Shown here: in pieces, positions 1-64,000 of the stretch
How the letters are laid out: every line of letters begins with the position of its first letter
Numbering within the stretch: the first letter of the stretch is position 1
Source: Pelagerythrobacter marinus
GTDB taxonomy: Bacteria; Pseudomonadota; Alphaproteobacteria; Sphingomonadales; Sphingomonadaceae
Assembly: GCF_009827515.1 (NCBI RefSeq)
Contig: NZ_WTYO01000006.1
Span: forward strand, 1 to 64,000
DNA length: 64,000 nucleotides
Reading direction: 5' to 3'
The notes under the pieces: model-generated
What the model was told of the DNA's origin: nothing
What the model saw: the letters and a program-made list of their open reading frames with translations, nothing else
Database searches by the model: none
Made by a program: the position numbers and the translations under genes

Positions 1-54
1 GTGCGGACGGTTACGCCGGGAGGAAAGGCAAGCGGACGGAACCGGCCGGTGCCG

Positions 55-98
55 CCTGGGCATCACAGGATTGCCACCTGGGCGTCACAGGGTTGCCT
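55..98. repeat. Imperfect 22-bp tandem repeat, two copies
   Basis: Copies at 55-76 and 77-98 begin with CCTGGGC and end with TTGCC plus one base. They differ at only three positions. No coding frame covers them convincingly. Confidence 0.7.
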
Positions 99-170
99 TG
101 GCAACATCCTTGCGAGTGGCGGGAGGGGTTGCCTTCAACCTCCCGCTCGGCCCTTCGAGGGGTGCGAGGC

Positions 171-206
171 GCGGACAGGGCCAGGGCTCGCGCTTGCCCT
201 GTCCGC
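171..206. other. Strong inverted repeat (10-bp perfect stem)
   Basis: GCGGACAGGG at 171-180 is the exact reverse complement of 197-206, with a 16-base loop. No T-tract follows on either strand, so it is not an obvious intrinsic terminator. Confidence 0.6.
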
Positions 207-502
207 CAGAGGCTATCGCGGGAGCGTCCCCTGGAAAGGCTCGCGGCGTTGAGGTCCGCCGCGGGCCGGGCAAGGGACATGCCCCGTTACGAATAGTCCT
301 CGCATCCCGGCACAGGGGTGCTTTATCGAGCGGTCACTAGCCCCCCGAGGCACCGGCCGTATGGACGAAGCGGCCAGACGTGACGCGTACACGCTTTGCC
401 CCCGTCGCTGTAGCCAGCCTGGACTGGCCCTCACCACATAACCAAAACGGTTATAAATGTCAAGGGAAATGTGCCAAGGACGCTTTCGCGCGCCGTTGCG
501 GG

Positions 503-1648
503 CTACCCCGCGCGGGTATGGAGCGCGGCGAGCGCGATGCGGGCGTAGATCCGCGACAGCGCGTGGAGATCGTCGACCGCGACGGCCTCGTCGCGCTTGT
601 GCATCGTCGCGTTGCACAGCCCGAACTCGATCACCGGGCACAGGTCTTTCAGGAAGCGGGCGTCGGACGTGCCGCCGCCGGTGGACGCTTCGGGCTCGAT
701 ACCGGTTTCGGCTGCGATCGCGCTGGCGACGAGCTGCGAGAATGCGCCCGGCGGGGTCAGGAAGGGCTCGCCCGAGATCACCGGCCGCGCACGGCCGCCG
801 TGCCTTTGCGCGATGGCGGAAATCGTCTCCGACAGCGAGGCGCCCGAATGCCGGTCGTTGAAGCGGATCGAGATGCGCGCGGTGGCCTTGGCCGGGATGA
901 CGTTGTGCGCCGGGTTGCCGACTTCCAGCTCGGTGATCTCGATATTCGACGGCTGGAACCAGTCGGTCCCCTCGTCCAGCGCCAGCGCGTCGATCTCCGC
1001 CAGCATCGCGACCAGGCGCGGCACCGGGTTGTCGGCATTCTGCGGATAGGCGACGTGGCCCTGCGTCCCCTCTACCTCGAGCCAGATGTTGACCGATCCG
1101 CGCCGGCCGATCTTCATCGTGTCGCCCAGCCGGTTCACGCTGGTCGGCTCGCCCACCAGGCACAGGTCCGGCCGGATGCCGCGGTCGCGCATGTAATCGA
1201 TCAGCGCGCGCGTGCCGTGGATGGCCGGACCTTCCTCGTCGCCGGTGATGACGAAGCTGATCGTGCCCGCTTCGGGCGGGACCGCGACGACCGCCGCGAC
1301 CATCGCCGCGATCGCGCCCTTCATGTCCACCGCGCCGCGGCCATAGAGCAGCTCTCCGCCCGGCGCATCGCGCCGTTCGGGGGCGAAGGGCCCGCTGGTC
1401 CAGCCGTCGCCCGGGGGCACGACGTCGAGGTGGCCGGCGAAGGCGAAGTGGCGCGAGCCCGGCGGCCCCTGGCGCACCGCGAACATGTTCTCCACCGGCC
1501 CGTCGGGCGCGTCCCCCGCGGTGAAGCGGTGGACCGCGAAGCCGGCGGGGGCCAGCATGTCTTCGAGCACGTCGAACACCTGGCCGGTGGCGGGGGTGAC
1601 GCTGGGGGCGGCGATCAGCTTCTCGGCAAGCAGGCTGGCGTCGGTCAT
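503..1648 (-). CDS. dapE: Succinyl-diaminopimelate desuccinylase
   Basis: This M20-family metallopeptidase hydrolyses N-succinyl-LL-2,6-diaminopimelate to LL-diaminopimelate and succinate, supplying lysine and the peptidoglycan cross-linking amino acid in the cytoplasm. The 381-residue length is normal. Visible di-zinc motifs are GHLDVVP (H73, D75), RGAVDMKG (D108) and GDEEG (E138/E139), and a GGTSDARF segment near the C-terminus matches the family. The ATG at 1648 gives a normal N-terminus. It is monocistronic here; the next leftward sequence is non-coding and the cupin gene diverges on the other side. Function is secure from the motifs. Confidence 0.95.
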   Translation of the reverse strand: MTDASLLAEKLIAAPSVTPATGQVFDVLEDMLAPAGFAVHRFTAGDAPDGPVENMFAVRQGPPGSRHFAFAGHLDVVPPGDGWTSGPFAPERRDAPGGELLYGRGAVDMKGAIAAMVAAVVAVPPEAGTISFVITGDEEGPAIHGTRALIDYMRDRGIRPDLCLVGEPTSVNRLGDTMKIGRRGSVNIWLEVEGTQGHVAYPQNADNPVPRLVAMLAEIDALALDEGTDWFQPSNIEITELEVGNPAHNVIPAKATARISIRFNDRHSGASLSETISAIAQRHGGRARPVISGEPFLTPPGAFSQLVASAIAAETGIEPEASTGGGTSDARFLKDLCPVIEFGLCNATMHKRDEAVAVDDLHALSRIYARIALAALHTRAG

Positions 1649-1701
1649 GGCTGGCGGGTTAGACCACCGCGCGCGCAGTGACCAGCCACCGGAGACGCTC
1701 G

Positions 1702-2169
1702 ATGCCCCGAATAGACCTCGACGCCGTGCCGCAGACCAATGCCACCGGCTATCCCGCCCCCCACGATCGCGCGGTCGCGGGGCGCTGGCACCGCCGGCTC
1801 GCCCCGGCGGGCGGGCTGACCGCGCTGGGCGCGAGCCACGTCGTGCTGAAGCCCGGGGCCTGGTCGTCGCAGCGCCACTGGCACGCGGCGGAGGACGAGC
1901 TGCTGGTCATGCTCTCGGGCGAGGCCGTGCTGGTGGAGGACGGCGGCGAGACCGTGCTGCGCGCGGGCGACGTGGCCGCCTGGCCGATGGGGGTGCGCGA
2001 CGGGCACCACCTGCAGAACCGGGCGGCGCAGGACTGCGTGTTCGTGGTCGTGAGCGCCGGCGACCGCGCCGCCGACCACGGCGAATACCCGGACATCGAC
2101 ATGGTCTTCGGCCCCGAAGGCTACGCCCGCGAGGACGGCACGCCTTACGGCGCGAACCGCACGCCGTAG
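1702..2169 (+). CDS. Cupin-domain protein
   Basis: A 155-residue protein with one conserved cupin barrel. Residues about 40-110 carry the first cupin motif (RHWHAAEDELLVML, with His, His and Glu in ligand position) and the second (GDVAAWPMGVRDGHHLQN). Such small cupins bind a metal and are often annotated as sugar isomerase-like or transcription-factor-associated cupins, but no substrate can be read from the sequence. I start at the ATG at 1702 (MPRIDLD) rather than the upstream GTG at 1678, whose extra residues are arginine-rich and unlike the family. It is transcribed divergently from dapE, with 53 bases between the two starts, so the promoters must lie in that gap. Confidence 0.85.
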   Translation: MPRIDLDAVPQTNATGYPAPHDRAVAGRWHRRLAPAGGLTALGASHVVLKPGAWSSQRHWHAAEDELLVMLSGEAVLVEDGGETVLRAGDVAAWPMGVRDGHHLQNRAAQDCVFVVVSAGDRAADHGEYPDIDMVFGPEGYAREDGTPYGANRTP

Positions 2170-2178
2170 GGCGCGCCT

Positions 2179-3075
2179 TCAGGGAATCCGGTCGAGCTTG
2201 CCCGGCGCGAAGGCGGCGTCGAGCAGGTCGGCGATCCGCAGGCCCGCCTGGGCCAGGCGCCGTTCGACCACCGGGACGGCGGCGGCGATGTCGTCCTGCG
2301 TCAGCGCGGTCTCACCGGGCAGGTCGCCTTCGCACGGCGCGCGGTCGAAGGCGGTCGGATAGACGAAGTCGCGCGCGATCTGCCACGATTCGCGCCCCCA
2401 GTCGGCCGGCTGCCCGCCCGCCAGCGCCTGCCGCTCCGCCGCGGCATAGCGGCGCACCAGCGGCGGCTGGGCCGCGGTGATCGCGCGTTCGGCCAGCGCG
2501 GTGTCCCAGATCGAATGGAGGTTGAGGCCGGGCACGATGCCATAGGCGGTCTCGCGGTCGTTGCCGCCGCGGTCGTCCTTTTCGCCCGAATGGAGCGGCA
2601 TGTGCACGTCGCCGGCGAAATGGACCATGAAGGCCAGCGCCTCGAGCCGGACGTTCGCCGGCAGGCTCTCGTCCGAAAGGATGCGGAAATTGCGCTCCAC
2701 CTGCGCGGTCACGCAGTTGCCGCCGGGGCAGTTGGCGCGCGCGTCGTAAGGTTCGCAGACCGGGGCGGTGCGATAGTGCCAGGCCGCGGTATAGCCCCAG
2801 CGCCAGTAATCGCGCCGCACGCAGTCGGGCCAGGTCGAGGCGTCGGCGAGGTCGGCGATGCGGCATTCGGGCGTGCCCAGCTCGGCATCGTGCGCGACGA
2901 GGCGCGCGATCGCCGCGCGCGTTTCGGGCGAGACGTTGGCGAGCGCGATGTCCGCCGTCGTGCGGTGGCCGTAATAGCCCCAGGCCGCGGCCCCCTGGGG
3001 GGCGAGCGCGGCCAGCGCCAGCGCGAGCGCCGCGATCAGACGCGCGGCGCGGTCTCGTATTGCTCGATCACCCAT
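2179..3075 (-). CDS. Secreted S1/P1-family zinc nuclease
   Basis: A 298-residue exported nuclease that would cleave single-stranded DNA and RNA in the periplasm or outside the cell, probably for nucleotide scavenging. A signal peptide ends in APQGAAA, and the mature protein would begin at W32, the residue whose free amino group binds zinc in P1 nuclease. All expected zinc ligands can be placed: W32 and H37 (WGYYGH), D84 (TWPD), H100 (WHYRT), H152, D156 and H162 (in VHFAGDVHMPLH), H187 and D191 (LHSIWD). The ATG at 3075 overlaps the end of the upstream GST gene by 40 bases, suggesting translational coupling. Confidence 0.9.
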   Translation of the reverse strand: MGDRAIRDRAARLIAALALALAALAPQGAAAWGYYGHRTTADIALANVSPETRAAIARLVAHDAELGTPECRIADLADASTWPDCVRRDYWRWGYTAAWHYRTAPVCEPYDARANCPGGNCVTAQVERNFRILSDESLPANVRLEALAFMVHFAGDVHMPLHSGEKDDRGGNDRETAYGIVPGLNLHSIWDTALAERAITAAQPPLVRRYAAAERQALAGGQPADWGRESWQIARDFVYPTAFDRAPCEGDLPGETALTQDDIAAAVPVVERRLAQAGLRIADLLDAAFAPGKLDRIP

Positions 3076-3701
3076 TGTTCGTCTTCCGCCCCGTCGATCC
3101 AGGCCTGCATCCATTCGTGTTCCCACACCGCCTCCATGTACGCGCGGGCGAAACCGGGCACCGCGATCCCGTAAGTGACGAAGCGCGAGACGACGGGGGC
3201 GTAGAACACGTCCGCCGCGCCGAACGTGCCGAACAGGAACGGCCCGCCCTTGCCGAACCGGGCGCGCGCCTCGGCCCAGAGCTGGAGCACGCGCACGATG
3301 TCGTCGCGCGCCGCGTCGCTGAGGCCCACGCCGTCGAAGCGCTTGCGCACGTTCATCGGGCATTCGCTGCGCATCGCCATGTACGAGCTGTGCATTTCGG
3401 CGACCATCGACAGCGCCATGCCGCGCGCCGCGTCGTCCCGGGGCCAGAAGCGTTCGCGCCCGACCTTGTCGGCGAGATAGTCCATGATCGCCAGGCTGTC
3501 CCAGATCACGGTCTCGCCGTCCCACAGCACCGGGACCTTGCCCGAGGGCATGATCTCGCCCGATTCGCGCTTGAGCGCGGCCCAGTCGTCGCCGCCGATG
3601 TTGACCGTCAGCTCCTCGAACGAGAGGCCCGACTGCTTGAGCGCGAGCCAGGCCCTGAGGCTCCAGCTCGAATAGTTCTTGTTGCCGATGATCAGCTTCA
3701 T
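3036..3701 (-). CDS. Glutathione S-transferase family protein
   Basis: A 221-residue cytoplasmic protein of the GST fold. The N-terminal thioredoxin-like half (to about residue 80) begins KLIIGNKNYSSWSLRAW, where the serines lie at the glutathione-activating position, and contains the cis-proline motif GKVPVLWDG followed by ESxAI-like WDSLAIMDYLA. The C-terminal half is the helical domain. The exact substrate is unknown; members of this subgroup are annotated as plain GSTs. It is the first gene of a two-gene unit with the S1/P1 nuclease, whose start lies inside its 3-prime end. No functional link between the two is evident. Confidence 0.9.
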   Translation of the reverse strand: MKLIIGNKNYSSWSLRAWLALKQSGLSFEELTVNIGGDDWAALKRESGEIMPSGKVPVLWDGETVIWDSLAIMDYLADKVGRERFWPRDDAARGMALSMVAEMHSSYMAMRSECPMNVRKRFDGVGLSDAARDDIVRVLQLWAEARARFGKGGPFLFGTFGAADVFYAPVVSRFVTYGIAVPGFARAYMEAVWEHEWMQAWIDGAEDEQWVIEQYETAPRV

Positions 3702-3800
3702 GCCTGCGCCCGTTTTGCCTGCCGCGCGGGACCTAGGGGCTCGGTGCGGGCAAGTCGAGGGCCAAGCCGCACCGTTTTCGCCCCGGCGCGGGTTTCGCCG

Positions 3801-3848
3801 GCGGGCCGGTGCCGGCTAGCTGAAGCGGGCCGGTGCCGGCTAGCTGAA
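3801..3848. repeat. Perfect 24-bp tandem duplication covering a stop codon
   Basis: 3801-3824 and 3825-3848 are identical. Read on the minus strand each unit begins TTCAGCTAG, encoding Phe-Ser-stop. The copy nearer the RDD gene supplies its real C-terminus; the other lies just downstream and would be a second in-frame stop. Confidence 0.9.
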
Positions 3849-4754
3849 CTTGTCCGCCTTGCGCCGACCGAAGCGCATTTCCCCCTCCAGCCGGGCGCGG
3901 AGCTGGGCATAGAACGCCTCGAGGAAGGCGCGCTCGTCCCCGCGGCCCGGGTTCCAGCCGATCTTGCGGCAGATGGCGGCATGGACCGCCTCCAGCGTTT
4001 CGGGATCGCCGTCGCGCAGGACGCCTTCGAGCGTCTGCAGCTCGTACTCGCCGTAGATCGCCAGTTCCTCCTCGCCGAAACGGTACTGCGCCCCGGTCAC
4101 CGTGCTGGCCCCTTCGCGCGCGGCGCCGCCGGTGGACAGCGCGTCGGCCAGGCTGGCGCGCGGCGCCTCGACCACCCAGGTCCCGGCGATCACGTCGCCG
4201 GCGCGCAGCGCGTCGCGGTTGAAGCAGGGGAACAGCAGGAAGACGAGGAACCAGGCCGCCCCCGCGATCCCGGCGGCGCCCATCTCTCCGCTGGAGGCGG
4301 AGATCAGCAGCGCGAGCGGCAGGAACAGCTCGATATCGCGCAGCAGGTTGCGCGCCAGCACCGCCTCGGGCGTCAGCCGCCCGCCGTCGCGCGCGGCGAC
4401 CCGGATGCCGGCCAGCCGCTTGCCGATCGTGGCCCCGCGCGGGCCCATCTCCAGCGCGAGGAAATAGCCGTTCCACAGCACGAACCAGATCAGCGTATAG
4501 GCGACGAAGATGAACTCGGCCGCTTCCTCGCCGCCCGCCGTCCCGTCCAGCGCGAGGCTGGTCGCGAGGTAGAAGGCGCCGATCGCCATCGCGATCGCGG
4601 TGACGAAGAGGATGATGAAATCGATGATCAGCGCCCCGGCGCGGGCGGCGCGGCTGGCGACGGTGAAGGGAAGCGCGATCCCTTCCGGGGTCACGACCTC
4701 GCGCATCCGGCGCGCGCGCTGGGCCCGGTGCCGCGCGGTGCCGGCTGCGGTCAT
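3840..4754 (-). CDS. RDD-family inner-membrane protein
   Basis: A 304-residue membrane protein, last of the six-gene MoxR operon. After a 30-residue arginine-rich N-terminus it has the RDD domain: a first helix around 40-62 preceded by ASRAARAGA and containing the acidic residue of the family, a second around 80-105, then GATIGKRLAGIRV, the typical post-helix motif, and a third around 145-185. The C-terminal 110 residues are soluble, charged and not recognised. RDD proteins are poorly characterised; some are ion exchangers. The start ATG at 4754 overlaps the upstream stop by four bases (ATGA). The gene ends inside a 24-bp tandem duplication. Confidence 0.85.
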   Translation of the reverse strand: MTAAGTARHRAQRARRMREVVTPEGIALPFTVASRAARAGALIIDFIILFVTAIAMAIGAFYLATSLALDGTAGGEEAAEFIFVAYTLIWFVLWNGYFLALEMGPRGATIGKRLAGIRVAARDGGRLTPEAVLARNLLRDIELFLPLALLISASSGEMGAAGIAGAAWFLVFLLFPCFNRDALRAGDVIAGTWVVEAPRASLADALSTGGAAREGASTVTGAQYRFGEEELAIYGEYELQTLEGVLRDGDPETLEAVHAAICRKIGWNPGRGDERAFLEAFYAQLRARLEGEMRFGRRKADKFS

Positions 4755-5821
4755 GCCCCGTCCCCCGCGTCCGGCGCGCGCTTGCGCGCGAAGGCGAAGA
4801 AATAGGCCAGCCACGCCAGCAGCATCGTCGTGCCGATCAGCAGGCGCCCCTCGGTCCCGAGCAGTTGCCGGGGGAAGGCCTCCAGCACGGCGGCGGCGAC
4901 GAGCATGATCACAACCCCGACCATCACCTGCGCCCCGCGCCGCCCGCTCGCGGCCGCGGCGGCCAGGATCGAGCGGTCGCCGGGGAAGGCCATCGCGCGC
5001 CCGATATGCAGGCCCGCCGCCCCGGCGAGGAGGATCGCGAACAGCTCGGTCGTGCCGTGCACGGCGAGCCAGGCGGCGAATTCCAGCGTCAGCCCCGCAT
5101 CGTGGTAGAGCCACAGCATCGCGCCGAGCAGCGCCATGTTGTGCAGCAGCAGCATCAGCGACGGAATGCCGAAGGCGAAGCCGAGCGCGAAGGCCAGGAT
5201 CGCCACGCCGGCATTGTTGCTGAACAGCTGCGCCGCGAAGGCGGACAGGCCGGCGGCCTCGTCCTGCGCCCGGAGGCTTTCGAGCAGGGCCGCGCGCCCG
5301 GCGCCGGGGACCCGTTCGCCCGCCATCTCTGCCGGGACGAGGGCGAAGAACCATTCGCGCTCGCGCATCACCAGCAGCCAGCCGACGATCGTGCCCGCGA
5401 CCATGACCGCCAGGGCGACGCAGATGTCGAGCCAGATCGCCCGGACCGCGCGGCTCAGCCCGCCGCCGAGGAAGGCGCGCAGCCAGGCGATGAACCCCTG
5501 GCGCGGGCCATAGACCTGGAACCAGGCGCGCTGGACCAGCGCGTCGAGGTAGGCAAGCGTCGCCGTGTCGAGCGAAGTCTCGCGCGCGACCGCGAGGCTG
5601 GAGGCCGCGGTGCGGTAAAGCGCGGGCAGGGCCAGGACATCCTCGTCCGAAAGGCCGCGCAGGCGCCCTTTCTCCATCCGCGCGACGATCGCGTCGAGCC
5701 GGCGCCAGTCGCCCTCGCGCTCCAGCCGGAAGCGGTCGGACCGCAGCGCCGCGGCCTCGACGTCGGGCGGCGGGGCGACTTCGGCCCGGCCGAACAGGGT
5801 TCGCAGGATCGGGGCCTTCAT
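4751..5821 (-). CDS. SpoIIM-like (stage II sporulation M family) membrane protein
   Basis: A 356-residue inner-membrane protein with a soluble N-terminal third and at least five predicted membrane helices between about residues 125 and 345. The family name comes from the Bacillus engulfment protein, but in Gram-negative bacteria these proteins sit in MoxR/DUF58 operons and have no sporulation role. Here it lies between the DUF58 and RDD genes, overlapping each by four bases, so it is certainly co-translated with them. Its likely role is in a membrane complex serviced by the MoxR ATPase; that is inference from context. Confidence 0.85.
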   Translation of the reverse strand: MKAPILRTLFGRAEVAPPPDVEAAALRSDRFRLEREGDWRRLDAIVARMEKGRLRGLSDEDVLALPALYRTAASSLAVARETSLDTATLAYLDALVQRAWFQVYGPRQGFIAWLRAFLGGGLSRAVRAIWLDICVALAVMVAGTIVGWLLVMREREWFFALVPAEMAGERVPGAGRAALLESLRAQDEAAGLSAFAAQLFSNNAGVAILAFALGFAFGIPSLMLLLHNMALLGAMLWLYHDAGLTLEFAAWLAVHGTTELFAILLAGAAGLHIGRAMAFPGDRSILAAAAASGRRGAQVMVGVVIMLVAAAVLEAFPRQLLGTEGRLLIGTTMLLAWLAYFFAFARKRAPDAGDGA

Positions 5822-7146
5822 CCGATCGCCTCCGCCCGCTTGATCTCCAGGTAGCGATCGATCAGGCGGTAGCCGATCCGGTCCCACGGCGCCTCGATGA
5901 TGTCGACCCCCATCTGCCGCAGTCGTTCGAGCACCAGGGCCCGCTGGCGCAGCAGGGTCTCGGCCGCGACCGCGGTGGCGAGCGAATCGAGCGATTCGGG
6001 CTCCGCGTCGGACAGGCCCGCCAGGTCCTCGTCCTCGATCGTCACGAACAGGACCAGGTGCCGGTCGACCAGCCGGCCGATGCTCTCGATCATCAGTTCG
6101 GCCCCGGTCGGGTCGGTGAAGTCGGAAAACAGCACGATCATCGAACGGCGCTGGAGCCGCGTGGCGAGCGTGGCGAGGGCGAGAGTGAAATTGGGTTCCT
6201 GCGCGTGGTACTCGAGCCCGGCGGCGGCGCGCTGGAGGCGGTGGAAATTGCGCGAGTTGCCGACGAAAGGCGTCGAGAGTTCGGGCCGCTGGGCGAAGCC
6301 GAACAGGGCCACCCGGTCGCCGCCCTTGAGCGCGACGTAGCTGGCGGTCAGCGCCGCGGTCACCGCGCGGTCGATCCGCGGCAGGCCGCCGACCGGCTCG
6401 CACATGGCCTGGCCGCAGTCGAAGGCCAAGACGATCTGGTTGTTGCGCTCGCTCTCGTTCTCGCGGGCATAGAGGCGGGTGTGGCGCGCGCTCGCCTTCC
6501 AGTCGATCCGGCGCCGGTCCATCCCCGGTTCGTATTCGCTCAAGGCCTCGAACTGGGTGCCCTCGCCGCGGATGCGCCGCGCGATCAGGCCGAACTGCGC
6601 GTCGCGCAGGAAAGCCTGCAGTTCGGGGCTGCGCACCGGGGCGAGATCGGGCCAGATGCGTACGTTTTCGTCCAGCGCGTGGCTCGCCTGGCGCGCGCCG
6701 AGGCCGAGCGGCCCGGCCCAGCGCAGCCAGACCCGGTGGACCGGGGCCGTGCCGCGCCGCCCGGGCGTGACCTCGGCCGTGCCCTGCCAGGCGCCGGCCT
6801 GCGGGGCGAAGGGGGCGGCGAAGCGCACGCCGCCCGCCGGGTCGAGCCGGGGATCGACCGCCAGCGCGACGTCGACCGGCGTGCGCGCGGCGCGCCCGGC
6901 AATCTCCGTCAGGGCCAGCACGGTCAGCGGCTCGCCCACTTCGGCGTCGGCCGGCAGGTGGACGCGCCAGTCGGTCATGCGCCCGGCCAGCAGGCCGTCG
7001 AGCACGATGACGACCAGCAGCGCGACCCCGGCGGCCGGCGCGACCACCCACGCCTGGGGCGCGGCCGCGGCGATCACGATCGCCAGCGGGGCGGCCAGCG
7101 CCGCCAGCCAGGCCGCGCGCGCGGTGGGCACGACGGGCAGGGTCAC
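5818..7146 (-). CDS. DUF58 domain protein (von Willebrand A-like)
   Basis: A 442-residue protein with an N-terminal membrane hairpin (roughly residues 8-55) and a C-terminal DUF58 region with the diagnostic YEPGMDRRRIDWKASAR block near residue 230. The segment after it (NNQIVLAFDCGQ, and later VLFSDFTD) has the layout of a vWA metal-ion-dependent adhesion fold. DUF58 proteins pair with MoxR AAA+ ATPases and are thought to present client proteins or metals. I start at GTG 7146 because in-frame upstream sequence runs back into the MoxR gene and is arginine-rich; this leaves a 31-base gap from the MoxR stop. A 4-base overlap joins it to the SpoIIM gene. Confidence 0.85.
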   Translation of the reverse strand: MTLPVVPTARAAWLAALAAPLAIVIAAAAPQAWVVAPAAGVALLVVIVLDGLLAGRMTDWRVHLPADAEVGEPLTVLALTEIAGRAARTPVDVALAVDPRLDPAGGVRFAAPFAPQAGAWQGTAEVTPGRRGTAPVHRVWLRWAGPLGLGARQASHALDENVRIWPDLAPVRSPELQAFLRDAQFGLIARRIRGEGTQFEALSEYEPGMDRRRIDWKASARHTRLYARENESERNNQIVLAFDCGQAMCEPVGGLPRIDRAVTAALTASYVALKGGDRVALFGFAQRPELSTPFVGNSRNFHRLQRAAAGLEYHAQEPNFTLALATLATRLQRRSMIVLFSDFTDPTGAELMIESIGRLVDRHLVLFVTIEDEDLAGLSDAEPESLDSLATAVAAETLLRQRALVLERLRQMGVDIIEAPWDRIGYRLIDRYLEIKRAEAIG

Positions 7147-7177
7147 CGCGCCGCCCGCACAGCGGGGGAGGCGCGGG

Positions 7178-8136
<959 letters not shown>

Positions 8137-8140
<4 letters not shown>

Positions 8141-9429
8141 CGAACCAGTTTCCTTTCGAGGGATTTCAGCGCGCGCGCGGCGCGCAGGATTTCTTGGGGC
8201 CGCGCGGCCGTGTCGAGCGCGGCCGCCAGTTCGGCGAAGGGCGGCGCGCCGGGCAGGCGGCGGGCGATCGCGCGATCGAGCGCCGCGTCGTCGGGCCGGC
8301 GCAAGTGCAGGGCATCGGCGATCCGCTGCCGCACCGCGCGGGCATAGGGCGCGGTCAGCAGGTGGAGCCGCCCGGTGCGAAGGGTGAAGGCGGCGCTGTT
8401 GGCGACCAGGCTGCCCTTGCCGAAAGCGATCGCGCGCGCTTCGGCCAGCGGCGGGCCGAACCGGCGGAACGCGCGCCAGCCGACGATCGCCAGCGCGAGC
8501 AACAGGCACAGCGTGGCCGCGAGGAAGGGCGGCGTGAAGGCCAGCGTCAGCAGGCTCCTGTTCGCGCCCAGCCCGTTCAGCGTCACGTCGAACACGATCG
8601 GCATGTCCTGCCCTTCCAACGCGGTGTCGATCAGCGCGTGGGCCAGCGCGGCCCGTTCGCGGTCGGCCATGCCATAGTTGTTGAACAGGTCGGGGTCGGC
8701 GACGACGGTGAAGTTCCAGCGATCGGTGTCGAGATCGTCGGCCTCCGGGTCGGCGCGCGGCAGGCCCGCTGCCTCGTCCAGCACCGGGTAATAACCGCCG
8801 TCGTCGTAGTAGCCGGCAAGGACGCTGCCCTCGGCCGCGGTGACGAGCGGGATCACCGTCCCGTATTCGAGGACCTGGAGATTGCCCGGATCGGGCATCG
8901 CCCCGCGCCGGGCGCCCATCTGCCAGTGCGCCGCGCCGTCGCCGTCCAGCGCCAGCGGGGCCAGCCCGGTCGCGTAGCGGCCTTCGAAATCCTCCACCCA
9001 TTGCGGCGGGCGCGCATCGGCCAGGTAGACCCAGCCGTCTTCCGCCCCGACCGGGTCGCGGGCCGGGACTTCGAACGCGATCCACTTGGGCAGGACCAGG
9101 ATCGTCGGCCCGGCGTAGCGCCGGCGGGAGACGATCTCGGCGATCTCCTCCCCGTCGGCGCTGTGGGGCGGGGCCAGGACCAGCAGGTTCTCTTCGTCGA
9201 GCGAAGCCGCGCTGCGCGAAACGCGCACCTCGTGCCCCTCTTCCTCCAGCAGGCGGACGAGCGCGGCATAGCCGTCGAGCCCGCGCGCGATGGCGTGCCC
9301 GCTGCCCGCCGAGCCGCCCGACGTCTGGCCCGCCGCGATGAAGTAGAGCGTTGCCAGGAAAGCCGCGGCGCCGAACACCACGATGCCCAGCACGACCCGC
9401 GGGTCGAAGGCCGGCGGCGCGCCTTTCAT
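8137..9429 (-). CDS. DUF4350 domain membrane protein
   Basis: A 430-residue protein with one N-terminal membrane helix (about residues 12-35) and a second near residue 310, enclosing a periplasmic-facing domain of some 270 residues. The domain begins [19 protein letters not shown], typical of DUF4350, a GATase-like fold that has lost catalytic residues. Its molecular role is unknown. Four-base overlaps on both sides (with the DUF4129 gene upstream and moxR downstream) place it firmly in the operon. Expression must therefore follow the DUF4129 gene's promoter. Confidence 0.8.
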
Positions 9430-10133
9430 GCCCGGTCCGCCAGCGGCTGGAGGGCGAAGCGGGCATAGGCGTCGCGCGCGGCCTGCCAGTCCTCGCGCGC
9501 CAGGCTGCGCAGCGCGAACAGGCTGCGCTCGACCCGGCCGGCGATGGTCGCGAAGGCCTCGCGCGCGGGTTCGGGCAGGCCGGGCAGCATGGCCAGCTCG
9601 CGCGCGGTGCTCGACGGTTCGACCCAGCCGGGGCGGGCGGCGGCGATCTGCCCGACGCTGCGCCGGAGGAGGAGGTGCGTCGCCTCGTCGTAACGCCCCT
9701 CTGCCGCGAGGCGGTCGGCCTCTTCCAGCAGGGCGAGGGCCGCGGACCGCTCGGGCGTCCAGGGCGCGTCCCCGCCCTCGGCTTCGGGCGGCCTTTCGCG
9801 CGCCAGCAGCGGGGAGAGCAGGCGCCAGAGCAGCCAGGCGAGCAGCGCGACGGCCAGCGCCAGCAGGACCCACCTGGCCACCGGCCACGACAGGCCCAGC
9901 ACGCGGGCGATGGCGCCCAGCACGTCGCCCAGGAACGAGAAGAAGGCGGTCAGCCAGCCGGGCGGGGGCGCGGCCGCGGGCGCCTCGACCGGGGCGAACT
10001 GGATCGCGTCTTCCGCGCGCACGGCGGCCCAGGCGTCCTGCGCCGGCGCGTCGCCGGCCGTGGCCTCCGCCGCGATGTCCCCTGCCGCCCTCGTCACCGG
10101 CGGAGTGGTGACAGGTCGCACCGGGGCGCGCAA
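9426..10133 (-). CDS. DUF4129 domain membrane protein, first gene of the MoxR operon
   Basis: A 235-residue protein with one clear membrane helix around residues 88-108 and a C-terminal cytoplasmic segment containing [20 protein letters not shown], the conserved helical part of DUF4129. Such proteins lead MoxR/DUF58/DUF4350 operons across alphaproteobacteria; none has a defined biochemical activity. It begins at 10133, only 33 bases from the pheA stop on the same strand, so it may be transcribed partly by read-through from pheA as well as from a local promoter. Confidence 0.8.
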
Positions 10134-10166
10134 GGGCGCAGGTGGGCGCTAACGGGCCGGGGCGGC

Positions 10167-11075
10167 TCAGCCGCGCGCGCGGGCCTGGCGATAGGAGCCC
10201 AGCAGCCGCAGTTCCTTGCAGTGGAAGGCCAGTTCCTCCAGCGCGCTGTCCACCCGCGGATCGCCCGGAGCGCCGACGATATCGGCGTAGAACATCGTCG
10301 CGGCGAAGCTGGCCCCCTGCTGGTAGCTTTCCAGCTTGGTCATGTTGACCCCGTTGGTCGCGAAGCAGCCGAGCGCCTTGTAGAGCGCGGCGGGCACGTT
10401 CCTTATCTCGAACACGAAGGTCGTCATCGCCGTATCGCCGCTGAAGCGCGCCGGGTCGAGCGGCTCGGGCGCCAGGATCACGAAGCGGGTCGTGTTGTCG
10501 GGCGCATCCTCCACCCGGTCCTCGACCACCTCGAGCCCGTAGAGCTCGCCCGCCAGGCGCGGGGCGATCGCGGCGAGGCGCGGGTTCGCCTTCTCGGCGA
10601 CGAAGGCGGCCGCCCCGGCGGTGTCGGCGTGGCTGAGCGGGACGATGCCCCGCTCGCGCAGGAACAGGCGCGACTGGCCCAGGGCCTGCGGGTGGCTGTA
10701 AGCCGCCTCGAACGGGCCGAACGTGCCGTCGTCATGCGGTACGGCCATCAGCGCATGGGTGATGCGCATGAAGTGTTCGCCCACGATGCACAGCCCGCTT
10801 TGCGGCAGCAGGAAATGAATGTCGGCCACGCGGCCGTGCTGGCTGTTCTCGATCGGGATGATCGCGCTGCCGGCGCGCCCGTCCTTCACCGCCTCCAGCG
10901 CGTCCTCGAACCCGAAACAGGGCAGCGGCAGGTGATCGGGCGCCGCCTCGCAGGCCGCGCGATGCGAATTGGCGCCGGGCGCGCCCTGGAAGGCGATCGC
11001 GCGCGACGGGTCCTCGGCCGCGGCGGCGCGCATCCGCTCGACCAGCGCGAGCGCGGGGGTGGGAAAGCTGTGCAT
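10167..11075 (-). CDS. pheA: Prephenate dehydratase
   Basis: A 302-residue cytoplasmic enzyme converting prephenate to phenylpyruvate in phenylalanine synthesis. The catalytic half begins IAFQGAPGANSHRA and contains AIIPIENSQHGRV and the NTTRFVIL segment near residue 205, where the threonine is catalytic in the family. The last 80 residues form an ACT domain (FEIRNVPAALYKAL) that normally binds phenylalanine for feedback inhibition; the usual ESRP motif reads LESYQQ here, a common alphaproteobacterial variant. I chose the ATG at 11075. No chorismate mutase domain is present, so this is the monofunctional type. The cytochrome c gene diverges from it. Confidence 0.93.
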   Translation of the reverse strand: MHSFPTPALALVERMRAAAAEDPSRAIAFQGAPGANSHRAACEAAPDHLPLPCFGFEDALEAVKDGRAGSAIIPIENSQHGRVADIHFLLPQSGLCIVGEHFMRITHALMAVPHDDGTFGPFEAAYSHPQALGQSRLFLRERGIVPLSHADTAGAAAFVAEKANPRLAAIAPRLAGELYGLEVVEDRVEDAPDNTTRFVILAPEPLDPARFSGDTAMTTFVFEIRNVPAALYKALGCFATNGVNMTKLESYQQGASFAATMFYADIVGAPGDPRVDSALEELAFHCKELRLLGSYRQARARG

Positions 11076-11198
11076 GGCGGGCCAGCGCGTAGACCGGCGC
11101 CGGGGATGCGGCAAGACATATGGCTTGCGCTTGCCGGGGGTGCCGACTAGAGCGGCGCGCGAAAACCGCCACAACCGTATTTCACGGACATTTGACGC

Positions 11199-11858
11199 AT
11201 GACCGACCGTTTCAACACCGCTGCCGGATGGCTCCTCTTCGCCGGGATCGTGGGCCTGGGGCTTTCCAGCGTCAGCTCGCGCTACTTCGCGGCCCACGCG
11301 CCGGAAGACGGCGGCTATCCGATCGAGGGTGTTGCCGAGGAAGGCGAAGGCGGCGAGGAAGTGCTCGACATCGGCGCGCTGCTGGCCAATGCCGACGCGG
11401 CGATGGGCGAAGCGGCGGCGACGTCGCGCTGCGGCACCTGCCACACGTTCAATTCGGGCGGGGCGGACGGGCAGGGCCCGAACCTGTTCGGCATCATGGG
11501 AACGACGATCGGCCAGCATGCGCCCGGCTTCGCCTACAGCGACGCCCTGGCCAGCCACGGCGGCTCGTGGACTTACGAGGCCATGTTCGACTGGCTCGAA
11601 AGCCCGCGCTCGTTCGCGCCGGGCACGAAGATGAGCTTCGCCGGCCTTTCCAGCCCGGAAGACCGCGCCAACATCATTCTCTACATGTACCAGAACGGCG
11701 GCGGCCCCGCGCTGCCCGAGCCGCTGCCCGAAGAGGCGACGGAAGAAGGCGATACCGCGATCGAGGCGGCCGAGGCCGATGCCGGCGGCCAGGCCGACAC
11801 GCCCGAGGCGGACATGACCGCCCCCGGGGCGGACCAGACCAACCCGGTCGGCGAGTAA
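11199..11858 (+). CDS. Membrane-anchored monohaem cytochrome c
   Basis: A 219-residue c-type cytochrome. One N-terminal membrane helix (residues 9-27) holds it on the periplasmic face, an acidic linker follows, and the haem motif CGTCH sits at C78-H82 with M145 (GTKMSF) as the probable sixth ligand. The segment GPNLFGIMG after the haem site is typical of the CycM/class I membrane cytochromes that pass electrons from the bc1 complex to terminal oxidases. The last 50 residues are acidic, alanine- and proline-rich and probably disordered. Its position divergent from pheA matches other alphaproteobacteria. Start ATG 11199. Confidence 0.9.
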   Translation: MTDRFNTAAGWLLFAGIVGLGLSSVSSRYFAAHAPEDGGYPIEGVAEEGEGGEEVLDIGALLANADAAMGEAAATSRCGTCHTFNSGGADGQGPNLFGIMGTTIGQHAPGFAYSDALASHGGSWTYEAMFDWLESPRSFAPGTKMSFAGLSSPEDRANIILYMYQNGGGPALPEPLPEEATEEGDTAIEAAEADAGGQADTPEADMTAPGADQTNPVGE

Positions 11859-11882
11859 TACTCCGTTCGCGAAGGGGCGCGG

Positions 11883-12548
11883 TCAGTCGCGCCCCTTGAA
11901 CCCCTGCGCCACGACGTACCATTCGGACGAGCCCTTGCGGCTCGCCGGCGGCTTGGCGTGCTTGACCGTGCGGAAATGCTTCTTGAGCAGGGCCAGCAGC
12001 TCGGTATCGGTGCCCCCGGCCAGGACCTTGGCCACGAAGGCGCCGCCCGGCGCCAGGTTCTCGGCCGCGAACCAGGCCGCCGCCTCCACCAGGCCCATCG
12101 TGCGCAAGTGATCGGTCTGCTTGTGGCCGACGGTGTTGGCCGCCATGTCCGACAGGACCAGGTCGGGCGGCCCGTCCAGCGCATCGGCCAGCGCCGCCGG
12201 CGCCTCGTCCGCCATGAAATCCATCTGCAGGATCGCGACCCCTTCGATCGGCTCGACTTCGAGCAGGTCGATGCCGACGATCGCCGCGCCCGGCGCGCGT
12301 CGGCGCACGACCTGGCTCCACCCGCCCGGGGCGATGCCCAGGTCCACCACCCGGCGCACCCCGCGCAGGAGGCCGAATTTCTCGTCCAGCTCGGCCAGCT
12401 TGTAGGCGGCGCGGCTGCGATAGCCGTCGGCCTTGGCCTGGCGGACGTAGGGGTCGTTGAGTTGGCGTTCGAGCCAGCGCGTGGAGGACGCGGTGCGCCC
12501 CTTGGCGCTGCGCACGCGCTTGTCGGGATTGCGGCCGGAGCGCGCCAT
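11883..12548 (-). CDS. rlmE: 23S rRNA 2-prime-O-ribose methyltransferase, RlmE (FtsJ) family
   Basis: A 221-residue SAM-dependent enzyme that methylates the ribose of U2552 in 23S rRNA during late 50S assembly. The SAM-binding motif is DLGIAPGGWSQVV at about residue 69, and the catalytic KDKE tetrad can be read as K50 (SRAAYKL), D134 (LSDMAAN), K174 (VAKVLAG) and E209 (SSEWYVV). The basic N-terminal 24 residues are a usual extension. The start codon shares one base with the upstream phosphatase stop (TGATG), so the two are translationally coupled. Confidence 0.94.
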   Translation of the reverse strand: MARSGRNPDKRVRSAKGRTASSTRWLERQLNDPYVRQAKADGYRSRAAYKLAELDEKFGLLRGVRRVVDLGIAPGGWSQVVRRRAPGAAIVGIDLLEVEPIEGVAILQMDFMADEAPAALADALDGPPDLVLSDMAANTVGHKQTDHLRTMGLVEAAAWFAAENLAPGGAFVAKVLAGGTDTELLALLKKHFRTVKHAKPPASRKGSSEWYVVAQGFKGRD

Positions 12549-13756
12549 CAGCCGCGCTCCTGCCCGGCGCCGGCGCCGGTGGTGGCGGAGGCTGGGGCGG
12601 AAGCCGGGGCGCGGCCGCCCGCCGGCGCGGTCTCGGACGCCATCAGGCTGCGCAGGATGCCTTCGCGGATCCCGCGGTCGGCCACGCCGAGCCGCTTGGC
12701 GGGCCATATGTCGAGGATCGCTTCGAGGATCGCGCAGCCCGCGACGACCAGTTCCGCCCGGTCGTTGCCGATGCACGGCAGGCCGCCGCGTTCGCGGGGG
12801 GACATCGCCGCAAGCCGCATGCTGACCTCGCGCATCGCGGTGGACGGGACGATCAGCCCGTCGACCGCGCGGCGATCGTACTGCGGCAGTTCGAGGTGCA
12901 CGCTGGCGAGCGTGGTCACCGTGCCGCTCGTGCCCAGCAGGCGGATATCGTCGGCCCGCGCAGCGACCGGAGCGATCCGCCGGGCGAAGGCGGCGAAGCT
13001 CTCGGCCACGACGCGGCGCATCTCGGCATAGCGCGCCTCGCGCGCGGCGGGCGCGCCCGAAACCGGGCCGACCGTGTCGGTCAGCGAGACGACGCCCCAG
13101 GGCACGCTCTGCCAGTCGAGGATGCGCGGAACCGGCCCGCCCGGTTCGATCAGCACCAGTTCGGTCGATCCGCCGCCGATGTCGAAGATCACCGCCGGGC
13201 CGGCCCCGTCTTCGAGCAGGATGTGACAGCCCAGGACCGCCAGGCGCGCCTCTTCCTGGGCGGAGATGATGTCGAGCACGATGCCGGTTTCGCGGCGCAC
13301 CCGCTCGATAAACTGTTCGCCGTTGGCCGCGCGGCGGCAGGCCTCGGTCGCGACCGAGCGGGCCAGGTGGACGTTGCGCCGGCGCAGCTTGTCGGCGCAG
13401 ATGTGGAGCGCGCCGAGCGTCCGCTCCATCGCTTCCTCGCTCAACCGGCCCGATTTCGCGAGCCCTTCGCCCAGGCGGACGACGCGGCTGAACGCGTCGA
13501 TCACGGTGAAGTTCTCGCCCGAGGGGCGGGCGATCAGGAGCCGGCAATTGTTGGTGCCGAGGTCCAGCGCGGCATAGGCCTGCCGCCGCTGGGGCGATCC
13601 CTGGCGGGATTCGCCGCGACGCGCCGGGCGCTTGCCCGATGCTTTCCTCTCCGATGGCGCGGGGCGCTTGTAGCGGAAGTCAGCTACCTTGCCGGACGAC
13701 TTGCCCTTGTGCGCGCCTGGTCTCCTGTCTCTGTCCGGCGGAGAAAGATCCGCCAT
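12548..13756 (-). CDS. Ppx/GppA family exopolyphosphatase or ppGpp phosphatase
   Basis: A 402-residue cytoplasmic ASKHA-fold phosphatase acting on polyphosphate or pppGpp; the sequence does not separate the two. The first phosphate-binding motif ALDLGTNNCRLLIA starts at residue 63, the second is VIFDIGGGSTELVL near 195, and the acidic metal-binding SAQEEARL lies between. Residues 1-60 are an unusually long, lysine- and arginine-rich tail, likely disordered. I start at ATG 13756, because a further upstream start only lengthens the basic tail. It is the first gene of the unit with rlmE, a pairing found in other sphingomonads. Confidence 0.88.
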   Translation of the reverse strand: MADLSPPDRDRRPGAHKGKSSGKVADFRYKRPAPSERKASGKRPARRGESRQGSPQRRQAYAALDLGTNNCRLLIARPSGENFTVIDAFSRVVRLGEGLAKSGRLSEEAMERTLGALHICADKLRRRNVHLARSVATEACRRAANGEQFIERVRRETGIVLDIISAQEEARLAVLGCHILLEDGAGPAVIFDIGGGSTELVLIEPGGPVPRILDWQSVPWGVVSLTDTVGPVSGAPAAREARYAEMRRVVAESFAAFARRIAPVAARADDIRLLGTSGTVTTLASVHLELPQYDRRAVDGLIVPSTAMREVSMRLAAMSPRERGGLPCIGNDRAELVVAGCAILEAILDIWPAKRLGVADRGIREGILRSLMASETAPAGGRAPASAPASATTGAGAGQERG

Positions 13757-13949
13757 GTTCCCAATGCTTTCTTTATCCTCCCGCGCAAGGCCGCGCGGGG
13801 ACCTGGCGCCGATGCTAGCGCGCGCGAGGGGTGGCGGCAAGCGCGCCCTTCGGGTCGCCGGGGCGTCGCCGGGCGCGGGGTGCACAGACGGGCTTGACCT
13901 GCGCCGCGCGCAAACCTAGATGCGCCCCCTCGCGACCCGTCGCGCACAA

Positions 13950-14023
13950 TGCCCCGTCGTCTAATGGTAAGACTACGGACTCTGACTCCGTCAATCGTGG
14001 TTCGAATCCACGCGGGGCATCCA
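13950..14023 (+). tRNA. tRNA-Gln (anticodon CTG)
   Basis: A complete 74-base cloverleaf. The acceptor stem TGCCCCG pairs with CGGGGCA, the loop CTCTGAC gives anticodon CTG reading CAG codons, the T-loop is GTTCGAATC, and an encoded CCA ends it at 14023. The DNA just downstream is AT-richer than its surroundings, as is common where tRNA genes serve as integration points. Confidence 0.96.
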
Positions 14024-14796
14024 GCTTTCCTTCTCCAAGATCAAACACTTGCGGACGCGGCTCTGAGATCGGGGTGGCATATCGTGTTGCAGTTTGTTGC
14101 GGCCGAATCCCACGGGTTTCCGCCGTTTACCCAATGCTGGCGGCCAAGCGCCGGCTCGGGCGGAAAACGCGCGTTCGTCCTCGCCATCCGAGTGGGGCGA
14201 CTGCTATCCGATGGTGATGACCGACGCTGCCGAGGCAGTCGTGAAGGACGCAATCGTATGCCGGATCCTGCGGGTGGACGATTACCACCGATGGCTGCAT
14301 GCGGCGATGGATGAGACGAGGGCGCTTTGCGTGCCTTATGGCGCAGAGGTTGCGATCGACCAGTCGGCGCAACCCTGGAGGTCCGGCTGGTTTGGTTCAA
14401 CTCCCGCCACAACCTGCGCCTCCGTATCGTGCCCGCAGATCGCATCGACATTAGCGGCGCATTTCCCGGACAGGGTAACCGTCACTGTCCTCTAGCCCCC
14501 ATCAGCATCGATCGAGCCTGCCCGCGCCGCTGCATCATGCGGCCGGATTGCCTCCACCTTGCCGCACACGCCTCGAACCCGGCTTTATATGGCTGGCGGC
14601 TCGCCCAGAGTGAAGTTGGCGCTGAGCTTCGTGTGGGAGTCATCCAAGCGCCGCCTCCGTGTTGCGCACCTCTGCCGAGCGAATCCCGCCTTGGAAAAAT
14701 TGCAAAATGACAACAAGTTATACTTAGTATATCGATTCGAGAGCGGCGCTAGTATTGGACTCGTCTATTTGTTATTTATGTGCTACAGTCATCATC
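14024..14796. other. AT-richer patch after tRNA-Gln, no recognisable gene
   Basis: Short overlapping open frames occur (the longest forward one is 14094-14495, 133 residues), but none has a motif I know or a good ribosome-binding site, and codon use in them is unlike the neighbours. Composition falls steadily toward 14690-14796, where there is an A/T-rich stretch with a small palindrome (TATAC, 3 bases, GTATA at 14719-14731). The patch may be the eroded remainder of acquired DNA plus the promoter of the formyltransferase gene. Confidence 0.5.
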
Positions 14797-15462
14797 ATGA
14801 GGGTGGTTGTTCTTAGCAAGGCGGATGGATTCTGTAAAAGCGCGCAATCTGTTGTGCGGCTTCACTGGCCGGATGCCGAATGTGCTGACGGGGCGGTTGG
14901 CGACCAGCGTCCTGCCTGCCTGGAGCGCGCGGGCGACATCTTGATCTCTTTCCTCTCGCCGTGGATCGTCACGCGGGCCGAGCTCGCCCGCTTTCGTACT
15001 GCGATCAACTTCCACCCGGCGTCCACGGACTACCCCGGCAGCGGCTGCTACAACTTCGCGCTTTACGACGAGGCGCCGGAGTATGGGGCTACCTGCCACC
15101 ACATGCTTCCGAAGGTCGACACCGGGGACGTGATCCTCGAGCGGCGCTTCCCGGTAAAGGCGAGCGACTCGGTGGAGACGCTGAAGCTTGCGACGATGGA
15201 AACCATGCTCGGCATGTTTCGCGACATCTGCGCCTTGCTGGCCGAGGGGCACCCTCTGCCGCGAGCGGACCGGAGCTGGTCGCGCAAGCCGTACACCTTC
15301 GGGGAAATGAACGCGCTCAAGCGCCTGACCGACGACATGACCCCAGACGAAATCAAACGCCGGGTCCGAGCCACTGTCTATCCCGGATACGATGGACCCT
15401 ACTACGATCGGGATGGGGTGATCGAGCGGCTGCCGGTCCCGCAGCGCGCTCCGCTCGCGTGA
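14797..15462 (+). CDS. Formyltransferase-fold protein, probable sugar or amine N-formyltransferase
   Basis: A 221-residue protein of the methionyl-tRNA formyltransferase fold lacking the C-terminal tRNA-binding domain. The active-site triad of the family can be placed: N71 and H73 in INFHPAS and D108 in KVDTGDVI. The usual HPSLLP reads HPASTDYPG. Enzymes of this size move a formyl group from 10-formyltetrahydrofolate to amino sugars of surface polysaccharides or to small amines; the acceptor is unknown. No sugar-nucleotide genes lie nearby, so it is an orphan. It lies downstream of tRNA-Gln in an AT-richer patch, which suggests acquisition. I chose ATG 14797 rather than the TTG at 14755, as it fits the family N-terminus (MRVVVLSK). 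Confidence 0.78.
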   Translation: MRVVVLSKADGFCKSAQSVVRLHWPDAECADGAVGDQRPACLERAGDILISFLSPWIVTRAELARFRTAINFHPASTDYPGSGCYNFALYDEAPEYGATCHHMLPKVDTGDVILERRFPVKASDSVETLKLATMETMLGMFRDICALLAEGHPLPRADRSWSRKPYTFGEMNALKRLTDDMTPDEIKRRVRATVYPGYDGPYYDRDGVIERLPVPQRAPLA

Positions 15463-15510
15463 AGGCATCCGGGCAGGCCGCGTTTCTCGCGCGGTGCCCG
15501 GTGCAGCGGG

Positions 15511-16818
15511 TCAGGCCGGCAGGGCCTCGGGGGCGGGGCGGCGGCGGGCGGCCAGGGCGACGGCGGCGGCGATCCAGGCGGCGAGGGCGATCCAGAAGAT
15601 CGCCGCGAAGGGGGCCTCGTTGCCGATCGCGACCCGCGCGGCGACGGTCGCCAGCAGGGCCACCGGCGTGCCCACGACCACCCCCGTCCAGGCGGCGCGC
15701 AGGCGCGGCTCCTCGATCCCGCGGCGGCGGCGCTTGCCCAGCCAGATATAGGTCCCGGTGGCGCAGACCGCCGTCAGCGCCGCGCCCAGCACGACATAGG
15801 CGATCTTGACCCAGACGCCGCCGAAATTGCCGAAATGCAGCTTGTAGGTCGAGGCGGCGGCCTGCTGGCCCAGGGCCCCGTCGGCCATGCCGGTCGTGCC
15901 GGCGAAGCGGCCCTGGCTGTCGAAGGCGTAGTATTCGCCGAAGATCAGCCGCCGATCATGCTCGCCCACCATCTGCACGTGCTGCCCCGCGGTCAGCGGG
16001 TCGTGCAGGATCGCATATGTCAGGCGAACCCCGGGATGTTCGCGGGCCATGTACTGCAGGGCCGCGGCCACGTCGGGCGCGGGGGCGGGGGACGGATCGG
16101 GCGCCGCCTCTTCCCCGAACACCGGGCCATAGACCGCCGCGACATCGCCGTCGTAGGCGCTTTCGGCAATGCCATAGGCGGTCACCGTCGCCAGCCCGAT
16201 GAGCGCCCCGGTCAGCGCGATCGCGATGCCGAAGGGCAGGGTCCACACGCTCAGCCGGTTGTGCCAGTCGGTCAGGCCGACCCCGGCGTTGTTGCGCGCG
16301 CGCAGGCGGAAGGCGTCGCGGAAGATGCGCGGGTGGGCCAGGACGCCCGAGAGCGACAGCGCCAGCATCATGACCCCGAACGCGCCGACGATCGTGATCC
16401 CGACCAGCGAGGGGAGGTTGAGCGTGTAGTGCAGGTGGACGAGGAAATCGTTCCACGCGATCCGTTCGGGCATGGCGATGTTCCCCGCGGCATCGAGGTG
16501 GAACGCGTTGCTGTCGGTCGTGATCGTCGCGCGGGGCAGTTCCTCGACCGGGATGTGGACGTAGAGATGGCTCGTCGGCGCGAGGCCTTCCTGCGCCTCG
16601 CGCGCGAGTACGGCCTCGACCCCGCGCTGGACCGCCTCGGGCGCGATTTCCGCCATTTCCGGCGCGCCGGGTTGCTCGAGACGCTGCATCTCGACGTAGA
16701 AGACCGCGATCGTCCCCGTCAGGCAGAGGATATAGAGGATCGCGCCGGCCAGCAGGCCGATCGCGGCATGGGCCGAAAGCGCCCGCTTGACCGTGCCCGG
16801 TTCGATACTCGCGCCCAT
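15511..16818 (-). CDS. PepSY-associated transmembrane protein
   Basis: A 435-residue inner-membrane protein with four main helices: residues about 12-40, 145-175, 195-225 and 345-370, plus two at the C-terminus. Two periplasmic stretches carry PepSY-like segments, and WHNRLS and LHFGNFGG are the conserved histidine motifs of the PepSY_TM family. These proteins accompany siderophore receptors and are thought to reduce ferric-siderophore iron in the periplasm; that is inferred from the family and from the receptor gene two positions upstream. It is the last gene of the operon and is separated from the small membrane protein gene by 11 bases. Confidence 0.85.
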   Translation of the reverse strand: MGASIEPGTVKRALSAHAAIGLLAGAILYILCLTGTIAVFYVEMQRLEQPGAPEMAEIAPEAVQRGVEAVLAREAQEGLAPTSHLYVHIPVEELPRATITTDSNAFHLDAAGNIAMPERIAWNDFLVHLHYTLNLPSLVGITIVGAFGVMMLALSLSGVLAHPRIFRDAFRLRARNNAGVGLTDWHNRLSVWTLPFGIAIALTGALIGLATVTAYGIAESAYDGDVAAVYGPVFGEEAAPDPSPAPAPDVAAALQYMAREHPGVRLTYAILHDPLTAGQHVQMVGEHDRRLIFGEYYAFDSQGRFAGTTGMADGALGQQAAASTYKLHFGNFGGVWVKIAYVVLGAALTAVCATGTYIWLGKRRRRGIEEPRLRAAWTGVVVGTPVALLATVAARVAIGNEAPFAAIFWIALAAWIAAAVALAARRRPAPEALPA

Positions 16819-16829
16819 CGTCCCCTCCC

Positions 16830-17393
16830 TCACAACAATACCGTCAGCGCCGGCGCGGCCGCCAGCGCGAGGATGACCAGCTGGCGCCGCCGGCTCGCGG
16901 CCATCAGCACCATGAAGGCGATCGCCGTCCATACGACCGGCGCGGCGAACAGCGCCAGGACATTTGCATCGGCTTCCCCCGCGCCCATTGCCGCGGCGAA
17001 CCAGCGCACGCCGACGGCGAAGGCCACCGATGCGGCAAAGCCCGCGGCCGCGACCAGCACGAAAGTCAGCGCGCGCCGTCCGAGGTGCAGCGAGGCATCG
17101 CCTTCGGGCATGATCCCGGCACGGCGCCTCGATGCAGGGGCGCGGGCGCGCGGCGAGGCCCAGGCCTCGCGCGCGAGGATGCAGCAGGCCGCGCCCATGG
17201 CCCAGAGCGTGACGACCGCCAGCCCCCAGGCGCCCGCCGCGCTGCACCCGGCGGCGAGGCCGAGCGCCGCAAGCGCCCAGCCGGCCGCGTTGAGCGCGTG
17301 CGAACGGCCCGGCCGCCCCCATGACAGGCGCAGGACCAGCACCGCGACAACCGCCAGTGCCGCTCCGGCCGCGGTGAGCCCCCCGCCCGCCAT
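16830..17393 (-). CDS. Small membrane protein of the siderophore operon
   Basis: A 187-residue, very alanine-rich membrane protein with about five hydrophobic segments and a short basic cytoplasmic loop near residues 78-95. I do not recognise a named domain with certainty; in other proteobacteria two small membrane proteins of this kind (DUF3325/DUF3649-like) sit between a siderophore receptor and a PepSY protein, and this one is possibly a fusion of the two. Its ATG shares one base with the receptor stop (TGATG), so it is coupled to it. A role in ferric siderophore handling is inferred from position only. Confidence 0.65.
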   Translation of the reverse strand: MAGGGLTAAGAALAVVAVLVLRLSWGRPGRSHALNAAGWALAALGLAAGCSAAGAWGLAVVTLWAMGAACCILAREAWASPRARAPASRRRAGIMPEGDASLHLGRRALTFVLVAAAGFAASVAFAVGVRWFAAAMGAGEADANVLALFAAPVVWTAIAFMVLMAASRRRQLVILALAAAPALTVLL

Positions 17394-19555
17394 CAGAAGT
17401 GGTAGCTCACCGTGCCGAACACGTTGCGCTCGCTGCCCATGAAGCAGTCGCCGCGCGCGAGACAGGCGGAGTAGTAGCGCTTGTCGAACAGGTTGGTCGC
17501 GTTGATCGCGAAGCTCCACCGGTCCACGCTGACTTCGGCGAAGGCGTCGACGAGGGTGAAGGCCGGCGTCACGATGCCGTCGGGGAAGGCCGGGCCGTAG
17601 GACCGGTTCTTGCCCACGTGGCGCACACCGCTGCCGATCAGCAGCGACGCGTCTTCGGACAGGGCGAAACGCCTGGTCCCCCACAGCGAGGCGTTGAACC
17701 TGGGCACGTTGTCGAGCTGCTGGCCGGTGCCCGCGATCTCCGCCTCGTTGTAGCTCAGGTTGGCGATCAGGTTCAGCTCGCCCGGCAGCGCGGCATTGCC
17801 TTCGAACTCGAAGCCCTTGGAAACGACCCCGTCGACCTGGATCTTGTGATCGGGGTTGTCCGAATCGGGATCGTCGATCGGGCGGCCGCTTTCCTCGATG
17901 CGATAGCCGGTGACGGTGACGATGATCGAATCGAGCGGGTGGAACTTGATCCCTGCTTCGAACTGGCGCCCGGTCTTGGGGCGGAGCGCGGCGCCGCTGC
18001 TGGTGATGCCCGAAACCGGTTCGAAGCTCTCGGTATAGCTGACGAAAGGCGAAACGCCGTCGATCACTTCGCCGATCAGGCCGGCGCGGAAGCTGGTGGC
18101 GCTGGCGTCGTACTGCTCGACACCGGCGGCGTGCGATTCGGCGAGGTCGTGGCGCACGCCGAGCACGAGCGAGGCGCGGTCGAAGAAGCGGACCTGGTCC
18201 TGCAGGTAGAACCCAATCTGCTCTTGTGTCACATCTTCCGATGTTGCGTACTGGAAACCGGGATAGTTCGGCGTTGGATAACTGCCGCCAAAGTCGGAAA
18301 GGCTGTCTCGATCGATATCGTAAAGATCGACGAGTTCTAATGCTCTTCCGCCGTGTTTGCGTACCCGATTCCAGATGTAATCCACGCCGGATAGGATGGT
18401 GTGCTCAACGGCGGAGCCAGTATTAAAATTGACTTGAAAATTATTATCGCTCGAAAATATTTCCATTCGCGCTATACTACCGCTCGCGTAGTTCAGGATG
18501 TACCGCTGGCCGGGGTCGGGTATCGGATCGCCAGTTGCGGGATCGATCAGAACATACGGATTGGCCGGGTTCGAATAGCTGTTCGCGTAATGCGTGAGAT
18601 AGGTCACGTCGCTATCGATGTAGCGGGCCTTGAGGTTCAGCGTCGCCGCCTCGCCGAAGCGTTGTTCGAACAGCGCCGTGCCCTGCAGCAGGCGGCCGTC
18701 GTAGCGGTCCCAGCCGGGCTTGCCGACGAACAGGTCGTTGGGCAGCCGCCCGTTGGGATTGGGCAGGATCGTGCCGACCAGCGGGAGGAACTGCGAGGTC
18801 GAGCCGCTGTCGTCTTCCTGGTAGAGGCCGATCAGCGTCAGCTCGCTGTCGGGGGAGGGCGCGAAAGTCAGCGAGGGGGAGATCATCACCCGGTCGTCCG
18901 ACACGAAATCGGTCTGCGTGTCCGAACCGCGCAGCCGCGCGACCACGCGGCCGGCGACGGTGTCGGTCAGCCCGCCGGTGAGGTCGGCCAGCACTTCCTT
19001 GCGATCGTGCGAACCGTAGCGAACCGACAGCTCGCCCGCGGTTTCGAACTCGGGGCGCTTGGAAACCATGTTGATGATCCCGCCGAGCGAACCCTGCCCG
19101 AACAGGACCGAGGCCGGCCCGCGGACAAGTTCCACCTGGTCGAAGTTGTACGGGTCGGACCGGATGCTGGCGTAGTAGCTGAACACGTCGCGCATCCCGT
19201 CGCGGAACTGCAGCGCGTTGATCCCGCGCACGAAGGCCCCGTCGACGCGGCTGTCGGGGCCATAGGGATTGGCCGTCACGCCGGAGACGTAGTTGAGCGT
19301 GTCGCTGACCGAGATTGCGCCCTGGGCCAGGTAGAGCTCGTCGTCGACCACGGTGATCGGCTGCGGCGTCTCGATGATCGGGGTGTCGGTCTTGGTCGCG
19401 GTGCTGCTTTCCTCCCGCGCGCCGGTGACCACGATCTGGCGCGGCGCGGCGGCATCGGCGGCGGCATCGGCGGCGACGGCGTCGTCGGTGGCGGCGAGAG
19501 CGGGGAGGGGCGCGAGGGCGGTCGCGCAGAGCAGGGAAAACCGAACGAGTCGCAT
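17393..19555 (-). CDS. TonB-dependent siderophore receptor
   Basis: A 720-residue outer-membrane receptor of the ferrichrome/FhuE type. A signal peptide ends at PALAA (about residue 22), a plug domain runs to about 200 with PQPITVVDDELY and VELVRGPASVLFGQGSLGGIIN, and a 22-strand barrel follows, ending in the C-terminal phenylalanine of outer-membrane proteins (FGTVSYHF). It would import a ferric siderophore using TonB energy. A Fur-box-like palindrome lies 36 bases upstream. A block of about 90 residues (roughly 350-445) is encoded by clearly AT-richer DNA than the rest. It heads an operon with the small membrane and PepSY proteins. Confidence 0.92.
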   Translation of the reverse strand: MRLVRFSLLCATALAPLPALAATDDAVAADAAADAAAPRQIVVTGAREESSTATKTDTPIIETPQPITVVDDELYLAQGAISVSDTLNYVSGVTANPYGPDSRVDGAFVRGINALQFRDGMRDVFSYYASIRSDPYNFDQVELVRGPASVLFGQGSLGGIINMVSKRPEFETAGELSVRYGSHDRKEVLADLTGGLTDTVAGRVVARLRGSDTQTDFVSDDRVMISPSLTFAPSPDSELTLIGLYQEDDSGSTSQFLPLVGTILPNPNGRLPNDLFVGKPGWDRYDGRLLQGTALFEQRFGEAATLNLKARYIDSDVTYLTHYANSYSNPANPYVLIDPATGDPIPDPGQRYILNYASGSIARMEIFSSDNNFQVNFNTGSAVEHTILSGVDYIWNRVRKHGGRALELVDLYDIDRDSLSDFGGSYPTPNYPGFQYATSEDVTQEQIGFYLQDQVRFFDRASLVLGVRHDLAESHAAGVEQYDASATSFRAGLIGEVIDGVSPFVSYTESFEPVSGITSSGAALRPKTGRQFEAGIKFHPLDSIIVTVTGYRIEESGRPIDDPDSDNPDHKIQVDGVVSKGFEFEGNAALPGELNLIANLSYNEAEIAGTGQQLDNVPRFNASLWGTRRFALSEDASLLIGSGVRHVGKNRSYGPAFPDGIVTPAFTLVDAFAEVSVDRWSFAINATNLFDKRYYSACLARGDCFMGSERNVFGTVSYHF

Positions 19556-19590
19556 GAACTATCCTTCTGGTGAGTCGCGAGGCCTGCTAA

Positions 19591-19611
19591 TGCGATCAAT
19601 TATCAATTGCA
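19591..19611 (-). promoter_or_regulatory. Fur-box-like palindrome before the siderophore receptor
   Basis: A 21-bp imperfect palindrome, TGC-N-AT at one end and AT-N-GCA at the other with a GATAATTGAT-like centre, lies 36 bases from the receptor start. Thirteen of 21 positions match the reverse complement, and it resembles Fur boxes. Iron repression of the operon is the natural inference. Confidence 0.55.
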
Positions 19612-19726
19612 AGGTCTGTAAGCGGGGAAGCCCGTCGAGGTTGCGGGCGGGGCCGGGGCGCGGCCTCGCCGGCCCTGCCGCGGCGGGGCATTGCCGCCCC
19701 GCGGCGGCGGGCCTATGGGAAGGCCG

Positions 19727-20662
19727 ATGAGCGAAGAAAACGAAACACGCGGCGAGCGCGATCTCGCCGACCGCAAGTTCTACCCCGCAGACCAGGAAGC
19801 CGCCTTCTCCGACGCGGCGATGCCGCAGACGCCGCAGACGCGCCACCCGGCCTACAAGCTGGCGTTTCGCGACACCGACTTCCTGCTGCGCGACGAACTG
19901 CGCCCGGTCCGCTTCCAGCTGGAGCTGCTGAAGCCCGAAATGCTGCTGGACGAGGCCGGGGTCGGCTCCACCCTCGTCATGTATGGTTCCGCGCGCATTC
20001 CCCCGCCCGAGGCGGTGGACGAAGCGCTGGCCGGCGCGAAGGACCTGCCGGACGACGAGCGCCGCGTGGTCGAGAACCTGGCGCGGAAGGCGAAGTACTA
20101 CGGCGAGGCCTACAAGCTGTCGAAGATGGTCAGCGAGAAGTCGATCATCGAAGGGGGCAAGCGCCAGTTCGTCGTCTGCTCGGGCGGCGGCCCCTCGATC
20201 ATGGAAGCCGCGAACAAGGGCGCGAGCGACGCGGGGGCGGAATCGATCGGGCTCAACATCGTCCTGCCGCACGAGCAGGCGCCCAATCCCTATGTCACGC
20301 CCTATCTCTCGTTCCAGTTCCACTACTTCGCGCTGCGCAAGATGCATTTCCTGCTGCGGGCCAAGGCGGTGGCGGTCTTCCCCGGCGGTTTCGGCACGTT
20401 CGACGAGTTCTTCGAACTGCTGACGCTGATCCAGACGGGCAAGATGAAACCCATGCCGATCCTGCTGTTCGGCAAGGATTTCTGGAACCGGGTGATCGAT
20501 TTCGAGGCGCTGGCCGACGAGGGGACGATCAGCCACAAGGACCTGGAACTGTTCCGCTGGTGCGAGACCGCGGACGAAGCGTGGGAGAAGATCGCCCGCT
20601 TCTACCAGATCGACGGTTACGAGGCCGACCCGGTCGAGGAACTGCCCCCGCGCACCGCCTGA
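19727..20662 (+). CDS. LOG-family nucleotide phosphoribohydrolase-like protein
   Basis: A 311-residue cytoplasmic protein with the two LOG motifs: GGGPSIMEAANKGA at 153-166 and PGGFGTFDE at 219-227, with RK at 204-205 between them. Proteins of this family cleave the N-glycosidic bond of nucleoside 5-prime monophosphates; the short forms release cytokinins. This is the longer type with a 75-residue N-terminal region rich in charged residues, whose substrate is not defined. I start at ATG 19727 because GGGAAGG lies just ahead; ATG 19715 is also in frame. Its last 46 bases overlap the 3-prime end of the convergent thiD gene. Confidence 0.85.
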   Translation: MSEENETRGERDLADRKFYPADQEAAFSDAAMPQTPQTRHPAYKLAFRDTDFLLRDELRPVRFQLELLKPEMLLDEAGVGSTLVMYGSARIPPPEAVDEALAGAKDLPDDERRVVENLARKAKYYGEAYKLSKMVSEKSIIEGGKRQFVVCSGGGPSIMEAANKGASDAGAESIGLNIVLPHEQAPNPYVTPYLSFQFHYFALRKMHFLLRAKAVAVFPGGFGTFDEFFELLTLIQTGKMKPMPILLFGKDFWNRVIDFEALADEGTISHKDLELFRWCETADEAWEKIARFYQIDGYEADPVEELPPRTA

Positions 20663-21435
20663 TGGCCCAGCGGGCCGTGGCCCGCGCCGAACCCGGGGGC
20701 CTTGCGCAGCGCCTCGATCACGAAGCGCCGGCCCAGCCGCACCGCGTGTTCGAGCGGCTGGCCATGCCCGAGCAGGGTCGCGATCGCCGACGACAGCGTG
20801 CAGCCGGTGCCGTGGGTATGGCGGGTCTCGATCCGCGCATCGTCGAACGAGGCGAAATCGCCGCTGGTGTGCACCAGCCGGTCGGTCACCCGCGCTTCGG
20901 CCCCGTGCCCGCCCTTGGCCAGGACCGCGCAGCCGTGGTCCTGCGCCAGGCGGTGCGCGGCGGCGGCGATCTCGTCCGGGGTGGCGCAGGGCATTCCGGC
21001 CAGCGCGGCCAGTTCGGGCAGGTTGGGGGTGGCCAGGGTGGCGCGGCGCATCAGCGCGCCGAAGGCCTCGATCGTCTCTTCGTCCGCCAGCACCGCGCCG
21101 CTGGTCGCGACCATGACCGGGTCGAACACCACGTGGCCATCGAATCCGGCCAGCAGGTCGGCCACGGCGCGGGCCGTGGCGGGCGATCCGAGCATGCCGA
21201 TCTTCACCGCGTCGGCACCGATGTCGTCGAGGCAGCTACGCGCCTGCCGTGCCACAAGCTCGGGGGCGAGCGGTTCGACCGCCTGCACCCCGGTCGTGTT
21301 CTGCGCGGTGATCGCGGTGATCGCGGTCATCGCATAGCCGCCCAGCATGGTGACCGTCTTGATGTCGGCCTGGATGCCGGCCCCGCCCGAACTGTCGGAC
21401 CCGGCAATGGCGAGGACGCGTGGCGGCGCGTTCAT
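20617..21435 (-). CDS. thiD: Hydroxymethylpyrimidine/phosphomethylpyrimidine kinase
   Basis: A 272-residue ribokinase-fold enzyme phosphorylating hydroxymethylpyrimidine twice in thiamine diphosphate synthesis. Typical features are IAGSDSSGGAGIQADIKT at residues 9-27, DPVMVATSGAVL near 105, and the anion-hole motif HGTGCTLSSAIA near 210 with the catalytic cysteine region. The last 20 residues are glycine- and serine-rich and overlap the end of the convergent LOG gene by 46 bases. The start ATG overlaps the stop of the small zinc-ribbon gene by four bases (ATGA), so thiD is the third gene of a glmM-DUF1272-thiD unit. Confidence 0.93.
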   Translation of the reverse strand: MNAPPRVLAIAGSDSSGGAGIQADIKTVTMLGGYAMTAITAITAQNTTGVQAVEPLAPELVARQARSCLDDIGADAVKIGMLGSPATARAVADLLAGFDGHVVFDPVMVATSGAVLADEETIEAFGALMRRATLATPNLPELAALAGMPCATPDEIAAAAHRLAQDHGCAVLAKGGHGAEARVTDRLVHTSGDFASFDDARIETRHTHGTGCTLSSAIATLLGHGQPLEHAVRLGRRFVIEALRKAPGFGAGHGPLGHQAVRGGSSSTGSAS

Positions 21436-21656
21436 GCGCGGAACCTGCGTTCGGCGGAGGGCGGATACTTGCCGAGCAGCGCCTTCGCCCGGGTCGGCCG
21501 GTCCATCAGCTCGCCGCCGCAGTTCGGGCAGCGATCGTCGAGCGCCTCGGCACAGGCGGCGCAGAACGTGCATTCGAAGCTGCAGATGAAGGCGCCCGGT
21601 GCCTGCGCCGGCAGGTCCGTTCCGCAACGTTCGCAGTCGGGGCGCATCTGCAGCAT
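21432..21656 (-). CDS. DUF1272 zinc-ribbon protein
   Basis: A 74-residue protein with seven cysteines: CERC at the N-terminus, then C25, C30, CAAC and CPNCGG, the arrangement of the DUF1272 family, which would bind one or two zinc ions. The conserved AFICSFECTFC block identifies the family. No activity is known. It lies between glmM (20 bases away) and thiD (4-base overlap) on the same strand. ATG at 21647 is an alternative start three codons in. Confidence 0.85.
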   Translation of the reverse strand: MLQMRPDCERCGTDLPAQAPGAFICSFECTFCAACAEALDDRCPNCGGELMDRPTRAKALLGKYPPSAERRFRA

Positions 21657-21676
21657 CGGCCTGTCCGCCGCGACCG

Positions 21677-23014
21677 TCAGGCCGCCGCCTTCACGGCGGC
21701 GCAGATCCGGTCCACGACCTGTTCGACCTGGGCCGCATCGTCGCCTTCGGCCATGACCCGGATCACCGGCTCGGTGCCCGAAGCGCGGATGACCACGCGG
21801 CCCCTGCCCTCCAGCTCGGCCCGGGCGTCGGCGATGCAGGCCTTGACGCTTTCCGCCTCCAGCGGGGCGCCGCCCGAATAGCGCACGTTCTTCAGCAGTT
21901 GCGGAACCGGCTCGAACTGGTGCAGCAGCTCGCTCGCCGGCTTGCCCGCGCGCACGAGGCTGGCCAGCACCTGGAGCGCGGCAACCGTGCCGTCGCCCGT
22001 GGTGGCGTGATCGAGCAGGATCATGTGCCCCGATTGCTCGCCGCCGACGTTGAACCCGCCCTGGCGCATCCGTTCGAGGACGTGGCGGTCGCCCACCTTG
22101 GTCCGTTCGAGCGAGAGGCCCTGGTCTGCCAGGCAGCGCTCGAGCCCGAGGTTCGACATGACGGTGGCCACGACCCCGCCCCCGCGCAGCGCCTGCCGGT
22201 GGGCGAGGCGGGTGGCGATCAGCGCCATGATCTGGTCGCCGTCGACCGTGCGGCCGCGTTCGTCGATCACGATCAGGCGGTCGGCATCGCCGTCGAGCGC
22301 GATCCCGATATCGGCGTTCTCGCGCACGACCGCGGCCCGTACCGCCTCGAGCGCGGTCGAACCCACCCCGTCGTTGATGTTCGTGCCGTCGGGCGCGACG
22401 CCGACCGTCACGACGTCCGCGCCCAGTTCCCAGATCGCCGAGGGCGTGACCTGGTAGGCCGCGCCGTGGGCGCAATCGACCACGACCTTCAGGTCGTCGA
22501 AGCGGACCTGGTTCGACACCGACTGCTTGACCGCGTGGATATAGCGGCCGCGCGCGTCCTCGATCCGGCGGGCGCGGCCGATCATCGGCGCGGCGACGAG
22601 CGGCGGATCGGCTTCGAGCAGCGCCTCGATCGCGACCTCGTCCTCGTCCGAGAGCTTGAAGCCGTCGGGGCCGAACAGCTTGATGCCGTTGTCTTCGAAC
22701 GGGTTGTGGCTGGCGGAGATCATCACCCCCAGGTCGGCCCGCATCTCGCGCGTCAGCAGGGCGATCGCCGGGGTCGGCAGGGGGCCGGTCATGATCACGT
22801 CCATCCCCACGCTGGTGAAACCGGCGACCAGCGCGCTTTCCATCATGTAGCCGGAAAGGCGGGTGTCCTTGCCGATCACGACCCGGTGGCGGTGGTCGCC
22901 GCGCAGGAAATGGCGGCCCGCGGCCTGGCCCACGCGCATGGCCGTCGCGGCGGTCATCACGCCGTCGTTCGTGCGCCCGCGAATGCCGTCGGTACCGAAA
23001 AACTTGCGTGCCAT
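21677..23014 (-). CDS. glmM: Phosphoglucosamine mutase
   Basis: A 445-residue enzyme of the phosphohexomutase family interconverting glucosamine-6-phosphate and glucosamine-1-phosphate for UDP-GlcNAc, peptidoglycan and lipopolysaccharide synthesis. It begins [13 protein letters not shown]; the phosphoserine loop is [13 protein letters not shown] with the catalytic S102; the magnesium loop is LDGDADRL near 245; the sugar-binding loop is GGEQSGHM near 325; and the phosphate-binding loop is [12 protein letters not shown] near the C-terminus. All essential elements are present and the length is standard. Confidence 0.97.
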
Positions 23015-23094
23015 GTTCGAATTCTATCCCCCCGGCGATTTGCCAGCCGCTTCTGGCGCGGTTAGGCGGCAAAGGAAAGGGGACCCGCGCACGG

Positions 23095-24354
23095 ATGGCC
23101 GTCGAAAAGGCAGAATCTACCGAACTCCTGGCGATCCGGCTCCCCGTGTGGTGGACGTTCGGCGGCCTCGTCGCGGGCCTGCTCGCCGGGCTGGCGCTGG
23201 CCGGGACCGATGCGCTCGACCCGGTGCTCGCGGTGACCGAGCCGACCGGCGCGCTGTGGCTGCAGGCGCTGCAGATGACGATCATCCCGCTGGTATCCGC
23301 GCTGCTGGTGATCGGGATCGCGCAGATGGTCCAGGCCGCGCGCGCGGGTCGCGCGGCGCGGCGGATGCTGGGCTGGGTCTTCGCGGTCCTGCTCTTCTCG
23401 GGCCTCGCCGCGGCGACGATGATGCCGCTGCTGCTCAACCTCTTCCCGATCCCCCCTTCGGCCGGGACGCTGCTGCAGACCGGCGACATCGCGCCGCAGG
23501 AGGTGCCCGGGCTGGCCGATTTCCTGACCTCGCTGATCGCGCCCAACGTCATCGCCGCGGCGGCCGAGACGACGATGCTGCCGCTGACGATCTTCTTCGC
23601 GCTGTTCGCCGTGGCCGTCGCGCGCCTGCCGGCGGCGCAGCGCGATACGCTGCTCGGCGTGTTCCGCGCGCTGGCCAATGCCATGCTGACGATCATCGGC
23701 TGGGTCCTATGGATCGCGCCGCTCGGCGTCTTCGCGCTCGCGCTCGGGGTCGCCGCGCGCGCAGGCGGCGGGGCCTTCGCCACGCTGGTCCACTATATCC
23801 TCGCCGTGTCCGCGATGGGGGCGATCGTGCTGCTGGCGGGCTATGCCCTCGCCTGGTTCGGCGGCGGGATCGCGCCGCTGCGCTTCGCGCGGGCGATGAT
23901 TCCCGCCCAGGCGGTCGCGGTCTCGACCCAGAGCTCGCTCGCCAGCCTGCCCGCCATGCTGGCGGTCGCGCGGCGGCTGGGCGTGCGCGAGAGCACGGCC
24001 GACTTCGTCCTGCCGCTGGCCGTGGCGATCTTCCGCGCGACCAGCCCGGCGATGAACCTCGCGGTCGCGATCTACGTCGCCACGCTGGCGGGGGTGGAGC
24101 TGACCCCGGCGACGCTGGCGGCGGGCATCGCCGTGGCGCTGGTCATCTCGGTCGGGTCGGTCAGCCTGCCCGGTTCGATCAGCTTCGTGATCTCGATCGG
24201 CCCGATCGCGCTGGCGATGGGCGTGCCGATCGAACCGCTGGCCTTGCTGGTTGCGGTGGAGATGCTGCCCGATATCATGCGCACCCTCGCCAACGTGACG
24301 CTGGATGTGGCAGTAGCGGCGGCGACCGATCGCCCGGAGGACGAAACCGTATAG
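23095..24354 (+). CDS. Dicarboxylate/amino acid:cation symporter (DAACS family)
   Basis: A 419-residue inner-membrane transporter of the GltP/DctA family, which moves C4-dicarboxylates or acidic amino acids with sodium or protons. It has about eight membrane helices plus the two re-entrant hairpins. The serine-rich hairpin AVAVSTQSSLASLPAM near residue 275 and the later AIFRATSPAMNLAVAIY and GSVSLPGSISF segments correspond to the conserved substrate-binding parts. The substrate cannot be told from sequence. ATG 23095 has a good ribosome-binding site (AAAGGAAAGGGG). It diverges from glmM with an 80-base gap. Confidence 0.88.
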   Translation: MAVEKAESTELLAIRLPVWWTFGGLVAGLLAGLALAGTDALDPVLAVTEPTGALWLQALQMTIIPLVSALLVIGIAQMVQAARAGRAARRMLGWVFAVLLFSGLAAATMMPLLLNLFPIPPSAGTLLQTGDIAPQEVPGLADFLTSLIAPNVIAAAAETTMLPLTIFFALFAVAVARLPAAQRDTLLGVFRALANAMLTIIGWVLWIAPLGVFALALGVAARAGGGAFATLVHYILAVSAMGAIVLLAGYALAWFGGGIAPLRFARAMIPAQAVAVSTQSSLASLPAMLAVARRLGVRESTADFVLPLAVAIFRATSPAMNLAVAIYVATLAGVELTPATLAAGIAVALVISVGSVSLPGSISFVISIGPIALAMGVPIEPLALLVAVEMLPDIMRTLANVTLDVAVAAATDRPEDETV

Positions 24355-24433
24355 ATCTTGCAACCCATGGCCGGCCCGCGCGTTGGACGGGCAAGCCGAA
24401 CCTTCAACTCTGGACCTTTAGGGGAACCAATCC

Positions 24434-25045
24434 ATGGCCTTCAAACTGATCGACCTGCCTTATGCCAGCGACGCCCTCGCGCCCGCCGTGTCGGCCGAGA
24501 CGCTGAGCTATCACCACGGCAAGCACCACCAGGCCTACCTGGACAAGACCAACAAGGCGATCGAGGGCACCGGCCTCGAGGGCAAGCCGCTGGAAGACGT
24601 CGTCGCCGCGGCCCGCGACAGCGACCAGGGGCTGTTCAACAACGCGGCGCAGAGCTGGAACCACGGGTTCTACTGGCACTCGCTGTCGCCCGAAGGCGGC
24701 TCGCCTTCGGACGAGCTGGCCTCGCTGATCGACGATGCCTTCGGCTCGCTCGACGATCTCAGGTCGAAGCTGGCCGAGCGCGGCGCGGGCCACTTCGCCA
24801 GCGGCTGGGTCTGGCTGGCGGAGAAGGGCGGCAAGCTCTCGATCGAGGAAACGCACGACGGCGACACGCTGGCGGACCAGGATTTCAACCCGCTGCTGAC
24901 GATCGACGTGTGGGAACACGCCTATTACCTCGATCACCAGAACAAGCGGCCCGAATACCTCGACCAGGTGATCGGCGGGAAGCTCAACTGGAACTTCGCC
25001 TCGGAAAACCTCGCCCGCGGCGAAACCTGGAAATACCCGGGCTGA
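24434..25045 (+). CDS. sodB: Superoxide dismutase [Fe]
   Basis: A 203-residue cytoplasmic enzyme dismuting superoxide to peroxide and oxygen. Metal ligands are H27, H77 (SWNHGFYW), D158 and H162 (DVWEHAYY). The glutamine at residue 73 in NNAAQSWNH is in the N-terminal half, a feature of iron rather than manganese enzymes. The length is standard. A strong intrinsic terminator lies 29 bases after the stop, so it is a single-gene transcript. Confidence 0.96.
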   Translation: MAFKLIDLPYASDALAPAVSAETLSYHHGKHHQAYLDKTNKAIEGTGLEGKPLEDVVAAARDSDQGLFNNAAQSWNHGFYWHSLSPEGGSPSDELASLIDDAFGSLDDLRSKLAERGAGHFASGWVWLAEKGGKLSIEETHDGDTLADQDFNPLLTIDVWEHAYYLDHQNKRPEYLDQVIGGKLNWNFASENLARGETWKYPG

Positions 25046-25073
25046 TCCCGCGCGCCCGGCGACCGGGCGCGAA

Positions 25074-25122
25074 ATGCGAAAGGCCCGCCTCGCGCTCGTG
25101 CGCGGGGCGGGCCTTTTCGCAT
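25074..25122 (+). terminator. Intrinsic terminator after sodB
   Basis: ATGCGAAAGGCCCGCC at the left arm pairs with the right arm GGCGGGCCTTTTCGCAT, with a GC-rich 17-base loop. The A-rich and T-rich parts lie within the arms, so it may work in both directions for the convergent AI-2E gene. Confidence 0.85.
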
Positions 25123-25148
25123 GGCGCCGTTCCAATGGAAGGCGGAGG

Positions 25149-26324
25149 CTAGACCGGTTCCTCTTCCTGGCCGAGCGCCATGAGGTTGGTCGCGAACAGC
25201 GGCTCGCCGAAGATGAAGCCGACCAGGTTCGGCCGGCCGACATGGTCGAAGAAAGCCGTCAGCATCAGCAGGATCGGGACCGAGAGCAGGGCACCGAACA
25301 CGCCCCAGATCCACGAGAAATAGCTGAGCGCGATGAGGATCATCACCGGGTTCATCGTGAAGCGCGCGCCGAGGATCGACGGGGTGACGACGTTCGATTC
25401 GACCGTGTGCAGCGCGAGGTAGGCCGCCGCCGGCACGATGCCGAGCAGGAGGGTATCCCCGGTGCCGATCCCGAACAGGGCCAGCAGCGCCGTCATCGCC
25501 AGCGGCCCGATATAGGGCAGGAAGTTGAGCAGCGCGGCCAGCCCGCCCCACATGACCGGCGCCTCTACCCCCAGCGCCCAGGCGCCGAGGGCCACGACCA
25601 CGCCGACCCCGGCGTTGATCCACGAGACCGTGAAGATATAGGCGGCGACCCGGTCCTGCACCTCGCGCATGACCCGCGCCGCCTTGATGCTGGTGCCGAA
25701 ACTGGCGCGATCGAACAGCAGGTGCCGCCGCAGCCGCACGCGCGCCTCGATCATGAAGAACGTCATCAGGAAGGTCAGCAGGACTTCGAGCACGACGCTG
25801 GGCGTGGCGAAGGCGAGCTGTTCGATCACCGAGGGGCTGGCCAGCACGACCTCGCGCGAGGTGGAGCGGCCCATCAGGTCGGCCAGCCGCTCGTTCGCGG
25901 CCGCGACCCAGGCGAATTCGTCGCGCAGCTCGCCGAAGCGGCGCGCGACCTGGTCGGCCATCGCCGGCAGGCTGTCGAACAGGGCGATCGCCGGCTGCAG
26001 GATCAGCGCCAGCGCGAGCAGCAGGACCCCGAAGAACGCGGCCAGCGCCACGAGCGAGGCGAGCACGTTGGGCAGGCCCCAGCCGGCCAGGCGGTCGGCC
26101 AGCGGCGAGAGGATGATCGTCAGCACCACTGCCGTGACGAGCGGCAGGAACACGACCGATCCGATCGACAGGACGAAGGGCAGGGCGAGGAACAGGCCGA
26201 GCCCGATCAGCAGGACGAGCGCCGAGATCAGGCGCAGTTCCTGTTCGGCGAAGGCCGCGCGCGTCGTCCGCCGGGCGGGGCGCCCGGCGGGTTCGGCAGA
26301 TGCTGCGGGGGGCCTGTCGGTCAT
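25149..26324 (-). CDS. AI-2E family transporter
   Basis: A 391-residue inner-membrane protein of the AI-2E (TqsA/YdiK/PerM) family. It has helices in pairs at the N-terminus (about 32-90), a soluble stretch around 110-160, and a C-terminal bundle with the conserved NFLPYIGP at about 260 and VESNVVTPSILGARF at about 300. Members export small molecules or ions; the named autoinducer-2 function applies to few. The substrate here is unknown. It is a single gene converging on sodB. Confidence 0.87.
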   Translation of the reverse strand: MTDRPPAASAEPAGRPARRTTRAAFAEQELRLISALVLLIGLGLFLALPFVLSIGSVVFLPLVTAVVLTIILSPLADRLAGWGLPNVLASLVALAAFFGVLLLALALILQPAIALFDSLPAMADQVARRFGELRDEFAWVAAANERLADLMGRSTSREVVLASPSVIEQLAFATPSVVLEVLLTFLMTFFMIEARVRLRRHLLFDRASFGTSIKAARVMREVQDRVAAYIFTVSWINAGVGVVVALGAWALGVEAPVMWGGLAALLNFLPYIGPLAMTALLALFGIGTGDTLLLGIVPAAAYLALHTVESNVVTPSILGARFTMNPVMILIALSYFSWIWGVFGALLSVPILLMLTAFFDHVGRPNLVGFIFGEPLFATNLMALGQEEEPV

Positions 26325-26390
26325 GCGGCTGCCGGATCCTGTCTGCGATTTCGGCGGCCATAGCCGCGCCGCGCCCGGCCTAGCAAGCGA

Positions 26391-27002
26391 CTAGCGCGTG
26401 GGGGAGGTTTCGCCGCGGCCGGCGGCCACGTCGTCGAGTTCTTCCAGGATCGCGCGATGGGCCGCGTCGTCCTCGATCGAACGCTGGGGGATCGACCCGT
26501 CCTGCAACATGGCGCTGAGCGCGGCGCGCGCGCGGCCCACGCGGCTCTTGATCGTGCCGACCGCGCATCCGCAGATCGTCGCCGCTTCCTCGTAAGAAAA
26601 GCCGCCGGCGCCGACCAGCAACAGCGCCTCGCGCCGCTCCGGCGGCAGGGTCAGGAGCGCGCGGTGCATGTCGGACAGGTGGATCGGCTCTTCCTGGCCC
26701 GCAGGCTGGGTCAGCAGCCGCTCGGCCACGTTCTCGTCGTACTCGCCGCGGAAGCGGTTGCGCCGCATGTCGGTGAGATAGGCGTTGCGCAGGATCACGA
26801 ATGTCCAGGCGCGCATGCTGGTGCCGGGTTCGAACCGTTCCTGCGCGGCCCAGGCCTTGAGCAGGGTTTCCTGGACCAGGTCGTCGGCCATGTCGGGCCG
26901 GCCGCACAGGCCGCGCGCGAAGGCGCGCAGGTGCGGGACGACTTCGGTCAGCTCGCGCTTGAAATCGGCTTTCTCGGAAGCCGTGCGTTCGGGGCCGGCC
27001 AT
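26391..27002 (-). CDS. ecfG: General stress ECF sigma factor, EcfG type (ECF15)
   Basis: A 203-residue sigma factor directing RNA polymerase to general stress genes with GGAAC/CGTT promoters. Region 2 covers about residues 22-90 (DLVQETLLKAWAAQ, the -10 recognition helix AYLTDMRRNRFRGEY) and region 4 covers about 115-165 (LPPERREALLLVGAGGFSYE, then IKSRVGRARA as the -35 helix). It is held inactive by NepR until phosphorylated PhyR removes it. Its ATG shares one base with the nepR stop (TGATG), the classic nepR-ecfG arrangement. It should regulate itself through the promoter upstream of nepR. Confidence 0.95.
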   Translation of the reverse strand: MAGPERTASEKADFKRELTEVVPHLRAFARGLCGRPDMADDLVQETLLKAWAAQERFEPGTSMRAWTFVILRNAYLTDMRRNRFRGEYDENVAERLLTQPAGQEEPIHLSDMHRALLTLPPERREALLLVGAGGFSYEEAATICGCAVGTIKSRVGRARAALSAMLQDGSIPQRSIEDDAAHRAILEELDDVAAGRGETSPTR

Positions 27003-27178
27003 CAGGATTTATCGTCCAGCTTCGAGAGCAGCTCCTTGAAGCTGTCGGGCAGCGGCTCCTCCACCACCGAATCGTACAGCTGGCGCAAGCCGTCGGCCCA
27101 TCCCGGGTTGTCCCGCTTCTTCTTGCTGTCCCCGCTGTCGATGGCGTCCCCCTTACGTCGATCCCCGTCAGTATGCAT
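27002..27178 (-). CDS. nepR: NepR anti-sigma factor
   Basis: A 58-residue protein that binds EcfG and keeps it from core polymerase; under stress it is captured by phosphorylated PhyR. The signature is LRQLYDSVVEEPLPDSFKELLSKLD at residues 31-55, the two-helix core of the family, preceded by a lysine-rich disordered head. It is too small to be called on length but its place directly before ecfG (1-base overlap) and its core motif make it secure. A consensus EcfG promoter lies about 100 bases upstream of its ATG. Confidence 0.94.
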   Translation of the reverse strand: MHTDGDRRKGDAIDSGDSKKKRDNPGWADGLRQLYDSVVEEPLPDSFKELLSKLDDKS

Positions 27179-27277
27179 GTAAGCTCGCAATCCTTCGAAA
27201 AAATACGTAAAACCCCGGCGGCGCCTTACGGTGCCCGCGGGGACTTTTCCAGTTTTCCAACTTATGGTCTGCCAGGG

Positions 27278-27302
27278 GGAACGAAGCCGCGGGTGCTTGG
27301 TT
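27278..27302 (+). promoter_or_regulatory. EcfG-type promoter toward the histidine kinase
   Basis: GGAAC at 27278-27282, a 16-base spacer, then GGTT at 27299-27302. The consensus is GGAAC-N16/17-CGTT, so one base differs. It overlaps the reverse nepR promoter almost completely because the sequence is palindromic at its ends. It lies about 70 bases from the kinase start. Confidence 0.65.
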
Positions 27303-27304
27303 CC
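27280..27304 (-). promoter_or_regulatory. Consensus EcfG promoter for nepR-ecfG
   Basis: On the minus strand GGAAC (27300-27304) is followed by 16 bases and CGTT (27280-27283), a perfect match to the known EcfG consensus. The nepR ATG is about 100 bases downstream. This predicts positive autoregulation. Confidence 0.85.
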
Positions 27305-27371
27305 CGAACTGGAGGGGCGTTGCCCGCCGGTCGTGAGTCTTGGTTTGTTTGGTGGAGTGCGGCGCAGCCTG

Positions 27372-29210
27372 ATGCCAGTTAACGCGTCTCGACGGGGAAG
27401 AAGTCGCCGCTGGCTGGTAGAGTATCCGCGCGCCGCGCCGGTCGCCATCTTCCTGCTGATAGCCGCGATCACCGCGCTCAGTGTCTTCGCGATCGAGCGG
27501 GGGGAGGCGCAGCGCGAATCCGCCCGCCTCAACGAACGCGCGCGCGCGGTCGCCTCCGCCCTCGAACGGCGGGCCAGCGCCAATTCCGCCTACCTGCGCG
27601 CGGGCGCGGCCATGTTCGCCGCGGTGGACCGGGTGGACGAGACGCTGTTCGACCGTTTCGTGTCCGAGCTGCAGCTCGACTTCGACTATCGCGGCACGGA
27701 AGGGATCGGCTGGGCGCAGAACCTGCGATCCTACGAACTCGACCAGTTCCGCGCCGGCGCCAACCCGCCGGCGCCCGCCGCCGCGCCCGACGACGCGACC
27801 GAGGGCGACGCGATCGAGGGCGAACAGGGAGCCGGCACCGGCCGCGATCCCGCCGGTTCGACCGCAGCGCCCGGGCCGCCCGCCGATACCGCCGCTGCCG
27901 CGCCACCCGCGGACGGGGCGACCACGGGCGCCGCGCCGGCCCCGGTCCAGATCTGGCCCGTTCCCAGCGCGATGACCGGCCGTGTCGTCCCGGTCACCTT
28001 CCTGCGCCCGGACACCGATCGCAATCGCCGGATGCTGGGGTACAACATGTTTTCCGAGCCGGTGCGCCGCGCCGCGATGGAGGAGGCGGAGACGACCGCC
28101 CAGCCGACCGCGAGCGGCAAGGTCCAGCTCGCCTATCGCGACGGGCCGCAGATGCCGGGCTTCATCGTCTACATGCCGGTGTTCCGCGGCAACCTGAGCC
28201 AGCGCAGCCTGCGCGGCTTCATCTACAGCCCCTTCAACGCGGAAAACTTCCTCGCCTCCGCGCTCGAACTGGCCGACGCGGGGGAGCGCGGCGTGCGCCT
28301 CTACGACGGCGAGCCGACGCCCGACCGGCTGCTGGCGCAGATCGCGCCCGATGCCGGCTCGGGCAAGTCGGTGCAGCAAAGGATCACGATCGCCAACCGG
28401 CCGATGGTGGTCGAAGTCGCCTCGCCCGCGGCCGCCAGCCTCTCGACGCTGTCGATGGTAACCCTGCTGTTCGGCCTGCTGGTCGCCAGCCTCCTGCTGG
28501 TCGTCGCCCGCCTGGTGACGCAGCAAACGCGCGAGGACCAGCTGAAGCTGGAATGGCTCGAAGAACAGGATTCGATCCGCAACTCGCTGACGCGCGAGCT
28601 GAACCACCGGGTCAAGAACACGCTGGCCAACATCCTCTCGATCGTCGCGCTCACTCGCCGCCGGTCCGAATCGCTCGACGAGTTCGCCGACGGGCTGGAT
28701 GGCCGCATCCGCGCGATCTCCGCCACCCACGACCTGCTCACGCAGTCGGAGTGGGGGACCACGCCGGTGCGCGCGGTGGTGGCGGCCGAAATGGCCCCGC
28801 ACGTCCACGATTCGGGGGCCGACTTCTCGGTCGACGGGCCGGAAGTGGAACTGGCCCCGGGCGACGCGCTGACGCTGGGCCTGGCGATTCACGAGCTGGC
28901 GACCAATGCCTCGAAATACGGCGCGCTGTCGGTGCCCGAAGGGCGCGTTTCGGTGCGCTGGGAGCTGGAAGGCAAGAACATCGTGCGGATGGAATGGGTG
29001 GAAACCGGCGGTCCGCGCCTGTCCGGCCGGCCCGAGTGGCGCGGCTTCGGCCTCGACCTGATCGAGAAGATCGTCGCGCACGAACTGAACGAGCGGGTCG
29101 AACTGGAATTTCCGCCCGAGGGCGTGCGCTGCACGCTGCGCATCCCGGTCCGGCGGCCGAGCCAGTTCGCGATCCGCGCGGCGCGGCGCAAGGAAAAGGC
29201 CGCGGGCTGA
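27372..29210 (+). CDS. CHASE-domain sensor histidine kinase, HisKA_2/HWE type
   Basis: A 612-residue membrane sensor kinase. A first helix lies at about 22-42, a second at about 360-382, and a periplasmic CHASE domain between them. The catalytic half has the phospho-acceptor motif ELNHRVKNTLANILS at about residue 410, then N- and G-box regions (IHELATNASKYGALS, GFGLDLIEKIV). This kinase type phosphorylates PhyR or single-domain regulators in alphaproteobacterial stress signalling, and its location beside nepR-ecfG supports that. A stretch of some 60 residues rich in Ala, Pro, Asp and Gly (about 133-193) breaks the CHASE domain. Start ATG 27372 is preferred over upstream starts with no family similarity. 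Confidence 0.9.
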   Translation: MPVNASRRGRSRRWLVEYPRAAPVAIFLLIAAITALSVFAIERGEAQRESARLNERARAVASALERRASANSAYLRAGAAMFAAVDRVDETLFDRFVSELQLDFDYRGTEGIGWAQNLRSYELDQFRAGANPPAPAAAPDDATEGDAIEGEQGAGTGRDPAGSTAAPGPPADTAAAAPPADGATTGAAPAPVQIWPVPSAMTGRVVPVTFLRPDTDRNRRMLGYNMFSEPVRRAAMEEAETTAQPTASGKVQLAYRDGPQMPGFIVYMPVFRGNLSQRSLRGFIYSPFNAENFLASALELADAGERGVRLYDGEPTPDRLLAQIAPDAGSGKSVQQRITIANRPMVVEVASPAAASLSTLSMVTLLFGLLVASLLLVVARLVTQQTREDQLKLEWLEEQDSIRNSLTRELNHRVKNTLANILSIVALTRRRSESLDEFADGLDGRIRAISATHDLLTQSEWGTTPVRAVVAAEMAPHVHDSGADFSVDGPEVELAPGDALTLGLAIHELATNASKYGALSVPEGRVSVRWELEGKNIVRMEWVETGGPRLSGRPEWRGFGLDLIEKIVAHELNERVELEFPPEGVRCTLRIPVRRPSQFAIRAARRKEKAAG

Positions 29211-29229
29211 ACCCGCGGCCTCGATCGTT
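29198..29229 (+). terminator. Hairpin over the kinase stop codon
   Basis: GGCCGCGGG (29198-29206) pairs with CCCGCGGCC (29212-29220); the TGA stop lies in the loop. Only a weak T-run (GTTTCC) follows, so termination may be partial. It may also serve the convergent phyR gene. Confidence 0.55.
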
Positions 29230-29292
29230 TCCCGGCTGCCAGTGGAAGCGCCCCTGCGGGCGGCGCCCGGCCTGCGGACGCCGCGCCGCGGG

Positions 29293-30087
29293 TCAGGCGA
29301 TCGGCTGGCTGGAGTTGAAGAACAGCGCCTGGCTGATCGCGGTGCGCACCGTCGCTTCCTTGAACGGCTTGGTGACCAGGTAGGTCGGTTCCGGCCGGTC
29401 GCCGGTGAGCAGGCGTTCGGGATAGGCGGTGATGAAGATCACCGGCACCGAATCGATCGCGAGAATATCGTCCACCGCGTCGAGGCCCGAGGAGCCGTCG
29501 GCCAGCTGGATGTCGGCCAGGACGAGGCCCGGGGTCTTCTCGGCGACGACTTCCTGCGCCTGCGTGCGGGTGGCGGCGGTGCCGCAGATCTCGTGCCCGA
29601 GCGAGGTCACGAGGTCTTCGAGCTGCATCGAGATCAGCGGCTCGTCCTCGATGATCAGCACGCTCGTGCTCGATTCGCGGTCGATTTCCTCGACCGCTTC
29701 CTGGACCAGCTTCTCGACCGACTCGCGGTCGAGATCCATGATCTCGGCGGTCTGGTCGATGCTGAAGTCTTCCAGCGTCGTCAGCAGCAGCGCCTGGCGG
29801 TTGAGCGGCGTGATCGCGCTCAGCCGGTCGTGCGCCGCGCTTTCGTGCATTCCGGCTTCCGGCCCTTCGCCGGTGGTTTCCAGATAGGCGCTCGACCAGA
29901 CCTTGTTGAACGCGCGGTAGAGCGGCACGCGGCCCCCGGCGAGCGATTCCTTCAGCTGTTCGTCGGCCAGCGCCGCTTCCAGCGTCTGGCGGACGAAGGC
30001 GTCTCCGGTCGATTGCGATCCAGTCAGTGCGCGGGCGTAGCGGCGCAGGTACGGCAGATTGTTGGCTACCTGTTCTCCAAGCGGCAT
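29293..30087 (-). CDS. phyR: General stress response regulator PhyR
   Basis: A 264-residue anti-anti-sigma factor. Residues 1-135 mimic an ECF sigma factor (sigma-2-like then sigma-4-like helices) and 142-260 form a receiver domain with acidic pair E147/D148, phospho-acceptor D192 (LVLADIQLADG), T220 and K240. FITAYPERLLTG is the PhyR-type variant around the switch threonine. When phosphorylated, the sigma-like half binds NepR and frees EcfG. A perfect EcfG consensus promoter lies 34 bases upstream of its start. It is convergent with the histidine kinase gene. Confidence 0.96.
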   Translation of the reverse strand: MPLGEQVANNLPYLRRYARALTGSQSTGDAFVRQTLEAALADEQLKESLAGGRVPLYRAFNKVWSSAYLETTGEGPEAGMHESAAHDRLSAITPLNRQALLLTTLEDFSIDQTAEIMDLDRESVEKLVQEAVEEIDRESSTSVLIIEDEPLISMQLEDLVTSLGHEICGTAATRTQAQEVVAEKTPGLVLADIQLADGSSGLDAVDDILAIDSVPVIFITAYPERLLTGDRPEPTYLVTKPFKEATVRTAISQALFFNSSQPIA

Positions 30088-30120
30088 GAATTCCCTTCCC
30101 TAGAAGTGAGGCGTCGCTAG

Positions 30121-30145
30121 AACGCACGCATGCGCCCTTGGTTCC
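30121..30145 (-). promoter_or_regulatory. Consensus EcfG promoter for phyR
   Basis: On the minus strand GGAAC (30141-30145), 16 bases, CGTT (30121-30124). The phyR ATG is 34 bases further on. The match is perfect, and it closes a positive loop: EcfG makes PhyR. Confidence 0.88.
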
Positions 30146-30265
30146 ACGGGCGCGCTGGTGGACGATAAGCCGCCCCCGCGCAAGCGCCTGGCGGCCGCCT
30201 GCCCGGTGCGCGAGCCAACCGAAAACCTGCCCCGCAGGAAAAAATGAAAAAATTCACCCGGCCCG

Positions 30266-30290
30266 GGAACCAGCGTTCTGGCCGGTCATT
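30266..30290 (+). promoter_or_regulatory. Near-consensus EcfG promoter for a putative small RNA
   Basis: GGAAC at 30266-30270, 16 bases, then CATT at 30287-30290, one base from CGTT. Transcription would start near 30297. It is the only promoter-like element found before the orphan terminator at 30352. Confidence 0.45.
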
Positions 30291-30296
30291 ATCTGA

Positions 30297-30389
30297 CTGT
30301 CACCGCCGAGACCCCCCTCCCGTCCAAGCGGCAGGTGATACGATCCCGAAGGGCCTCCGCTCGATACGTCGAGCGGAGGCCTTTTTTTT
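30297..30389 (+). ncRNA. Putative stress-controlled small RNA
   Basis: About 93 bases running from a predicted start near 30297 to a strong intrinsic terminator. No gene precedes the terminator on this strand: phyR and the regulator gene both run the other way. The RNA would carry a C-rich single-stranded stretch (ACCCCCCTCCCG at 30311-30322), a typical anti-Shine-Dalgarno seed, and a 13-bp terminator stem. This resembles GsrN of Caulobacter, a general-stress small RNA with a C-rich loop, in layout only. The 5-prime end is an estimate. Confidence 0.55.
30352..30389 (+). terminator. Strong intrinsic terminator with no upstream gene
   Basis: A perfect 13-bp stem (GGCCTCCGCTCGA with its complement at 30369-30381), a TACG tetraloop and eight consecutive T on the plus strand. 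The minus strand has no T-tract after the stem, so it works rightward. Confidence 0.9.
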
Positions 30390-30441
30390 GGCTCCGCCGG
30401 GCGGCCGCAAACGGGCGCAGGGAAGCGCGGGATCGGGCAGG

Positions 30442-30882
30442 TCAGGCGATCGGGCGGCGCAGGCGATCGAGCAGGCCCCGGCGGCGCGGCGCGGCGACCG
30501 CGCGCACGAGGTCGCGCGGGTCGTATGGCTTCTCGAGCACTGTGCCCAGTTCGGCCACTTGCGGCGGGATGCGATCGGGGGCGCCGGTGGAAAAGACGAT
30601 CCGCGGCGGCTGGGGGCCGACGCTGTCGATCAGCTCGGCAATCGCCCAGCCATCGTCGCGGTCGGCCAGCTGCACGTCGAGAACGACGACGTCGGGCCGG
30701 CTCCGGCGCAGGGCCTCCAGCGCGGCCTCGGTCGTCTGGCAGATCTCCACCCGGCGCGCGCCGGCGTCGCGCAGCGCGGCCTCGATCGCGAGCGAAAGAA
30801 CCGCGTCGTCCTCCACCACCAGCACGTGGCCGATGTCCGGCGTCTGCGAAGCCGACGAGGGTGCCCTGCCTGTCTTGCCCAT
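30442..30882 (-). CDS. Single-domain response regulator
   Basis: A 146-residue receiver domain without an output domain. It has VVEDD (E24, D25, D26), phospho-acceptor D69 (VVLDVQLADRDDG), T99 in VFSTGAPDRI and K118 in LEKPYDP. The F-x-TG feature at the switch threonine recalls the single-domain FATGUY regulators (SdrG type) that relay phosphate in sphingomonad general stress signalling. The arginine-rich tail RRRGLLDRLRRP is unusual. An EcfG-type promoter with a 17-base spacer lies 47 bases upstream, tying it to the PhyR-NepR-EcfG circuit. Exact wiring is inferred. Confidence 0.86.
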   Translation of the reverse strand: MGKTGRAPSSASQTPDIGHVLVVEDDAVLSLAIEAALRDAGARRVEICQTTEAALEALRRSRPDVVVLDVQLADRDDGWAIAELIDSVGPQPPRIVFSTGAPDRIPPQVAELGTVLEKPYDPRDLVRAVAAPRRRGLLDRLRRPIA

Positions 30883-30928
30883 GTCTTCTTTCAGATCCGG
30901 GCCGCACCCCGTGTGCGCCCGTGCAGGA

Positions 30929-30954
30929 AACGGGGCGGGTGCGGGCCCGGTTCC
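30929..30954 (-). promoter_or_regulatory. EcfG promoter for the single-domain response regulator
   Basis: On the minus strand GGAAC (30950-30954), 17 bases, CGTT (30929-30932). Both hexamer parts are perfect and the spacer is within the accepted 16-17. The gene start is 47 bases downstream. Confidence 0.78.
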
Positions 30955-30962
30955 CGCAATGG

Positions 30963-32120
30963 CTACAGCGACTTGCGGTAGATCGCGTATTCGCGGTTGA
31001 TCTCGCTCTCGATCGCGTCGGCGATGGCGACCATGCCCTGGTTGTCTTCGAGGATCCAGCCGATCTCCCCCCGCTCGGTGCCGTTGGCGCGGGTCGTGTC
31101 CTCGCGGATCTCGCTGATCATCATGAAGGCCAGCTGGCTGGCGAGGCGCGAGTTGTGAAATTCCTTCAGCACGCCCATCAGCGGCACCCGCGCCGTGCGC
31201 GCGCGCGGCTTGCGCAGCCAGCGCAGCATCGTGATCCAGCCGAAGGGGAACAGCCTGCCGCCGATCCGGGCCAGCGGTTCGTTCACGTCGGGCAGGGCGA
31301 GCATGAAGGCGACGGGCCGTCCGTCCAGCTCCGCGATGCGGGTCAATTCCTCGCGCACCAGCGGGCGCAGCTTCTTCGCGCCATAGGCGATCTCGCGCTC
31401 GGTAAAGGGGACGAAGCCCCAGTTCTTCGACCAGGCATCGTTGAGGATGTGCAGCACGGTGCGCACGTCCTGCGTGTAATTGGCGTGGTCCACCGGGCGG
31501 ATGCGGATGCGCGGGTTGCGCTTGCCCGACTGGACGATGCGCCGCACGATCGGCGGGAAATCGTCGCTGACGTCGAGCGCGTAAGTGAACAGACGCTTGG
31601 CCACTTCGTAACCCGCGTTCTCGACATAGCCCTGGTAGCGGGGCGGGTGATGGCCCATCAGCACCGTCGGCGGCTGGTCGTGCCCGGCGACCAGCAGGCC
31701 CGGCTCTTCCCACATCGAGAGCGAGATCGGGCCGAGCACGCGCGTCATCCCCTGTTCGCGCAGCCAGCCTTCCGCCGCGGCCAGCAGGGCGCGGGCGGCG
31801 CTCTCGTCCTCGGCATCGAAATAGCCGAAGATCCCGGTGCCGGGGCCGAAGCCCTGTTCGGCCGGCATGTCCAGCATCAGCCGGTCGACGCAGGCCGCGA
31901 TCCGCCCCACCGCCCTGCCGCCGCGGCGGGCGATGAACAGCTGCACCCGGGCATGGTCGAAAAGCGGGTTCCTGGCCGGGTCGAGCAGTTCCATCTGCTC
32001 GCCGCGCAGCTGGGGCACGGCATTGGGCGTTACGGCGGAAAAGCGGCGGCCGAGATCGACGAAGGCCGCGCGCCCCGCCTTGCCCTCGACCGCCTCGATC
32101 ACTATTTCGGTGTCTGTCAC
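30963..32120 (-). CDS. GNAT-fold acyltransferase-like protein of unknown substrate
   Basis: A 385-residue cytoplasmic protein with a GNAT-like N-terminal half (residues about 60-135: FIARRGGRAVGRIAACVD and a following long helix) and a second acetyltransferase-like half around 225-300 (RELTRIAELDGRPVAFMLALPD). Homologues are often called dATP pyrophosphohydrolase or N-acetyltransferase in sphingomonads; neither activity is evident from motifs. The VLGPISLSMWEEPGLLV segment near 130-145 is highly characteristic of this group. It lies after the response regulator's promoter region on the same strand and diverges from the desaturase gene. Confidence 0.72.
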   Translation of the reverse strand: MTDTEIVIEAVEGKAGRAAFVDLGRRFSAVTPNAVPQLRGEQMELLDPARNPLFDHARVQLFIARRGGRAVGRIAACVDRLMLDMPAEQGFGPGTGIFGYFDAEDESAARALLAAAEGWLREQGMTRVLGPISLSMWEEPGLLVAGHDQPPTVLMGHHPPRYQGYVENAGYEVAKRLFTYALDVSDDFPPIVRRIVQSGKRNPRIRIRPVDHANYTQDVRTVLHILNDAWSKNWGFVPFTEREIAYGAKKLRPLVREELTRIAELDGRPVAFMLALPDVNEPLARIGGRLFPFGWITMLRWLRKPRARTARVPLMGVLKEFHNSRLASQLAFMMISEIREDTTRANGTERGEIGWILEDNQGMVAIADAIESEINREYAIYRKSL

Positions 32121-32269
32121 GGGCTATCCTGTTCAGCTTGGGTTAGCCCTGTCTGTGCTTGTCGCGCCTTGTCAAGCAACAGCGATGGCAGGGCCGCCGC
32201 GCCGGCCGCAATGGCGGCGGATTGTTCCTTCGGCGGCCGTTTTGCTGTAGGCGCATTCTCCCGGGACCA

Positions 32270-33382
32270 ATGACCATGAACCTGCAACAGACGATCGAGC
32301 CTGCCGCCGGCACCGTCCCGCCTGCCGCCCCGCGCGCCGGGGCGAAGGCGGCGATTGCAGACGACAAGGCGATGCTGCGCGCCGCCCGCGACCTGACGAA
32401 GGACATCGCGGTTGCGCGGCCCGCGATCTACTGGACCGACACGCTGCTTTCGGCCGGGATCGGCTATGCCGCGCTGGCGGGCGCGATCCTGGTGGACAGC
32501 GTGCCGCTGGCAATCGCGCTGGGCGTGGTCGCGGCGCTGGCGCTCTATCGCGCGCTCCTGTTCATCCACGAACTGTCGCATATCCACCGCGACGCGCTGC
32601 CCGGATATCGACTGGCGTGGAACCTGCTCGTCGGCATTCCCGTGCTGACCCCTTCGTTCATGTATGAAGGGGTGCACACGCTCCACCACGCGCGCACGCG
32701 TTACGGCACGGTCGAAGATCCGGAATACCTGCCGCTGGCGCTGATGAAGCCGTGGAGCCTGCCGCTGTTCGTCGCGATCGCCCTGCTGGCGCCGCCGGCG
32801 CTGCTGTTCCGCTTCGCCGTGCTGGTGCCGCTGGGCGCGGTTGTCCCCCCGGTGCGCAAGCTGGTGTGGGAGCGGTTTTCCGCGCTTTCGATCAATCCCG
32901 ATTTCCGCCGCCGGCCGCCCGAAGGCGAGCTGACGAGGCGCGTGTTCTGGCAGGAACTGGGCGGCAGCCTGTGGGCCATCGCCCTGCTGGCCAGCACGTT
33001 CGCGATCGGCTGGCGCCCGCTCCTGATCGCGCTCGCCGTGCTCTCGCTGACCGCCGTGTTGAACCAGCTTCGCACGCTCGTCGCGCACTTGTGGGAAAAC
33101 GACGGCGAACCGATGACGGTGACCGCGCAGTTCCTCGATTCGGTCAATGTCCCGCCGCCCGGCTGGATGGCGGCGATCTGGGCCCCGGTGGGCCTGCGCT
33201 ACCACGCGCTGCACCACCTTCTGCCCAGCATGCCCTATCACTCGCTGGGCGAGGCGCATCGACGGCTGGCCGCGCACCTGGGGCAGGATTCGACATATGC
33301 CGGGGCCAACCACCCGGGGATGCTGCCGCTGGTCATGCGGATCGCGCGCAGCACGATGCGGGTGGGCCGGCCCGGCGCCTGA
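32270..33382 (+). CDS. Fatty acid desaturase family protein
   Basis: A 370-residue membrane di-iron enzyme introducing double bonds or hydroxyl groups into fatty acyl or lipid chains. The three histidine boxes are HELSH (100-104), HTLHH (136-140) and HALHH (312-316). Membrane helices lie around 57-95, 115-130, 165-195 and 248-275. The region between boxes 2 and 3 has an extra helical segment, as in bacterial phospholipid desaturases. The product cannot be told from sequence. ATG 32270 and ATG 32276 are both possible; I prefer the first because of the upstream GGGA. It diverges from the GNAT-like gene. Confidence 0.87.
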   Translation: MTMNLQQTIEPAAGTVPPAAPRAGAKAAIADDKAMLRAARDLTKDIAVARPAIYWTDTLLSAGIGYAALAGAILVDSVPLAIALGVVAALALYRALLFIHELSHIHRDALPGYRLAWNLLVGIPVLTPSFMYEGVHTLHHARTRYGTVEDPEYLPLALMKPWSLPLFVAIALLAPPALLFRFAVLVPLGAVVPPVRKLVWERFSALSINPDFRRRPPEGELTRRVFWQELGGSLWAIALLASTFAIGWRPLLIALAVLSLTAVLNQLRTLVAHLWENDGEPMTVTAQFLDSVNVPPPGWMAAIWAPVGLRYHALHHLLPSMPYHSLGEAHRRLAAHLGQDSTYAGANHPGMLPLVMRIARSTMRVGRPGA

Positions 33383-33427
33383 CCGCCCGCCGCCCCGCCG
33401 CACATCTGCCGGCGCGAATGCAACGAA

Positions 33428-33463
33428 AGAGGGGCCGCCTCCCGCACCGGGAAGCGGCCCTCT
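33428..33463. terminator. Bidirectional hairpin between convergent genes
   Basis: AGAGGGGCCGC-type left arm pairs with GCGGCCCTCT on the right, and CCCG pairs with CGGG near the loop, with a small mismatch. On the minus strand it is followed by TTTCG. It sits between the ends of the desaturase and the lipoprotein genes. Confidence 0.6.
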
Positions 33464-33514
33464 GGCATTTCGCCCGGGCGGCGCCGCCGGAGCGGTGCCG
33501 CGGGCCGGTGCGGA

Positions 33515-33805
33515 TCAGTCGGTTTCGACCGTCAGCGAGGGATCGCCGTCGACGTCCGCGCGCACGCGGGTGTTCTCGTCGCCGAGGTCCGCCTCGAGCC
33601 CGTTCTCGTCGACCGTCATCCGGTCGCCGGTCATGTCAGGGTCGCCGACCGGCTCCTGCGTGATGATCGTGGTTTCCTCCGGCGCAGGGGCCACGGTCTC
33701 GTCCACCACGGTCTCGTCTTCGGCCGGGGTGGGGGCATTGGCTTCGCTACAGGCGCCGAGCGCGAGCGCTCCGGCGGCCAGCGCGGGCAAGGCAAGTGCC
33801 TTCAT
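33515..33805 (-). CDS. Small acidic lipoprotein
   Basis: A 96-residue protein with a lipoprotein signal peptide, lipobox ALGAC, so the modified cysteine would be C19. The mature part is very acidic and rich in Thr, Glu, Asp and Pro with no recognisable domain, probably disordered in the periplasm. An upstream in-frame ATG (33829) would add eight residues, but the signal peptide fits the ATG at 33805 better. It follows lptG by 71 bases on the same strand; a functional link is not evident. Confidence 0.75.
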   Translation of the reverse strand: MKALALPALAAGALALGACSEANAPTPAEDETVVDETVAPAPEETTIITQEPVGDPDMTGDRMTVDENGLEADLGDENTRVRADVDGDPSLTVETD

Positions 33806-33876
33806 GTCGAATTCTCCTGCATAGGGCATGATGGGCCCTAGACTCGCAAACGCGCTACAGGTTCCGGGGCCGCCGG

Positions 33877-34974
33877 TTATTCCTCGGTCCGGACGAGCAC
33901 GGTCTCGCCCACCAGCAGGAACAGGAAGAACGGCGCCCAGGCGGCCAGGAAGGGCGGGTATCCGCCGAAACTGCCCATCGCCAGGGCGGCGTTGTCGATC
34001 ACGAAATAGGCAAAGCCGAGCGCCATCGCGATGATCGCGCGCAGGAACAGCTGGCCCGACCGCGCGAGCCCGAAGGCGGCGATCGCGCCGAGCAGCGGCA
34101 TCAGGAAGGCCGACAGCGGGCCGGAGAACTTGTGCCACCACCTGGCGCGCAGCTCGTCGGTCTGGCGGCCGGCTTCCTCGTAGGCGGCGATCGAGCGGTA
34201 GAGCTCGACCACGCCCAGAGCATCGGGATCGACGCTTTCGAGCGCGATCTGCGTCGGGGTGAGCCCGGGGGCGACGACCATGCTGTCGAGCTGCGCGGTA
34301 TCGGCCGCCGCGACATCGAACCGCTCGACCTGTTCCAGCCGCCAGCCCGGCCCGGCGTAGCGGGCCCCCTGGGCGCGCGCCTGTTCGACCAGCGCGCCGT
34401 TGTCGCCCCGCCGGTACCAGGTAACCCCGCGCATCCGGATGTGCTCGCCTTCGCCCCATAGCGAAGCGGCGGTGAGCACGTCGTTCCCGTCGGTGAAATA
34501 GGCGTTCGCGCGCACGCCCGACTCCTCGGGCACGGTGCCGAAATCGTTGGCTTCCCAGGCCTTGAGCGTCGCCGTGGCGCGCGTCACGACCGTTTCGTTG
34601 AAGGCGAAGGAGATCGCCGAGACGCCGGCCGCCGTCAGCAGGAGCGGGGCCAGGACCTGGTGCGCGGAAAGCCCGGCGGCCTTCATCGCGATCACCTCGC
34701 TGTTCTGGTTCAGCGTGACCAGCGCGATGATCGTCGCCAGCAGGACCGAATAGGGCAGGAAACGCGCCGCCAGCTGGGGCACGCGCAAGGTAACGTAAGT
34801 CCACAGTTCGCCCTGGCCGTTGCCCGGCGCGGCGAGGATTTCGCCGCTCGTGCTGAGCAGGTCGAGCATCATCAGCACCAGCACGAGAACGGCCAGCATG
34901 GCGACGATCCGCACGATGAACAGCTTCGCGAGATAGAGCGTCAGCGTGCGCGAGGGGAAGAAATCGAACTGCAT
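33877..34974 (-). CDS. lptG: LPS export ABC transporter permease LptG
   Basis: A 365-residue inner-membrane subunit of the LptB2FG transporter that extracts lipopolysaccharide from the inner membrane. It has the family layout: three helices in the first 120 residues, a periplasmic beta-jellyroll domain (about 130-270), and three C-terminal helices. LPYSVLLATIIAL, SEVIAMKAAGLSAHQVL with the coupling helix, and the final GSFGGYPPFLAAWAP segment identify it. It starts 10 bases after the lptF stop, so the two are one operon, as in most Gram-negative bacteria. Confidence 0.94.
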   Translation of the reverse strand: MQFDFFPSRTLTLYLAKLFIVRIVAMLAVLVLVLMMLDLLSTSGEILAAPGNGQGELWTYVTLRVPQLAARFLPYSVLLATIIALVTLNQNSEVIAMKAAGLSAHQVLAPLLLTAAGVSAISFAFNETVVTRATATLKAWEANDFGTVPEESGVRANAYFTDGNDVLTAASLWGEGEHIRMRGVTWYRRGDNGALVEQARAQGARYAGPGWRLEQVERFDVAAADTAQLDSMVVAPGLTPTQIALESVDPDALGVVELYRSIAAYEEAGRQTDELRARWWHKFSGPLSAFLMPLLGAIAAFGLARSGQLFLRAIIAMALGFAYFVIDNAALAMGSFGGYPPFLAAWAPFFLFLLVGETVLVRTEE

Positions 34975-34984
34975 CGCCGGGGCC

Positions 34985-36211
34985 CTATTCCGCCGGGGCC
35001 AGTTCGCCGGCGCGGGCCGGGCGCCGCCGGCCGAACAGCTTGCGCAGGCGGCCCGCCAGCTTGGCGAAGGCGGTTTCGAGCGCGCCGATCGGCTGCCCGC
35101 CGGGCACGTAGGCGACCTTGTAGTACATCCACACGATCAGCGCGGCGAAGAGGACGAAGGGAACCCAGAGCGCGAGGACCGGATCGAACCGGCCGAGCGC
35201 GGCGATATCCTCCCCGTACTGGTTCACCTTGTGATAGGCGACGACCATCACGATCGAGACGAAGACGCCCAGCGCGCTGGTCGATCGCTTGGGCGGGATC
35301 GCCAGCGCCACGGCCAGCAGCGGCATCAGGGCCATCATCACCACCTCGACCATACGGAAGTTGAAGCTGGCCTGGCTCGCGTCGCGTTTCGCCTGGGTCG
35401 TGCTCTCGCTCCACCCGATCCGCAGCAGTTCGGGCAGGATATATTCGCGCTCCGCATCGCCGCGGGCGCGGAATTCCTCCACCGCGGGAAGATCGATCGG
35501 CAGGTCGTGGCGCGTGAAGCTGAGGACGCGCGGCGTCTGCTCGCCGGTGTCCTGCACGATCGTGCCGTCGGTCAGCCGCAGGATGATCGTGTCGGGGCTG
35601 TCGCTGGTGGCGAGGAAGGCGCCCTCGGCCGCCGAGATCGACAGGACCTGTCCCTTGTCGTCGGCGACCCGCGCGAAGATCCCCCGCAGCCGGCGCCCGT
35701 CGTCCTCGCTCGAATCGATCCGCAGGGCCATGCGGTCGGCCAGGGTCGTGAACTCGCCCACCTTGATCGAGGCGCCGAGCGCGCCCGAGCGCAGTTCGTA
35801 TTCCAGCTGCTCGTAGTAATAGCGGCTGACCGGCTGGACGTAGAAGACCAGCGCCACGTTCACCGCCATCAGCACGGCGGTGATGATATAGGGCACGCGC
35901 AGCAGCCGGCCATAGCTGAGGCCGACGGCGCGCATCACGTCGAGCTCGCTCGACGTCGCGAGCTTGCGGAAGGCGAGCAGGATGCCGAGCAGCAGGCCGA
36001 GCGGGATCGCCAGGCTCGCATATTCGGGGATCAGCGCGCCGAGCATCTTGAACACCACGCCGACCGGGCCGCCTTCGACGGCGACGAAATCGAACAGGCG
36101 CAGCATCTTGTCGAGCAGCAGCAGCGAGGCCGCGATCGCGAAAACCCCCAGCATCGGCAGGATCACCAGCCGGAAGATATATCGGTCGAGGGATGGGATC
36201 GATTTCAGCAA
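34985..36211 (-). CDS. lptF: LPS export ABC transporter permease LptF
   Basis: A 408-residue partner of LptG. Six helices surround a periplasmic jellyroll (about 135-270) that hands LPS to LptC/LptA. Diagnostic parts are LDRYIFRLVILPMLGVF at the N-terminus, SLAIPLGLLLGILLAFRKLATSSELDVMRAVGLS with the coupling helix (in pieces), and NFRMVEVVMMALMPLLAVALA before the last helices. The C-terminal 50 residues are basic and cytoplasmic, a common extension in this order. It is the first gene of the lptFG operon. Confidence 0.94.
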   Translation of the reverse strand: MLKSIPSLDRYIFRLVILPMLGVFAIAASLLLLDKMLRLFDFVAVEGGPVGVVFKMLGALIPEYASLAIPLGLLLGILLAFRKLATSSELDVMRAVGLSYGRLLRVPYIITAVLMAVNVALVFYVQPVSRYYYEQLEYELRSGALGASIKVGEFTTLADRMALRIDSSEDDGRRLRGIFARVADDKGQVLSISAAEGAFLATSDSPDTIILRLTDGTIVQDTGEQTPRVLSFTRHDLPIDLPAVEEFRARGDAEREYILPELLRIGWSESTTQAKRDASQASFNFRMVEVVMMALMPLLAVALAIPPKRSTSALGVFVSIVMVVAYHKVNQYGEDIAALGRFDPVLALWVPFVLFAALIVWMYYKVAYVPGGQPIGALETAFAKLAGRLRKLFGRRRPARAGELAPAE

Positions 36212-36309
36212 GGGCTTCGGCTCAGCGTCGGTTCGCCGCTGCCCTAGCGCGAAACTGCCCGCCGGTCATGCCCCAACCGCCCGACCGGCGGCCGCGCCGC
36301 GGTGGCGGA

Positions 36310-36696
36310 TCAGGCCTTTTCCAGCGTGCACTGCAGCGGGTGCTGGTTCTGGCGCGCGAAATCCATCACCTGGTTCACCTTGGTCTCGGCGATTTCATAG
36401 GGAAAGATCCCGCAGACGCCGACGCCCCGCTGGTGGACGTGCAGCATGACGCGGGTCGCCTGCTCCAGGTCCATGCGGAAGAACCGCTTCAGGCACATGA
36501 CGACGAATTCCATCGGGGTGTAATCGTCGTTGAGCATCAGCACCTTGTACTGGCTGGGCTTCTTGGGGCTGGTGCGGGTCCGCGTCGCGATCCCGACCTG
36601 CCCTTCGCCGTCACCGTCGCCGGCATCCGAATCGCCGGGGCCCGCGCCGAGGGGGCGCAGGGGCAGGGGGTGCAGGATTTCGCGGTCGATCGGCAT
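36310..36696 (-). CDS. clpS: ATP-dependent Clp protease adaptor ClpS
   Basis: A 128-residue adaptor that delivers N-degron substrates to ClpAP. The conserved core (about residues 45-125) contains [17 protein letters not shown], the substrate-pocket region, and [21 protein letters not shown]. The N-terminal 40 residues are glycine- and aspartate-rich and probably flexible, longer than in E. coli. I start at ATG 36696 (MPIDRE); ATG 36720 would add eight more residues (MRYDIHCL). It is a single gene; no clpA lies adjacent. Confidence 0.92.
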
Positions 36697-36819
36697 CAGG
36701 CAGTGAATATCGTATCGCATTCGGCATTCGCAAGTGGCGCGCACGCAGGCAGGGGAGCGATTGTGGGGCGCGGCGGTTGCCGGGCGATTAACGTGTAGCG
36801 CCCCCGGCGCCAAGCGAAA

Positions 36820-36852
36820 CGGGCCGGCCCAGCGGTGGAGCTGGCCGGCCCG
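36820..36852 (-). terminator. Hairpin terminator after the phasin gene
   Basis: CGGGCCGGCC pairs with its complement at 36843-36852, with flanking GCTG/CAGC pairs near the loop. On the minus strand TTTCGCTT follows. It lies about 50 bases after the phasin stop. Confidence 0.65.
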
Positions 36853-36904
36853 TGTCGTGTCCGGCGCCCGCTCGCGCCGGGCGCGAGAGGACGCGTCCCG
36901 GCGA

Positions 36905-37702
36905 TCAGGCCGCGGGGCGGGCCTTTTCCATCGCCAGGCTGACCCGGCTGGAAAGCGGCGCGGCGACGTCGCCGGCCAGCTTGACCCAGGCTTCGGTCGC
37001 CTTGGAGAACTGCGCCACTGCGGCGTCGAAATTGCGGCTGGCGATCTGGCCCTGGAGCTGGACGAAATCGGTCGGCGACTTGACCGCGGCGAATTCCTTC
37101 GCGTCGCCGGTCATCGTTTCGACCGCGGCCTTGCTGTCTTCCATCGTCGCCTTGGCGATCTCCTGCAGGCCGGCGGCGAAGATCTTGCCCGATTCGACCA
37201 TCGCGTCGAGGTTGCCCTTCGAAAACTCGCGCGCTTCCACGGCGTATTCGGCGCTCTTCTCGTAAGCGGTCTGCGCGCGGGCCTGCAGTTCGGCGAGGCC
37301 TTCCTTCATCTGGGCGGCGTAATCGGTGCTGGTCTGGGTCTTGGCCATGTCGGTTTCCTTCGTTCGGGGGCGGGCGGGGGCCTTTGTCGCGAACTTGCGG
37401 GCGGCGGCCTTGCCGGCGTTCTTCTTGGGGGCGGCAGTCCTGGCGGCGGTTTTGGCCCGCGGGGCTGCCTTCTTCTTCTTCGCGCCGCCGTTCTTCGATC
37501 TGGCGGGTTTCGGCTGGACGGGGGCGGATCTCCCGGCCCCGGCCATCGCTTCGGCGGTATCGGTCTTCATCGCGGTCGTGCTCTTGTCTCCGGCCGGCGG
37601 GGCGGACTCGCCTTCCGGTCTTGCATCGGCCTTGCGCGCCGCGGCTTCGGCATAAGCTTTCGCGGCTGCGGCATCGCTGCTGGCTTCATCGCGTGTCGCC
37701 AT
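36905..37702 (-). CDS. Phasin with a lysine/alanine-rich N-terminal region
   Basis: A 265-residue granule-associated protein that coats polyhydroxyalkanoate granules. Residues from about 120 to 262 form the amphipathic helical phasin domain (starting [19 protein letters not shown]). Residues 60-118 are lysine-, alanine- and proline-rich, like the DNA-binding tail of PhaF proteins but at the other end of the protein. The ATG at 37702 has a good ribosome-binding site (GAGGAAGG). An internal ATG at 37347 (MAKTQTSTD), also with a good site (GAAGGAAA), would make the phasin domain alone. It follows phaC, with two palindromic operators and a 15-bp triple repeat in the promoter. Confidence 0.85.
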
Positions 37703-37713
37703 GACGATCCTTC

Positions 37714-37758
37714 CTCTGCCTGCGGGCCCTCTGCCTGCGGGCCCTCTGCCTGCGGGCA
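37714..37758. repeat. Three tandem 15-bp repeats before the phasin start
   Basis: Copies at 37714-37728, 37729-37743 and 37744-37758 share CTCTGCCTGCGGGC. Only the last base of the third differs. They lie in the leader immediately ahead of the phasin ribosome-binding site. Confidence 0.9.
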
Positions 37759-37784
37759 TTGTGCCCGGCCAATGCGTCGGTAAT

Positions 37785-37798
37785 GTTGCAGTGCACAA
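37785..37798 (-). promoter_or_regulatory. Proximal phasin operator half (PhaR-like)
   Basis: GTTGCAGTGCACAA shares the core TGCAGTGCACAA with the full palindrome at 37832-37846. Alphaproteobacterial PhaR represses phasin genes at TGCA-rich palindromes, so this is a likely second binding site. Confidence 0.5.
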
Positions 37799-37831
37799 AA
37801 TAGGCGGATGCGCGCCGAAGTCAAGAATATT

Positions 37832-37846
37832 TTGTGCAGTGCACAA
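37832..37846 (-). promoter_or_regulatory. Perfect palindrome, likely PhaR operator
   Basis: TTGTGCA and TGCACAA flank a single central base. It lies between phaC and the phasin gene with a second partial copy 34 bases away. The core resembles PhaR sites; PhaR itself is not in this window. Confidence 0.6.
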
Positions 37847-37895
37847 TAAGCGCGCAGGTCCCTTCCGGACCAGCCACGGTGAAGGCGGATTGGCC

Positions 37896-39803
37896 TCAGC
37901 GCATCCGCACGTAGCGGCCCGGCGCGTCCTCGATCGTCCTGTCCCCGCGCCCGCCCGGCTTGCGCTTGCCGGTCGCCGGCACCTGCGCGTCGCCGTGCCC
38001 CTTCAGCCAGTCCAGCCAGTGCGGCCACCACGATCCGGGATGCTCGGTCGCGCCTTCGATGAAGGCGTCGAGCGAGGACGCCCGGCTGTCGCCGGTCCAG
38101 TACTGGTACTTGTTCGCGGCCGGCGGGTTCACGACCCCGGCGATATGCCCGCTGCCGGCGAGGACGAAAGTCGTCTCGCCGCGGAAGTGGCGGGTCGCGC
38201 GCCAGACGCTTTCGGCGGGCGCGATGTGATCCTCGCGCCCGGCCTGGATGAAGGCGGGCACGGCGATGCGGGTCAGGTCGATCGGGGTCCCGTCGGCCGC
38301 GAGGGCATCGGGGATCACCAGCTTGTTGTCGCGGTAGAGGTCGCGCAGGTAATCGCCGTGCCAGCGCGCGGGCAGGTTCGTCACGTCGCCGTTCCAGTGC
38401 AGCAGGTCGAAGGCCGGGTAATCCTCCCCCAGGAGGTAGTTGTTGACGACGTAGTTCCAGATCAGGTCGCGGCCGCGCAGGGCGTTGAACGTGGCGGCCA
38501 TGTAGCGCCCGTCGAGATAGCCTTCGGGAGCGAGGCGGCCGATGATCTCCAGCTGGCCGCCGTCGATGAAGCCGCGCAGTTCGCCCGCTTTCTCGAAATC
38601 GACCTGGGCGGTGAAGAACGTCGCGCTGGCGACCTTGTCCGCCTGCCCCCGGCGGGCAAGGATCGCGAGAGTCGCGGCCAGCGTCGTGCCGGCGACGCAA
38701 TAGCCGATCGCGTGCACCGCCGACACCTCCAGCCGCGCGCGAACGTGGTCGATCGCCTCGGCCTGGGCGCGGATGTAATCGTCCCAGGCCACGTCCTTCA
38801 TCGTCGCGTCGGCCGACTTCCAGCTCACCACGAACACGGTCAGCCCCTGGTCCACGGCCCACTTGATGAAGCTCTTCTTCGGCGAGAGGTCGAGGATGTA
38901 GAAACGGTTGATCCACGGCGGGAAGATCACCAGCGGCACGGCGAGCACGTCCTTCGTCGCCGGGTCGTACTGGATCAGCTGGTAGAGCGGGGTCTCGTGG
39001 ACCACCTTTCCCGGGGTCGCGGCGATGTTCTCGCCCAGGGTGAAGGCCGCCGGGTCGGTGTGGGTCAGCTGGCCCCGGCGCAAGTCGGCGATCAGGTGGC
39101 CCATCCCCTTGACGAGGTTCCGGCCCGATGTCTCGACGGTGCGCTTCAGCACCACCGGGTTGGTGGCGACGAAATTGTCCGGGCTCATCGCGTCGAGCAG
39201 GGCGCGGGTCGCGAAAGCGAGCTGCTCGCGGCGCTCGGCCGGTACACCCTCGACCTCGTTCGCCGCGGAGACGAGGTAGTCGGCCAGCATCAGGTACGTC
39301 TGGTGCAGCAGGGCGAAAGCGGGATGTTCGCGCCAGGCCGGGTCGGCGAAGCGCCGATCGGTGCGCGGCAGCGCGGTTTCGGGCGGCCCGTCGCCGCCCT
39401 CCGCCGTCTCGCCCAGCATGGCCCCGGCCATCGCGCGCCACAGCGCCAGGCCGTCGTCCATCATCCGTTCGATCGCGGCCGGATCGGCCTGAGGCGGAAC
39501 GGGCCACTGCCCGGCCATCTGCATCCAGGCGGCGGGATCGAGCGGGTTGGCCGGGTCGGGCCGTCCCGAAAGCCGTTCCTCGACGAAATCGAGCCACATC
39601 GCGCGCAGCTCCTGCGCGGTCCGGCCCCACTGCGCGATCGCGTCCCGGTCCTCGGGTTCGCCGTCGCTGTCGCCGTCGTCGTCGTCGGCGGCGGCGGATC
39701 CTGCCCCGGCGCTGCTCGGCCCGGCGAAAGCGGCCATGGCGGCGCGCATCACCTCCCCCTGCATCCGCAGGGCGGCGGCGAAGGGATCGTGCGTATCGGG
39801 CAT
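37896..39803 (-). CDS. phaC: Class I polyhydroxyalkanoate synthase
   Basis: A 635-residue enzyme polymerising (R)-3-hydroxyacyl-CoA into storage polyester at the granule surface. The alpha/beta hydrolase core has the nucleophile C369 in the lipase-like box GYCVAG, the catalytic aspartate in AGREDHIAP near 525, and the histidine in SGHIAGV near 553. The usual GxCxGG has alanine in place of the first of the final two glycines. NFVATNPVVLKRTVETSG and PPWINRFYILDL are conserved blocks. An acidic, low-complexity patch occupies residues 40-53. I start at ATG 39803 (MPDTHDP); an upstream start would add 17 residues. The phasin gene follows on the same strand. Confidence 0.94.
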   Translation of the reverse strand: MPDTHDPFAAALRMQGEVMRAAMAAFAGPSSAGAGSAAADDDDGDSDGEPEDRDAIAQWGRTAQELRAMWLDFVEERLSGRPDPANPLDPAAWMQMAGQWPVPPQADPAAIERMMDDGLALWRAMAGAMLGETAEGGDGPPETALPRTDRRFADPAWREHPAFALLHQTYLMLADYLVSAANEVEGVPAERREQLAFATRALLDAMSPDNFVATNPVVLKRTVETSGRNLVKGMGHLIADLRRGQLTHTDPAAFTLGENIAATPGKVVHETPLYQLIQYDPATKDVLAVPLVIFPPWINRFYILDLSPKKSFIKWAVDQGLTVFVVSWKSADATMKDVAWDDYIRAQAEAIDHVRARLEVSAVHAIGYCVAGTTLAATLAILARRGQADKVASATFFTAQVDFEKAGELRGFIDGGQLEIIGRLAPEGYLDGRYMAATFNALRGRDLIWNYVVNNYLLGEDYPAFDLLHWNGDVTNLPARWHGDYLRDLYRDNKLVIPDALAADGTPIDLTRIAVPAFIQAGREDHIAPAESVWRATRHFRGETTFVLAGSGHIAGVVNPPAANKYQYWTGDSRASSLDAFIEGATEHPGSWWPHWLDWLKGHGDAQVPATGKRKPGGRGDRTIEDAPGRYVRMR

Positions 39804-39917
39804 CGGGGCGCTCCGTCGAAGTCGCGGTTGCGGCCACGATAGCCAAAAGCGCATTTCACCGCGACCGCTATTCGGTTAGGGTTTTGGCATCAGCCCGGCT
39901 GAACGGCACCCGCGTGC

Positions 39918-39953
39918 CGCCCCGCAATCGAGAAACGCCCCGCAATCGAGAAA
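39918..39953. repeat. Perfect 18-bp tandem duplication before the aminotransferase
   Basis: 39918-39935 and 39936-39953 both read CGCCCCGCAATCGAGAAA. The repeat abuts the ribosome-binding site of the aminotransferase gene. Confidence 0.92.
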
Positions 39954-39960
39954 GAGGTCG

Positions 39961-41166
39961 ATGGATACCGAATTCTACCGCATGAAGCGCCTGCCGCCTT
40001 ACGTGATCGCCGAAGTCAACGCGATGCGGCACGCGGCGCGGCGCGCGGGACGGGACATCATCGACCTGGGCATGGGCAATCCCGACCAGCCGCCGCCCGC
40101 CCACGTGATCGAGAAGCTGTGCGAAGTCGCGGCCAAGCCCGATGCCCACGGCTATTCGCAGTCCAAGGGCATCCCCGGCCTGCGCCGCGCCCAGGCGAAC
40201 TATTACGGCCGGCGCTTCGGCGTCGATCTCGACCCGGAGACCGAAGTGGTCGTGACGATGGGATCGAAGGAAGGGCTGGCCAGCCTCGCCACCGCGATCA
40301 CCGCGCCGGGCGACGTCGTGCTGGCGCCGAACCCGAGTTACCCGATCCACACCTTCGGTTTCATCATCGCCGGGGCCACGATCCGGTCGGTGCCGACAAC
40401 CCCGGACGAGCACTATTTCCGCAGCCTCGAGAAGGCGATGTATTTCACCGTCCCGCGGCCCAGCGTCCTCGTGGTCAACTACCCCTCCAACCCCACGGCC
40501 GAAGTGGTGGACCTCGCCTTCTACGAGCGGCTCGTCGCCTGGGCGAAGGAGAACAAGGTCTGGATCCTGTCCGACCTCGCCTATTCGGAGCTCTATTTCG
40601 ACGGCAACCCGACCCCCTCGATCATGCAGGTGAAAGGGGCGAAGGACGTCGCGGTCGAATTCACCTCGATGTCGAAGACATATTCGATGGCCGGCTGGCG
40701 GATGGGCTTCGCGGTCGGCAACCGCGATCTGATCGCGGCGATGAGCCGGGTGAAATCCTATCTCGACTACGGCGCCTTCACCCCGATCCAGGCCGCCGCC
40801 TGCGCCGCGCTCAACGGCCCGCAGGACATCGTCGAAAGCAATCGCGAGCTTTACCACAAGCGGCGCGACGTAATGGTGGAGGCGTTCGGCCGCGCCGGGT
40901 GGGATATCCCGGCCCCGCGCGCCTCGATGTTCGCCTGGGCCCCGCTGCCGCCGGCCCTGAAGGACATGGGCAGCCTGGAGTTTTCCAAGCAGTTGCTGAC
41001 CCATGCCGACGTCGCCGTCGCGCCCGGGGTCGGTTATGGCGAGGAGGGCGAAGGGTACGTGCGGATCGCGATGGTCGAGAACGAGCAACGCCTGCGCCAG
41101 GCCGCGCGCAACGTGAAACGCTATTTCTCCTCGCTCGGCATCAATGCCGCCGCCGGCACCGGCTGA
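39961..41166 (+). CDS. Class I/II aminotransferase, probably alanine-forming (AlaC/LL-DAP type)
   Basis: A 401-residue PLP enzyme. It begins with the RLPPYVIAEVNAM block of the AlaC-like group, has GYSQSKGIPGLRRA near residue 66, NPSYPIH near 124 and NYPSNPT near 175, and the PLP lysine in SMSKTYSMAGWR near 239. The final arginine for substrate carboxylate lies in YVRIAM. Members make alanine from pyruvate and glutamate or act on related substrates; this group is often mis-annotated as aspartate aminotransferase. Whether it makes alanine or LL-diaminopimelate is not decided by sequence; dapE elsewhere in the window makes the first more likely. Confidence 0.87.
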   Translation: MDTEFYRMKRLPPYVIAEVNAMRHAARRAGRDIIDLGMGNPDQPPPAHVIEKLCEVAAKPDAHGYSQSKGIPGLRRAQANYYGRRFGVDLDPETEVVVTMGSKEGLASLATAITAPGDVVLAPNPSYPIHTFGFIIAGATIRSVPTTPDEHYFRSLEKAMYFTVPRPSVLVVNYPSNPTAEVVDLAFYERLVAWAKENKVWILSDLAYSELYFDGNPTPSIMQVKGAKDVAVEFTSMSKTYSMAGWRMGFAVGNRDLIAAMSRVKSYLDYGAFTPIQAAACAALNGPQDIVESNRELYHKRRDVMVEAFGRAGWDIPAPRASMFAWAPLPPALKDMGSLEFSKQLLTHADVAVAPGVGYGEEGEGYVRIAMVENEQRLRQAARNVKRYFSSLGINAAAGTG

Positions 41167-41255
41167 GCCGCAACGCCGCGAAGGCCCTCCGACCGGCGCG
41201 AAGGGTTGAAATCGGACCTACCTTGCGTTGACCGCACGCAGGCGCGCTTCCTAGC

Positions 41256-41276
41256 CCCTTGCCCGAGAGGCAAGGG
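41256..41276. other. Perfect 8-bp hairpin in the gap before the winged-helix gene
   Basis: CCCTTGCC, CGAGA loop, GGCAAGGG. No T-tract follows on either strand. It may be the weak end of the aminotransferase transcript. Confidence 0.5.
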
Positions 41277-41445
41277 AATAGCCGGGGTCGCTGGGGGAAC
41301 GCATGGCTTCGCGAAGGTTCATGAAACCGGGTTCGACGATCGGCGGGCGGACGCCGCCGGGCTGGCTGGCTGGCCGGCGAAGGCCTGAACTGCGGGAAAC
41401 CGGCTGGCGGCCCGCTCGCTCGCGGGCAGCCCGGGGCCGCGCCTG

Positions 41446-41850
41446 ATGTGGCGTGCGGAAGACGCGCCGGCGGGGGAATTGCCCCGCGCGATGCAGGTGG
41501 GGCCGGTCACGCTCGACCTGTTCCATCGCGACGCCCATGTCGCCGGGCGCTGGTTGCGGCTGCACCCGCGCGAGTTCGCGGTTCTCTGGCACCTCGCCGA
41601 ACGGCCGGGTCGCCCGGTGCCGCGCGCGCACCTGCTGCGCCACGTCTGGCGGCTGGACTTCGATCCCCAGACCAACCGAGTCGCGGTGGCGGTGTGCCGG
41701 ATCCGCGCCCGCCTGCGCGCGGTCGGGGTCGAGGGGCTGATCGCGACCGTTCCGGGGGGCGGCTATCTGCTGCGCCGCCCGCACGAAGCGCTGGACAGCC
41801 CCGCGCCCATGCGCGACGATGCCGGCAACGAAATGGCGGCAGGTGGATGA
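41446..41850 (+). CDS. Stand-alone OmpR/PhoB-type winged-helix DNA-binding protein
   Basis: A 134-residue protein consisting of one effector domain of the OmpR/PhoB type without a receiver. Residues about 18-110 fit the fold: HPREFAVLWHLAERPGRPVPRAHLLRHVW is the helix leading to recognition, TNRVAVAVCRIRARL is the recognition helix region, and TVPGGGYLL is the wing. It could be an orphan transcription factor. The next gene, a crotonase, starts four bases after its stop and is probably co-transcribed. ATG 41446 has no convincing Shine-Dalgarno sequence. Confidence 0.78.
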   Translation: MWRAEDAPAGELPRAMQVGPVTLDLFHRDAHVAGRWLRLHPREFAVLWHLAERPGRPVPRAHLLRHVWRLDFDPQTNRVAVAVCRIRARLRAVGVEGLIATVPGGGYLLRRPHEALDSPAPMRDDAGNEMAAGG

Positions 41851-41853
41851 CGA

Positions 41854-42660
41854 ATGGATTTTGCGGCGAACGAACGCGTCTCGATCGAACTGGGTGACGA
41901 CGGCGTGGCCCAGGTGCGGCTGATCCGTGCCGACAAGATGAACGCGCTCGACCCCGAGATGTTCGCCCGGATCATCGAGGCGGGGCAGGCGCTCCACGAT
42001 ATGAAGGGCCTGCGCGCCGTCGTCCTTTCGGGGGAGGGGCGGGCCTTCTGCGCCGGGCTGGACCTGTCGAATTTCGGCAAGCTGCCCGATCCCGATGCCC
42101 CGCCGCTCTCGGCGCGGACCCACGGCAATGCCAACCTGTTCCAGCAGGTCTCCGTCCAGTGGCGCAAGCTGCCGGTCCCGGTGATCGCCGCCGTTCACGG
42201 GGTGTGCTTCGGCGGGGGCCTGCAGATCGCCAGCGGGGCGGATATCCGCGTGGTCGCGCCCGATACGCGCATGGCGATCATGGAAATGAAGTGGGGCCTC
42301 GTGCCCGACATGGGCGGTTTCGCGCTCTGGCGCGGGCTGGTCCGCGACGATCACTTGCGCGAGCTGGTCTATACCAACCGCGAGTTCAGCGGCGAGGAAG
42401 CGCTCGCGCTCGGCCTCGCCACCCATTGCGATGCCGACCCGGTGGCGCGCGCGACCGCCATCGCCGGGGAGATCGCCAATCGCAGCCCGCACGCGATCCG
42501 TGCGGCCAAGCGTCTCTTCGCCGCCATGGCCGACCGTCCGACGGACGAAATCCTGGTCGAGGAAAGCATCGAGCAGCACAAGGTCATGCGCACCCCCAAC
42601 CAGGTGGAGGCGGTGATGGCCGGGATGGAAAAGCGCGCCCCGAACTTCGCCGACGTCTGA
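41854..42660 (+). CDS. Enoyl-CoA hydratase/isomerase (crotonase) family protein
   Basis: A 268-residue CoA-binding enzyme. The oxyanion-hole segments are AFCAGLDLSNFG near residue 65 and AVHGVCFGGGLQIASGADIR near 112. The position of the usual first catalytic glutamate is not clearly occupied, so hydration, isomerisation or another crotonase reaction cannot be chosen. It probably works in fatty acid or aromatic acid breakdown. It follows the winged-helix gene by three bases. The acyl-CoA thioesterase gene converges on it ten bases later. Confidence 0.86.
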   Translation: MDFAANERVSIELGDDGVAQVRLIRADKMNALDPEMFARIIEAGQALHDMKGLRAVVLSGEGRAFCAGLDLSNFGKLPDPDAPPLSARTHGNANLFQQVSVQWRKLPVPVIAAVHGVCFGGGLQIASGADIRVVAPDTRMAIMEMKWGLVPDMGGFALWRGLVRDDHLRELVYTNREFSGEEALALGLATHCDADPVARATAIAGEIANRSPHAIRAAKRLFAAMADRPTDEILVEESIEQHKVMRTPNQVEAVMAGMEKRAPNFADV

Positions 42661-42669
42661 ACCGGGGCG

Positions 42670-43449
42670 TCAGCCGAAGATCGCGGCCGCCTGCATCGCG
42701 TCGAGCACCTGGCGTCCCTCGGCATTCCACAGCCGCAACCGTTCGGAGGAATAGCCGTCGTCGGCGTGCTGGCTGGCATTTTCCGACAGCCACCAACCGT
42801 CGCGCGTCGTGGGCGCCGTGTCGAGCAGGTTGAACGACCAGTTGATCGAACTGACCGGGCCCTGCCGCTGCATCGCGCGCATCGCGCCGGGCGGCAGGAC
42901 ATCGCCCATCAGGATCAGTTCGGACACAGGGTCCAGCACGTCGCGCTGCGTCAGGCGGGCCCAGCGGCGCACGACGGGCGCGCCCGGGCCGCGTTCGTCC
43001 TGCGCGCGGCGCAGTTCGAAATTGTTGCGGATGAAGGCCGGCCCCGAATCGACCATGACCGGCTCGGCCGCTTCCGGATCGCCGGGCCAGTTCGCCGGCG
43101 TGGCGGCAGGGTGGACGGCATTGGGCTCGCGCGCGGTGCCGAACACCCACAGCGCGGTCAGCGCGCACTGGCCGCCGGTCCAGATCTCGCTGCGGACTTG
43201 CGCCACGTTGCGGCCCTGGCGCACGATCTCGCGCCGCAGCTCGATCTCGCCGCCCACCGGTGCGACGAAGCCGATCTGCGCCGCGCGCAGGGGCGGCAGG
43301 TCGGGAAAGGCGCGGACCGCGGCGGTATAGGCGACCAGCCCCAGCGCCCCGCCATAGAGCGTGCGGCCCTGCATCCAGGCCTCCGCCTGCGAAAGGTTGG
43401 CAGGGCCGCCGGCAGCGGGGACGGGATCGATCAGGCTGGATATGCTCAT
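42670..43449 (-). CDS. Acyl-CoA thioesterase, double hot-dog fold
   Basis: A 259-residue enzyme of the TesB/YciA-like double hot-dog group that hydrolyses acyl-CoA to free acid and CoA. The first hot dog contains RTLYGGALGLVAYTAAVRAFPD with the central helix (about residues 28-50); the second has INWSFNLLDTAPTTRDGWW followed by the terminal strands. A clear aspartate for catalysis cannot be named with certainty. The start ATG is 43449 (MSISSLIDP). It is a single gene convergent with the crotonase. Confidence 0.82.
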   Translation of the reverse strand: MSISSLIDPVPAAGGPANLSQAEAWMQGRTLYGGALGLVAYTAAVRAFPDLPPLRAAQIGFVAPVGGEIELRREIVRQGRNVAQVRSEIWTGGQCALTALWVFGTAREPNAVHPAATPANWPGDPEAAEPVMVDSGPAFIRNNFELRRAQDERGPGAPVVRRWARLTQRDVLDPVSELILMGDVLPPGAMRAMQRQGPVSSINWSFNLLDTAPTTRDGWWLSENASQHADDGYSSERLRLWNAEGRQVLDAMQAAAIFG

Positions 43450-43676
43450 GCCCGGCAGCTTTACGTAATCGTCAGGCAGGGTCCAGACTGACGTAACGGA
43501 AAGGGCGCGGCAGGTCCCGTCGGGGCATCCGGGGCGGGGCGGTTCGCGTGCCCGAGCGGGGCGGCGGACGCGATTTGGGGGCCCGCGTGCCTCGATTGCA
43601 CCTAACCGATTGCCTTGGCGCGGCCGAGCCGCTAGGGGGCCGCTTCCCCTTGCGTTCCGCCGATGCAAGGGGACGA

Positions 43677-43750
43677 GGCCCGATGGCGGAGTGGTTACGC
43701 AGAGGACTGCAAATCCTTGCACGCCGGTTCGATTCCGGCTCGGGCCTCCA
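43677..43750 (+). tRNA. tRNA-Cys (anticodon GCA)
   Basis: A 74-base cloverleaf: acceptor GGCCCGA pairs with TCGGGCC, the anticodon loop CTGCAAA gives GCA, the T-loop is GTTCGATTC, and an encoded CCA closes at 43750. The anticodon stem has one G-T pair. Confidence 0.95.
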
Positions 43751-43810
43751 CTCTTCGCGAAGCAAGGCATTGCGGGCCGCCCGCGGTGCCGATAAAGGCC
43801 CGCGATCAGT

Positions 43811-43886
43811 GCCGCTTTAGCTCAGTTGGTAGAGCACATCATTCGTAATGATGGGGTCACGTGTTCGAGTCACGTAAGCGGCACCA
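43811..43886 (+). tRNA. tRNA-Thr (anticodon CGT)
   Basis: A 76-base cloverleaf: acceptor GCCGCTT pairs with AAGCGGC, the D-arm is TAGCTCAGTTGGTAGAGC, the anticodon loop TTCGTAA gives CGT reading ACG codons, and CCA is encoded. It lies 60 bases after tRNA-Cys and is probably on the same transcript. Confidence 0.95.
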
Positions 43887-44032
43887 TTCCTCCTCTTCTT
43901 GACCGGTGAATCGATCGCGTCGCTGCGCGCGTGTCGGTACGCGCCTTCGCGGCGATTCGCATGGCCGGACCTGCGCGACCGGCGGGCCCCGCGCGGGGCA
44001 AAAGCCTCGGAAGCGGAGCATTCGCACGCCAT

Positions 44033-44050
44033 ACATTGACATCAATGTCA
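44033..44050 (+). promoter_or_regulatory. Palindromic operator/promoter element before the TonB receptor
   Basis: ACATTGA and TCAATGT are perfect arms around CA (44033-44048), and TGACAT/ATGTCA is an overlapping palindrome (44037-44050). TTGACA within it could be a -35 element. The core ACATCAATGT reappears, as its complement, before the next gene. Confidence 0.55.
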
Positions 44051-44127
44051 GTTAGATTACACAAGGCGCGGGAAGAACGACGACGAATCCGGCCAGACGG
44101 TTCGCGATCGACAAGGGAGAGGACATC

Positions 44128-47100
44128 ATGCGGATTGCCCGTAGTTGCTTTTGCGCCTGCAGTACTTTGGCTCTGATCGCGGGGGGCGCATCGGCCGCCC
44201 ACGCGCAGGAGGAACCGGCGGGCTCGCCAGCCTCCGCCTCCGCGCCGACGGCCGAAGCCGGCGAAACGACCGGCCCGGTCATCATCGTCACCGCGCAGAA
44301 GCGGGTCGAGCGGCTGATCGACGTGCCGATCGCCATTACCGCGCTCTCGAACGAGGCGCTCGACGACTACAAGATCGAAGGCGGATCGGAACTGCTGCGC
44401 GCGGTGCCCAACGTCAACTTCTCGAAAAGCAATTTCAGCATGTACAACTTCTCGATCCGCGGGATCGGGACCAAGGCGATTTCGGCTTCGACCGACCCCG
44501 CCGTGGCGGTCAGCTTCAATAACACTGCGCTGATCCGTAACCGGCTGTTCGAATCCGAATTCTTCGACATGGAACGGATCGAGGTGCTGCGCGGCCCCCA
44601 GGGCACGCTCTACGGCCGCAACGCAACGGCGGGCGTCGTCAACATGATCCCGGCAGTTCCGGAGTTTTCGGAATTCAGCGGGCGGATCAAGGGCGAACTG
44701 GGCAGCTATGATACCCGGCGTCTCAGCGGGCATGTGAACGTACCGCTGGGCGATAGTCTGGCCGTACGCGGAGCGGCCATGATGACGAAGCGCGACGGGT
44801 ACGATTTCAACACTTTCACTGGCAAGCGGGTGAATGGGCGCGACTTGTGGTCAACCCGCCTCTCGATCGGGTTCGAACCGAGCGACAACTTCCGCCTCAA
44901 CGCGATCTGGCAGCATTTCGAGGAAGACGATGACCGCTCGCGCACCGGCAAGCAGCTGTGCGCGCGCGATCCGGGGCCGGCCGAGATCGGCGGGGTCGCG
45001 ACGGACTCGGGTATGCAGGGGAACGTCAGCCGGGGGCGCCTGAGCCAGGGCTGCCTGCCAGTTTCGCTTTATGATGACAGATCGTATGGCGCTCCGAACG
45101 GTAACTCTTTCGTATTCATCACCGTTCCGCAAGAGGTGATGGCGCAGGGGATCGATGGGCGGGTGTTCCCGTTGGTGCAGTCGGTACCATTCCTCCTTCC
45201 CGGCGATCCCTATGCCGGCATCACGCAATCGCGAGATCTGCGCGAGGTTTCCGCCGCCATCGATCCGATATTCCGCGCCAACAACGATATTTTCCAGCTC
45301 AACATGGAACTGGACCTGACCGAGGGACTGACGTTCTATTCGCAGACGACTTATGCGGAAGACAGCTACTATTCATCGCAGGATTACAGCCGCTACGTTT
45401 CTGCGCCAGTGTTCAATGACATTGGCGACAATCTGACCGACATATTTGGAAATCCGGTTCCCGATGGCTGGGACCCTTATCAGGACGGACAATTCTGCGA
45501 TCCCCAACTCGGTTGTTCTGACCGGATTTTGTCGCGCGATCTCAGTCATTCGGAAAATAAGCAGTGGTCGCAGGAATTTCGTCTGCAATCCGATTTTTCG
45601 GGGACGGTGAATTTCAGCTTGGGCGCAAACTATTTGAATTTTGAATCTCAAGACAATTATTATGTATTCAATAATTTATTCACATTGATTGCTCAATATC
45701 ACTATAACCGCGGCAATGGTTATACTTTGGATCCGTGCGAACTCGGATTTGAAGGGTATGAATGCGTCTATATTGATCCCAATCCGCTGGAGAGTGTTAA
45801 CAATCAGGGGCACAATTACTTCCTCAGCCAGAACGGGGTTGAGATCGAATCCTGGGCTGCGTTTGGCGAATTGTACTGGGACATCAACGATCGGCTGAAG
45901 TTGACGGCCGGCTTGCGCTATACGCGTGACGAGAAATTGTCCGACCAGATCCCCAGCCAGACATTGCTCGGCGGTGGACAGGAGAGCCCCTATCCCGGCG
46001 ACAGTTCCGGGGGACGTGTGAACAGCGGATATCCTGCGCTGCCGGATATTGAACAAAGCTGGAGCGAATTCACGGGGCGCCTGGCGCTGGACTGGAAGCC
46101 CGATCTGTCCTTTACCGACGATACGCTGGTCTACGCCCTGGCTTCCCGCGGGTACAAGGGCGGGGGGACCAATCCGCCGCGGGTCGATTTCAACCCCGAC
46201 GTGGTGCAGTATCAGCCGCTGCCGCAGACGTTCGAACCCGAATACCTGAACGCTTTCGAAGTCGGGATGAAGAACAGCTTCGCCAACGGGCGTTTCACGC
46301 TCAACGCGGCAGCGTTCTATTACGATTATACCGATTACCAGGTTTCGCAGATCGTCGATCGCATCGCCTACAACGAAAACTTCGATGCCTCCAGCATGGG
46401 CCTCGAATTCGAAGCGGCGTGGAGCCCCTCGCGGGCGTTCCGTCTGAACGCCACGCTCGGCTATCTTAAAACGCGCATTGCCGACGGCGAGCGGTCGATC
46501 GACGTCACCAATCGCACCCAGGGGAATGAAGATTGGGTCGTGCTGCGCCCGTGGTTGCAGGTGCCATCGAACTGCATAGCGCCCCGGGAATTTGTCGAGA
46601 GGATCTATCAGCATCCTTTTCATCAGTTCGGATTTACACCGCAAGCTTTGATGGTGCTGTGCCCGGGGTCGAACCGGGTCGGCTCCTTCAATCCCGATGC
46701 ACCTCAGGGTACGCTGAATTATTCTGCCTTCTATGGTTTCACCTATGACCCGTTCGCACCTTACAATCCGGACACGGTCGGCCTGAACATCGCTGACGGC
46801 GGCAGCGGGGCACCCAACGGTGGCCGGGGTTTCTACGCCGACCTCTCAGGCAACGAACTGCCCAATGCGCCGAACATGACCTTCAATATCGGCGCGCAGT
46901 ATACGTTCTTCATCGAGGATGGGGACTGGGAACTGACGTTCCGCGGGGACTATTACCGCCAGTCGGAAAGCTTCGCCCGCGTCTACAACACCGAATACGA
47001 CCGGCTGAAGGGGTGGGACAACGTGAACGCCGCGATCACCCTGTCCCGTCCGGATGATCACTTCACCATGCAGCTTTACGTCAAGAACCTGTTCGACAAT

Positions 47101-47208
47101 GCCCCGATCACGGACTTCTTCACCAACAGCGATGATCTGGGCCTGACCACGAATGTCTTCACGCTCGACCCGCGCATCATCGGATTCAGCGCGACAGTGG
47201 GCTTTTGA
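44128..47208 (+). CDS. Large TonB-dependent outer-membrane receptor
   Basis: A 1026-residue receptor. The signal peptide ends at ASAAHA (residue 26). VIIVTAQKR at about 51 is the TonB-box-like start of the plug, which continues to about 190 with IEVLRGPQGTLYGRNATAG. The barrel ends in the C-terminal phenylalanine (FSATVGF). The length, over 1000 residues, indicates several long extracellular loops; the IEGGSELLRAVPNVNFSKSNF segment is typical of receptors for complex carbon compounds in sphingomonads rather than siderophores. The substrate is unknown. Codon composition in about 45400-45960 (residues 425-611) is much AT-richer than in the ends. It probably shares regulation with the next gene. 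Confidence 0.9.
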   Translation: MRIARSCFCACSTLALIAGGASAAHAQEEPAGSPASASAPTAEAGETTGPVIIVTAQKRVERLIDVPIAITALSNEALDDYKIEGGSELLRAVPNVNFSKSNFSMYNFSIRGIGTKAISASTDPAVAVSFNNTALIRNRLFESEFFDMERIEVLRGPQGTLYGRNATAGVVNMIPAVPEFSEFSGRIKGELGSYDTRRLSGHVNVPLGDSLAVRGAAMMTKRDGYDFNTFTGKRVNGRDLWSTRLSIGFEPSDNFRLNAIWQHFEEDDDRSRTGKQLCARDPGPAEIGGVATDSGMQGNVSRGRLSQGCLPVSLYDDRSYGAPNGNSFVFITVPQEVMAQGIDGRVFPLVQSVPFLLPGDPYAGITQSRDLREVSAAIDPIFRANNDIFQLNMELDLTEGLTFYSQTTYAEDSYYSSQDYSRYVSAPVFNDIGDNLTDIFGNPVPDGWDPYQDGQFCDPQLGCSDRILSRDLSHSENKQWSQEFRLQSDFSGTVNFSLGANYLNFESQDNYYVFNNLFTLIAQYHYNRGNGYTLDPCELGFEGYECVYIDPNPLESVNNQGHNYFLSQNGVEIESWAAFGELYWDINDRLKLTAGLRYTRDEKLSDQIPSQTLLGGGQESPYPGDSSGGRVNSGYPALPDIEQSWSEFTGRLALDWKPDLSFTDDTLVYALASRGYKGGGTNPPRVDFNPDVVQYQPLPQTFEPEYLNAFEVGMKNSFANGRFTLNAAAFYYDYTDYQVSQIVDRIAYNENFDASSMGLEFEAAWSPSRAFRLNATLGYLKTRIADGERSIDVTNRTQGNEDWVVLRPWLQVPSNCIAPREFVERIYQHPFHQFGFTPQALMVLCPGSNRVGSFNPDAPQGTLNYSAFYGFTYDPFAPYNPDTVGLNIADGGSGAPNGGRGFYADLSGNELPNAPNMTFNIGAQYTFFIEDGDWELTFRGDYYRQSESFARVYNTEYDRLKGWDNVNAAITLSRPDDHFTMQLYVKNLFDNAPITDFFTNSDDLGLTTNVFTLDPRIIGFSATVGF

Positions 47209-47333
47209 TCGCGGCGCTGGCGAAGACTGGTGCGACATGGTCAAGGCGAAAGGTCCGTAAGCGGTGTAAATAATAATTTATCCGACTTTCAGCGACTTAG
47301 CAAAAAGAGGCCCAGCGGCGATTTGCCATTATA

Positions 47334-47345
47334 AACATTGATGTT
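47334..47345 (+). promoter_or_regulatory. Second copy of the ACATTGATGT palindrome
   Basis: AACATTGATGTT is the reverse complement core of the site before the TonB receptor. It lies 83 bases from the next start. Shared spacing and sequence suggest a common regulator for both genes. Confidence 0.5.
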
Positions 47346-47427
47346 AACGTAAGTTCGCTCGGTTCCTAATCGACCGAGTCGCCGGGAACGGTGTTCAACG
47401 GGAACTGAAATCCGAGGAGAGGAAATC

Positions 47428-47904
47428 ATGAAAAAGACATTGGTTGCACTCGCCGCCACAGCCGCGCTCTGCACGGCGCCTTCGGCCAGCGCCGATACCT
47501 GGTCGCCGTCCGGAAGCTGGCAGATGTCGGGCACCGTAACCGTGCACAAGGGCATGACGCTCAACTGCCCGCTGACGATCAACGCCACGGTCCCGTCGGG
47601 CGGCGCGACGGCTTCGGCGACTCCTTCGTTCAGCGGCTTTCCCTGCGGGACCATCACCTTCAACGGCACGCCCTACCTCGCGGAACTGCAGCCGGATGGC
47701 ACGACGCTCACGTTGTTCAATGTTTCGGTGAATACCATCACCTCGGGCGGATGCTCGGGCGATATCAGCGGGCAGTGGGACAACAGCGCCAAGACGCTGA
47801 CCGTCAACACCACGCTGCCGGAGACGGCGCCGGGCACTGGCGACTGCACGATTGCCGGCACGCTGACTCTCAATTCGCCGTCGGGCGGTTCGATCACTCC
47901 TTGA
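47428..47904 (+). CDS. Small exported protein, possibly PraB-like
   Basis: A 158-residue exported protein with a signal peptide cleaved after SASA (about residue 22). The mature part has glycine-, threonine- and serine-rich beta-strand character and four cysteines (C47, C73, C109, C140) that can form two disulfides. The general outline (a KG-x-x-x-x-C-P-L-T segment, then paired Gly/Thr repeats and a terminal C-T-I-A-G-T) is loosely like PraB, a secreted protein that aids alkane oxidation in Pseudomonas; I hold this at low confidence. It lies 219 bases after the TonB receptor stop and has its own promoter-like motif and terminator. Confidence 0.55.
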   Translation: MKKTLVALAATAALCTAPSASADTWSPSGSWQMSGTVTVHKGMTLNCPLTINATVPSGGATASATPSFSGFPCGTITFNGTPYLAELQPDGTTLTLFNVSVNTITSGGCSGDISGQWDNSAKTLTVNTTLPETAPGTGDCTIAGTLTLNSPSGGSITP

Positions 47905-48027
47905 TCGTTCGACGGAAAGGTCGTGGCCCTGGCCTGGGCCGCGGCAATGGTGGCGGGGCAATAGACCGTCACTCTCCTGAACTCGCGCGCCTGTCCAGCG
48001 CGCGGGGCCTTCACCAGGCCTAGACTC

Positions 48028-48065
48028 GTGCCGCGGCCCACATCCGGGCCGCGGCACCACTTTTT
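48028..48065 (+). terminator. Intrinsic terminator after the small exported protein gene
   Basis: GTGCCGCGGCCC (48028-48039) pairs exactly with GGGCCGCGGCAC (48046-48057) around a six-base loop, and TTTTT follows at 48061. It is a strong rightward terminator. Confidence 0.92.
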
Positions 48066-48146
48066 GCAGGGTAGTTTCGTGCGGCCATTGCGACAGGTGC
48101 GATCCCATCTGGCGATCGGGGCCCCACCGGGGCAATCTCCGGGATC

Positions 48147-50702
48147 ATGAGGAGGCCGACCATCTGCCGGGCCGGGGGGTCTTGTGCGGCGATGTCGCTC
48201 CTCGCCATGCTGGTCGCCTGTCCGCTTCACGCGCAGGGCACGGTACGCGATCGCGCCGGACAGCTCGCGGAGCGCGCGAGCACCGCGAATGCGGCGGAGG
48301 CCGACGACGCGACCGGCCCGGAGGCCGACATCGTCGTTACCGCGCCGCGCCGCGGGGAAGCGGTCGTGGCGGCGGAAACCGAACTCGGCGAGGGGGAGAT
48401 CGCCGCGCAGGGCGCGGCCACGATTTCCGACCTGCTCGAGCGGCTCGGCCCCCTCGTCGATCCTTCGGGGGAGGAGCCGGTCATCCTCGTCAACGGCAAG
48501 GAAGTCGGCTTCGACCGTTCGATCCTCGCCTATCCGCCGGAGGCGCTGGAGCGGCTCGGCCTGCTCGGGCCGGGGGCCGCGGCGCGATACGGGCACCCGG
48601 CGGGCAAGCGGGTGATCAACCTCGTGCTCAAGCCGTCGTTCGTCCAGCGCTCGGCCGAACTGGCGGGCCGCGTGCCCACGCGCGGCGGACGCCACGGCGG
48701 CGACCTGCAACTGGGACAGGTTGCGATCACGGGCGAAAGCCGCTGGCACGCCCAGGCTCGCCTGTCGTTCGATGGCCCGCTGCACGAGAGCGCACGCGGG
48801 CTTTCGTCCGGGGCGGCGGACCTGGCCGGCCACGTCCGGGGCTTGGCAGGCGAGGAGATCGATCCGGCGCTGAGCGCGCTCGCCGGAAGGATCGTGACGG
48901 TGGCACCGCTGCCGCGCACCAGCGGCCGCGACACCCCGGCGCTGCCGGCGTTCCTGCCCGCGCAGGACGCAGGCACCCCGGCGAAGGGTGCGCGCTACGC
49001 GACCCTTCTGCCCGCGACGCGCAACCTCAGTGTCACGCTCGGCCTCGGGCGACCGCTCGGCCCCTTCAGCGCCACCGCCAGCCTGACCGCGACCGCCAGC
49101 AAGACCGTCGACGAGCGCGGCCTGCCCGAGATCGCGACCATCCTTCCCGCCGAAAGCCGCCGGTCGCCTTTCGCCCGCGACGTCGTCCTGTCCCGTCCGC
49201 TCGACGGCGACGCCCCGCTACGGGGGGAAAACGCGGCGCGCTCGCTGGCCCTGGCGCTTGCGCTGTCGGGGCCGGTGGCCGGCTGGCGCACCAACCTGTC
49301 GGCGACTTACGTCCGCAATCGGGGCCGCACCTTGCAGGAAGAGGGGATCGATGCCGCGAGAGTGGCCGCCATGCTGGGGCCGGGCGGTTCGCTCAGCCCT
49401 TACCGCCCGTGGTCGCGCAGCCTCCTGCGGGCCAGTCGCAGCCGTTCCGCAAGCGACATGCTGGGCATGCGGCTGAGTGCGGCGAAGCCGGTCTTCGCGC
49501 TTTCGGGCGCGCCGGTCAGCGCCCGGGTCACGCTCGACGGCTCGCACTCGGCGAGCCGGTTCGTCCCGCTCGATCGCCTCGGCAACGCGCTGGCGGGCGC
49601 AACCCGCACCGCCCATCGGCGCGCTTCGGGCGAGATCTCGCTGGCGGTGCCGCTCGCGCGCCGCGGGGAGGGAGGGCTCGTGCCGCTCGGCGATCTCGCG
49701 CTCGATCTCTCGGCGGGTTTCCGGGCCGCTTCGGGCAGCGCGCTGCGCCGGCAGTACGGGGCCGGCTTCACCTGGTCGCCCTTCGCGCCGCTGCGGCTGT
49801 CGGGATCGTTCGAACACAGCGAGACGGTCCCTTCGAACGACGATCTCGGCGCGCCGCGGGTGGAAACGGTGCGGCGCGTCTACGACTTCGAGCGGCAGGA
49901 AATCGCGGAGCCGCTGTGGATCACCGGGGGGAACCCCGCGCTGGGGCCGGGAACGCGACGAAGCCTGTCGCTCGCCGCGCGCCTGCAGCCGCTCGGCAGC
50001 CCGGTGCTCGCGCTCGACGTTCGTTATCGCCGGAACGACAGCGAAGGCGGCGTTGCGCCGTTCCCGGACCTGACGCCGGCGACCGAGGCGGTATTTCCCG
50101 AACGCGTGACCCGCGATGCCGCGGGGCGCCTGGTCGCGGTCGATGCGCGCCCGATCAACCTCGCGCGATCGGAGCGGCGCGAGCTGGCATCGGGCATTGC
50201 CGTGCGCCTGCCCGACCCGGCAGGTGGCGCCGCCGCGGGGGCCGTGCGTTACACGCTCTCGGTCAACCACACGTGGAAGATCGCGGACCGGATCGTGCCC
50301 CACGCGGGGCTTGCGCCGATCGACAGGCTCGCGGCCAATGGCCAGTCGCGCCACGTCCTCTCGGCCCGGGCTTCCGCCGGACGCAGGACGCTGGGCCTGA
50401 ACCTGCAGGCAAGCTGGAGCAGCCCGGCGCGGGTGCGCTCTGCCAGCGGGGCGGCCGACTACCGCTATCGACCGCCGCTGCGGATCGACCTCGGCCTGTT
50501 CGTAGAGCCTGCCGCGCTCGTGCCTGCAGGCGGACCCGGCGGCGCCTTGCGCGACCTGCGCCTGTCGCTGGATGTCGAGAACCTGTTCGACACCTATCGC
50601 CGGGTCACCCTGTCCGGCGGCAGTCCCGCGCCCGGTTTCGCCCGCTACCAGGTCGATCCGCTGGGCCGCCAGGTCACGCTTTCGCTGCGCAAGACGTTCT
50701 GA
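48147..50702 (+). CDS. TonB-dependent receptor-like outer-membrane protein
   Basis: An 851-residue protein with a signal peptide to about residue 30, then a DIVVTAPRR box and a shortened plug-like domain (about 60-180: EEPVILVNGKEVGFDRSIL, then RYGHPAGKRVINLVLKP). The rest is a large beta-barrel rich in Arg, Ala and Leu ending in KTF. The plug lacks several parts of ordinary receptors, notably an RGPQG-like turn. It may be a sphingomonad-specific receptor with a different transport cycle. It starts 82 bases after the terminator of the previous gene and has no cobalamin riboswitch. The substrate is unknown. Confidence 0.75.
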   Translation: MRRPTICRAGGSCAAMSLLAMLVACPLHAQGTVRDRAGQLAERASTANAAEADDATGPEADIVVTAPRRGEAVVAAETELGEGEIAAQGAATISDLLERLGPLVDPSGEEPVILVNGKEVGFDRSILAYPPEALERLGLLGPGAAARYGHPAGKRVINLVLKPSFVQRSAELAGRVPTRGGRHGGDLQLGQVAITGESRWHAQARLSFDGPLHESARGLSSGAADLAGHVRGLAGEEIDPALSALAGRIVTVAPLPRTSGRDTPALPAFLPAQDAGTPAKGARYATLLPATRNLSVTLGLGRPLGPFSATASLTATASKTVDERGLPEIATILPAESRRSPFARDVVLSRPLDGDAPLRGENAARSLALALALSGPVAGWRTNLSATYVRNRGRTLQEEGIDAARVAAMLGPGGSLSPYRPWSRSLLRASRSRSASDMLGMRLSAAKPVFALSGAPVSARVTLDGSHSASRFVPLDRLGNALAGATRTAHRRASGEISLAVPLARRGEGGLVPLGDLALDLSAGFRAASGSALRRQYGAGFTWSPFAPLRLSGSFEHSETVPSNDDLGAPRVETVRRVYDFERQEIAEPLWITGGNPALGPGTRRSLSLAARLQPLGSPVLALDVRYRRNDSEGGVAPFPDLTPATEAVFPERVTRDAAGRLVAVDARPINLARSERRELASGIAVRLPDPAGGAAAGAVRYTLSVNHTWKIADRIVPHAGLAPIDRLAANGQSRHVLSARASAGRRTLGLNLQASWSSPARVRSASGAADYRYRPPLRIDLGLFVEPAALVPAGGPGGALRDLRLSLDVENLFDTYRRVTLSGGSPAPGFARYQVDPLGRQVTLSLRKTF

Positions 50703-50802
50703 CGCGCGGCAGGACAGCGGGCCGTCCAGCGCGCCCCTGTCGCCGATGCGATCGCCCGCCGGGCTATTGCCATCGGCAGGCCGGATGGCGCAGGGGCGGG
50801 CC

Positions 50803-50988
50803 ATGGTCGATCCGGTTCCTTCCCCCTGCCGCAATGTCTGCCGCGTTTCGGCGGACGGGGGGCTGTGCGAGGGGTGCGGGCGCACGCTGGACGAGATCGG
50901 GCGCTGGGCGGCCGCTTCGGAGCGGGAGCGGCGCGCGATCGTTGCCGCCGCCGCCGCGCGGCTTTCGCAGGTCAGGCCGGGCCGGTGA
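50803..50988 (+). CDS. DUF1289 small cysteine protein
   Basis: A 61-residue protein with the DUF1289 pattern CRNVCRVSADGGLCEGCGRTLDEI, four cysteines suited to bind zinc. No function is known. ATG 50785 is in frame and would add six residues; I prefer 50803 because GGGGCGGG lies at a usual ribosome-binding distance. The last 17 bases overlap the end of the convergent btuD gene. Confidence 0.8.
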   Translation: MVDPVPSPCRNVCRVSADGGLCEGCGRTLDEIGRWAAASERERRAIVAAAAARLSQVRPGR

Positions 50989-51745
50989 CGGCCAGCGCCA
51001 GGCCGTCGGCGCTTCGATCGATCCGGGCGGCGACCCCGAACACATCGGCCAGGCGCGCCGGGGTCATCGTGTCCTCCACCGTGCCGTCGGCCACGATCGC
51101 GCCGTCCTTCATCCACAGCAGGCGGTCGGCATAGCGGGCAGCCAGCGCCAGATCGTGCATCACGGTCAGCACCCCGTGCCCCGCGCGGGCGGCCCGGGCG
51201 AAAAGCGCCGCGACCTCGTGCTGGTAGAGCGGATCGAGCGCCGCGACCGGCTCGTCCGCGACCAGCAGGGGAGCCTCGGCCGCGAGCGCGCGGGCGAGGT
51301 GGACGCGGGCCAGCTCGCCCCCCGACAGGGTATCGGCGGCGCGGTCCTCCAGCCCCGCCAGGCGGCAGGCGGCGATCGCGCGCGCCACCGCGCGGGCGTC
51401 GTCGGCCGCCAGCCGCCCGGGGGCGACGCCGTGGGCAAAGCGGCCGAGAGCGATCACGTCGCGCACCGGGACCGGCCAGGCCAGCGGGCGCGTCTGGGGC
51501 AGGTAGGCGACCTTACGGGCGCGCGCGGCGGGGGAGAGGCTGCGCACCTCGGCCCCGTCGATCGTCGCGCTTCCAGCGCTTGGCGGCAGCAGGCCGAGGG
51601 CAAGCCGCAGCAAGCTGGACTTGCCCGAGCCGTTGGGCCCGATCAGCATCGTCAGCGTGCCGGGCGCGAGGCGAAAGCTCGCCCCTGCCACCAGCCGCCG
51701 CCCGCCCGCCTCGAACGATAGGCCTCGCGCTTCCAGCACGCTCAT
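50972..51745 (-). CDS. btuD: Cobalamin ABC transporter ATPase
   Basis: A 257-residue ABC ATPase. Walker A is GPNGSGKSS (36-44), the signature is LSGGELARVHLARAL near 138, Walker B LLVADEPVAALDP follows, and MHDLALA supplies the switch histidine. Iron-siderophore, haem and B12 ATPases look alike; the riboswitch upstream of btuF assigns this one to cobalamin. Its ATG overlaps the btuC stop by four bases. It is the last gene of the btuFCD operon. Confidence 0.88.
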   Translation of the reverse strand: MSVLEARGLSFEAGGRRLVAGASFRLAPGTLTMLIGPNGSGKSSLLRLALGLLPPSAGSATIDGAEVRSLSPAARARKVAYLPQTRPLAWPVPVRDVIALGRFAHGVAPGRLAADDARAVARAIAACRLAGLEDRAADTLSGGELARVHLARALAAEAPLLVADEPVAALDPLYQHEVAALFARAARAGHGVLTVMHDLALAARYADRLLWMKDGAIVADGTVEDTMTPARLADVFGVAARIDRSADGLALAVTGPA

Positions 51746-52725
51746 CGCGACAGTCCCCCGCGCGCCGCGATCCAGGCGAAGACCGGCGCGCCGACGAGCG
51801 CGGCGACCACGCCCAGCCGGAGCTCGGCATCGGTCGGCAGGAGTCGCACCCCGATGTCGGCGAGGACGAGCACCAGCGCGCCGAGCAGGGCCGACGGCAC
51901 GAGCAGCCGGGCCGGGTCGTGGCCGACCAGCGGGCGGACCAGGTGCGGCGCGACGATCCCGACGAAGCCGATCGCGCCGGCCAGCGAGACCGCGGCCCCG
52001 GTCGCCAGTCCCGCGCCCAGGATCACCGCGAGCCGTTGCCGCCGCAGGTCGAGGCCGATCCCCTCGGCCGCTTCCTCGCCCAGCGTCAGCGCCGCGAGCC
52101 CGCGCCGGCTGGCAAGGAGCACTGCGACGCCGAGGACGAAGAAAGGCGCGGCATGGGCGAGATCGGCGAAGCTGCGATTGGCCACGGTGCCCAAGGTCCA
52201 GTTGATCATGTCGGCCAGGGTGAAGGGATTGGGCGCGAGGTTCATCAGCAGCGCCATCAGCGCGGCGGAGAAGCTGGACAGGCCGATCCCGACGAGGATC
52301 AGCGTGACCGCCGATCGCGCGCGCAGCGCGGCAATGCCGACCAGGACGGTCGCGGCGAGCGCGCCGGCCACCGCGGCCAGCGGCAGGACAAGCGGCCCCG
52401 TGCCGGCGAGGCCGAAGAACAGCACGAAAGTGGCGAACAGCGCGGCCGTGGCCGAGACGCCGAGAATACCCGGCTCGGCCAGCGGATTGCGCAGCAGCCC
52501 CTGCAGCGCAGCGCCGCTCATCCCCAGCGCCGCGCCGACCATGGCCGCCGCCAGCGCGCGCGGCAGGCGGATCTGCCAGACGACGAGCACGTCGCCGGCT
52601 TCCCCGCCCAGGGCAAGCGCGCCCAGCACCGCGCCCGGCGCGAGGGCGACCGAGCCGAGGAGGAGCGCGAGGAAAATCCCCCCGGCAAGGAGGGCGCCGA
52701 GGGCAATGTTCGTGCGCGCCGTCAC
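51742..52725 (-). CDS. btuC: Cobalamin ABC transporter permease
   Basis: A 327-residue inner-membrane permease of the BtuC/FecCD type with about ten helices. RLPRALAAAMVGAALGMSGAALQG, NPLAEPGILGVS and GFVGIVAPHLVRPLVGHDPARLLVPSALLGA are diagnostic; the latter contains the segment contacting the ATPase. The start is GTG at 52725, which overlaps the btuF stop by four bases (GTGA). It pairs with btuD and btuF for vitamin B12 import, as the riboswitch indicates. Confidence 0.9.
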   Translation of the reverse strand: MTARTNIALGALLAGGIFLALLLGSVALAPGAVLGALALGGEAGDVLVVWQIRLPRALAAAMVGAALGMSGAALQGLLRNPLAEPGILGVSATAALFATFVLFFGLAGTGPLVLPLAAVAGALAATVLVGIAALRARSAVTLILVGIGLSSFSAALMALLMNLAPNPFTLADMINWTLGTVANRSFADLAHAAPFFVLGVAVLLASRRGLAALTLGEEAAEGIGLDLRRQRLAVILGAGLATGAAVSLAGAIGFVGIVAPHLVRPLVGHDPARLLVPSALLGALVLVLADIGVRLLPTDAELRLGVVAALVGAPVFAWIAARGGLSR

Positions 52726-53615
52726 CGCGTGGCCCCTTCGCTCACCCCGGTTCGGGCCCGGGCGAGCGCCTCGATCGCATCGACGAGAAACCAGCCGCCG
52801 CAGCTGGTCCAGGCGCCTTCGAGCGCGACGACCGGGCGTTCGGCCAGCTGCGCGCGGACCACCGGGTGGCGCGCCGCGCTCCAGCGGTCGGTTTGCCCCG
52901 TCGCGCCGTCGTAGAAAGCGGCCGCGATCACGTCGGGCCGCTGGTAGGCGAGCCGTTCGAGGGGGAGGGCGTTCCACCCCGGCCGGTCCTGGAAGTTCGC
53001 CAGCCCCGCTGCGCGCAGGACCTCGTGAACCAGCGTTCCTTCGCCCGAGGTCACGCCGCCCGGCGTCATGTAGAGCGCGGCCGGCGCGCGCCCGGCGGCG
53101 GGCGGGGGCAGGGCGGCAAGGCGGCGATCCATCGCTGCCGCGACCCGTCGCCCTTCTTCGGGCGCGCCGAGGGCATCGGCCAGGCGGACCACTTCCGCGC
53201 GCACCTCGGCCAGGGTCTGCGGGAAGCCGATCTGCACCACCGGGATGCCGAGATCGGCGAGGAACGGCACGACGTCCGCCCCCCCGCCGTAGGAGCGCAC
53301 GACCAGGTCGGGCCGCAGCGCGGCAATGTCCGCCGCGCGCGGGCGCGCCGTGGGCAGGCCGCGGGCCTGCGCGCGCATGTAGGAAAAGGGCTTGGCCGCA
53401 TCGGGCGAAAGCGCCGCGATCGCGCCGCGCTCGGCGAAACGCAGCACGTACTGGTCGGCGCAGTAATCGAGGCTGACGATCCGTTGCGGCGGCCCGGACG
53501 GGCGCTCTACCTGCGCCGGGGGCCCCGCGCAGGCCGCCAGAACGATCGCGGGCAGCACGGCCAGCGCGCGCGCGGCGCGCCGGGCGCGGCAGGCGAGGCG
53601 CGACATCCATGGCAT
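52722..53615 (-). CDS. btuF: Cobalamin-binding lipoprotein/periplasmic protein
   Basis: A 297-residue substrate-binding protein of the BtuF/FhuD fold. The signal peptide has a lipobox LAAC (C29), so it is probably anchored to the inner membrane rather than free. The first lobe contains RIVSLDYCADQYVL, the typical start of the mature fold, and a second lobe starts near 180. It lacks obvious haem or siderophore specificity; the B12 riboswitch upstream assigns it. I chose ATG 53615, with GGGGAAG ahead; ATG 53606 is also possible. It is the first gene after the riboswitch. Confidence 0.87.
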   Translation of the reverse strand: MPWMSRLACRARRAARALAVLPAIVLAACAGPPAQVERPSGPPQRIVSLDYCADQYVLRFAERGAIAALSPDAAKPFSYMRAQARGLPTARPRAADIAALRPDLVVRSYGGGADVVPFLADLGIPVVQIGFPQTLAEVRAEVVRLADALGAPEEGRRVAAAMDRRLAALPPPAAGRAPAALYMTPGGVTSGEGTLVHEVLRAAGLANFQDRPGWNALPLERLAYQRPDVIAAAFYDGATGQTDRWSAARHPVVRAQLAERPVVALEGAWTSCGGWFLVDAIEALARARTGVSEGATR

Positions 53616-53794
53616 GGGCTGCACTTCCCCGGCGGCGGCCCGGCAGGGGGATTCCGGTCCCCCGCGCGGCCCTGGACAGTGATGGCCCGCCGGGCAGGGC
53701 CCGGCGCCGGGAACCCGGCCGGTGGCTGTCGCTGCTGCGGGAAACGCGGTTTCCCGTCGGCTGGAGCTGACCCGGCTCCCCCGGACGAACGACG

Positions 53795-53983
53795 CGACGG
53801 CAGGTCTCCTGGCTCGCGGATCGGCGCCCTGGGCCGTCTTCCCGGCCGCGCCCGCATGAAAGCGCGGGCGGCCAGTGACGCGGTGGCCCGGGGCTCCCCG
53901 CTTACAGTTGCGGGCACAGCGCCGGCCTTGCACCGGCTTCCCTCTTCGCCGCGCGTGCCTGGGCGCGCGCGGAACCGTCGCCG
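53795..53983 (-). ncRNA. Cobalamin riboswitch
   Basis: Reading on the minus strand there is a GGGAAGCCGGTGCAAGGCC segment, then CCCGCAACTGT, and at the 3-prime side the B12 box GCCAGGAGACCTGCC (53799-53813). CGACGG near the 5-prime end pairs with CCGTCG at the 3-prime end, closing P1. The order and conserved sequences are those of the AdoCbl riboswitch class. It lies upstream of btuFCD, so high B12 should shut off the import genes. The gap from 53616 to 53790 is leader sequence without a gene. Confidence 0.95.
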
Positions 53984-54042
53984 CGACCAGTGCGGCGGCG
54001 GCGCGGGCTTGTCAATCTTTCCCCGGCCGCGAAGGCGGGCCT

Positions 54043-54762
54043 CTAGGCCGCCTCCATCGCCTTGCGCATCCTCGCCAGCGCGGCGGCCTTGAGCTGGTGG
54101 ACCCGCGGCACGCTGACATCCAGCACGGCGGCGATTTCCGACAGGTTCAGTTCCTCGACGAAGTAGAGCTGGATGACCAGCTGGTGCCGCTCGCCCAGCG
54201 CCGACAGCGCGGCGACCAGGCTTTCGCGGTCTTCCTGTTGCAGGACCTGCCGCTCCGCGTCCGGCTCGGCCGAGGCGAAGGCGGCGTCGGTCTCGCTGTA
54301 GCATTCGTCGAGCGAGGCAAGCCGCGTCTCGGCGAGATCGCGTTCGTACTGCAGGAATTCCTTCACCGGCATCTCCAGCGCTTCGGCCAGCTCGGCGGCC
54401 GAGGGTTCACGGTCGAGCGAGCGGCGCAGTTTCGCCCGCGTTGTCTCGAGCTGCCGCCGGCGGCTGCGCGCCCCGCGCGAATCGGGGGAGGCGCTGCGCA
54501 GGAGATCGACCATCGCCCCGCGCACGCGCAGCTTGGCATAGGCGGCGAAACCGTCGTCGCTGGGCGAATCGTGCTTCTGCGCGCACTCGGTCAGGGCGAC
54601 CAGGCCGGCCTGCATCAGGTCGTCCACGTCGATCGTCGGGCCGCCGCTGCCCGACAGGTGCCAGGCGAGCTTGCGGACCATCGGCAGGAACCGGGTGACC
54701 CGGTCGCCGACGTTGCCGCGATAGGCTTCCGCCGCGGCGAACTGGGTATGATCGAGCTTCAT
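54043..54762 (-). CDS. fliA: Flagellar sigma factor FliA (sigma-28)
   Basis: A 239-residue sigma factor for late flagellar genes. Region 2 starts with RFLPMVRKLAWHL and has DVDDLMQAGLVALTE and the FAAYAKLRVRGAMVDLLRS block; region 3 covers about 90-140; region 4 ends with LNLSEIAAVLDVSVPRVHQLKAAAL. FlgM, also in this cluster, should inhibit it. The ATG overlaps the flhA stop by four bases (ATGA), so it is the last gene of the transglycosylase-flhA-fliA unit. Confidence 0.94.
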   Translation of the reverse strand: MKLDHTQFAAAEAYRGNVGDRVTRFLPMVRKLAWHLSGSGGPTIDVDDLMQAGLVALTECAQKHDSPSDDGFAAYAKLRVRGAMVDLLRSASPDSRGARSRRRQLETTRAKLRRSLDREPSAAELAEALEMPVKEFLQYERDLAETRLASLDECYSETDAAFASAEPDAERQVLQQEDRESLVAALSALGERHQLVIQLYFVEELNLSEIAAVLDVSVPRVHQLKAAALARMRKAMEAA

Positions 54763-56960
54763 GCGGCCATCGCCTCCGTTTTCATCTCCATGCCCGCTGC
54801 GGGCCCTGCGCCCGGGCCCGGCTGCGCGGCGTCCTGCGGGGCTGCCTCTGCGGCGGCCTGGGCCGGGGCCTGGGCGCCAGGCTGCGCGGGCGGGGCCTGC
54901 GCGGCGCCATCGTCCTCGCCCCCGACAACCGCGATCACCTCGATCGGCTGGGAGACGGGCAATTCGTTGATCGACAGGACCGTGCAGCCCGGCGCGCGCA
55001 GGCGCAGCAGGCCGGCGAGCGGGCGGCGCGCGCGCGGCTGCACGATCAGCGCCGGCGCGCCCGCGCCATGGGGCCGCTCGGCCACGATTGCGGCGATCCG
55101 TTCGCCGATCGACCGGGCCAGGTCCGGCTCGATCACGATTGCGCCGCTGGCCGGGTCCTGCATTCCGCCGACGACCATTTCCTCCAGCTGGGCGGCCAGG
55201 GTGATGACCGGCAGGCGCTGGTCGGGCGGGCAGAGGCTGCCGACCAGCATCGGGCCGAGGTCGGCGCGCAGCATGTCGACCAGCCTTTCGTGGTCGGTGG
55301 TCTGCTGCGCCGCCTGCGACAGGCTGGACAGTACCGGTATCGGGTGGGCCAGCGTGATCCCGTCGGCTAGGAGCGCGCGCAGCAGGCGGGTGATCGCGGC
55401 CAGCGACAGCGGCTGCGGGGTGATCGTTTCGACCAGCTGCGCGTTGCGTTCGCGGACCATGTCGAGCAGCTCGCGCACCTGGTCGGGGCCGAGCAGCTCC
55501 TGCGGCCGGGCGGAAAGCAGCTGGTTGACCTGGGTCGCCACGACGCTTTCGGCATCGACCACCAGGTAGCCTTCGGCAACCGCGAGATCGCGCGCCGCCG
55601 GCTCGATCCAGATCGCCGGGCAGCCGAAGCTCGGGTCCAGCGTCGCCTCGCCCGGGATCTCGGCCAGGCGGCCGGCCTCGCCGGTGTCGATCGCCAGCAT
55701 CCGGTCGGCCTTGAGCTTGCCGGTGCCGAGCGGCGCCCCGCCCAGCGTGACGCGGTAGGCATCGGGCGCGAGGTCGAAACTGTCCTTGATGCGGAATTGC
55801 GGGACGACGAAGCCGAAAGCCTGGCACAGCTGGCGCCGCAGCCCGGTCAACCGGGCGACGAGCGGCGCGCCGCGCTTCTCGTCGGCCAGGTGGACCAGCC
55901 CGAAGCCGAGCTCGACCGTCACCAGCGCCTGTTCCGACACGTCGCCGATCGCGATGCGGGTGGGATCGGGGGCGGGCTCCGGCTCTTCGGCGGGCACGAA
56001 CTTCTTGCGCTTGCTGAGCATTCGCCAGAGCGCGAAGGCCCCCGCCGCGAGCGGCAGGAAGACGGTTTGCGGCATGGCCGGGATCATGCCCATCGCGGCC
56101 AGGATGCAGCCGACCGGCAGCCAGATACCCGGCTCCGCCAGCTGGCCGCCGATCTGCCCGGTCAGGTCGCGCGAATCCGCGACGCGGGTGACGATGACCG
56201 CCGCGGCGATCGACAGCAGCAGCGCCGGGATCGACGCCACCAGCGCGTCGCCGACGGCCAGGGTGACATAGACCTGGCCCGCTTCGCCCGCGGTCAGGTC
56301 GTGGGTCGCCATGCCCAGCACGAAGCCGGCGATGATGTTGACCAGCAGGATCAGCAGGGCGGCGATCGCGTCGCCCTTCACGAACTTGCTGGCACCGTCC
56401 ATCGAGCCGTAGAAATCGGCCTCGGTCGCGATCTCGCGCCGGCGGGCCTTGGCCTCGTCGGCGGTCATCAGGCCGGCGGCGAGGTCGGCGTCGATCGCCA
56501 TCTGCTTGCCGGGCAGGGCATCGAGCGTGAAACGGGCCGAGACTTCGGAGACGCGGCCCGCGCCCTTGGTCACGACGACCAGGTTGATGATCATCAGGAT
56601 CATGAAGACGAACAGGCCGACCGCGAAGTTGCCGCCGATCAGGAAGGCGCCGAAAGCTTCGATCACCTTGCCCGCCGCGGCTTCGCCCTCGTGCCCGTTC
56701 ATCAGCACGACGCGGGTCGAGGCGACGTTGAGCGCCAGGCGCATCAGCGTCGCGAACAGGAGGACCGAGGGGAAAGAGGAGAAATCGAGCGGCTTTTCCG
56801 CGTTCATCGCCGCCATCAGCACCGCGACCGAGAGCGCGATGTTGAGGACGAAGAACAGGTCCAGCATGGCCGGCGGGATCGGCACGACCATCAGCACGAT
56901 GACCGCGAGAATGCCGACCGGCAGCGCCATCGAGGGCGCGAGGAAGGTCCGCCGGCTCAC
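54759..56960 (-). CDS. flhA: Flagellar type III export gate protein FlhA
   Basis: A 733-residue membrane protein of the flagellar export gate. Eight helices occupy the first 330 residues (MALPVGILAVIVLMVVPIP, FPSVLLFATLMRLALNVAST), including the conserved cytoplasmic loop VTKGAGRVSEVSARFTLDALPGKQMAIDADL (in pieces). The soluble domain runs from about 340 to 690 and ends in an Ala-, Pro- and Gln-rich tail of about 40 residues that lengthens it beyond the usual size. It overlaps both neighbours by four bases. fliP, fliQ, fliR and flhB are not in this window. Confidence 0.95.
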   Translation of the reverse strand: MSRRTFLAPSMALPVGILAVIVLMVVPIPPAMLDLFFVLNIALSVAVLMAAMNAEKPLDFSSFPSVLLFATLMRLALNVASTRVVLMNGHEGEAAAGKVIEAFGAFLIGGNFAVGLFVFMILMIINLVVVTKGAGRVSEVSARFTLDALPGKQMAIDADLAAGLMTADEAKARRREIATEADFYGSMDGASKFVKGDAIAALLILLVNIIAGFVLGMATHDLTAGEAGQVYVTLAVGDALVASIPALLLSIAAAVIVTRVADSRDLTGQIGGQLAEPGIWLPVGCILAAMGMIPAMPQTVFLPLAAGAFALWRMLSKRKKFVPAEEPEPAPDPTRIAIGDVSEQALVTVELGFGLVHLADEKRGAPLVARLTGLRRQLCQAFGFVVPQFRIKDSFDLAPDAYRVTLGGAPLGTGKLKADRMLAIDTGEAGRLAEIPGEATLDPSFGCPAIWIEPAARDLAVAEGYLVVDAESVVATQVNQLLSARPQELLGPDQVRELLDMVRERNAQLVETITPQPLSLAAITRLLRALLADGITLAHPIPVLSSLSQAAQQTTDHERLVDMLRADLGPMLVGSLCPPDQRLPVITLAAQLEEMVVGGMQDPASGAIVIEPDLARSIGERIAAIVAERPHGAGAPALIVQPRARRPLAGLLRLRAPGCTVLSINELPVSQPIEVIAVVGGEDDGAAQAPPAQPGAQAPAQAAAEAAPQDAAQPGPGAGPAAGMEMKTEAMAA

Positions 56961-57841
56961 AGCCCGAACGCCCTGAACTTGCCGTAGGCTTCATTGACCT
57001 GCCGGGCGGCCCGGCCGCCGAGCGCGCCGGACCCGCCGAACGTCGCCTGCAGGGTCTCTGCCATCGAGGGGCGCGGCGCCGGGCGGCCGCCATCCGCGGG
57101 CTCGCCCGCGAAGCTGCGCCGGGCCTGGGTGAAGGACGCGGCCGGGGTTGCGGGCAGGGGCGCGGGCAAGGCCGCACCGGCCGCCGGGGCGATGCCGGGC
57201 GCGATCCCGTCGCTGGCCTTGGCCCGTTCGACCTTGCCGCGCACGAGGTCCATCACGTCGGCCACCGAACGCGCGCGGCCGCCCTTGTAGAAGATCGCCC
57301 CGTTGGCTTCGGCCGCCTTGGGAAACAGCGATGCCGCCGGCGTCAGCGGGTTGTCCTGCAGCGCGCCGAGGAAGCTCTTGGCGCCGCCGGCACCAAGGAA
57401 GTGCGCGAGGTATAGCTCGGCATGGTCGGGCTCGCGCCCCAGGAAGCCGCGCAGCTCGCCCGCGTTGTCGCGCGCAAGCTCGGCCGCCATCAGCGAGGCG
57501 ACCTCGGGATCGAAGCGCAGGGCCATGATCTGCGAACGCAGGCCCGCATCGCCGACCGTCGCCCGGCCGCCGCTGCGCGTGATCGCCGCCTCGGCCCAGT
57601 CCAGCCCGTGCGTGCGGCCGTGGCGGTCGAGCGTCTCGAGCCAGGTGGAGGATATGAACTGGTAGAGGCCCGATGCGCTCGAGGTGCGGGCGCGGGCCTG
57701 GGGTTCGAGGTTGGATTCGATCTTCGCCTGCGCGAGCAGGTAGTCGAAATCGACCCCGGTCGCGGCAGAAGCGCGGGCGATCGACGCCTGGACGGCGTCG
57801 CCCGGTGCCGCGCTGCGCTGAACTGATGTGACCTCTGGCAA
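56957..57841 (-). CDS. Lytic transglycosylase for flagellar assembly
   Basis: A 294-residue SLT-fold protein that would open a hole in peptidoglycan for the rod. The catalytic glutamate is in AQAKIESNLEP at residue 42; ASGLYQFISSTW and the HFLGAGGAKSFL stretch near 150 follow as in SLT domains. There is no signal peptide, so export may go through the flagellar system as with FlgJ. Residues 215-294 are Ala- and Pro-rich. The start appears to be TTG at 57841; no ATG or GTG is in frame between a stop and the conserved core. A consensus sigma-54 promoter lies 38 bases upstream. Confidence 0.8.
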   Translation of the reverse strand: MPEVTSVQRSAAPGDAVQASIARASAATGVDFDYLLAQAKIESNLEPQARARTSSASGLYQFISSTWLETLDRHGRTHGLDWAEAAITRSGGRATVGDAGLRSQIMALRFDPEVASLMAAELARDNAGELRGFLGREPDHAELYLAHFLGAGGAKSFLGALQDNPLTPAASLFPKAAEANGAIFYKGGRARSVADVMDLVRGKVERAKASDGIAPGIAPAAGAALPAPLPATPAASFTQARRSFAGEPADGGRPAPRPSMAETLQATFGGSGALGGRAARQVNEAYGKFRAFGL

Positions 57842-57878
57842 GACTGCCCCCGGCGTGGTTGAACTCGCCGGGTGTCAA

Positions 57879-57893
57879 GCAAGAGGTGTGCCA
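57879..57893 (-). promoter_or_regulatory. Sigma-54 promoter of the transglycosylase-flhA-fliA operon
   Basis: On the minus strand TGGCAC, five bases, TTGC: a perfect -24/-12 pair. The predicted start is about 25 bases before the TTG start codon. Confidence 0.9.
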
Positions 57894-57934
57894 AAACGGG
57901 AGCAGGCCCGCCTGGCCGGCCCGCGGTGCCGCGG

Positions 57935-58279
57935 TCAGGCGGTGTAGGGCGCCTCGCGCGCGACCATCGGCCGGCCCGATCCGTAAAGGCTGATCCGCCC
58001 GGCCAGCGCGCCGAGGCGCGCCTCGACATTGGCGGCGATCAGGTTGCGGATCTTGCGGTTGACCGCGTTGAGCCGCGCCACCGCGTCGAGCAGGCCGCGG
58101 CATTCCTCGTCCAGCGGGCCATGGGCCTGGCGCTCGATCGCCTCGCACAGTTCGAGCTTGCCGTCGCTCAACGACAGGATGCTGTCGAGATCGAGGGCGG
58201 CAAGGGCCTGCCGCTCGTTCTCAAGCAGGGCAAGCATTTGCCGCAGGCTGTCGCGCAGGGTCGCGTGTTCGGTCGTCAT
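57935..58279 (-). CDS. flgN: Flagellar export chaperone FlgN
   Basis: A 114-residue helical protein that guards the hook-filament junction proteins. It is all alpha, with long amphipathic helices (about 5-45 and 55-90) and the RNLIAANVEARLGAL segment near the end. Similarity within the family is weak; context carries the call: it overlaps flgM by four bases and lies in the flagellar cluster. The C-terminal 20 residues are glycine- and proline-rich. Confidence 0.8.
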   Translation of the reverse strand: MTTEHATLRDSLRQMLALLENERQALAALDLDSILSLSDGKLELCEAIERQAHGPLDEECRGLLDAVARLNAVNRKIRNLIAANVEARLGALAGRISLYGSGRPMVAREAPYTA

Positions 58280-58566
58280 TTCGCATTCCTCGGCAGGAAG
58301 CCCGCGGCGATCATCGCGTCGGCGGTCTTGCGGGGGTCGAGCTGGTAAGTGCCGTTGTCGAGCGCGGCGCGGATGCCGGCGACGCGTTCGCCGTCGATCG
58401 GCGCCTCGCCGCGGGCCTGGGCGACGGCGTCGAGCGCGCCTGCACCGGCCCGATCGGCTTCCTGTGCCGCCGGCCTGGCCTGCTCCGCCCGGGCGACGGG
58501 GGCCGCGCTGCGCGTTCTCAGTCGCGCCGCGATCCCGTTTGCCGCCTGCATGTCGATCCGGTCCAT
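58276..58566 (-). CDS. flgM: Anti-sigma-28 factor FlgM
   Basis: A 96-residue mostly disordered protein that binds FliA and is secreted when the hook is done. The C-terminal half carries the family core (VAGIRAALDNGTYQLDPRKTADAMI), which binds sigma-28. A sigma-28-like promoter lies 30 bases ahead, a usual arrangement. Start ATG 58566. It overlaps flgN by four bases. Confidence 0.88.
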   Translation of the reverse strand: MDRIDMQAANGIAARLRTRSAAPVARAEQARPAAQEADRAGAGALDAVAQARGEAPIDGERVAGIRAALDNGTYQLDPRKTADAMIAAGFLPRNAK

Positions 58567-58595
58567 CGGTCCGCTCCGTTGCTGTAGCGGGACTG

Positions 58596-58621
58596 ATAAC
58601 GGCACCGGCGGCCGATGTTTA
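58596..58621 (-). promoter_or_regulatory. Sigma-28-like promoter of flgM
   Basis: On the minus strand TAAACATC, ten bases, GCCGTTAT. The consensus is TAAAGTTT-N11-GCCGATAA, so the -10 has one central mismatch and the spacer is one short. It lies before flgM and would let FliA drive its own inhibitor. Confidence 0.6.
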
Positions 58622-58628
58622 AGGGGTC

Positions 58629-59138
58629 TTACGGCAAATCCATGCCGACCCGGCCGGGCTGGATCACGCGGGCGCGGATCGCCTCGCGCTTCTCGCCCGC
58701 GGGGCGCACGCGAATCCAGTCGCCGACCGCGCCGGCTTCCAGCGCCTCGCCCTGGCGCGAGACGGTGAACCCGCTGCCCTGGACCGCGATAGAAACCATT
58801 TCGCCGCGCGCGATGACCGGGCGTGCCGGGGCCGCGGCCTGGCTCGCCGCGATCGGCACGAACAGCCGCCAGCCGCCCGATACCGGGCAGCGGACGAGCA
58901 CGGTGCGGTTGCCGCTGCCATACCATTCGAGCGCGACGGGCGTGGGGCACTGGGCCAGCTTCAGCCGCCGGTCGACCGGGGTGCGCGCGCCGCCCTCGCT
59001 GCCCAGCGGCGCGCCGGTGAAGCGTTCGACCGCGCGGTCGATGCTGGAAAGATCGTGGAAGCCCGCGGCCAGGGTGGGGGCCGCGACGGCAATCGCGCCG
59101 GCGGCACCGAGGGCAAGGATCGTCCGAATGGGTCGCAT
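58629..59138 (-). CDS. flgA: Flagellar P-ring assembly chaperone FlgA
   Basis: A 169-residue exported protein needed for P-ring formation. The signal peptide ends at PTLAAG (about 25). The SAF-like C-terminal part has VIARGEMVSIAVQGSGFTVSRQGEALEAG, WIRVRP and VIQPGRV, standard for FlgA. Its start is ATG 59138 with AGAGGTG ahead. A perfect sigma-54 promoter lies 61 bases upstream. It is followed after 62 bases by flgM. Confidence 0.92.
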   Translation of the reverse strand: MRPIRTILALGAAGAIAVAAPTLAAGFHDLSSIDRAVERFTGAPLGSEGGARTPVDRRLKLAQCPTPVALEWYGSGNRTVLVRCPVSGGWRLFVPIAASQAAAPARPVIARGEMVSIAVQGSGFTVSRQGEALEAGAVGDWIRVRPAGEKREAIRARVIQPGRVGMDLP

Positions 59139-59198
59139 GGCATCACCTCTTGCTGGGCGCGCTGCGCGCCTTTCGCGCATGCGCTTTGCCGCTTCCTT

Positions 59199-59213
59199 GC
59201 AATCGTCGTGCCA
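59199..59213 (-). promoter_or_regulatory. Sigma-54 promoter of flgA
   Basis: On the minus strand TGGCAC, five bases, TTGC, identical to the consensus, 61 bases from the flgA start and just after the end of the MotB-like gene. Confidence 0.9.
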
Positions 59214-59228
59214 GTCTGCCGGGCACCG

Positions 59229-59669
59229 TCAGTTCGGCTGGCGGCCGTCGAAATCGAGCACCGCGGCCAGTTCTTCCGCCGGGCCGGGTTCGACCACGAT
59301 CCGCGCGCTGCGCCCAGCGCGGCGCGCCTCCTGCGCGAGAGCGAGCGCGGCCGCCGCCGCCCGGTCGCCGCCGCCCGGCCGGTGGCGGGCGATGATGGTC
59401 AGGTTCTGGCGCGGGTCGCGCGGCTGCTCCGCCAGCCACTGGCCGATGGGCGGGGCCCCGGGCGCGGCGCGGTAGATGGCGATCGGCTCCCCGCTTGCCG
59501 GCAGGGCCGGGGCGGGAGAGGGTGCCTCGGTGGGGGTGGCTGCTGACGCGGCCGCGTCTGCATCCGGCTCGGGCATCTCGGCCATGGCCGCCGCGGTCAC
59601 CATGAACAGGATCATTGCCAGGTCGGCCAGGGTCGTCTGCCACCCGCCGCGGATCGAGGAGGCGATCAT
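59229..59669 (-). CDS. Short MotB-like stator protein
   Basis: A 146-residue protein, about half the size of MotB. A short cytoplasmic start leads to one membrane helix (about 14-31) with an aspartate at 16 (TLADLAMIL), the place of the proton-carrying residue in MotB and ExbD proteins. A 40-residue Ala/Pro linker follows. The periplasmic part (LTIIARHR, then a helix, then ARIVVEPG) resembles only one half of an OmpA-like peptidoglycan-binding domain and lacks the anchor motif. It overlaps the MotA-like gene by four bases, so the pair is certain; a proton-channel role is inferred. Confidence 0.7.
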   Translation of the reverse strand: MIASSIRGGWQTTLADLAMILFMVTAAAMAEMPEPDADAAASAATPTEAPSPAPALPASGEPIAIYRAAPGAPPIGQWLAEQPRDPRQNLTIIARHRPGGGDRAAAAALALAQEARRAGRSARIVVEPGPAEELAAVLDFDGRQPN

Positions 59670-60340
59670 GCCGCCACCTTGCCGCCATCGCCCGATGCCG
59701 GCTCGCCCGCGTCGATCCGGCTGCGCGGTATCGAGCGTTCGACCGCCGCGGCGAGCCAGCCGATCAGGTCCTCGCGCGCGGTCTCTTCCGCGCGGGAGCG
59801 GCGCGCGACGGCGCCGGCCAGCGGGCCGAACACGAAATTGGCGAGCACGAGGCCGTAGAGCGTCGTGACCACCGCGGTCGCGATCGCGCGCGCGTAGTCG
59901 CCCCCGGCCGCGGCCGAGAACCCGCCCAGCGCGACGAGCGTGCCGACCAGGCCGAGCACGGGGGCCAGTTCGGCCGCTTCGCCCAGCACGCGGGTCGCGG
60001 TTTCCGATATCTGCCGCCGGCGCGCGCTGTGCCGCGCATGTTCGTCGTGCAGGGCCCGGATCGAACGGTGGCGGACCAGCGCGTCGCTGAGATCGTCGAA
60101 CTCGCCGTCGCCGAAGCTGTGCGGTTCGGCCCGCAGGATGCCGTCCTGTTCGATCTCGCGCACCTGGGCCGCCAGCTCGGCGCGTACGCGCGCGACGTCG
60201 AACGGCCGGCGGGGCAACTGCGCCAGCGCCGCCAGCGCGGCGCGCGTGTCGCGCCAGCCGCAGCGCAGGAGGGTGGCGGCCAGGGTGCCGCCGAACACGA
60301 GCGCGAGCGACACGGGATCGAGCAGTTGCAGGACGTTCAT
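59666..60340 (-). CDS. Short MotA-like stator protein
   Basis: A 224-residue MotA/TolQ/ExbB family protein, 60-70 residues shorter than typical MotA. It begins at the second membrane helix of MotA (DPVSLALVFGGTLAATLL), so the first appears to be missing. The large cytoplasmic loop is about 35-125. Helices 3 and 4 include ELAPVLGLVGTLVALGG and TTLYGLVLANFVFGPLAG with the conserved proline and GT. It should form the stator channel with the MotB-like gene product downstream, which it overlaps by four bases. It diverges from flgB. Confidence 0.8.
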   Translation of the reverse strand: MNVLQLLDPVSLALVFGGTLAATLLRCGWRDTRAALAALAQLPRRPFDVARVRAELAAQVREIEQDGILRAEPHSFGDGEFDDLSDALVRHRSIRALHDEHARHSARRRQISETATRVLGEAAELAPVLGLVGTLVALGGFSAAAGGDYARAIATAVVTTLYGLVLANFVFGPLAGAVARRSRAEETAREDLIGWLAAAVERSIPRSRIDAGEPASGDGGKVAA

Positions 60341-60476
60341 CGAAATCTCCTCGACCCGAAAGAACGCCCGCCGCGCCGTGCCATTCAGCCCCCGGCGGAC
60401 ATTTGCCGCTTCCGGCAATCGCTTGCCGGCCCCGGCTGCCGCCCCCCCCGGTGACATCGCCGTCGCGGGACGCGAC

Positions 60477-60533
60477 TGGCACGCGCTTTGCGGAAACTGG
60501 CACGTGCTTTGCGGAAACTGGCACGCGCTTTGC
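60477..60533 (+). promoter_or_regulatory. Three tandem sigma-54 promoters before flgB
   Basis: TGGCAC, five bases, TTGC occurs three times: 60477-60491, 60498-60512 and 60519-60533. The copies are exactly 21 bp apart, two turns of the helix, so all face the same way. Spacer bases are GCGCT, GTGCT, GCGCT. The third copy lies 32 bases from the flgB ATG. Confidence 0.93.
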
Positions 60534-60565
60534 AAGAACGGCGGCGAACACGTCAGGAGACTGTC

Positions 60566-60913
60566 ATGAGCGAAGGCCTTTTCGGAATTCACGGTGCGGC
60601 GCTGGAGATCAGGGCGCAGCGCATGGGCATGCTCGGATCGAACATCGCCAATGCGGCGACCCCCGGCTACAAGGCGCGCGACATCGATTTCGCCGCCGCG
60701 CTGGAGGCGAAGCTGAACGGTGCGGAAGGCGAGCAGGCGATCGGATCGGCCACCCGCTACCGCGTCCCCGTCATGCCCAGCCTCGACGGCAACACGGTGG
60801 AAATGGCGAGCGAGCAGGCCGCCTTCGCCGAGAACGCCGTGGCCTATACCGCCACGCTGGGTTTCCTGCGCGGCCGGGTCGAAACCCTCACGCGCGCGAT
60901 CAAGGGCGAATGA
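60566..60913 (+). CDS. flgB: Flagellar proximal rod protein FlgB
   Basis: A 115-residue rod subunit at the base of the axial structure. The conserved motif NIANAATPGYKARDIDF near residue 27 and the C-terminal helix ending LTRAIKGE identify it. The ribosome-binding site AGGAGA precedes ATG 60566. It is the first gene of flgBCDEFG, behind the triple sigma-54 promoter, and overlaps flgC by four bases. Confidence 0.95.
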   Translation: MSEGLFGIHGAALEIRAQRMGMLGSNIANAATPGYKARDIDFAAALEAKLNGAEGEQAIGSATRYRVPVMPSLDGNTVEMASEQAAFAENAVAYTATLGFLRGRVETLTRAIKGE

Positions 60914-61320
60914 CGATGTCGGGCCCGATGACCCTGTTCGAACTCGGCCAGCGCGCCATGTCCGCCCAGATGGTGCGGATGAACGCGGCCGCGTCCAACC
61001 TCGCCAACGCCGGCAGCGTCGCTGCCAGCGAGCAGGAGGCCTATCGCCCGCTGCGCCCGGTCTTCGCCGAGCAGCTCGATGCCGCCACGGGGATGAGCAC
61101 GGTGCGCGTCGACGGCGTCTATCGCGCCGATGTCGCGCCGGTCCGCCGGCACGAGCCGGGGCACCCCCTGGCCGACGAGAACGGCGACGTCTGGGCCTCC
61201 CCCGTCGATGAGAACGCCGAGATGGTCGAGATGCTCGAAGCCTCGCGCCAGTACCAGAACATGGTCGAGGCGCTGTCCACCGCCAAGCAGCTGATGCTCG
61301 AAACGATGAGGATGAAATGA
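60910..61320 (+). CDS. flgC: Flagellar proximal rod protein FlgC
   Basis: A 136-residue rod protein joining FlgB. The N-terminal motif SNLANAGSVAASEQEAYRP and the C-terminal VEMLEASRQYQNMVEAL are typical, although the usual N-x-x-T-x-x-Y motif is altered to GSVAAS. Overlaps of four bases link it to flgB and flgD. Confidence 0.94.
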   Translation: MTMSGPMTLFELGQRAMSAQMVRMNAAASNLANAGSVAASEQEAYRPLRPVFAEQLDAATGMSTVRVDGVYRADVAPVRRHEPGHPLADENGDVWASPVDENAEMVEMLEASRQYQNMVEALSTAKQLMLETMRMK

Positions 61321-61604
61321 CCAGCGTAGCAGCCACTTCCGATGCCGCCGCGATGGCGGCCGGCACTGCCGGCACGGGGCGCGACTACGCCTCGCTCGGC
61401 CAGGCCGACTTCCTGCGCCTGCTGACCGTGCAGGTCCAGCAGCAGGACCCCTTCGACCCGGTCGATAACAAGGAGATGCTGGCCCAGATGGCGCAGTTCT
61501 CCTCGCTCTCCGGCATCACCGAGATGAACGAAACGCTGCAGGGCATTTCGGACAAGCTCGATGCCCTCGCCGCCGCGCAGGCGGCGACCGATCCCGACGA
61601 ATGA
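61317..61604 (+). CDS. flgD: Short flagellar hook-capping protein FlgD
   Basis: A 95-residue protein carrying only the N-terminal hook-assembly part of FlgD: DFLRLLTVQVQQQDPFDPVDNKEM at about residues 31-55, then FSSLSGITEMN. The two C-terminal domains of normal FlgD (about 220 residues) are absent, with no frameshift or remnant between the stop and flgE 18 bases later. A few groups have such short FlgD. It probably still caps the growing hook. Confidence 0.9.
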   Translation: MTSVAATSDAAAMAAGTAGTGRDYASLGQADFLRLLTVQVQQQDPFDPVDNKEMLAQMAQFSSLSGITEMNETLQGISDKLDALAAAQAATDPDE

Positions 61605-61622
61605 CGCACAGGAGCACCCAAG

Positions 61623-62435
61623 ATGTCTTTCTACACCTCGCTTAACGGCCTGAAGAATTCGCAGACCGATCTGGGCGTCATCGCCCACAACATCGCCAAC
61701 GTCGAAACCAACGGTTTCAAGAAGGGCAGCACGCAGTTCGCCGACATCGTCGCCGGATCGGCCCAGACCGACCCGCGCATGATCAAGGGCATCGGCGCGA
61801 CGGTCGAGGCGATCACGCAGAACTTCGGCCTCGGTCCGATCGAGCAGACCGGCGGCTCGCTGGATCTCGCGATCACCGGCGACGGCTTCTTCGCGGTCCG
61901 CTCGGTCGATAGCGGCAACACGCTCTATACCCGCAACGGCGCGTTCGGCGTGGACGAGGCGGGCTTCGTCACCGACGGCGGGCCCAACCGCCTGCAGGTC
62001 TACCCGACCGATGCCGACGGCAATATCACCGGCACGACCCCGGTCGATGCGCGGATCCCGACCGCCAATGCCGACGGCGCGGAATTCGTCGGCGTCGTGG
62101 TCGGCAACGACGGGCTGGTTTCCGCCTCCTATGCCGACGGCACGACCGAGGCGGTCGGCTCCGTCGCCCTGGCATCGTTCACCACCCCGACCGGGCTGAA
62201 GCAGGTCGGCTCGTCCAACTGGGAATCGACCGGCATCTCGGGCGAGGCGAAATACGGTTCGCCGGGCTCGGGCCAGTACGGTTCGCTGATGTCGGGCGCG
62301 ATCGAGCGGTCGAACGTGGACATTGCCGAGGAACTGGTCGGCCTGATCACCGCGCAGCGCAACTTCCAGGCCAATGCCAAGGCGATCGATACCGCGACCC
62401 AGATCTCGCAGACCGTGATCAACCTGCGCAGCTGA
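61623..62435 (+). CDS. flgE: Flagellar hook protein FlgE, short form
   Basis: A 270-residue hook subunit. The N-terminal region (IAHNIANVETNGFKKGSTQF) and C-terminal region (EELVGLITAQRNFQANAKAI) form the conserved core (D0/D1). Normal FlgE has 400 or more residues; here most of the middle exposed domain is missing. It could be confused with FlgF or FlgG, but its order after flgD and AGSAQTD near 50 favour FlgE. The ribosome-binding site is AGGAG at 61610. Confidence 0.85.
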   Translation: MSFYTSLNGLKNSQTDLGVIAHNIANVETNGFKKGSTQFADIVAGSAQTDPRMIKGIGATVEAITQNFGLGPIEQTGGSLDLAITGDGFFAVRSVDSGNTLYTRNGAFGVDEAGFVTDGGPNRLQVYPTDADGNITGTTPVDARIPTANADGAEFVGVVVGNDGLVSASYADGTTEAVGSVALASFTTPTGLKQVGSSNWESTGISGEAKYGSPGSGQYGSLMSGAIERSNVDIAEELVGLITAQRNFQANAKAIDTATQISQTVINLRS

Positions 62436-62484
62436 CCGGTGGCAGCGCGCGCCGTGATCCGCCTTTCCTGAATGGAGGAACCCG

Positions 62485-63225
62485 ATGGACCGCCTGATCT
62501 ATACCGCGCTGAGCGGCATGAACGCCTCGATGGAGCGCCAGCGGGTGATCGCCAGCAACATGGCGAACGCCCAGACGGTGGGCTTCCGCGCGGAGCTGAT
62601 CGATCAGCGCCCGGTGACCATCGACGGCCAGACGCTGGACGTGCGGGCCATGCAGCGCGCCGAAGTGCGCGGCGCGACGATGGAAGCGGGCGAGATGGTC
62701 CGCACCGGGAACGAACTGGACCTGTTCATCCAGGGCGAGGCCATGATGGCGGTCCAGGCGATGGACGGGACGGAGGCCTATACGCGGCGCGCCGACCTGT
62801 CGGTTTCGCCGACCGGCGCGCTCGTCAACGGCGAGGGGCGCCCGGTCATCGGCGATGCCGGCCCGATCACCGTGCCGCTGGGTTCGCGCGTGGCGATCGC
62901 GCCCGACGGGATGGTCAGCGTGACCGATCCCGCCGCGCCCGACCAGCCGCCGCTCGAAGTCGGGCAGATCAAGCTTGCCGGGTGGCAGGGCAGCCCGATC
63001 GCCAAGGGCCTCGACGGGCTTTTCCGGGTCCAGGGCGGGGGCGTGCTCCCGGCCGATGCGGAGGCGCAGGTGATCACCGGCGCGCTGGAACAGTCCAACG
63101 TCAAACCCACCGAGGTGCTGGTCGAGATGATCGATGCCCAGCGCCTGTTCGACATGCGCAGCAAGCTGATCGCAACCGCGCGCGACTGCGACCAGTCGGG
63201 CGCGCAGCTGATGCGCCTGGGCTGA
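62485..63225 (+). CDS. flgF: Flagellar basal-body rod protein FlgF
   Basis: A 246-residue proximal rod protein. Start MDRLIYTALSGMNASMERQRVIASNMANAQTVGFR (in pieces), a middle domain with GEAMMAVQAMDGTEAYTRRADLS, and a C-terminal region ALEQSNVKPTEVLVEMIDAQRLFDMRSKLI mark the family. The length is normal. The gap from flgE is 49 bases with a ribosome-binding site at 62475. Confidence 0.94.
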   Translation: MDRLIYTALSGMNASMERQRVIASNMANAQTVGFRAELIDQRPVTIDGQTLDVRAMQRAEVRGATMEAGEMVRTGNELDLFIQGEAMMAVQAMDGTEAYTRRADLSVSPTGALVNGEGRPVIGDAGPITVPLGSRVAIAPDGMVSVTDPAAPDQPPLEVGQIKLAGWQGSPIAKGLDGLFRVQGGGVLPADAEAQVITGALEQSNVKPTEVLVEMIDAQRLFDMRSKLIATARDCDQSGAQLMRLG

Positions 63226-63265
63226 TCGCCCGCGACAAGACACGAGCTGACGAAAGGAACAGCCA

Positions 63266-64000
63266 ATGCCCACTTCCGCTCTCCAGGTCGCCCGCACCGG
63301 GCTCGAGGCGCAGGACACGCGGATGCGCGTGATCGCCAACAACCTCGCCAACGTCGGCACCACCGGGTTCAAGAAGGACCGCGCCAATTTCGCCACGCTC
63401 GCCTACCAGGACGCGCGCGTCGCCGGGCAGCGTTCCTCGGGCGAGACCGCTTATGCCACCGGGCTCAACCTCGGCACCGGCGTGGCGGTCCAGTCCACCA
63501 GCCAGATCGTGACCCAGGGCGCGCTCAACACCACCGGCAATGCGCTGGACCTTGCGCTCGACGGCGACGGCTATTTCCAGGTCGAGCTGCCCGGCGGGCA
63601 GCTCGGCTATACCCGGGCGGGGAATTTCACCCGCTCGGCCGAAGGGCAGCTGGTGACGCAGCAGGGCTACGTCGTCCAGCCGGCGATCACGATCCCCGAG
63701 GGCGCGACCTCGATCGCGGTTTCACCCGACGGCATCGTTTCGGCCGCGATCGACGGCGAGGCCGAACCGGCCGAGCTGGGCCAGATCCAGGTCGCCAGCT
63801 TCGCCAACCCGGGCGGCCTGCGCGCGATCGGCGACAACTTCCTGGTCGAAACCGCCGCCAGCGGCGCGGCGCAGCTGGGGCCGGGCGGCGAACTGGGCCG
63901 CGGCAACGTGCGCCAGGGAATGCTGGAGGCATCGAACGTCAACATCGTCGAGGAGCTGGTCGACATGATCGAGTGCCAGCGCGCCTACGAAATCAATTCG
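63266..64000 (+). CDS. flgG: Flagellar distal rod protein FlgG, cut by the window end
   Basis: An open frame of 245 codons from ATG 63266 (AAAGGA ahead) that runs off the window without a stop. The protein starts MPTSALQVARTGLEAQDTRM and has NNLANVGTTGFKKDRANF, the D0/D1 motif of FlgG, and near the end EASNVNIVEELVDMIECQRAYEINS, the C-terminal helix. Only a dozen or so residues should be missing. It forms the rod between FlgF and the hook. Adjacent genes point the same way. Confidence 0.94.
   Translation, partial: MPTSALQVARTGLEAQDTRMRVIANNLANVGTTGFKKDRANFATLAYQDARVAGQRSSGETAYATGLNLGTGVAVQSTSQIVTQGALNTTGNALDLALDGDGYFQVELPGGQLGYTRAGNFTRSAEGQLVTQQGYVVQPAITIPEGATSIAVSPDGIVSAAIDGEAEPAELGQIQVASFANPGGLRAIGDNFLVETAASGAAQLGPGGELGRGNVRQGMLEASNVNIVEELVDMIECQRAYEINS

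Follow-up and report, generated by a model that had tools for sequence, protein, structure and literature searches.

The flgB operon of Pelagerythrobacter marinus raises the question of how a flagellar sigma-54 promoter came to be present three times over, and whether the three copies act alike. A pattern search of the window (the whole 64,000-nucleotide stretch of DNA that was analysed) identified three exact matches to TGGCACNNNNNTTGC on the + strand: a distal site, P1 (60477..60491, TGGCACGCGCTTTGC, then G; predicted start 60503), a middle site, P2 (60498..60512, TGGCACGTGCTTTGC, then G; predicted start 60524), and a proximal site, P3 (60519..60533, TGGCACGCGCTTTGC, then A; predicted start 60545). 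A preliminary description of this DNA had claimed exactly this, namely three exact TGGCAC-N5-TTGC sites before flgB at 60477, 60498 and 60519 with a 21-bp period. Tandem Repeats Finder and an alignment with congeners delimited a 21-bp tandem array of 2.8 copies formed from the promoter (60475..60533, + strand), which had 94% matches at period 21 and, with a score of 111, was the top array of the window. In total, the window contains 12 sigma-54 sites with at most one mismatch, compared with 3.9 expected, and none of 100 shuffles reached 12. A chance origin of the triple array is ruled out by these shuffles and the Tandem Repeats Finder score. The ten core bases are identical in P1-P3, such that GG at -24, GC at -12 and the fixed TGGCAC-N5-TTGC spacing recur three times, and the 15-bp sites differ from one another at one base only, a C/T in the 5-bp spacer of P2. 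The 5' flank of P1 is GCGAC and that of both P2 and P3 is GAAAC. It had been proposed that the repeat kept both boxes intact while the spacer varied by one base; the cores do match and one C/T does differ, but this does not indicate selection, since a young array would show the same by chance.

The array precedes flgB (60566..60913, + strand; TIGR01396 above cut-off), the first gene of a rod/hook operon that comprises flgB, flgC, flgD and further rod/hook genes, with flgC- and flgD-type domains encoded 3' of flgB. The sequence features a probable flgB ribosome-binding site, AGGAGA (60555..60560, + strand), and flgB is divergent from an upstream MotA/ExbB-type gene. For comparison, single exact sigma-54 sites are found before flgA (59199..59213, - strand), where the site is kept in all congeners, and before the lytic transglycosylase/flhA genes (57879..57893, - strand). 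Genome-wide there are 11 exact sites, among which likely sigma-54 promoters elsewhere are one oriented away from a pspF-like activator gene and another before a glnB/glnK-like start, where both names are a reading of the sequence and neighbourhood. A profile search detected one full rpoN gene in the genome (Sigma54_DBD, E 6.7e-67 at C14:45861). The assignment of P1-P3 as good candidate sigma-54 promoters is therefore supported by an encoded RpoN and by the single sites that relatives carry at the same place. Leaders from all three predicted starts, each placed 12 bases after the -12 GC, fold no better than shuffled sequences (z 0.8 to 1.0), and the idea that the longer leaders form a regulatory RNA structure thus has no support.

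A single flgB-upstream sigma-54 site was found in 6/6 other species of the genus, aligned to P3 and 47-49 bp before the ATG. P3 itself lies 47 bp from the flgB ATG, as in G002 and G003, and so occupies the place of the nearest relatives' single promoter. All 16 further family members with a readable flgB upstream region also feature one site (an exact one in 13, a single mismatch in two and a more degenerate form in one), as does Qipengyuania citrea, the closest named FlhA match among plasmid records (74%). When 399 family genomes from 96 genera were searched for two exact sites 1-20 bp apart, the only hit was the P. marinus genome, the species being represented by one genome in this comparison, and the triple promoter was ruled out as a conserved family trait. 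The congener alignment showed approximately 42 extra bases in the array genome, and the triple state is therefore derived. Given a single site in all relatives and a tandem arrangement in one of 399 genomes, the array is, as judged by comparative alignment, a conserved promoter that expanded recently and in this lineage only. The view that single sigma-54 promoters are the rule before flgB was thus upheld across the six congeners and 16 further family members, and the copy count in related genomes that the preliminary description had suggested returned a single copy in all relatives examined. Its corollary, that one copy in all relatives would mark the array as a sequencing artefact, did not hold up, as the pattern points to a lineage-specific origin instead.

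The flanks of the ancestral-type promoter offer an explanation for the period. In both nearest relatives, GAAA is present on either side of the single promoter, exactly 21 bp apart, and the internal junctions of the array have the sequence TTTGC-GGAAAC, which is what pairing of the right-hand with the left-hand GAAA would leave. This suggests that replication slippage between flanking GAAA repeats set the 21-bp period, which would account for it with no need for selection on helical phase; the spacing probably stems from GAAA microhomology as a by-product and was not chosen for its phase. A 4-bp flanking repeat is weak evidence of slippage by itself, because two more distant relatives also have 4-bp repeats at 21 bp. 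A slippage origin is further supported by a genome-wide excess of duplications: 31 exact tandem-duplication loci of at least 12 bp were counted in 0.9 Mb of this genome (C8:1-400000, C9:1-400000 and C13:1-100000), whereas 1.6 Mb from four congeners held 7, an approximately eightfold difference (binomial p about 1e-8), and simulated sequence with the same dinucleotide make-up yielded no exact tandem duplications of at least 12 bp. The duplications are mostly coding, with only some intergenic, and their lengths are mostly multiples of three, which indicates that selection has acted on them and that assembly noise does not explain them. Both mutS and recJ are present and score above cut-off in 7/7 genus genomes, which rules out the loss of either gene as the cause of the excess. 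A perfect 18-bp duplication at 39918-39953 ends 7 bp before a called gene start. The earlier idea that this strain builds promoters by slippage therefore requires adjustment: the genome is prone to short tandem duplication (31 versus 7 loci), but most duplications are coding and the tendency is not specific to promoters.

Upstream of the array is a candidate enhancer, TTGCCG-N4-CGGCAA-N4-TTGCCG, which consists of two overlapping palindromes (60403..60428, + strand) and is conserved across the genus and several genera beyond it, including in Q. citrea. The distance from the end of this block to TGGCAC is 43-45 bp in 8/9 relatives measured, 53 bp in the other and 42 bp in Q. citrea, meaning that it falls within 42-45 bp in 9/10 relatives. 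The promoter-to-ATG distance in relatives is more variable (46 to 68 bp), and the enhancer-promoter spacing therefore looks constrained. The corresponding distances to P1, P2 and P3 are 48, 69 and 90 bp, such that P1 roughly retains the enhancer distance and P3 exactly retains the gene distance. It had been claimed that every copy shows the same helical face, and P1-P3 are indeed in mutual helical phase; however, this phase is 3-4 bp off the usual enhancer-promoter phase of the relatives, and the 21-bp period probably reflects the GAAA repeats. The block was not found near the other exact sigma-54 sites of this genome, which rules it out as a general element of such sites.

A candidate for the protein that would act at this block is encoded approximately 29 kb from the array in the same flagellar region, with a flagellin gene on one side and fliF on the other (C13:89456-90796; L126:7456-8799). 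This protein combines a domain for sigma-54 interaction with a DNA-binding end of the Fis type and is 88-90% identical across all congeners. Its top NCBIfam match is FlbD, at 334 bits compared with a cut-off of 750, and the match starts at profile position 83; no receiver domain is recognisable. We therefore refer to it as FlbD-like only, given the sub-threshold score and the lack of a match over FlbD model positions 1 to 82.

The individual copies are not of equal quality. The base after TTGC (-11) is A in P3 and G in P1 and P2, compared with T or A in 19/19 promoters of relatives. The published sigma-54 consensus has W at this position (PMC2725144), and the closed complex is stabilised by early melting in which the -12/-11 bases are involved (PMC3844500). 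The G at -11 in P1 and P2 probably follows from the duplication junction. When scored against a matrix of the relatives' promoters (mean 29.6), P1, P2 and P3 reached 24.8, 21.4 (the lowest) and 25.6, respectively, which places all three at the low end of these promoters, where part of the gap reflects a spacer change common to all copies and a matrix built from the relatives themselves. Three equal promoters are unlikely, because P1 and P2 carry a non-consensus -11 base. This tempers the preliminary proposal that the repeats could increase output or provide alternative starts: the cores are exact, but an equal contribution from each is not expected.

Collectively, these data favour a recent, lineage-specific triplication by slippage in which P3 provides the main start and P1 and P2 are weaker, overlapping and mutually exclusive sites, a reading to which we assign a probability of roughly two in three. 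Slippage between GAAA repeats 21 bp apart, in a duplication-rich genome, would have tripled the single promoter, and RpoN polymerase could probably bind any copy, with activation from the palindromic block at 60403-60428 by the FlbD-like protein. The footprint of sigma-54 polymerase is larger than 21 bp, so one copy would be occupied at a time. P3 would be the most likely main start, because it sits at the ancestral distance from flgB and carries a consensus -11 base, while P1 and P2 may offer weaker alternative starts, or places for loading, to the polymerase for which the copies compete; their influence on output would be modest. The main start could instead be P1, since its 48-bp distance roughly keeps the ancestral enhancer spacing (42-45 bp).

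The closest competitor to this division of labour, with somewhat less than even odds, is that a single copy is the promoter and the other two are either silent relics or binding sites for RpoN polymerase that slow or help the active one. The -11 G of P1 and P2 fits this, and sites beside a sigma-54 promoter have been discussed as helping or repressing it (PMC3844500), but the ten core bases are intact in every copy and at least binding would be expected. Adaptation for higher output, in which three equivalent promoters on one face of the DNA raise the chance that one is occupied and activated and thereby flgB expression, is unlikely. In its favour, each core is an exact match and the copies lie in phase with one another, but such a booster is difficult to reconcile with the -11 G in two copies, with scores at the low end of the relatives' promoters, with P2 and P3 lying 69 and 90 bp from a block that is 42-45 bp away in 9/10 relatives, and with an array that no relative conserves.

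This same absence from every relative could be read as a sign of an assembly or sequencing artefact, which we consider extremely improbable, as the 59-bp array is shorter than an ordinary read, its copies differ (the C/T in P2 and the unlike outer flanks), and assembly error would not be expected to produce the numerous other short duplications of this genome, whose lengths are mostly multiples of three. It is also improbable, although less so than an artefact, that the array is a variable-number tandem repeat whose copy number shifts by slippage among cells or strains to tune or switch motility. If this were true, each step would shift the flgB operon start two helical turns with respect to the enhancer, and motility would be controlled at a sigma-54 promoter in a lineage where short tandem duplications arise at a raised rate.

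The triplication by slippage can be set against known promoters. The single RpoN-dependent flgB promoter of relatives (the congeners and the Q. citrea plasmid, L278) shares the gene, core, palindromic block and place with the array and differs in copy number (one versus three) and enhancer distance (42-45 bp versus 48, 69 and 90 bp). The triple promoter is a real, lineage-specific variant of an ordinary flagellar promoter. Caulobacter sigma-54/FlbD promoters with ftr sites are comparable in serving flagellar structural genes with an FlbD-like activator and a palindromic upstream element, whereas the putative activator here has no recognisable receiver domain and scores below the FlbD equivalog cut-off. 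To our knowledge, the Caulobacter promoters are single copies. No published precedent for tandem sigma-54 promoters was found in a literature search. A scan of public genomes, which may leave out records of this genome or near relatives, identified 75 stretches with two exact sites 3-9 bp apart, many of which are coding or satellite repeats, and no triplet before flgB. Some of these pairs lie directly 5' of genes, which shows that closely spaced sigma-54 pairs exist: examples precede genes for a periplasmic binding protein (L058 and L071), a luciferase-like monooxygenase (L061, L076 and L086), pilN (L055), motB (L059) and fliK (L064). They resemble the array in having two cores 18-24 bp apart just 5' of an open reading frame, but they are mostly pairs, none precedes flgB, and they are candidate promoters by sequence. 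Rows of three near-consensus sigma-54 sites, spaced 19-25 bp from one another, were also observed at L077:2077-2135 and in L078 (minus strand, near 3600), from an alphaproteobacterial MAG and Bradyrhizobium sp. Y36.

The array alone is of modest interest, to which the near-constant enhancer distance among relatives and the abundance of duplications in this genome add somewhat. With an eightfold excess of duplications, this genome is a candidate for studying why some lineages accumulate short tandem duplications. In addition, three overlapping promoter copies in one lineage, compared with one copy at a nearly fixed distance from the block in its relatives, amount to a natural experiment on the response of a sigma-54 promoter to its copy number and its distance from an enhancer.
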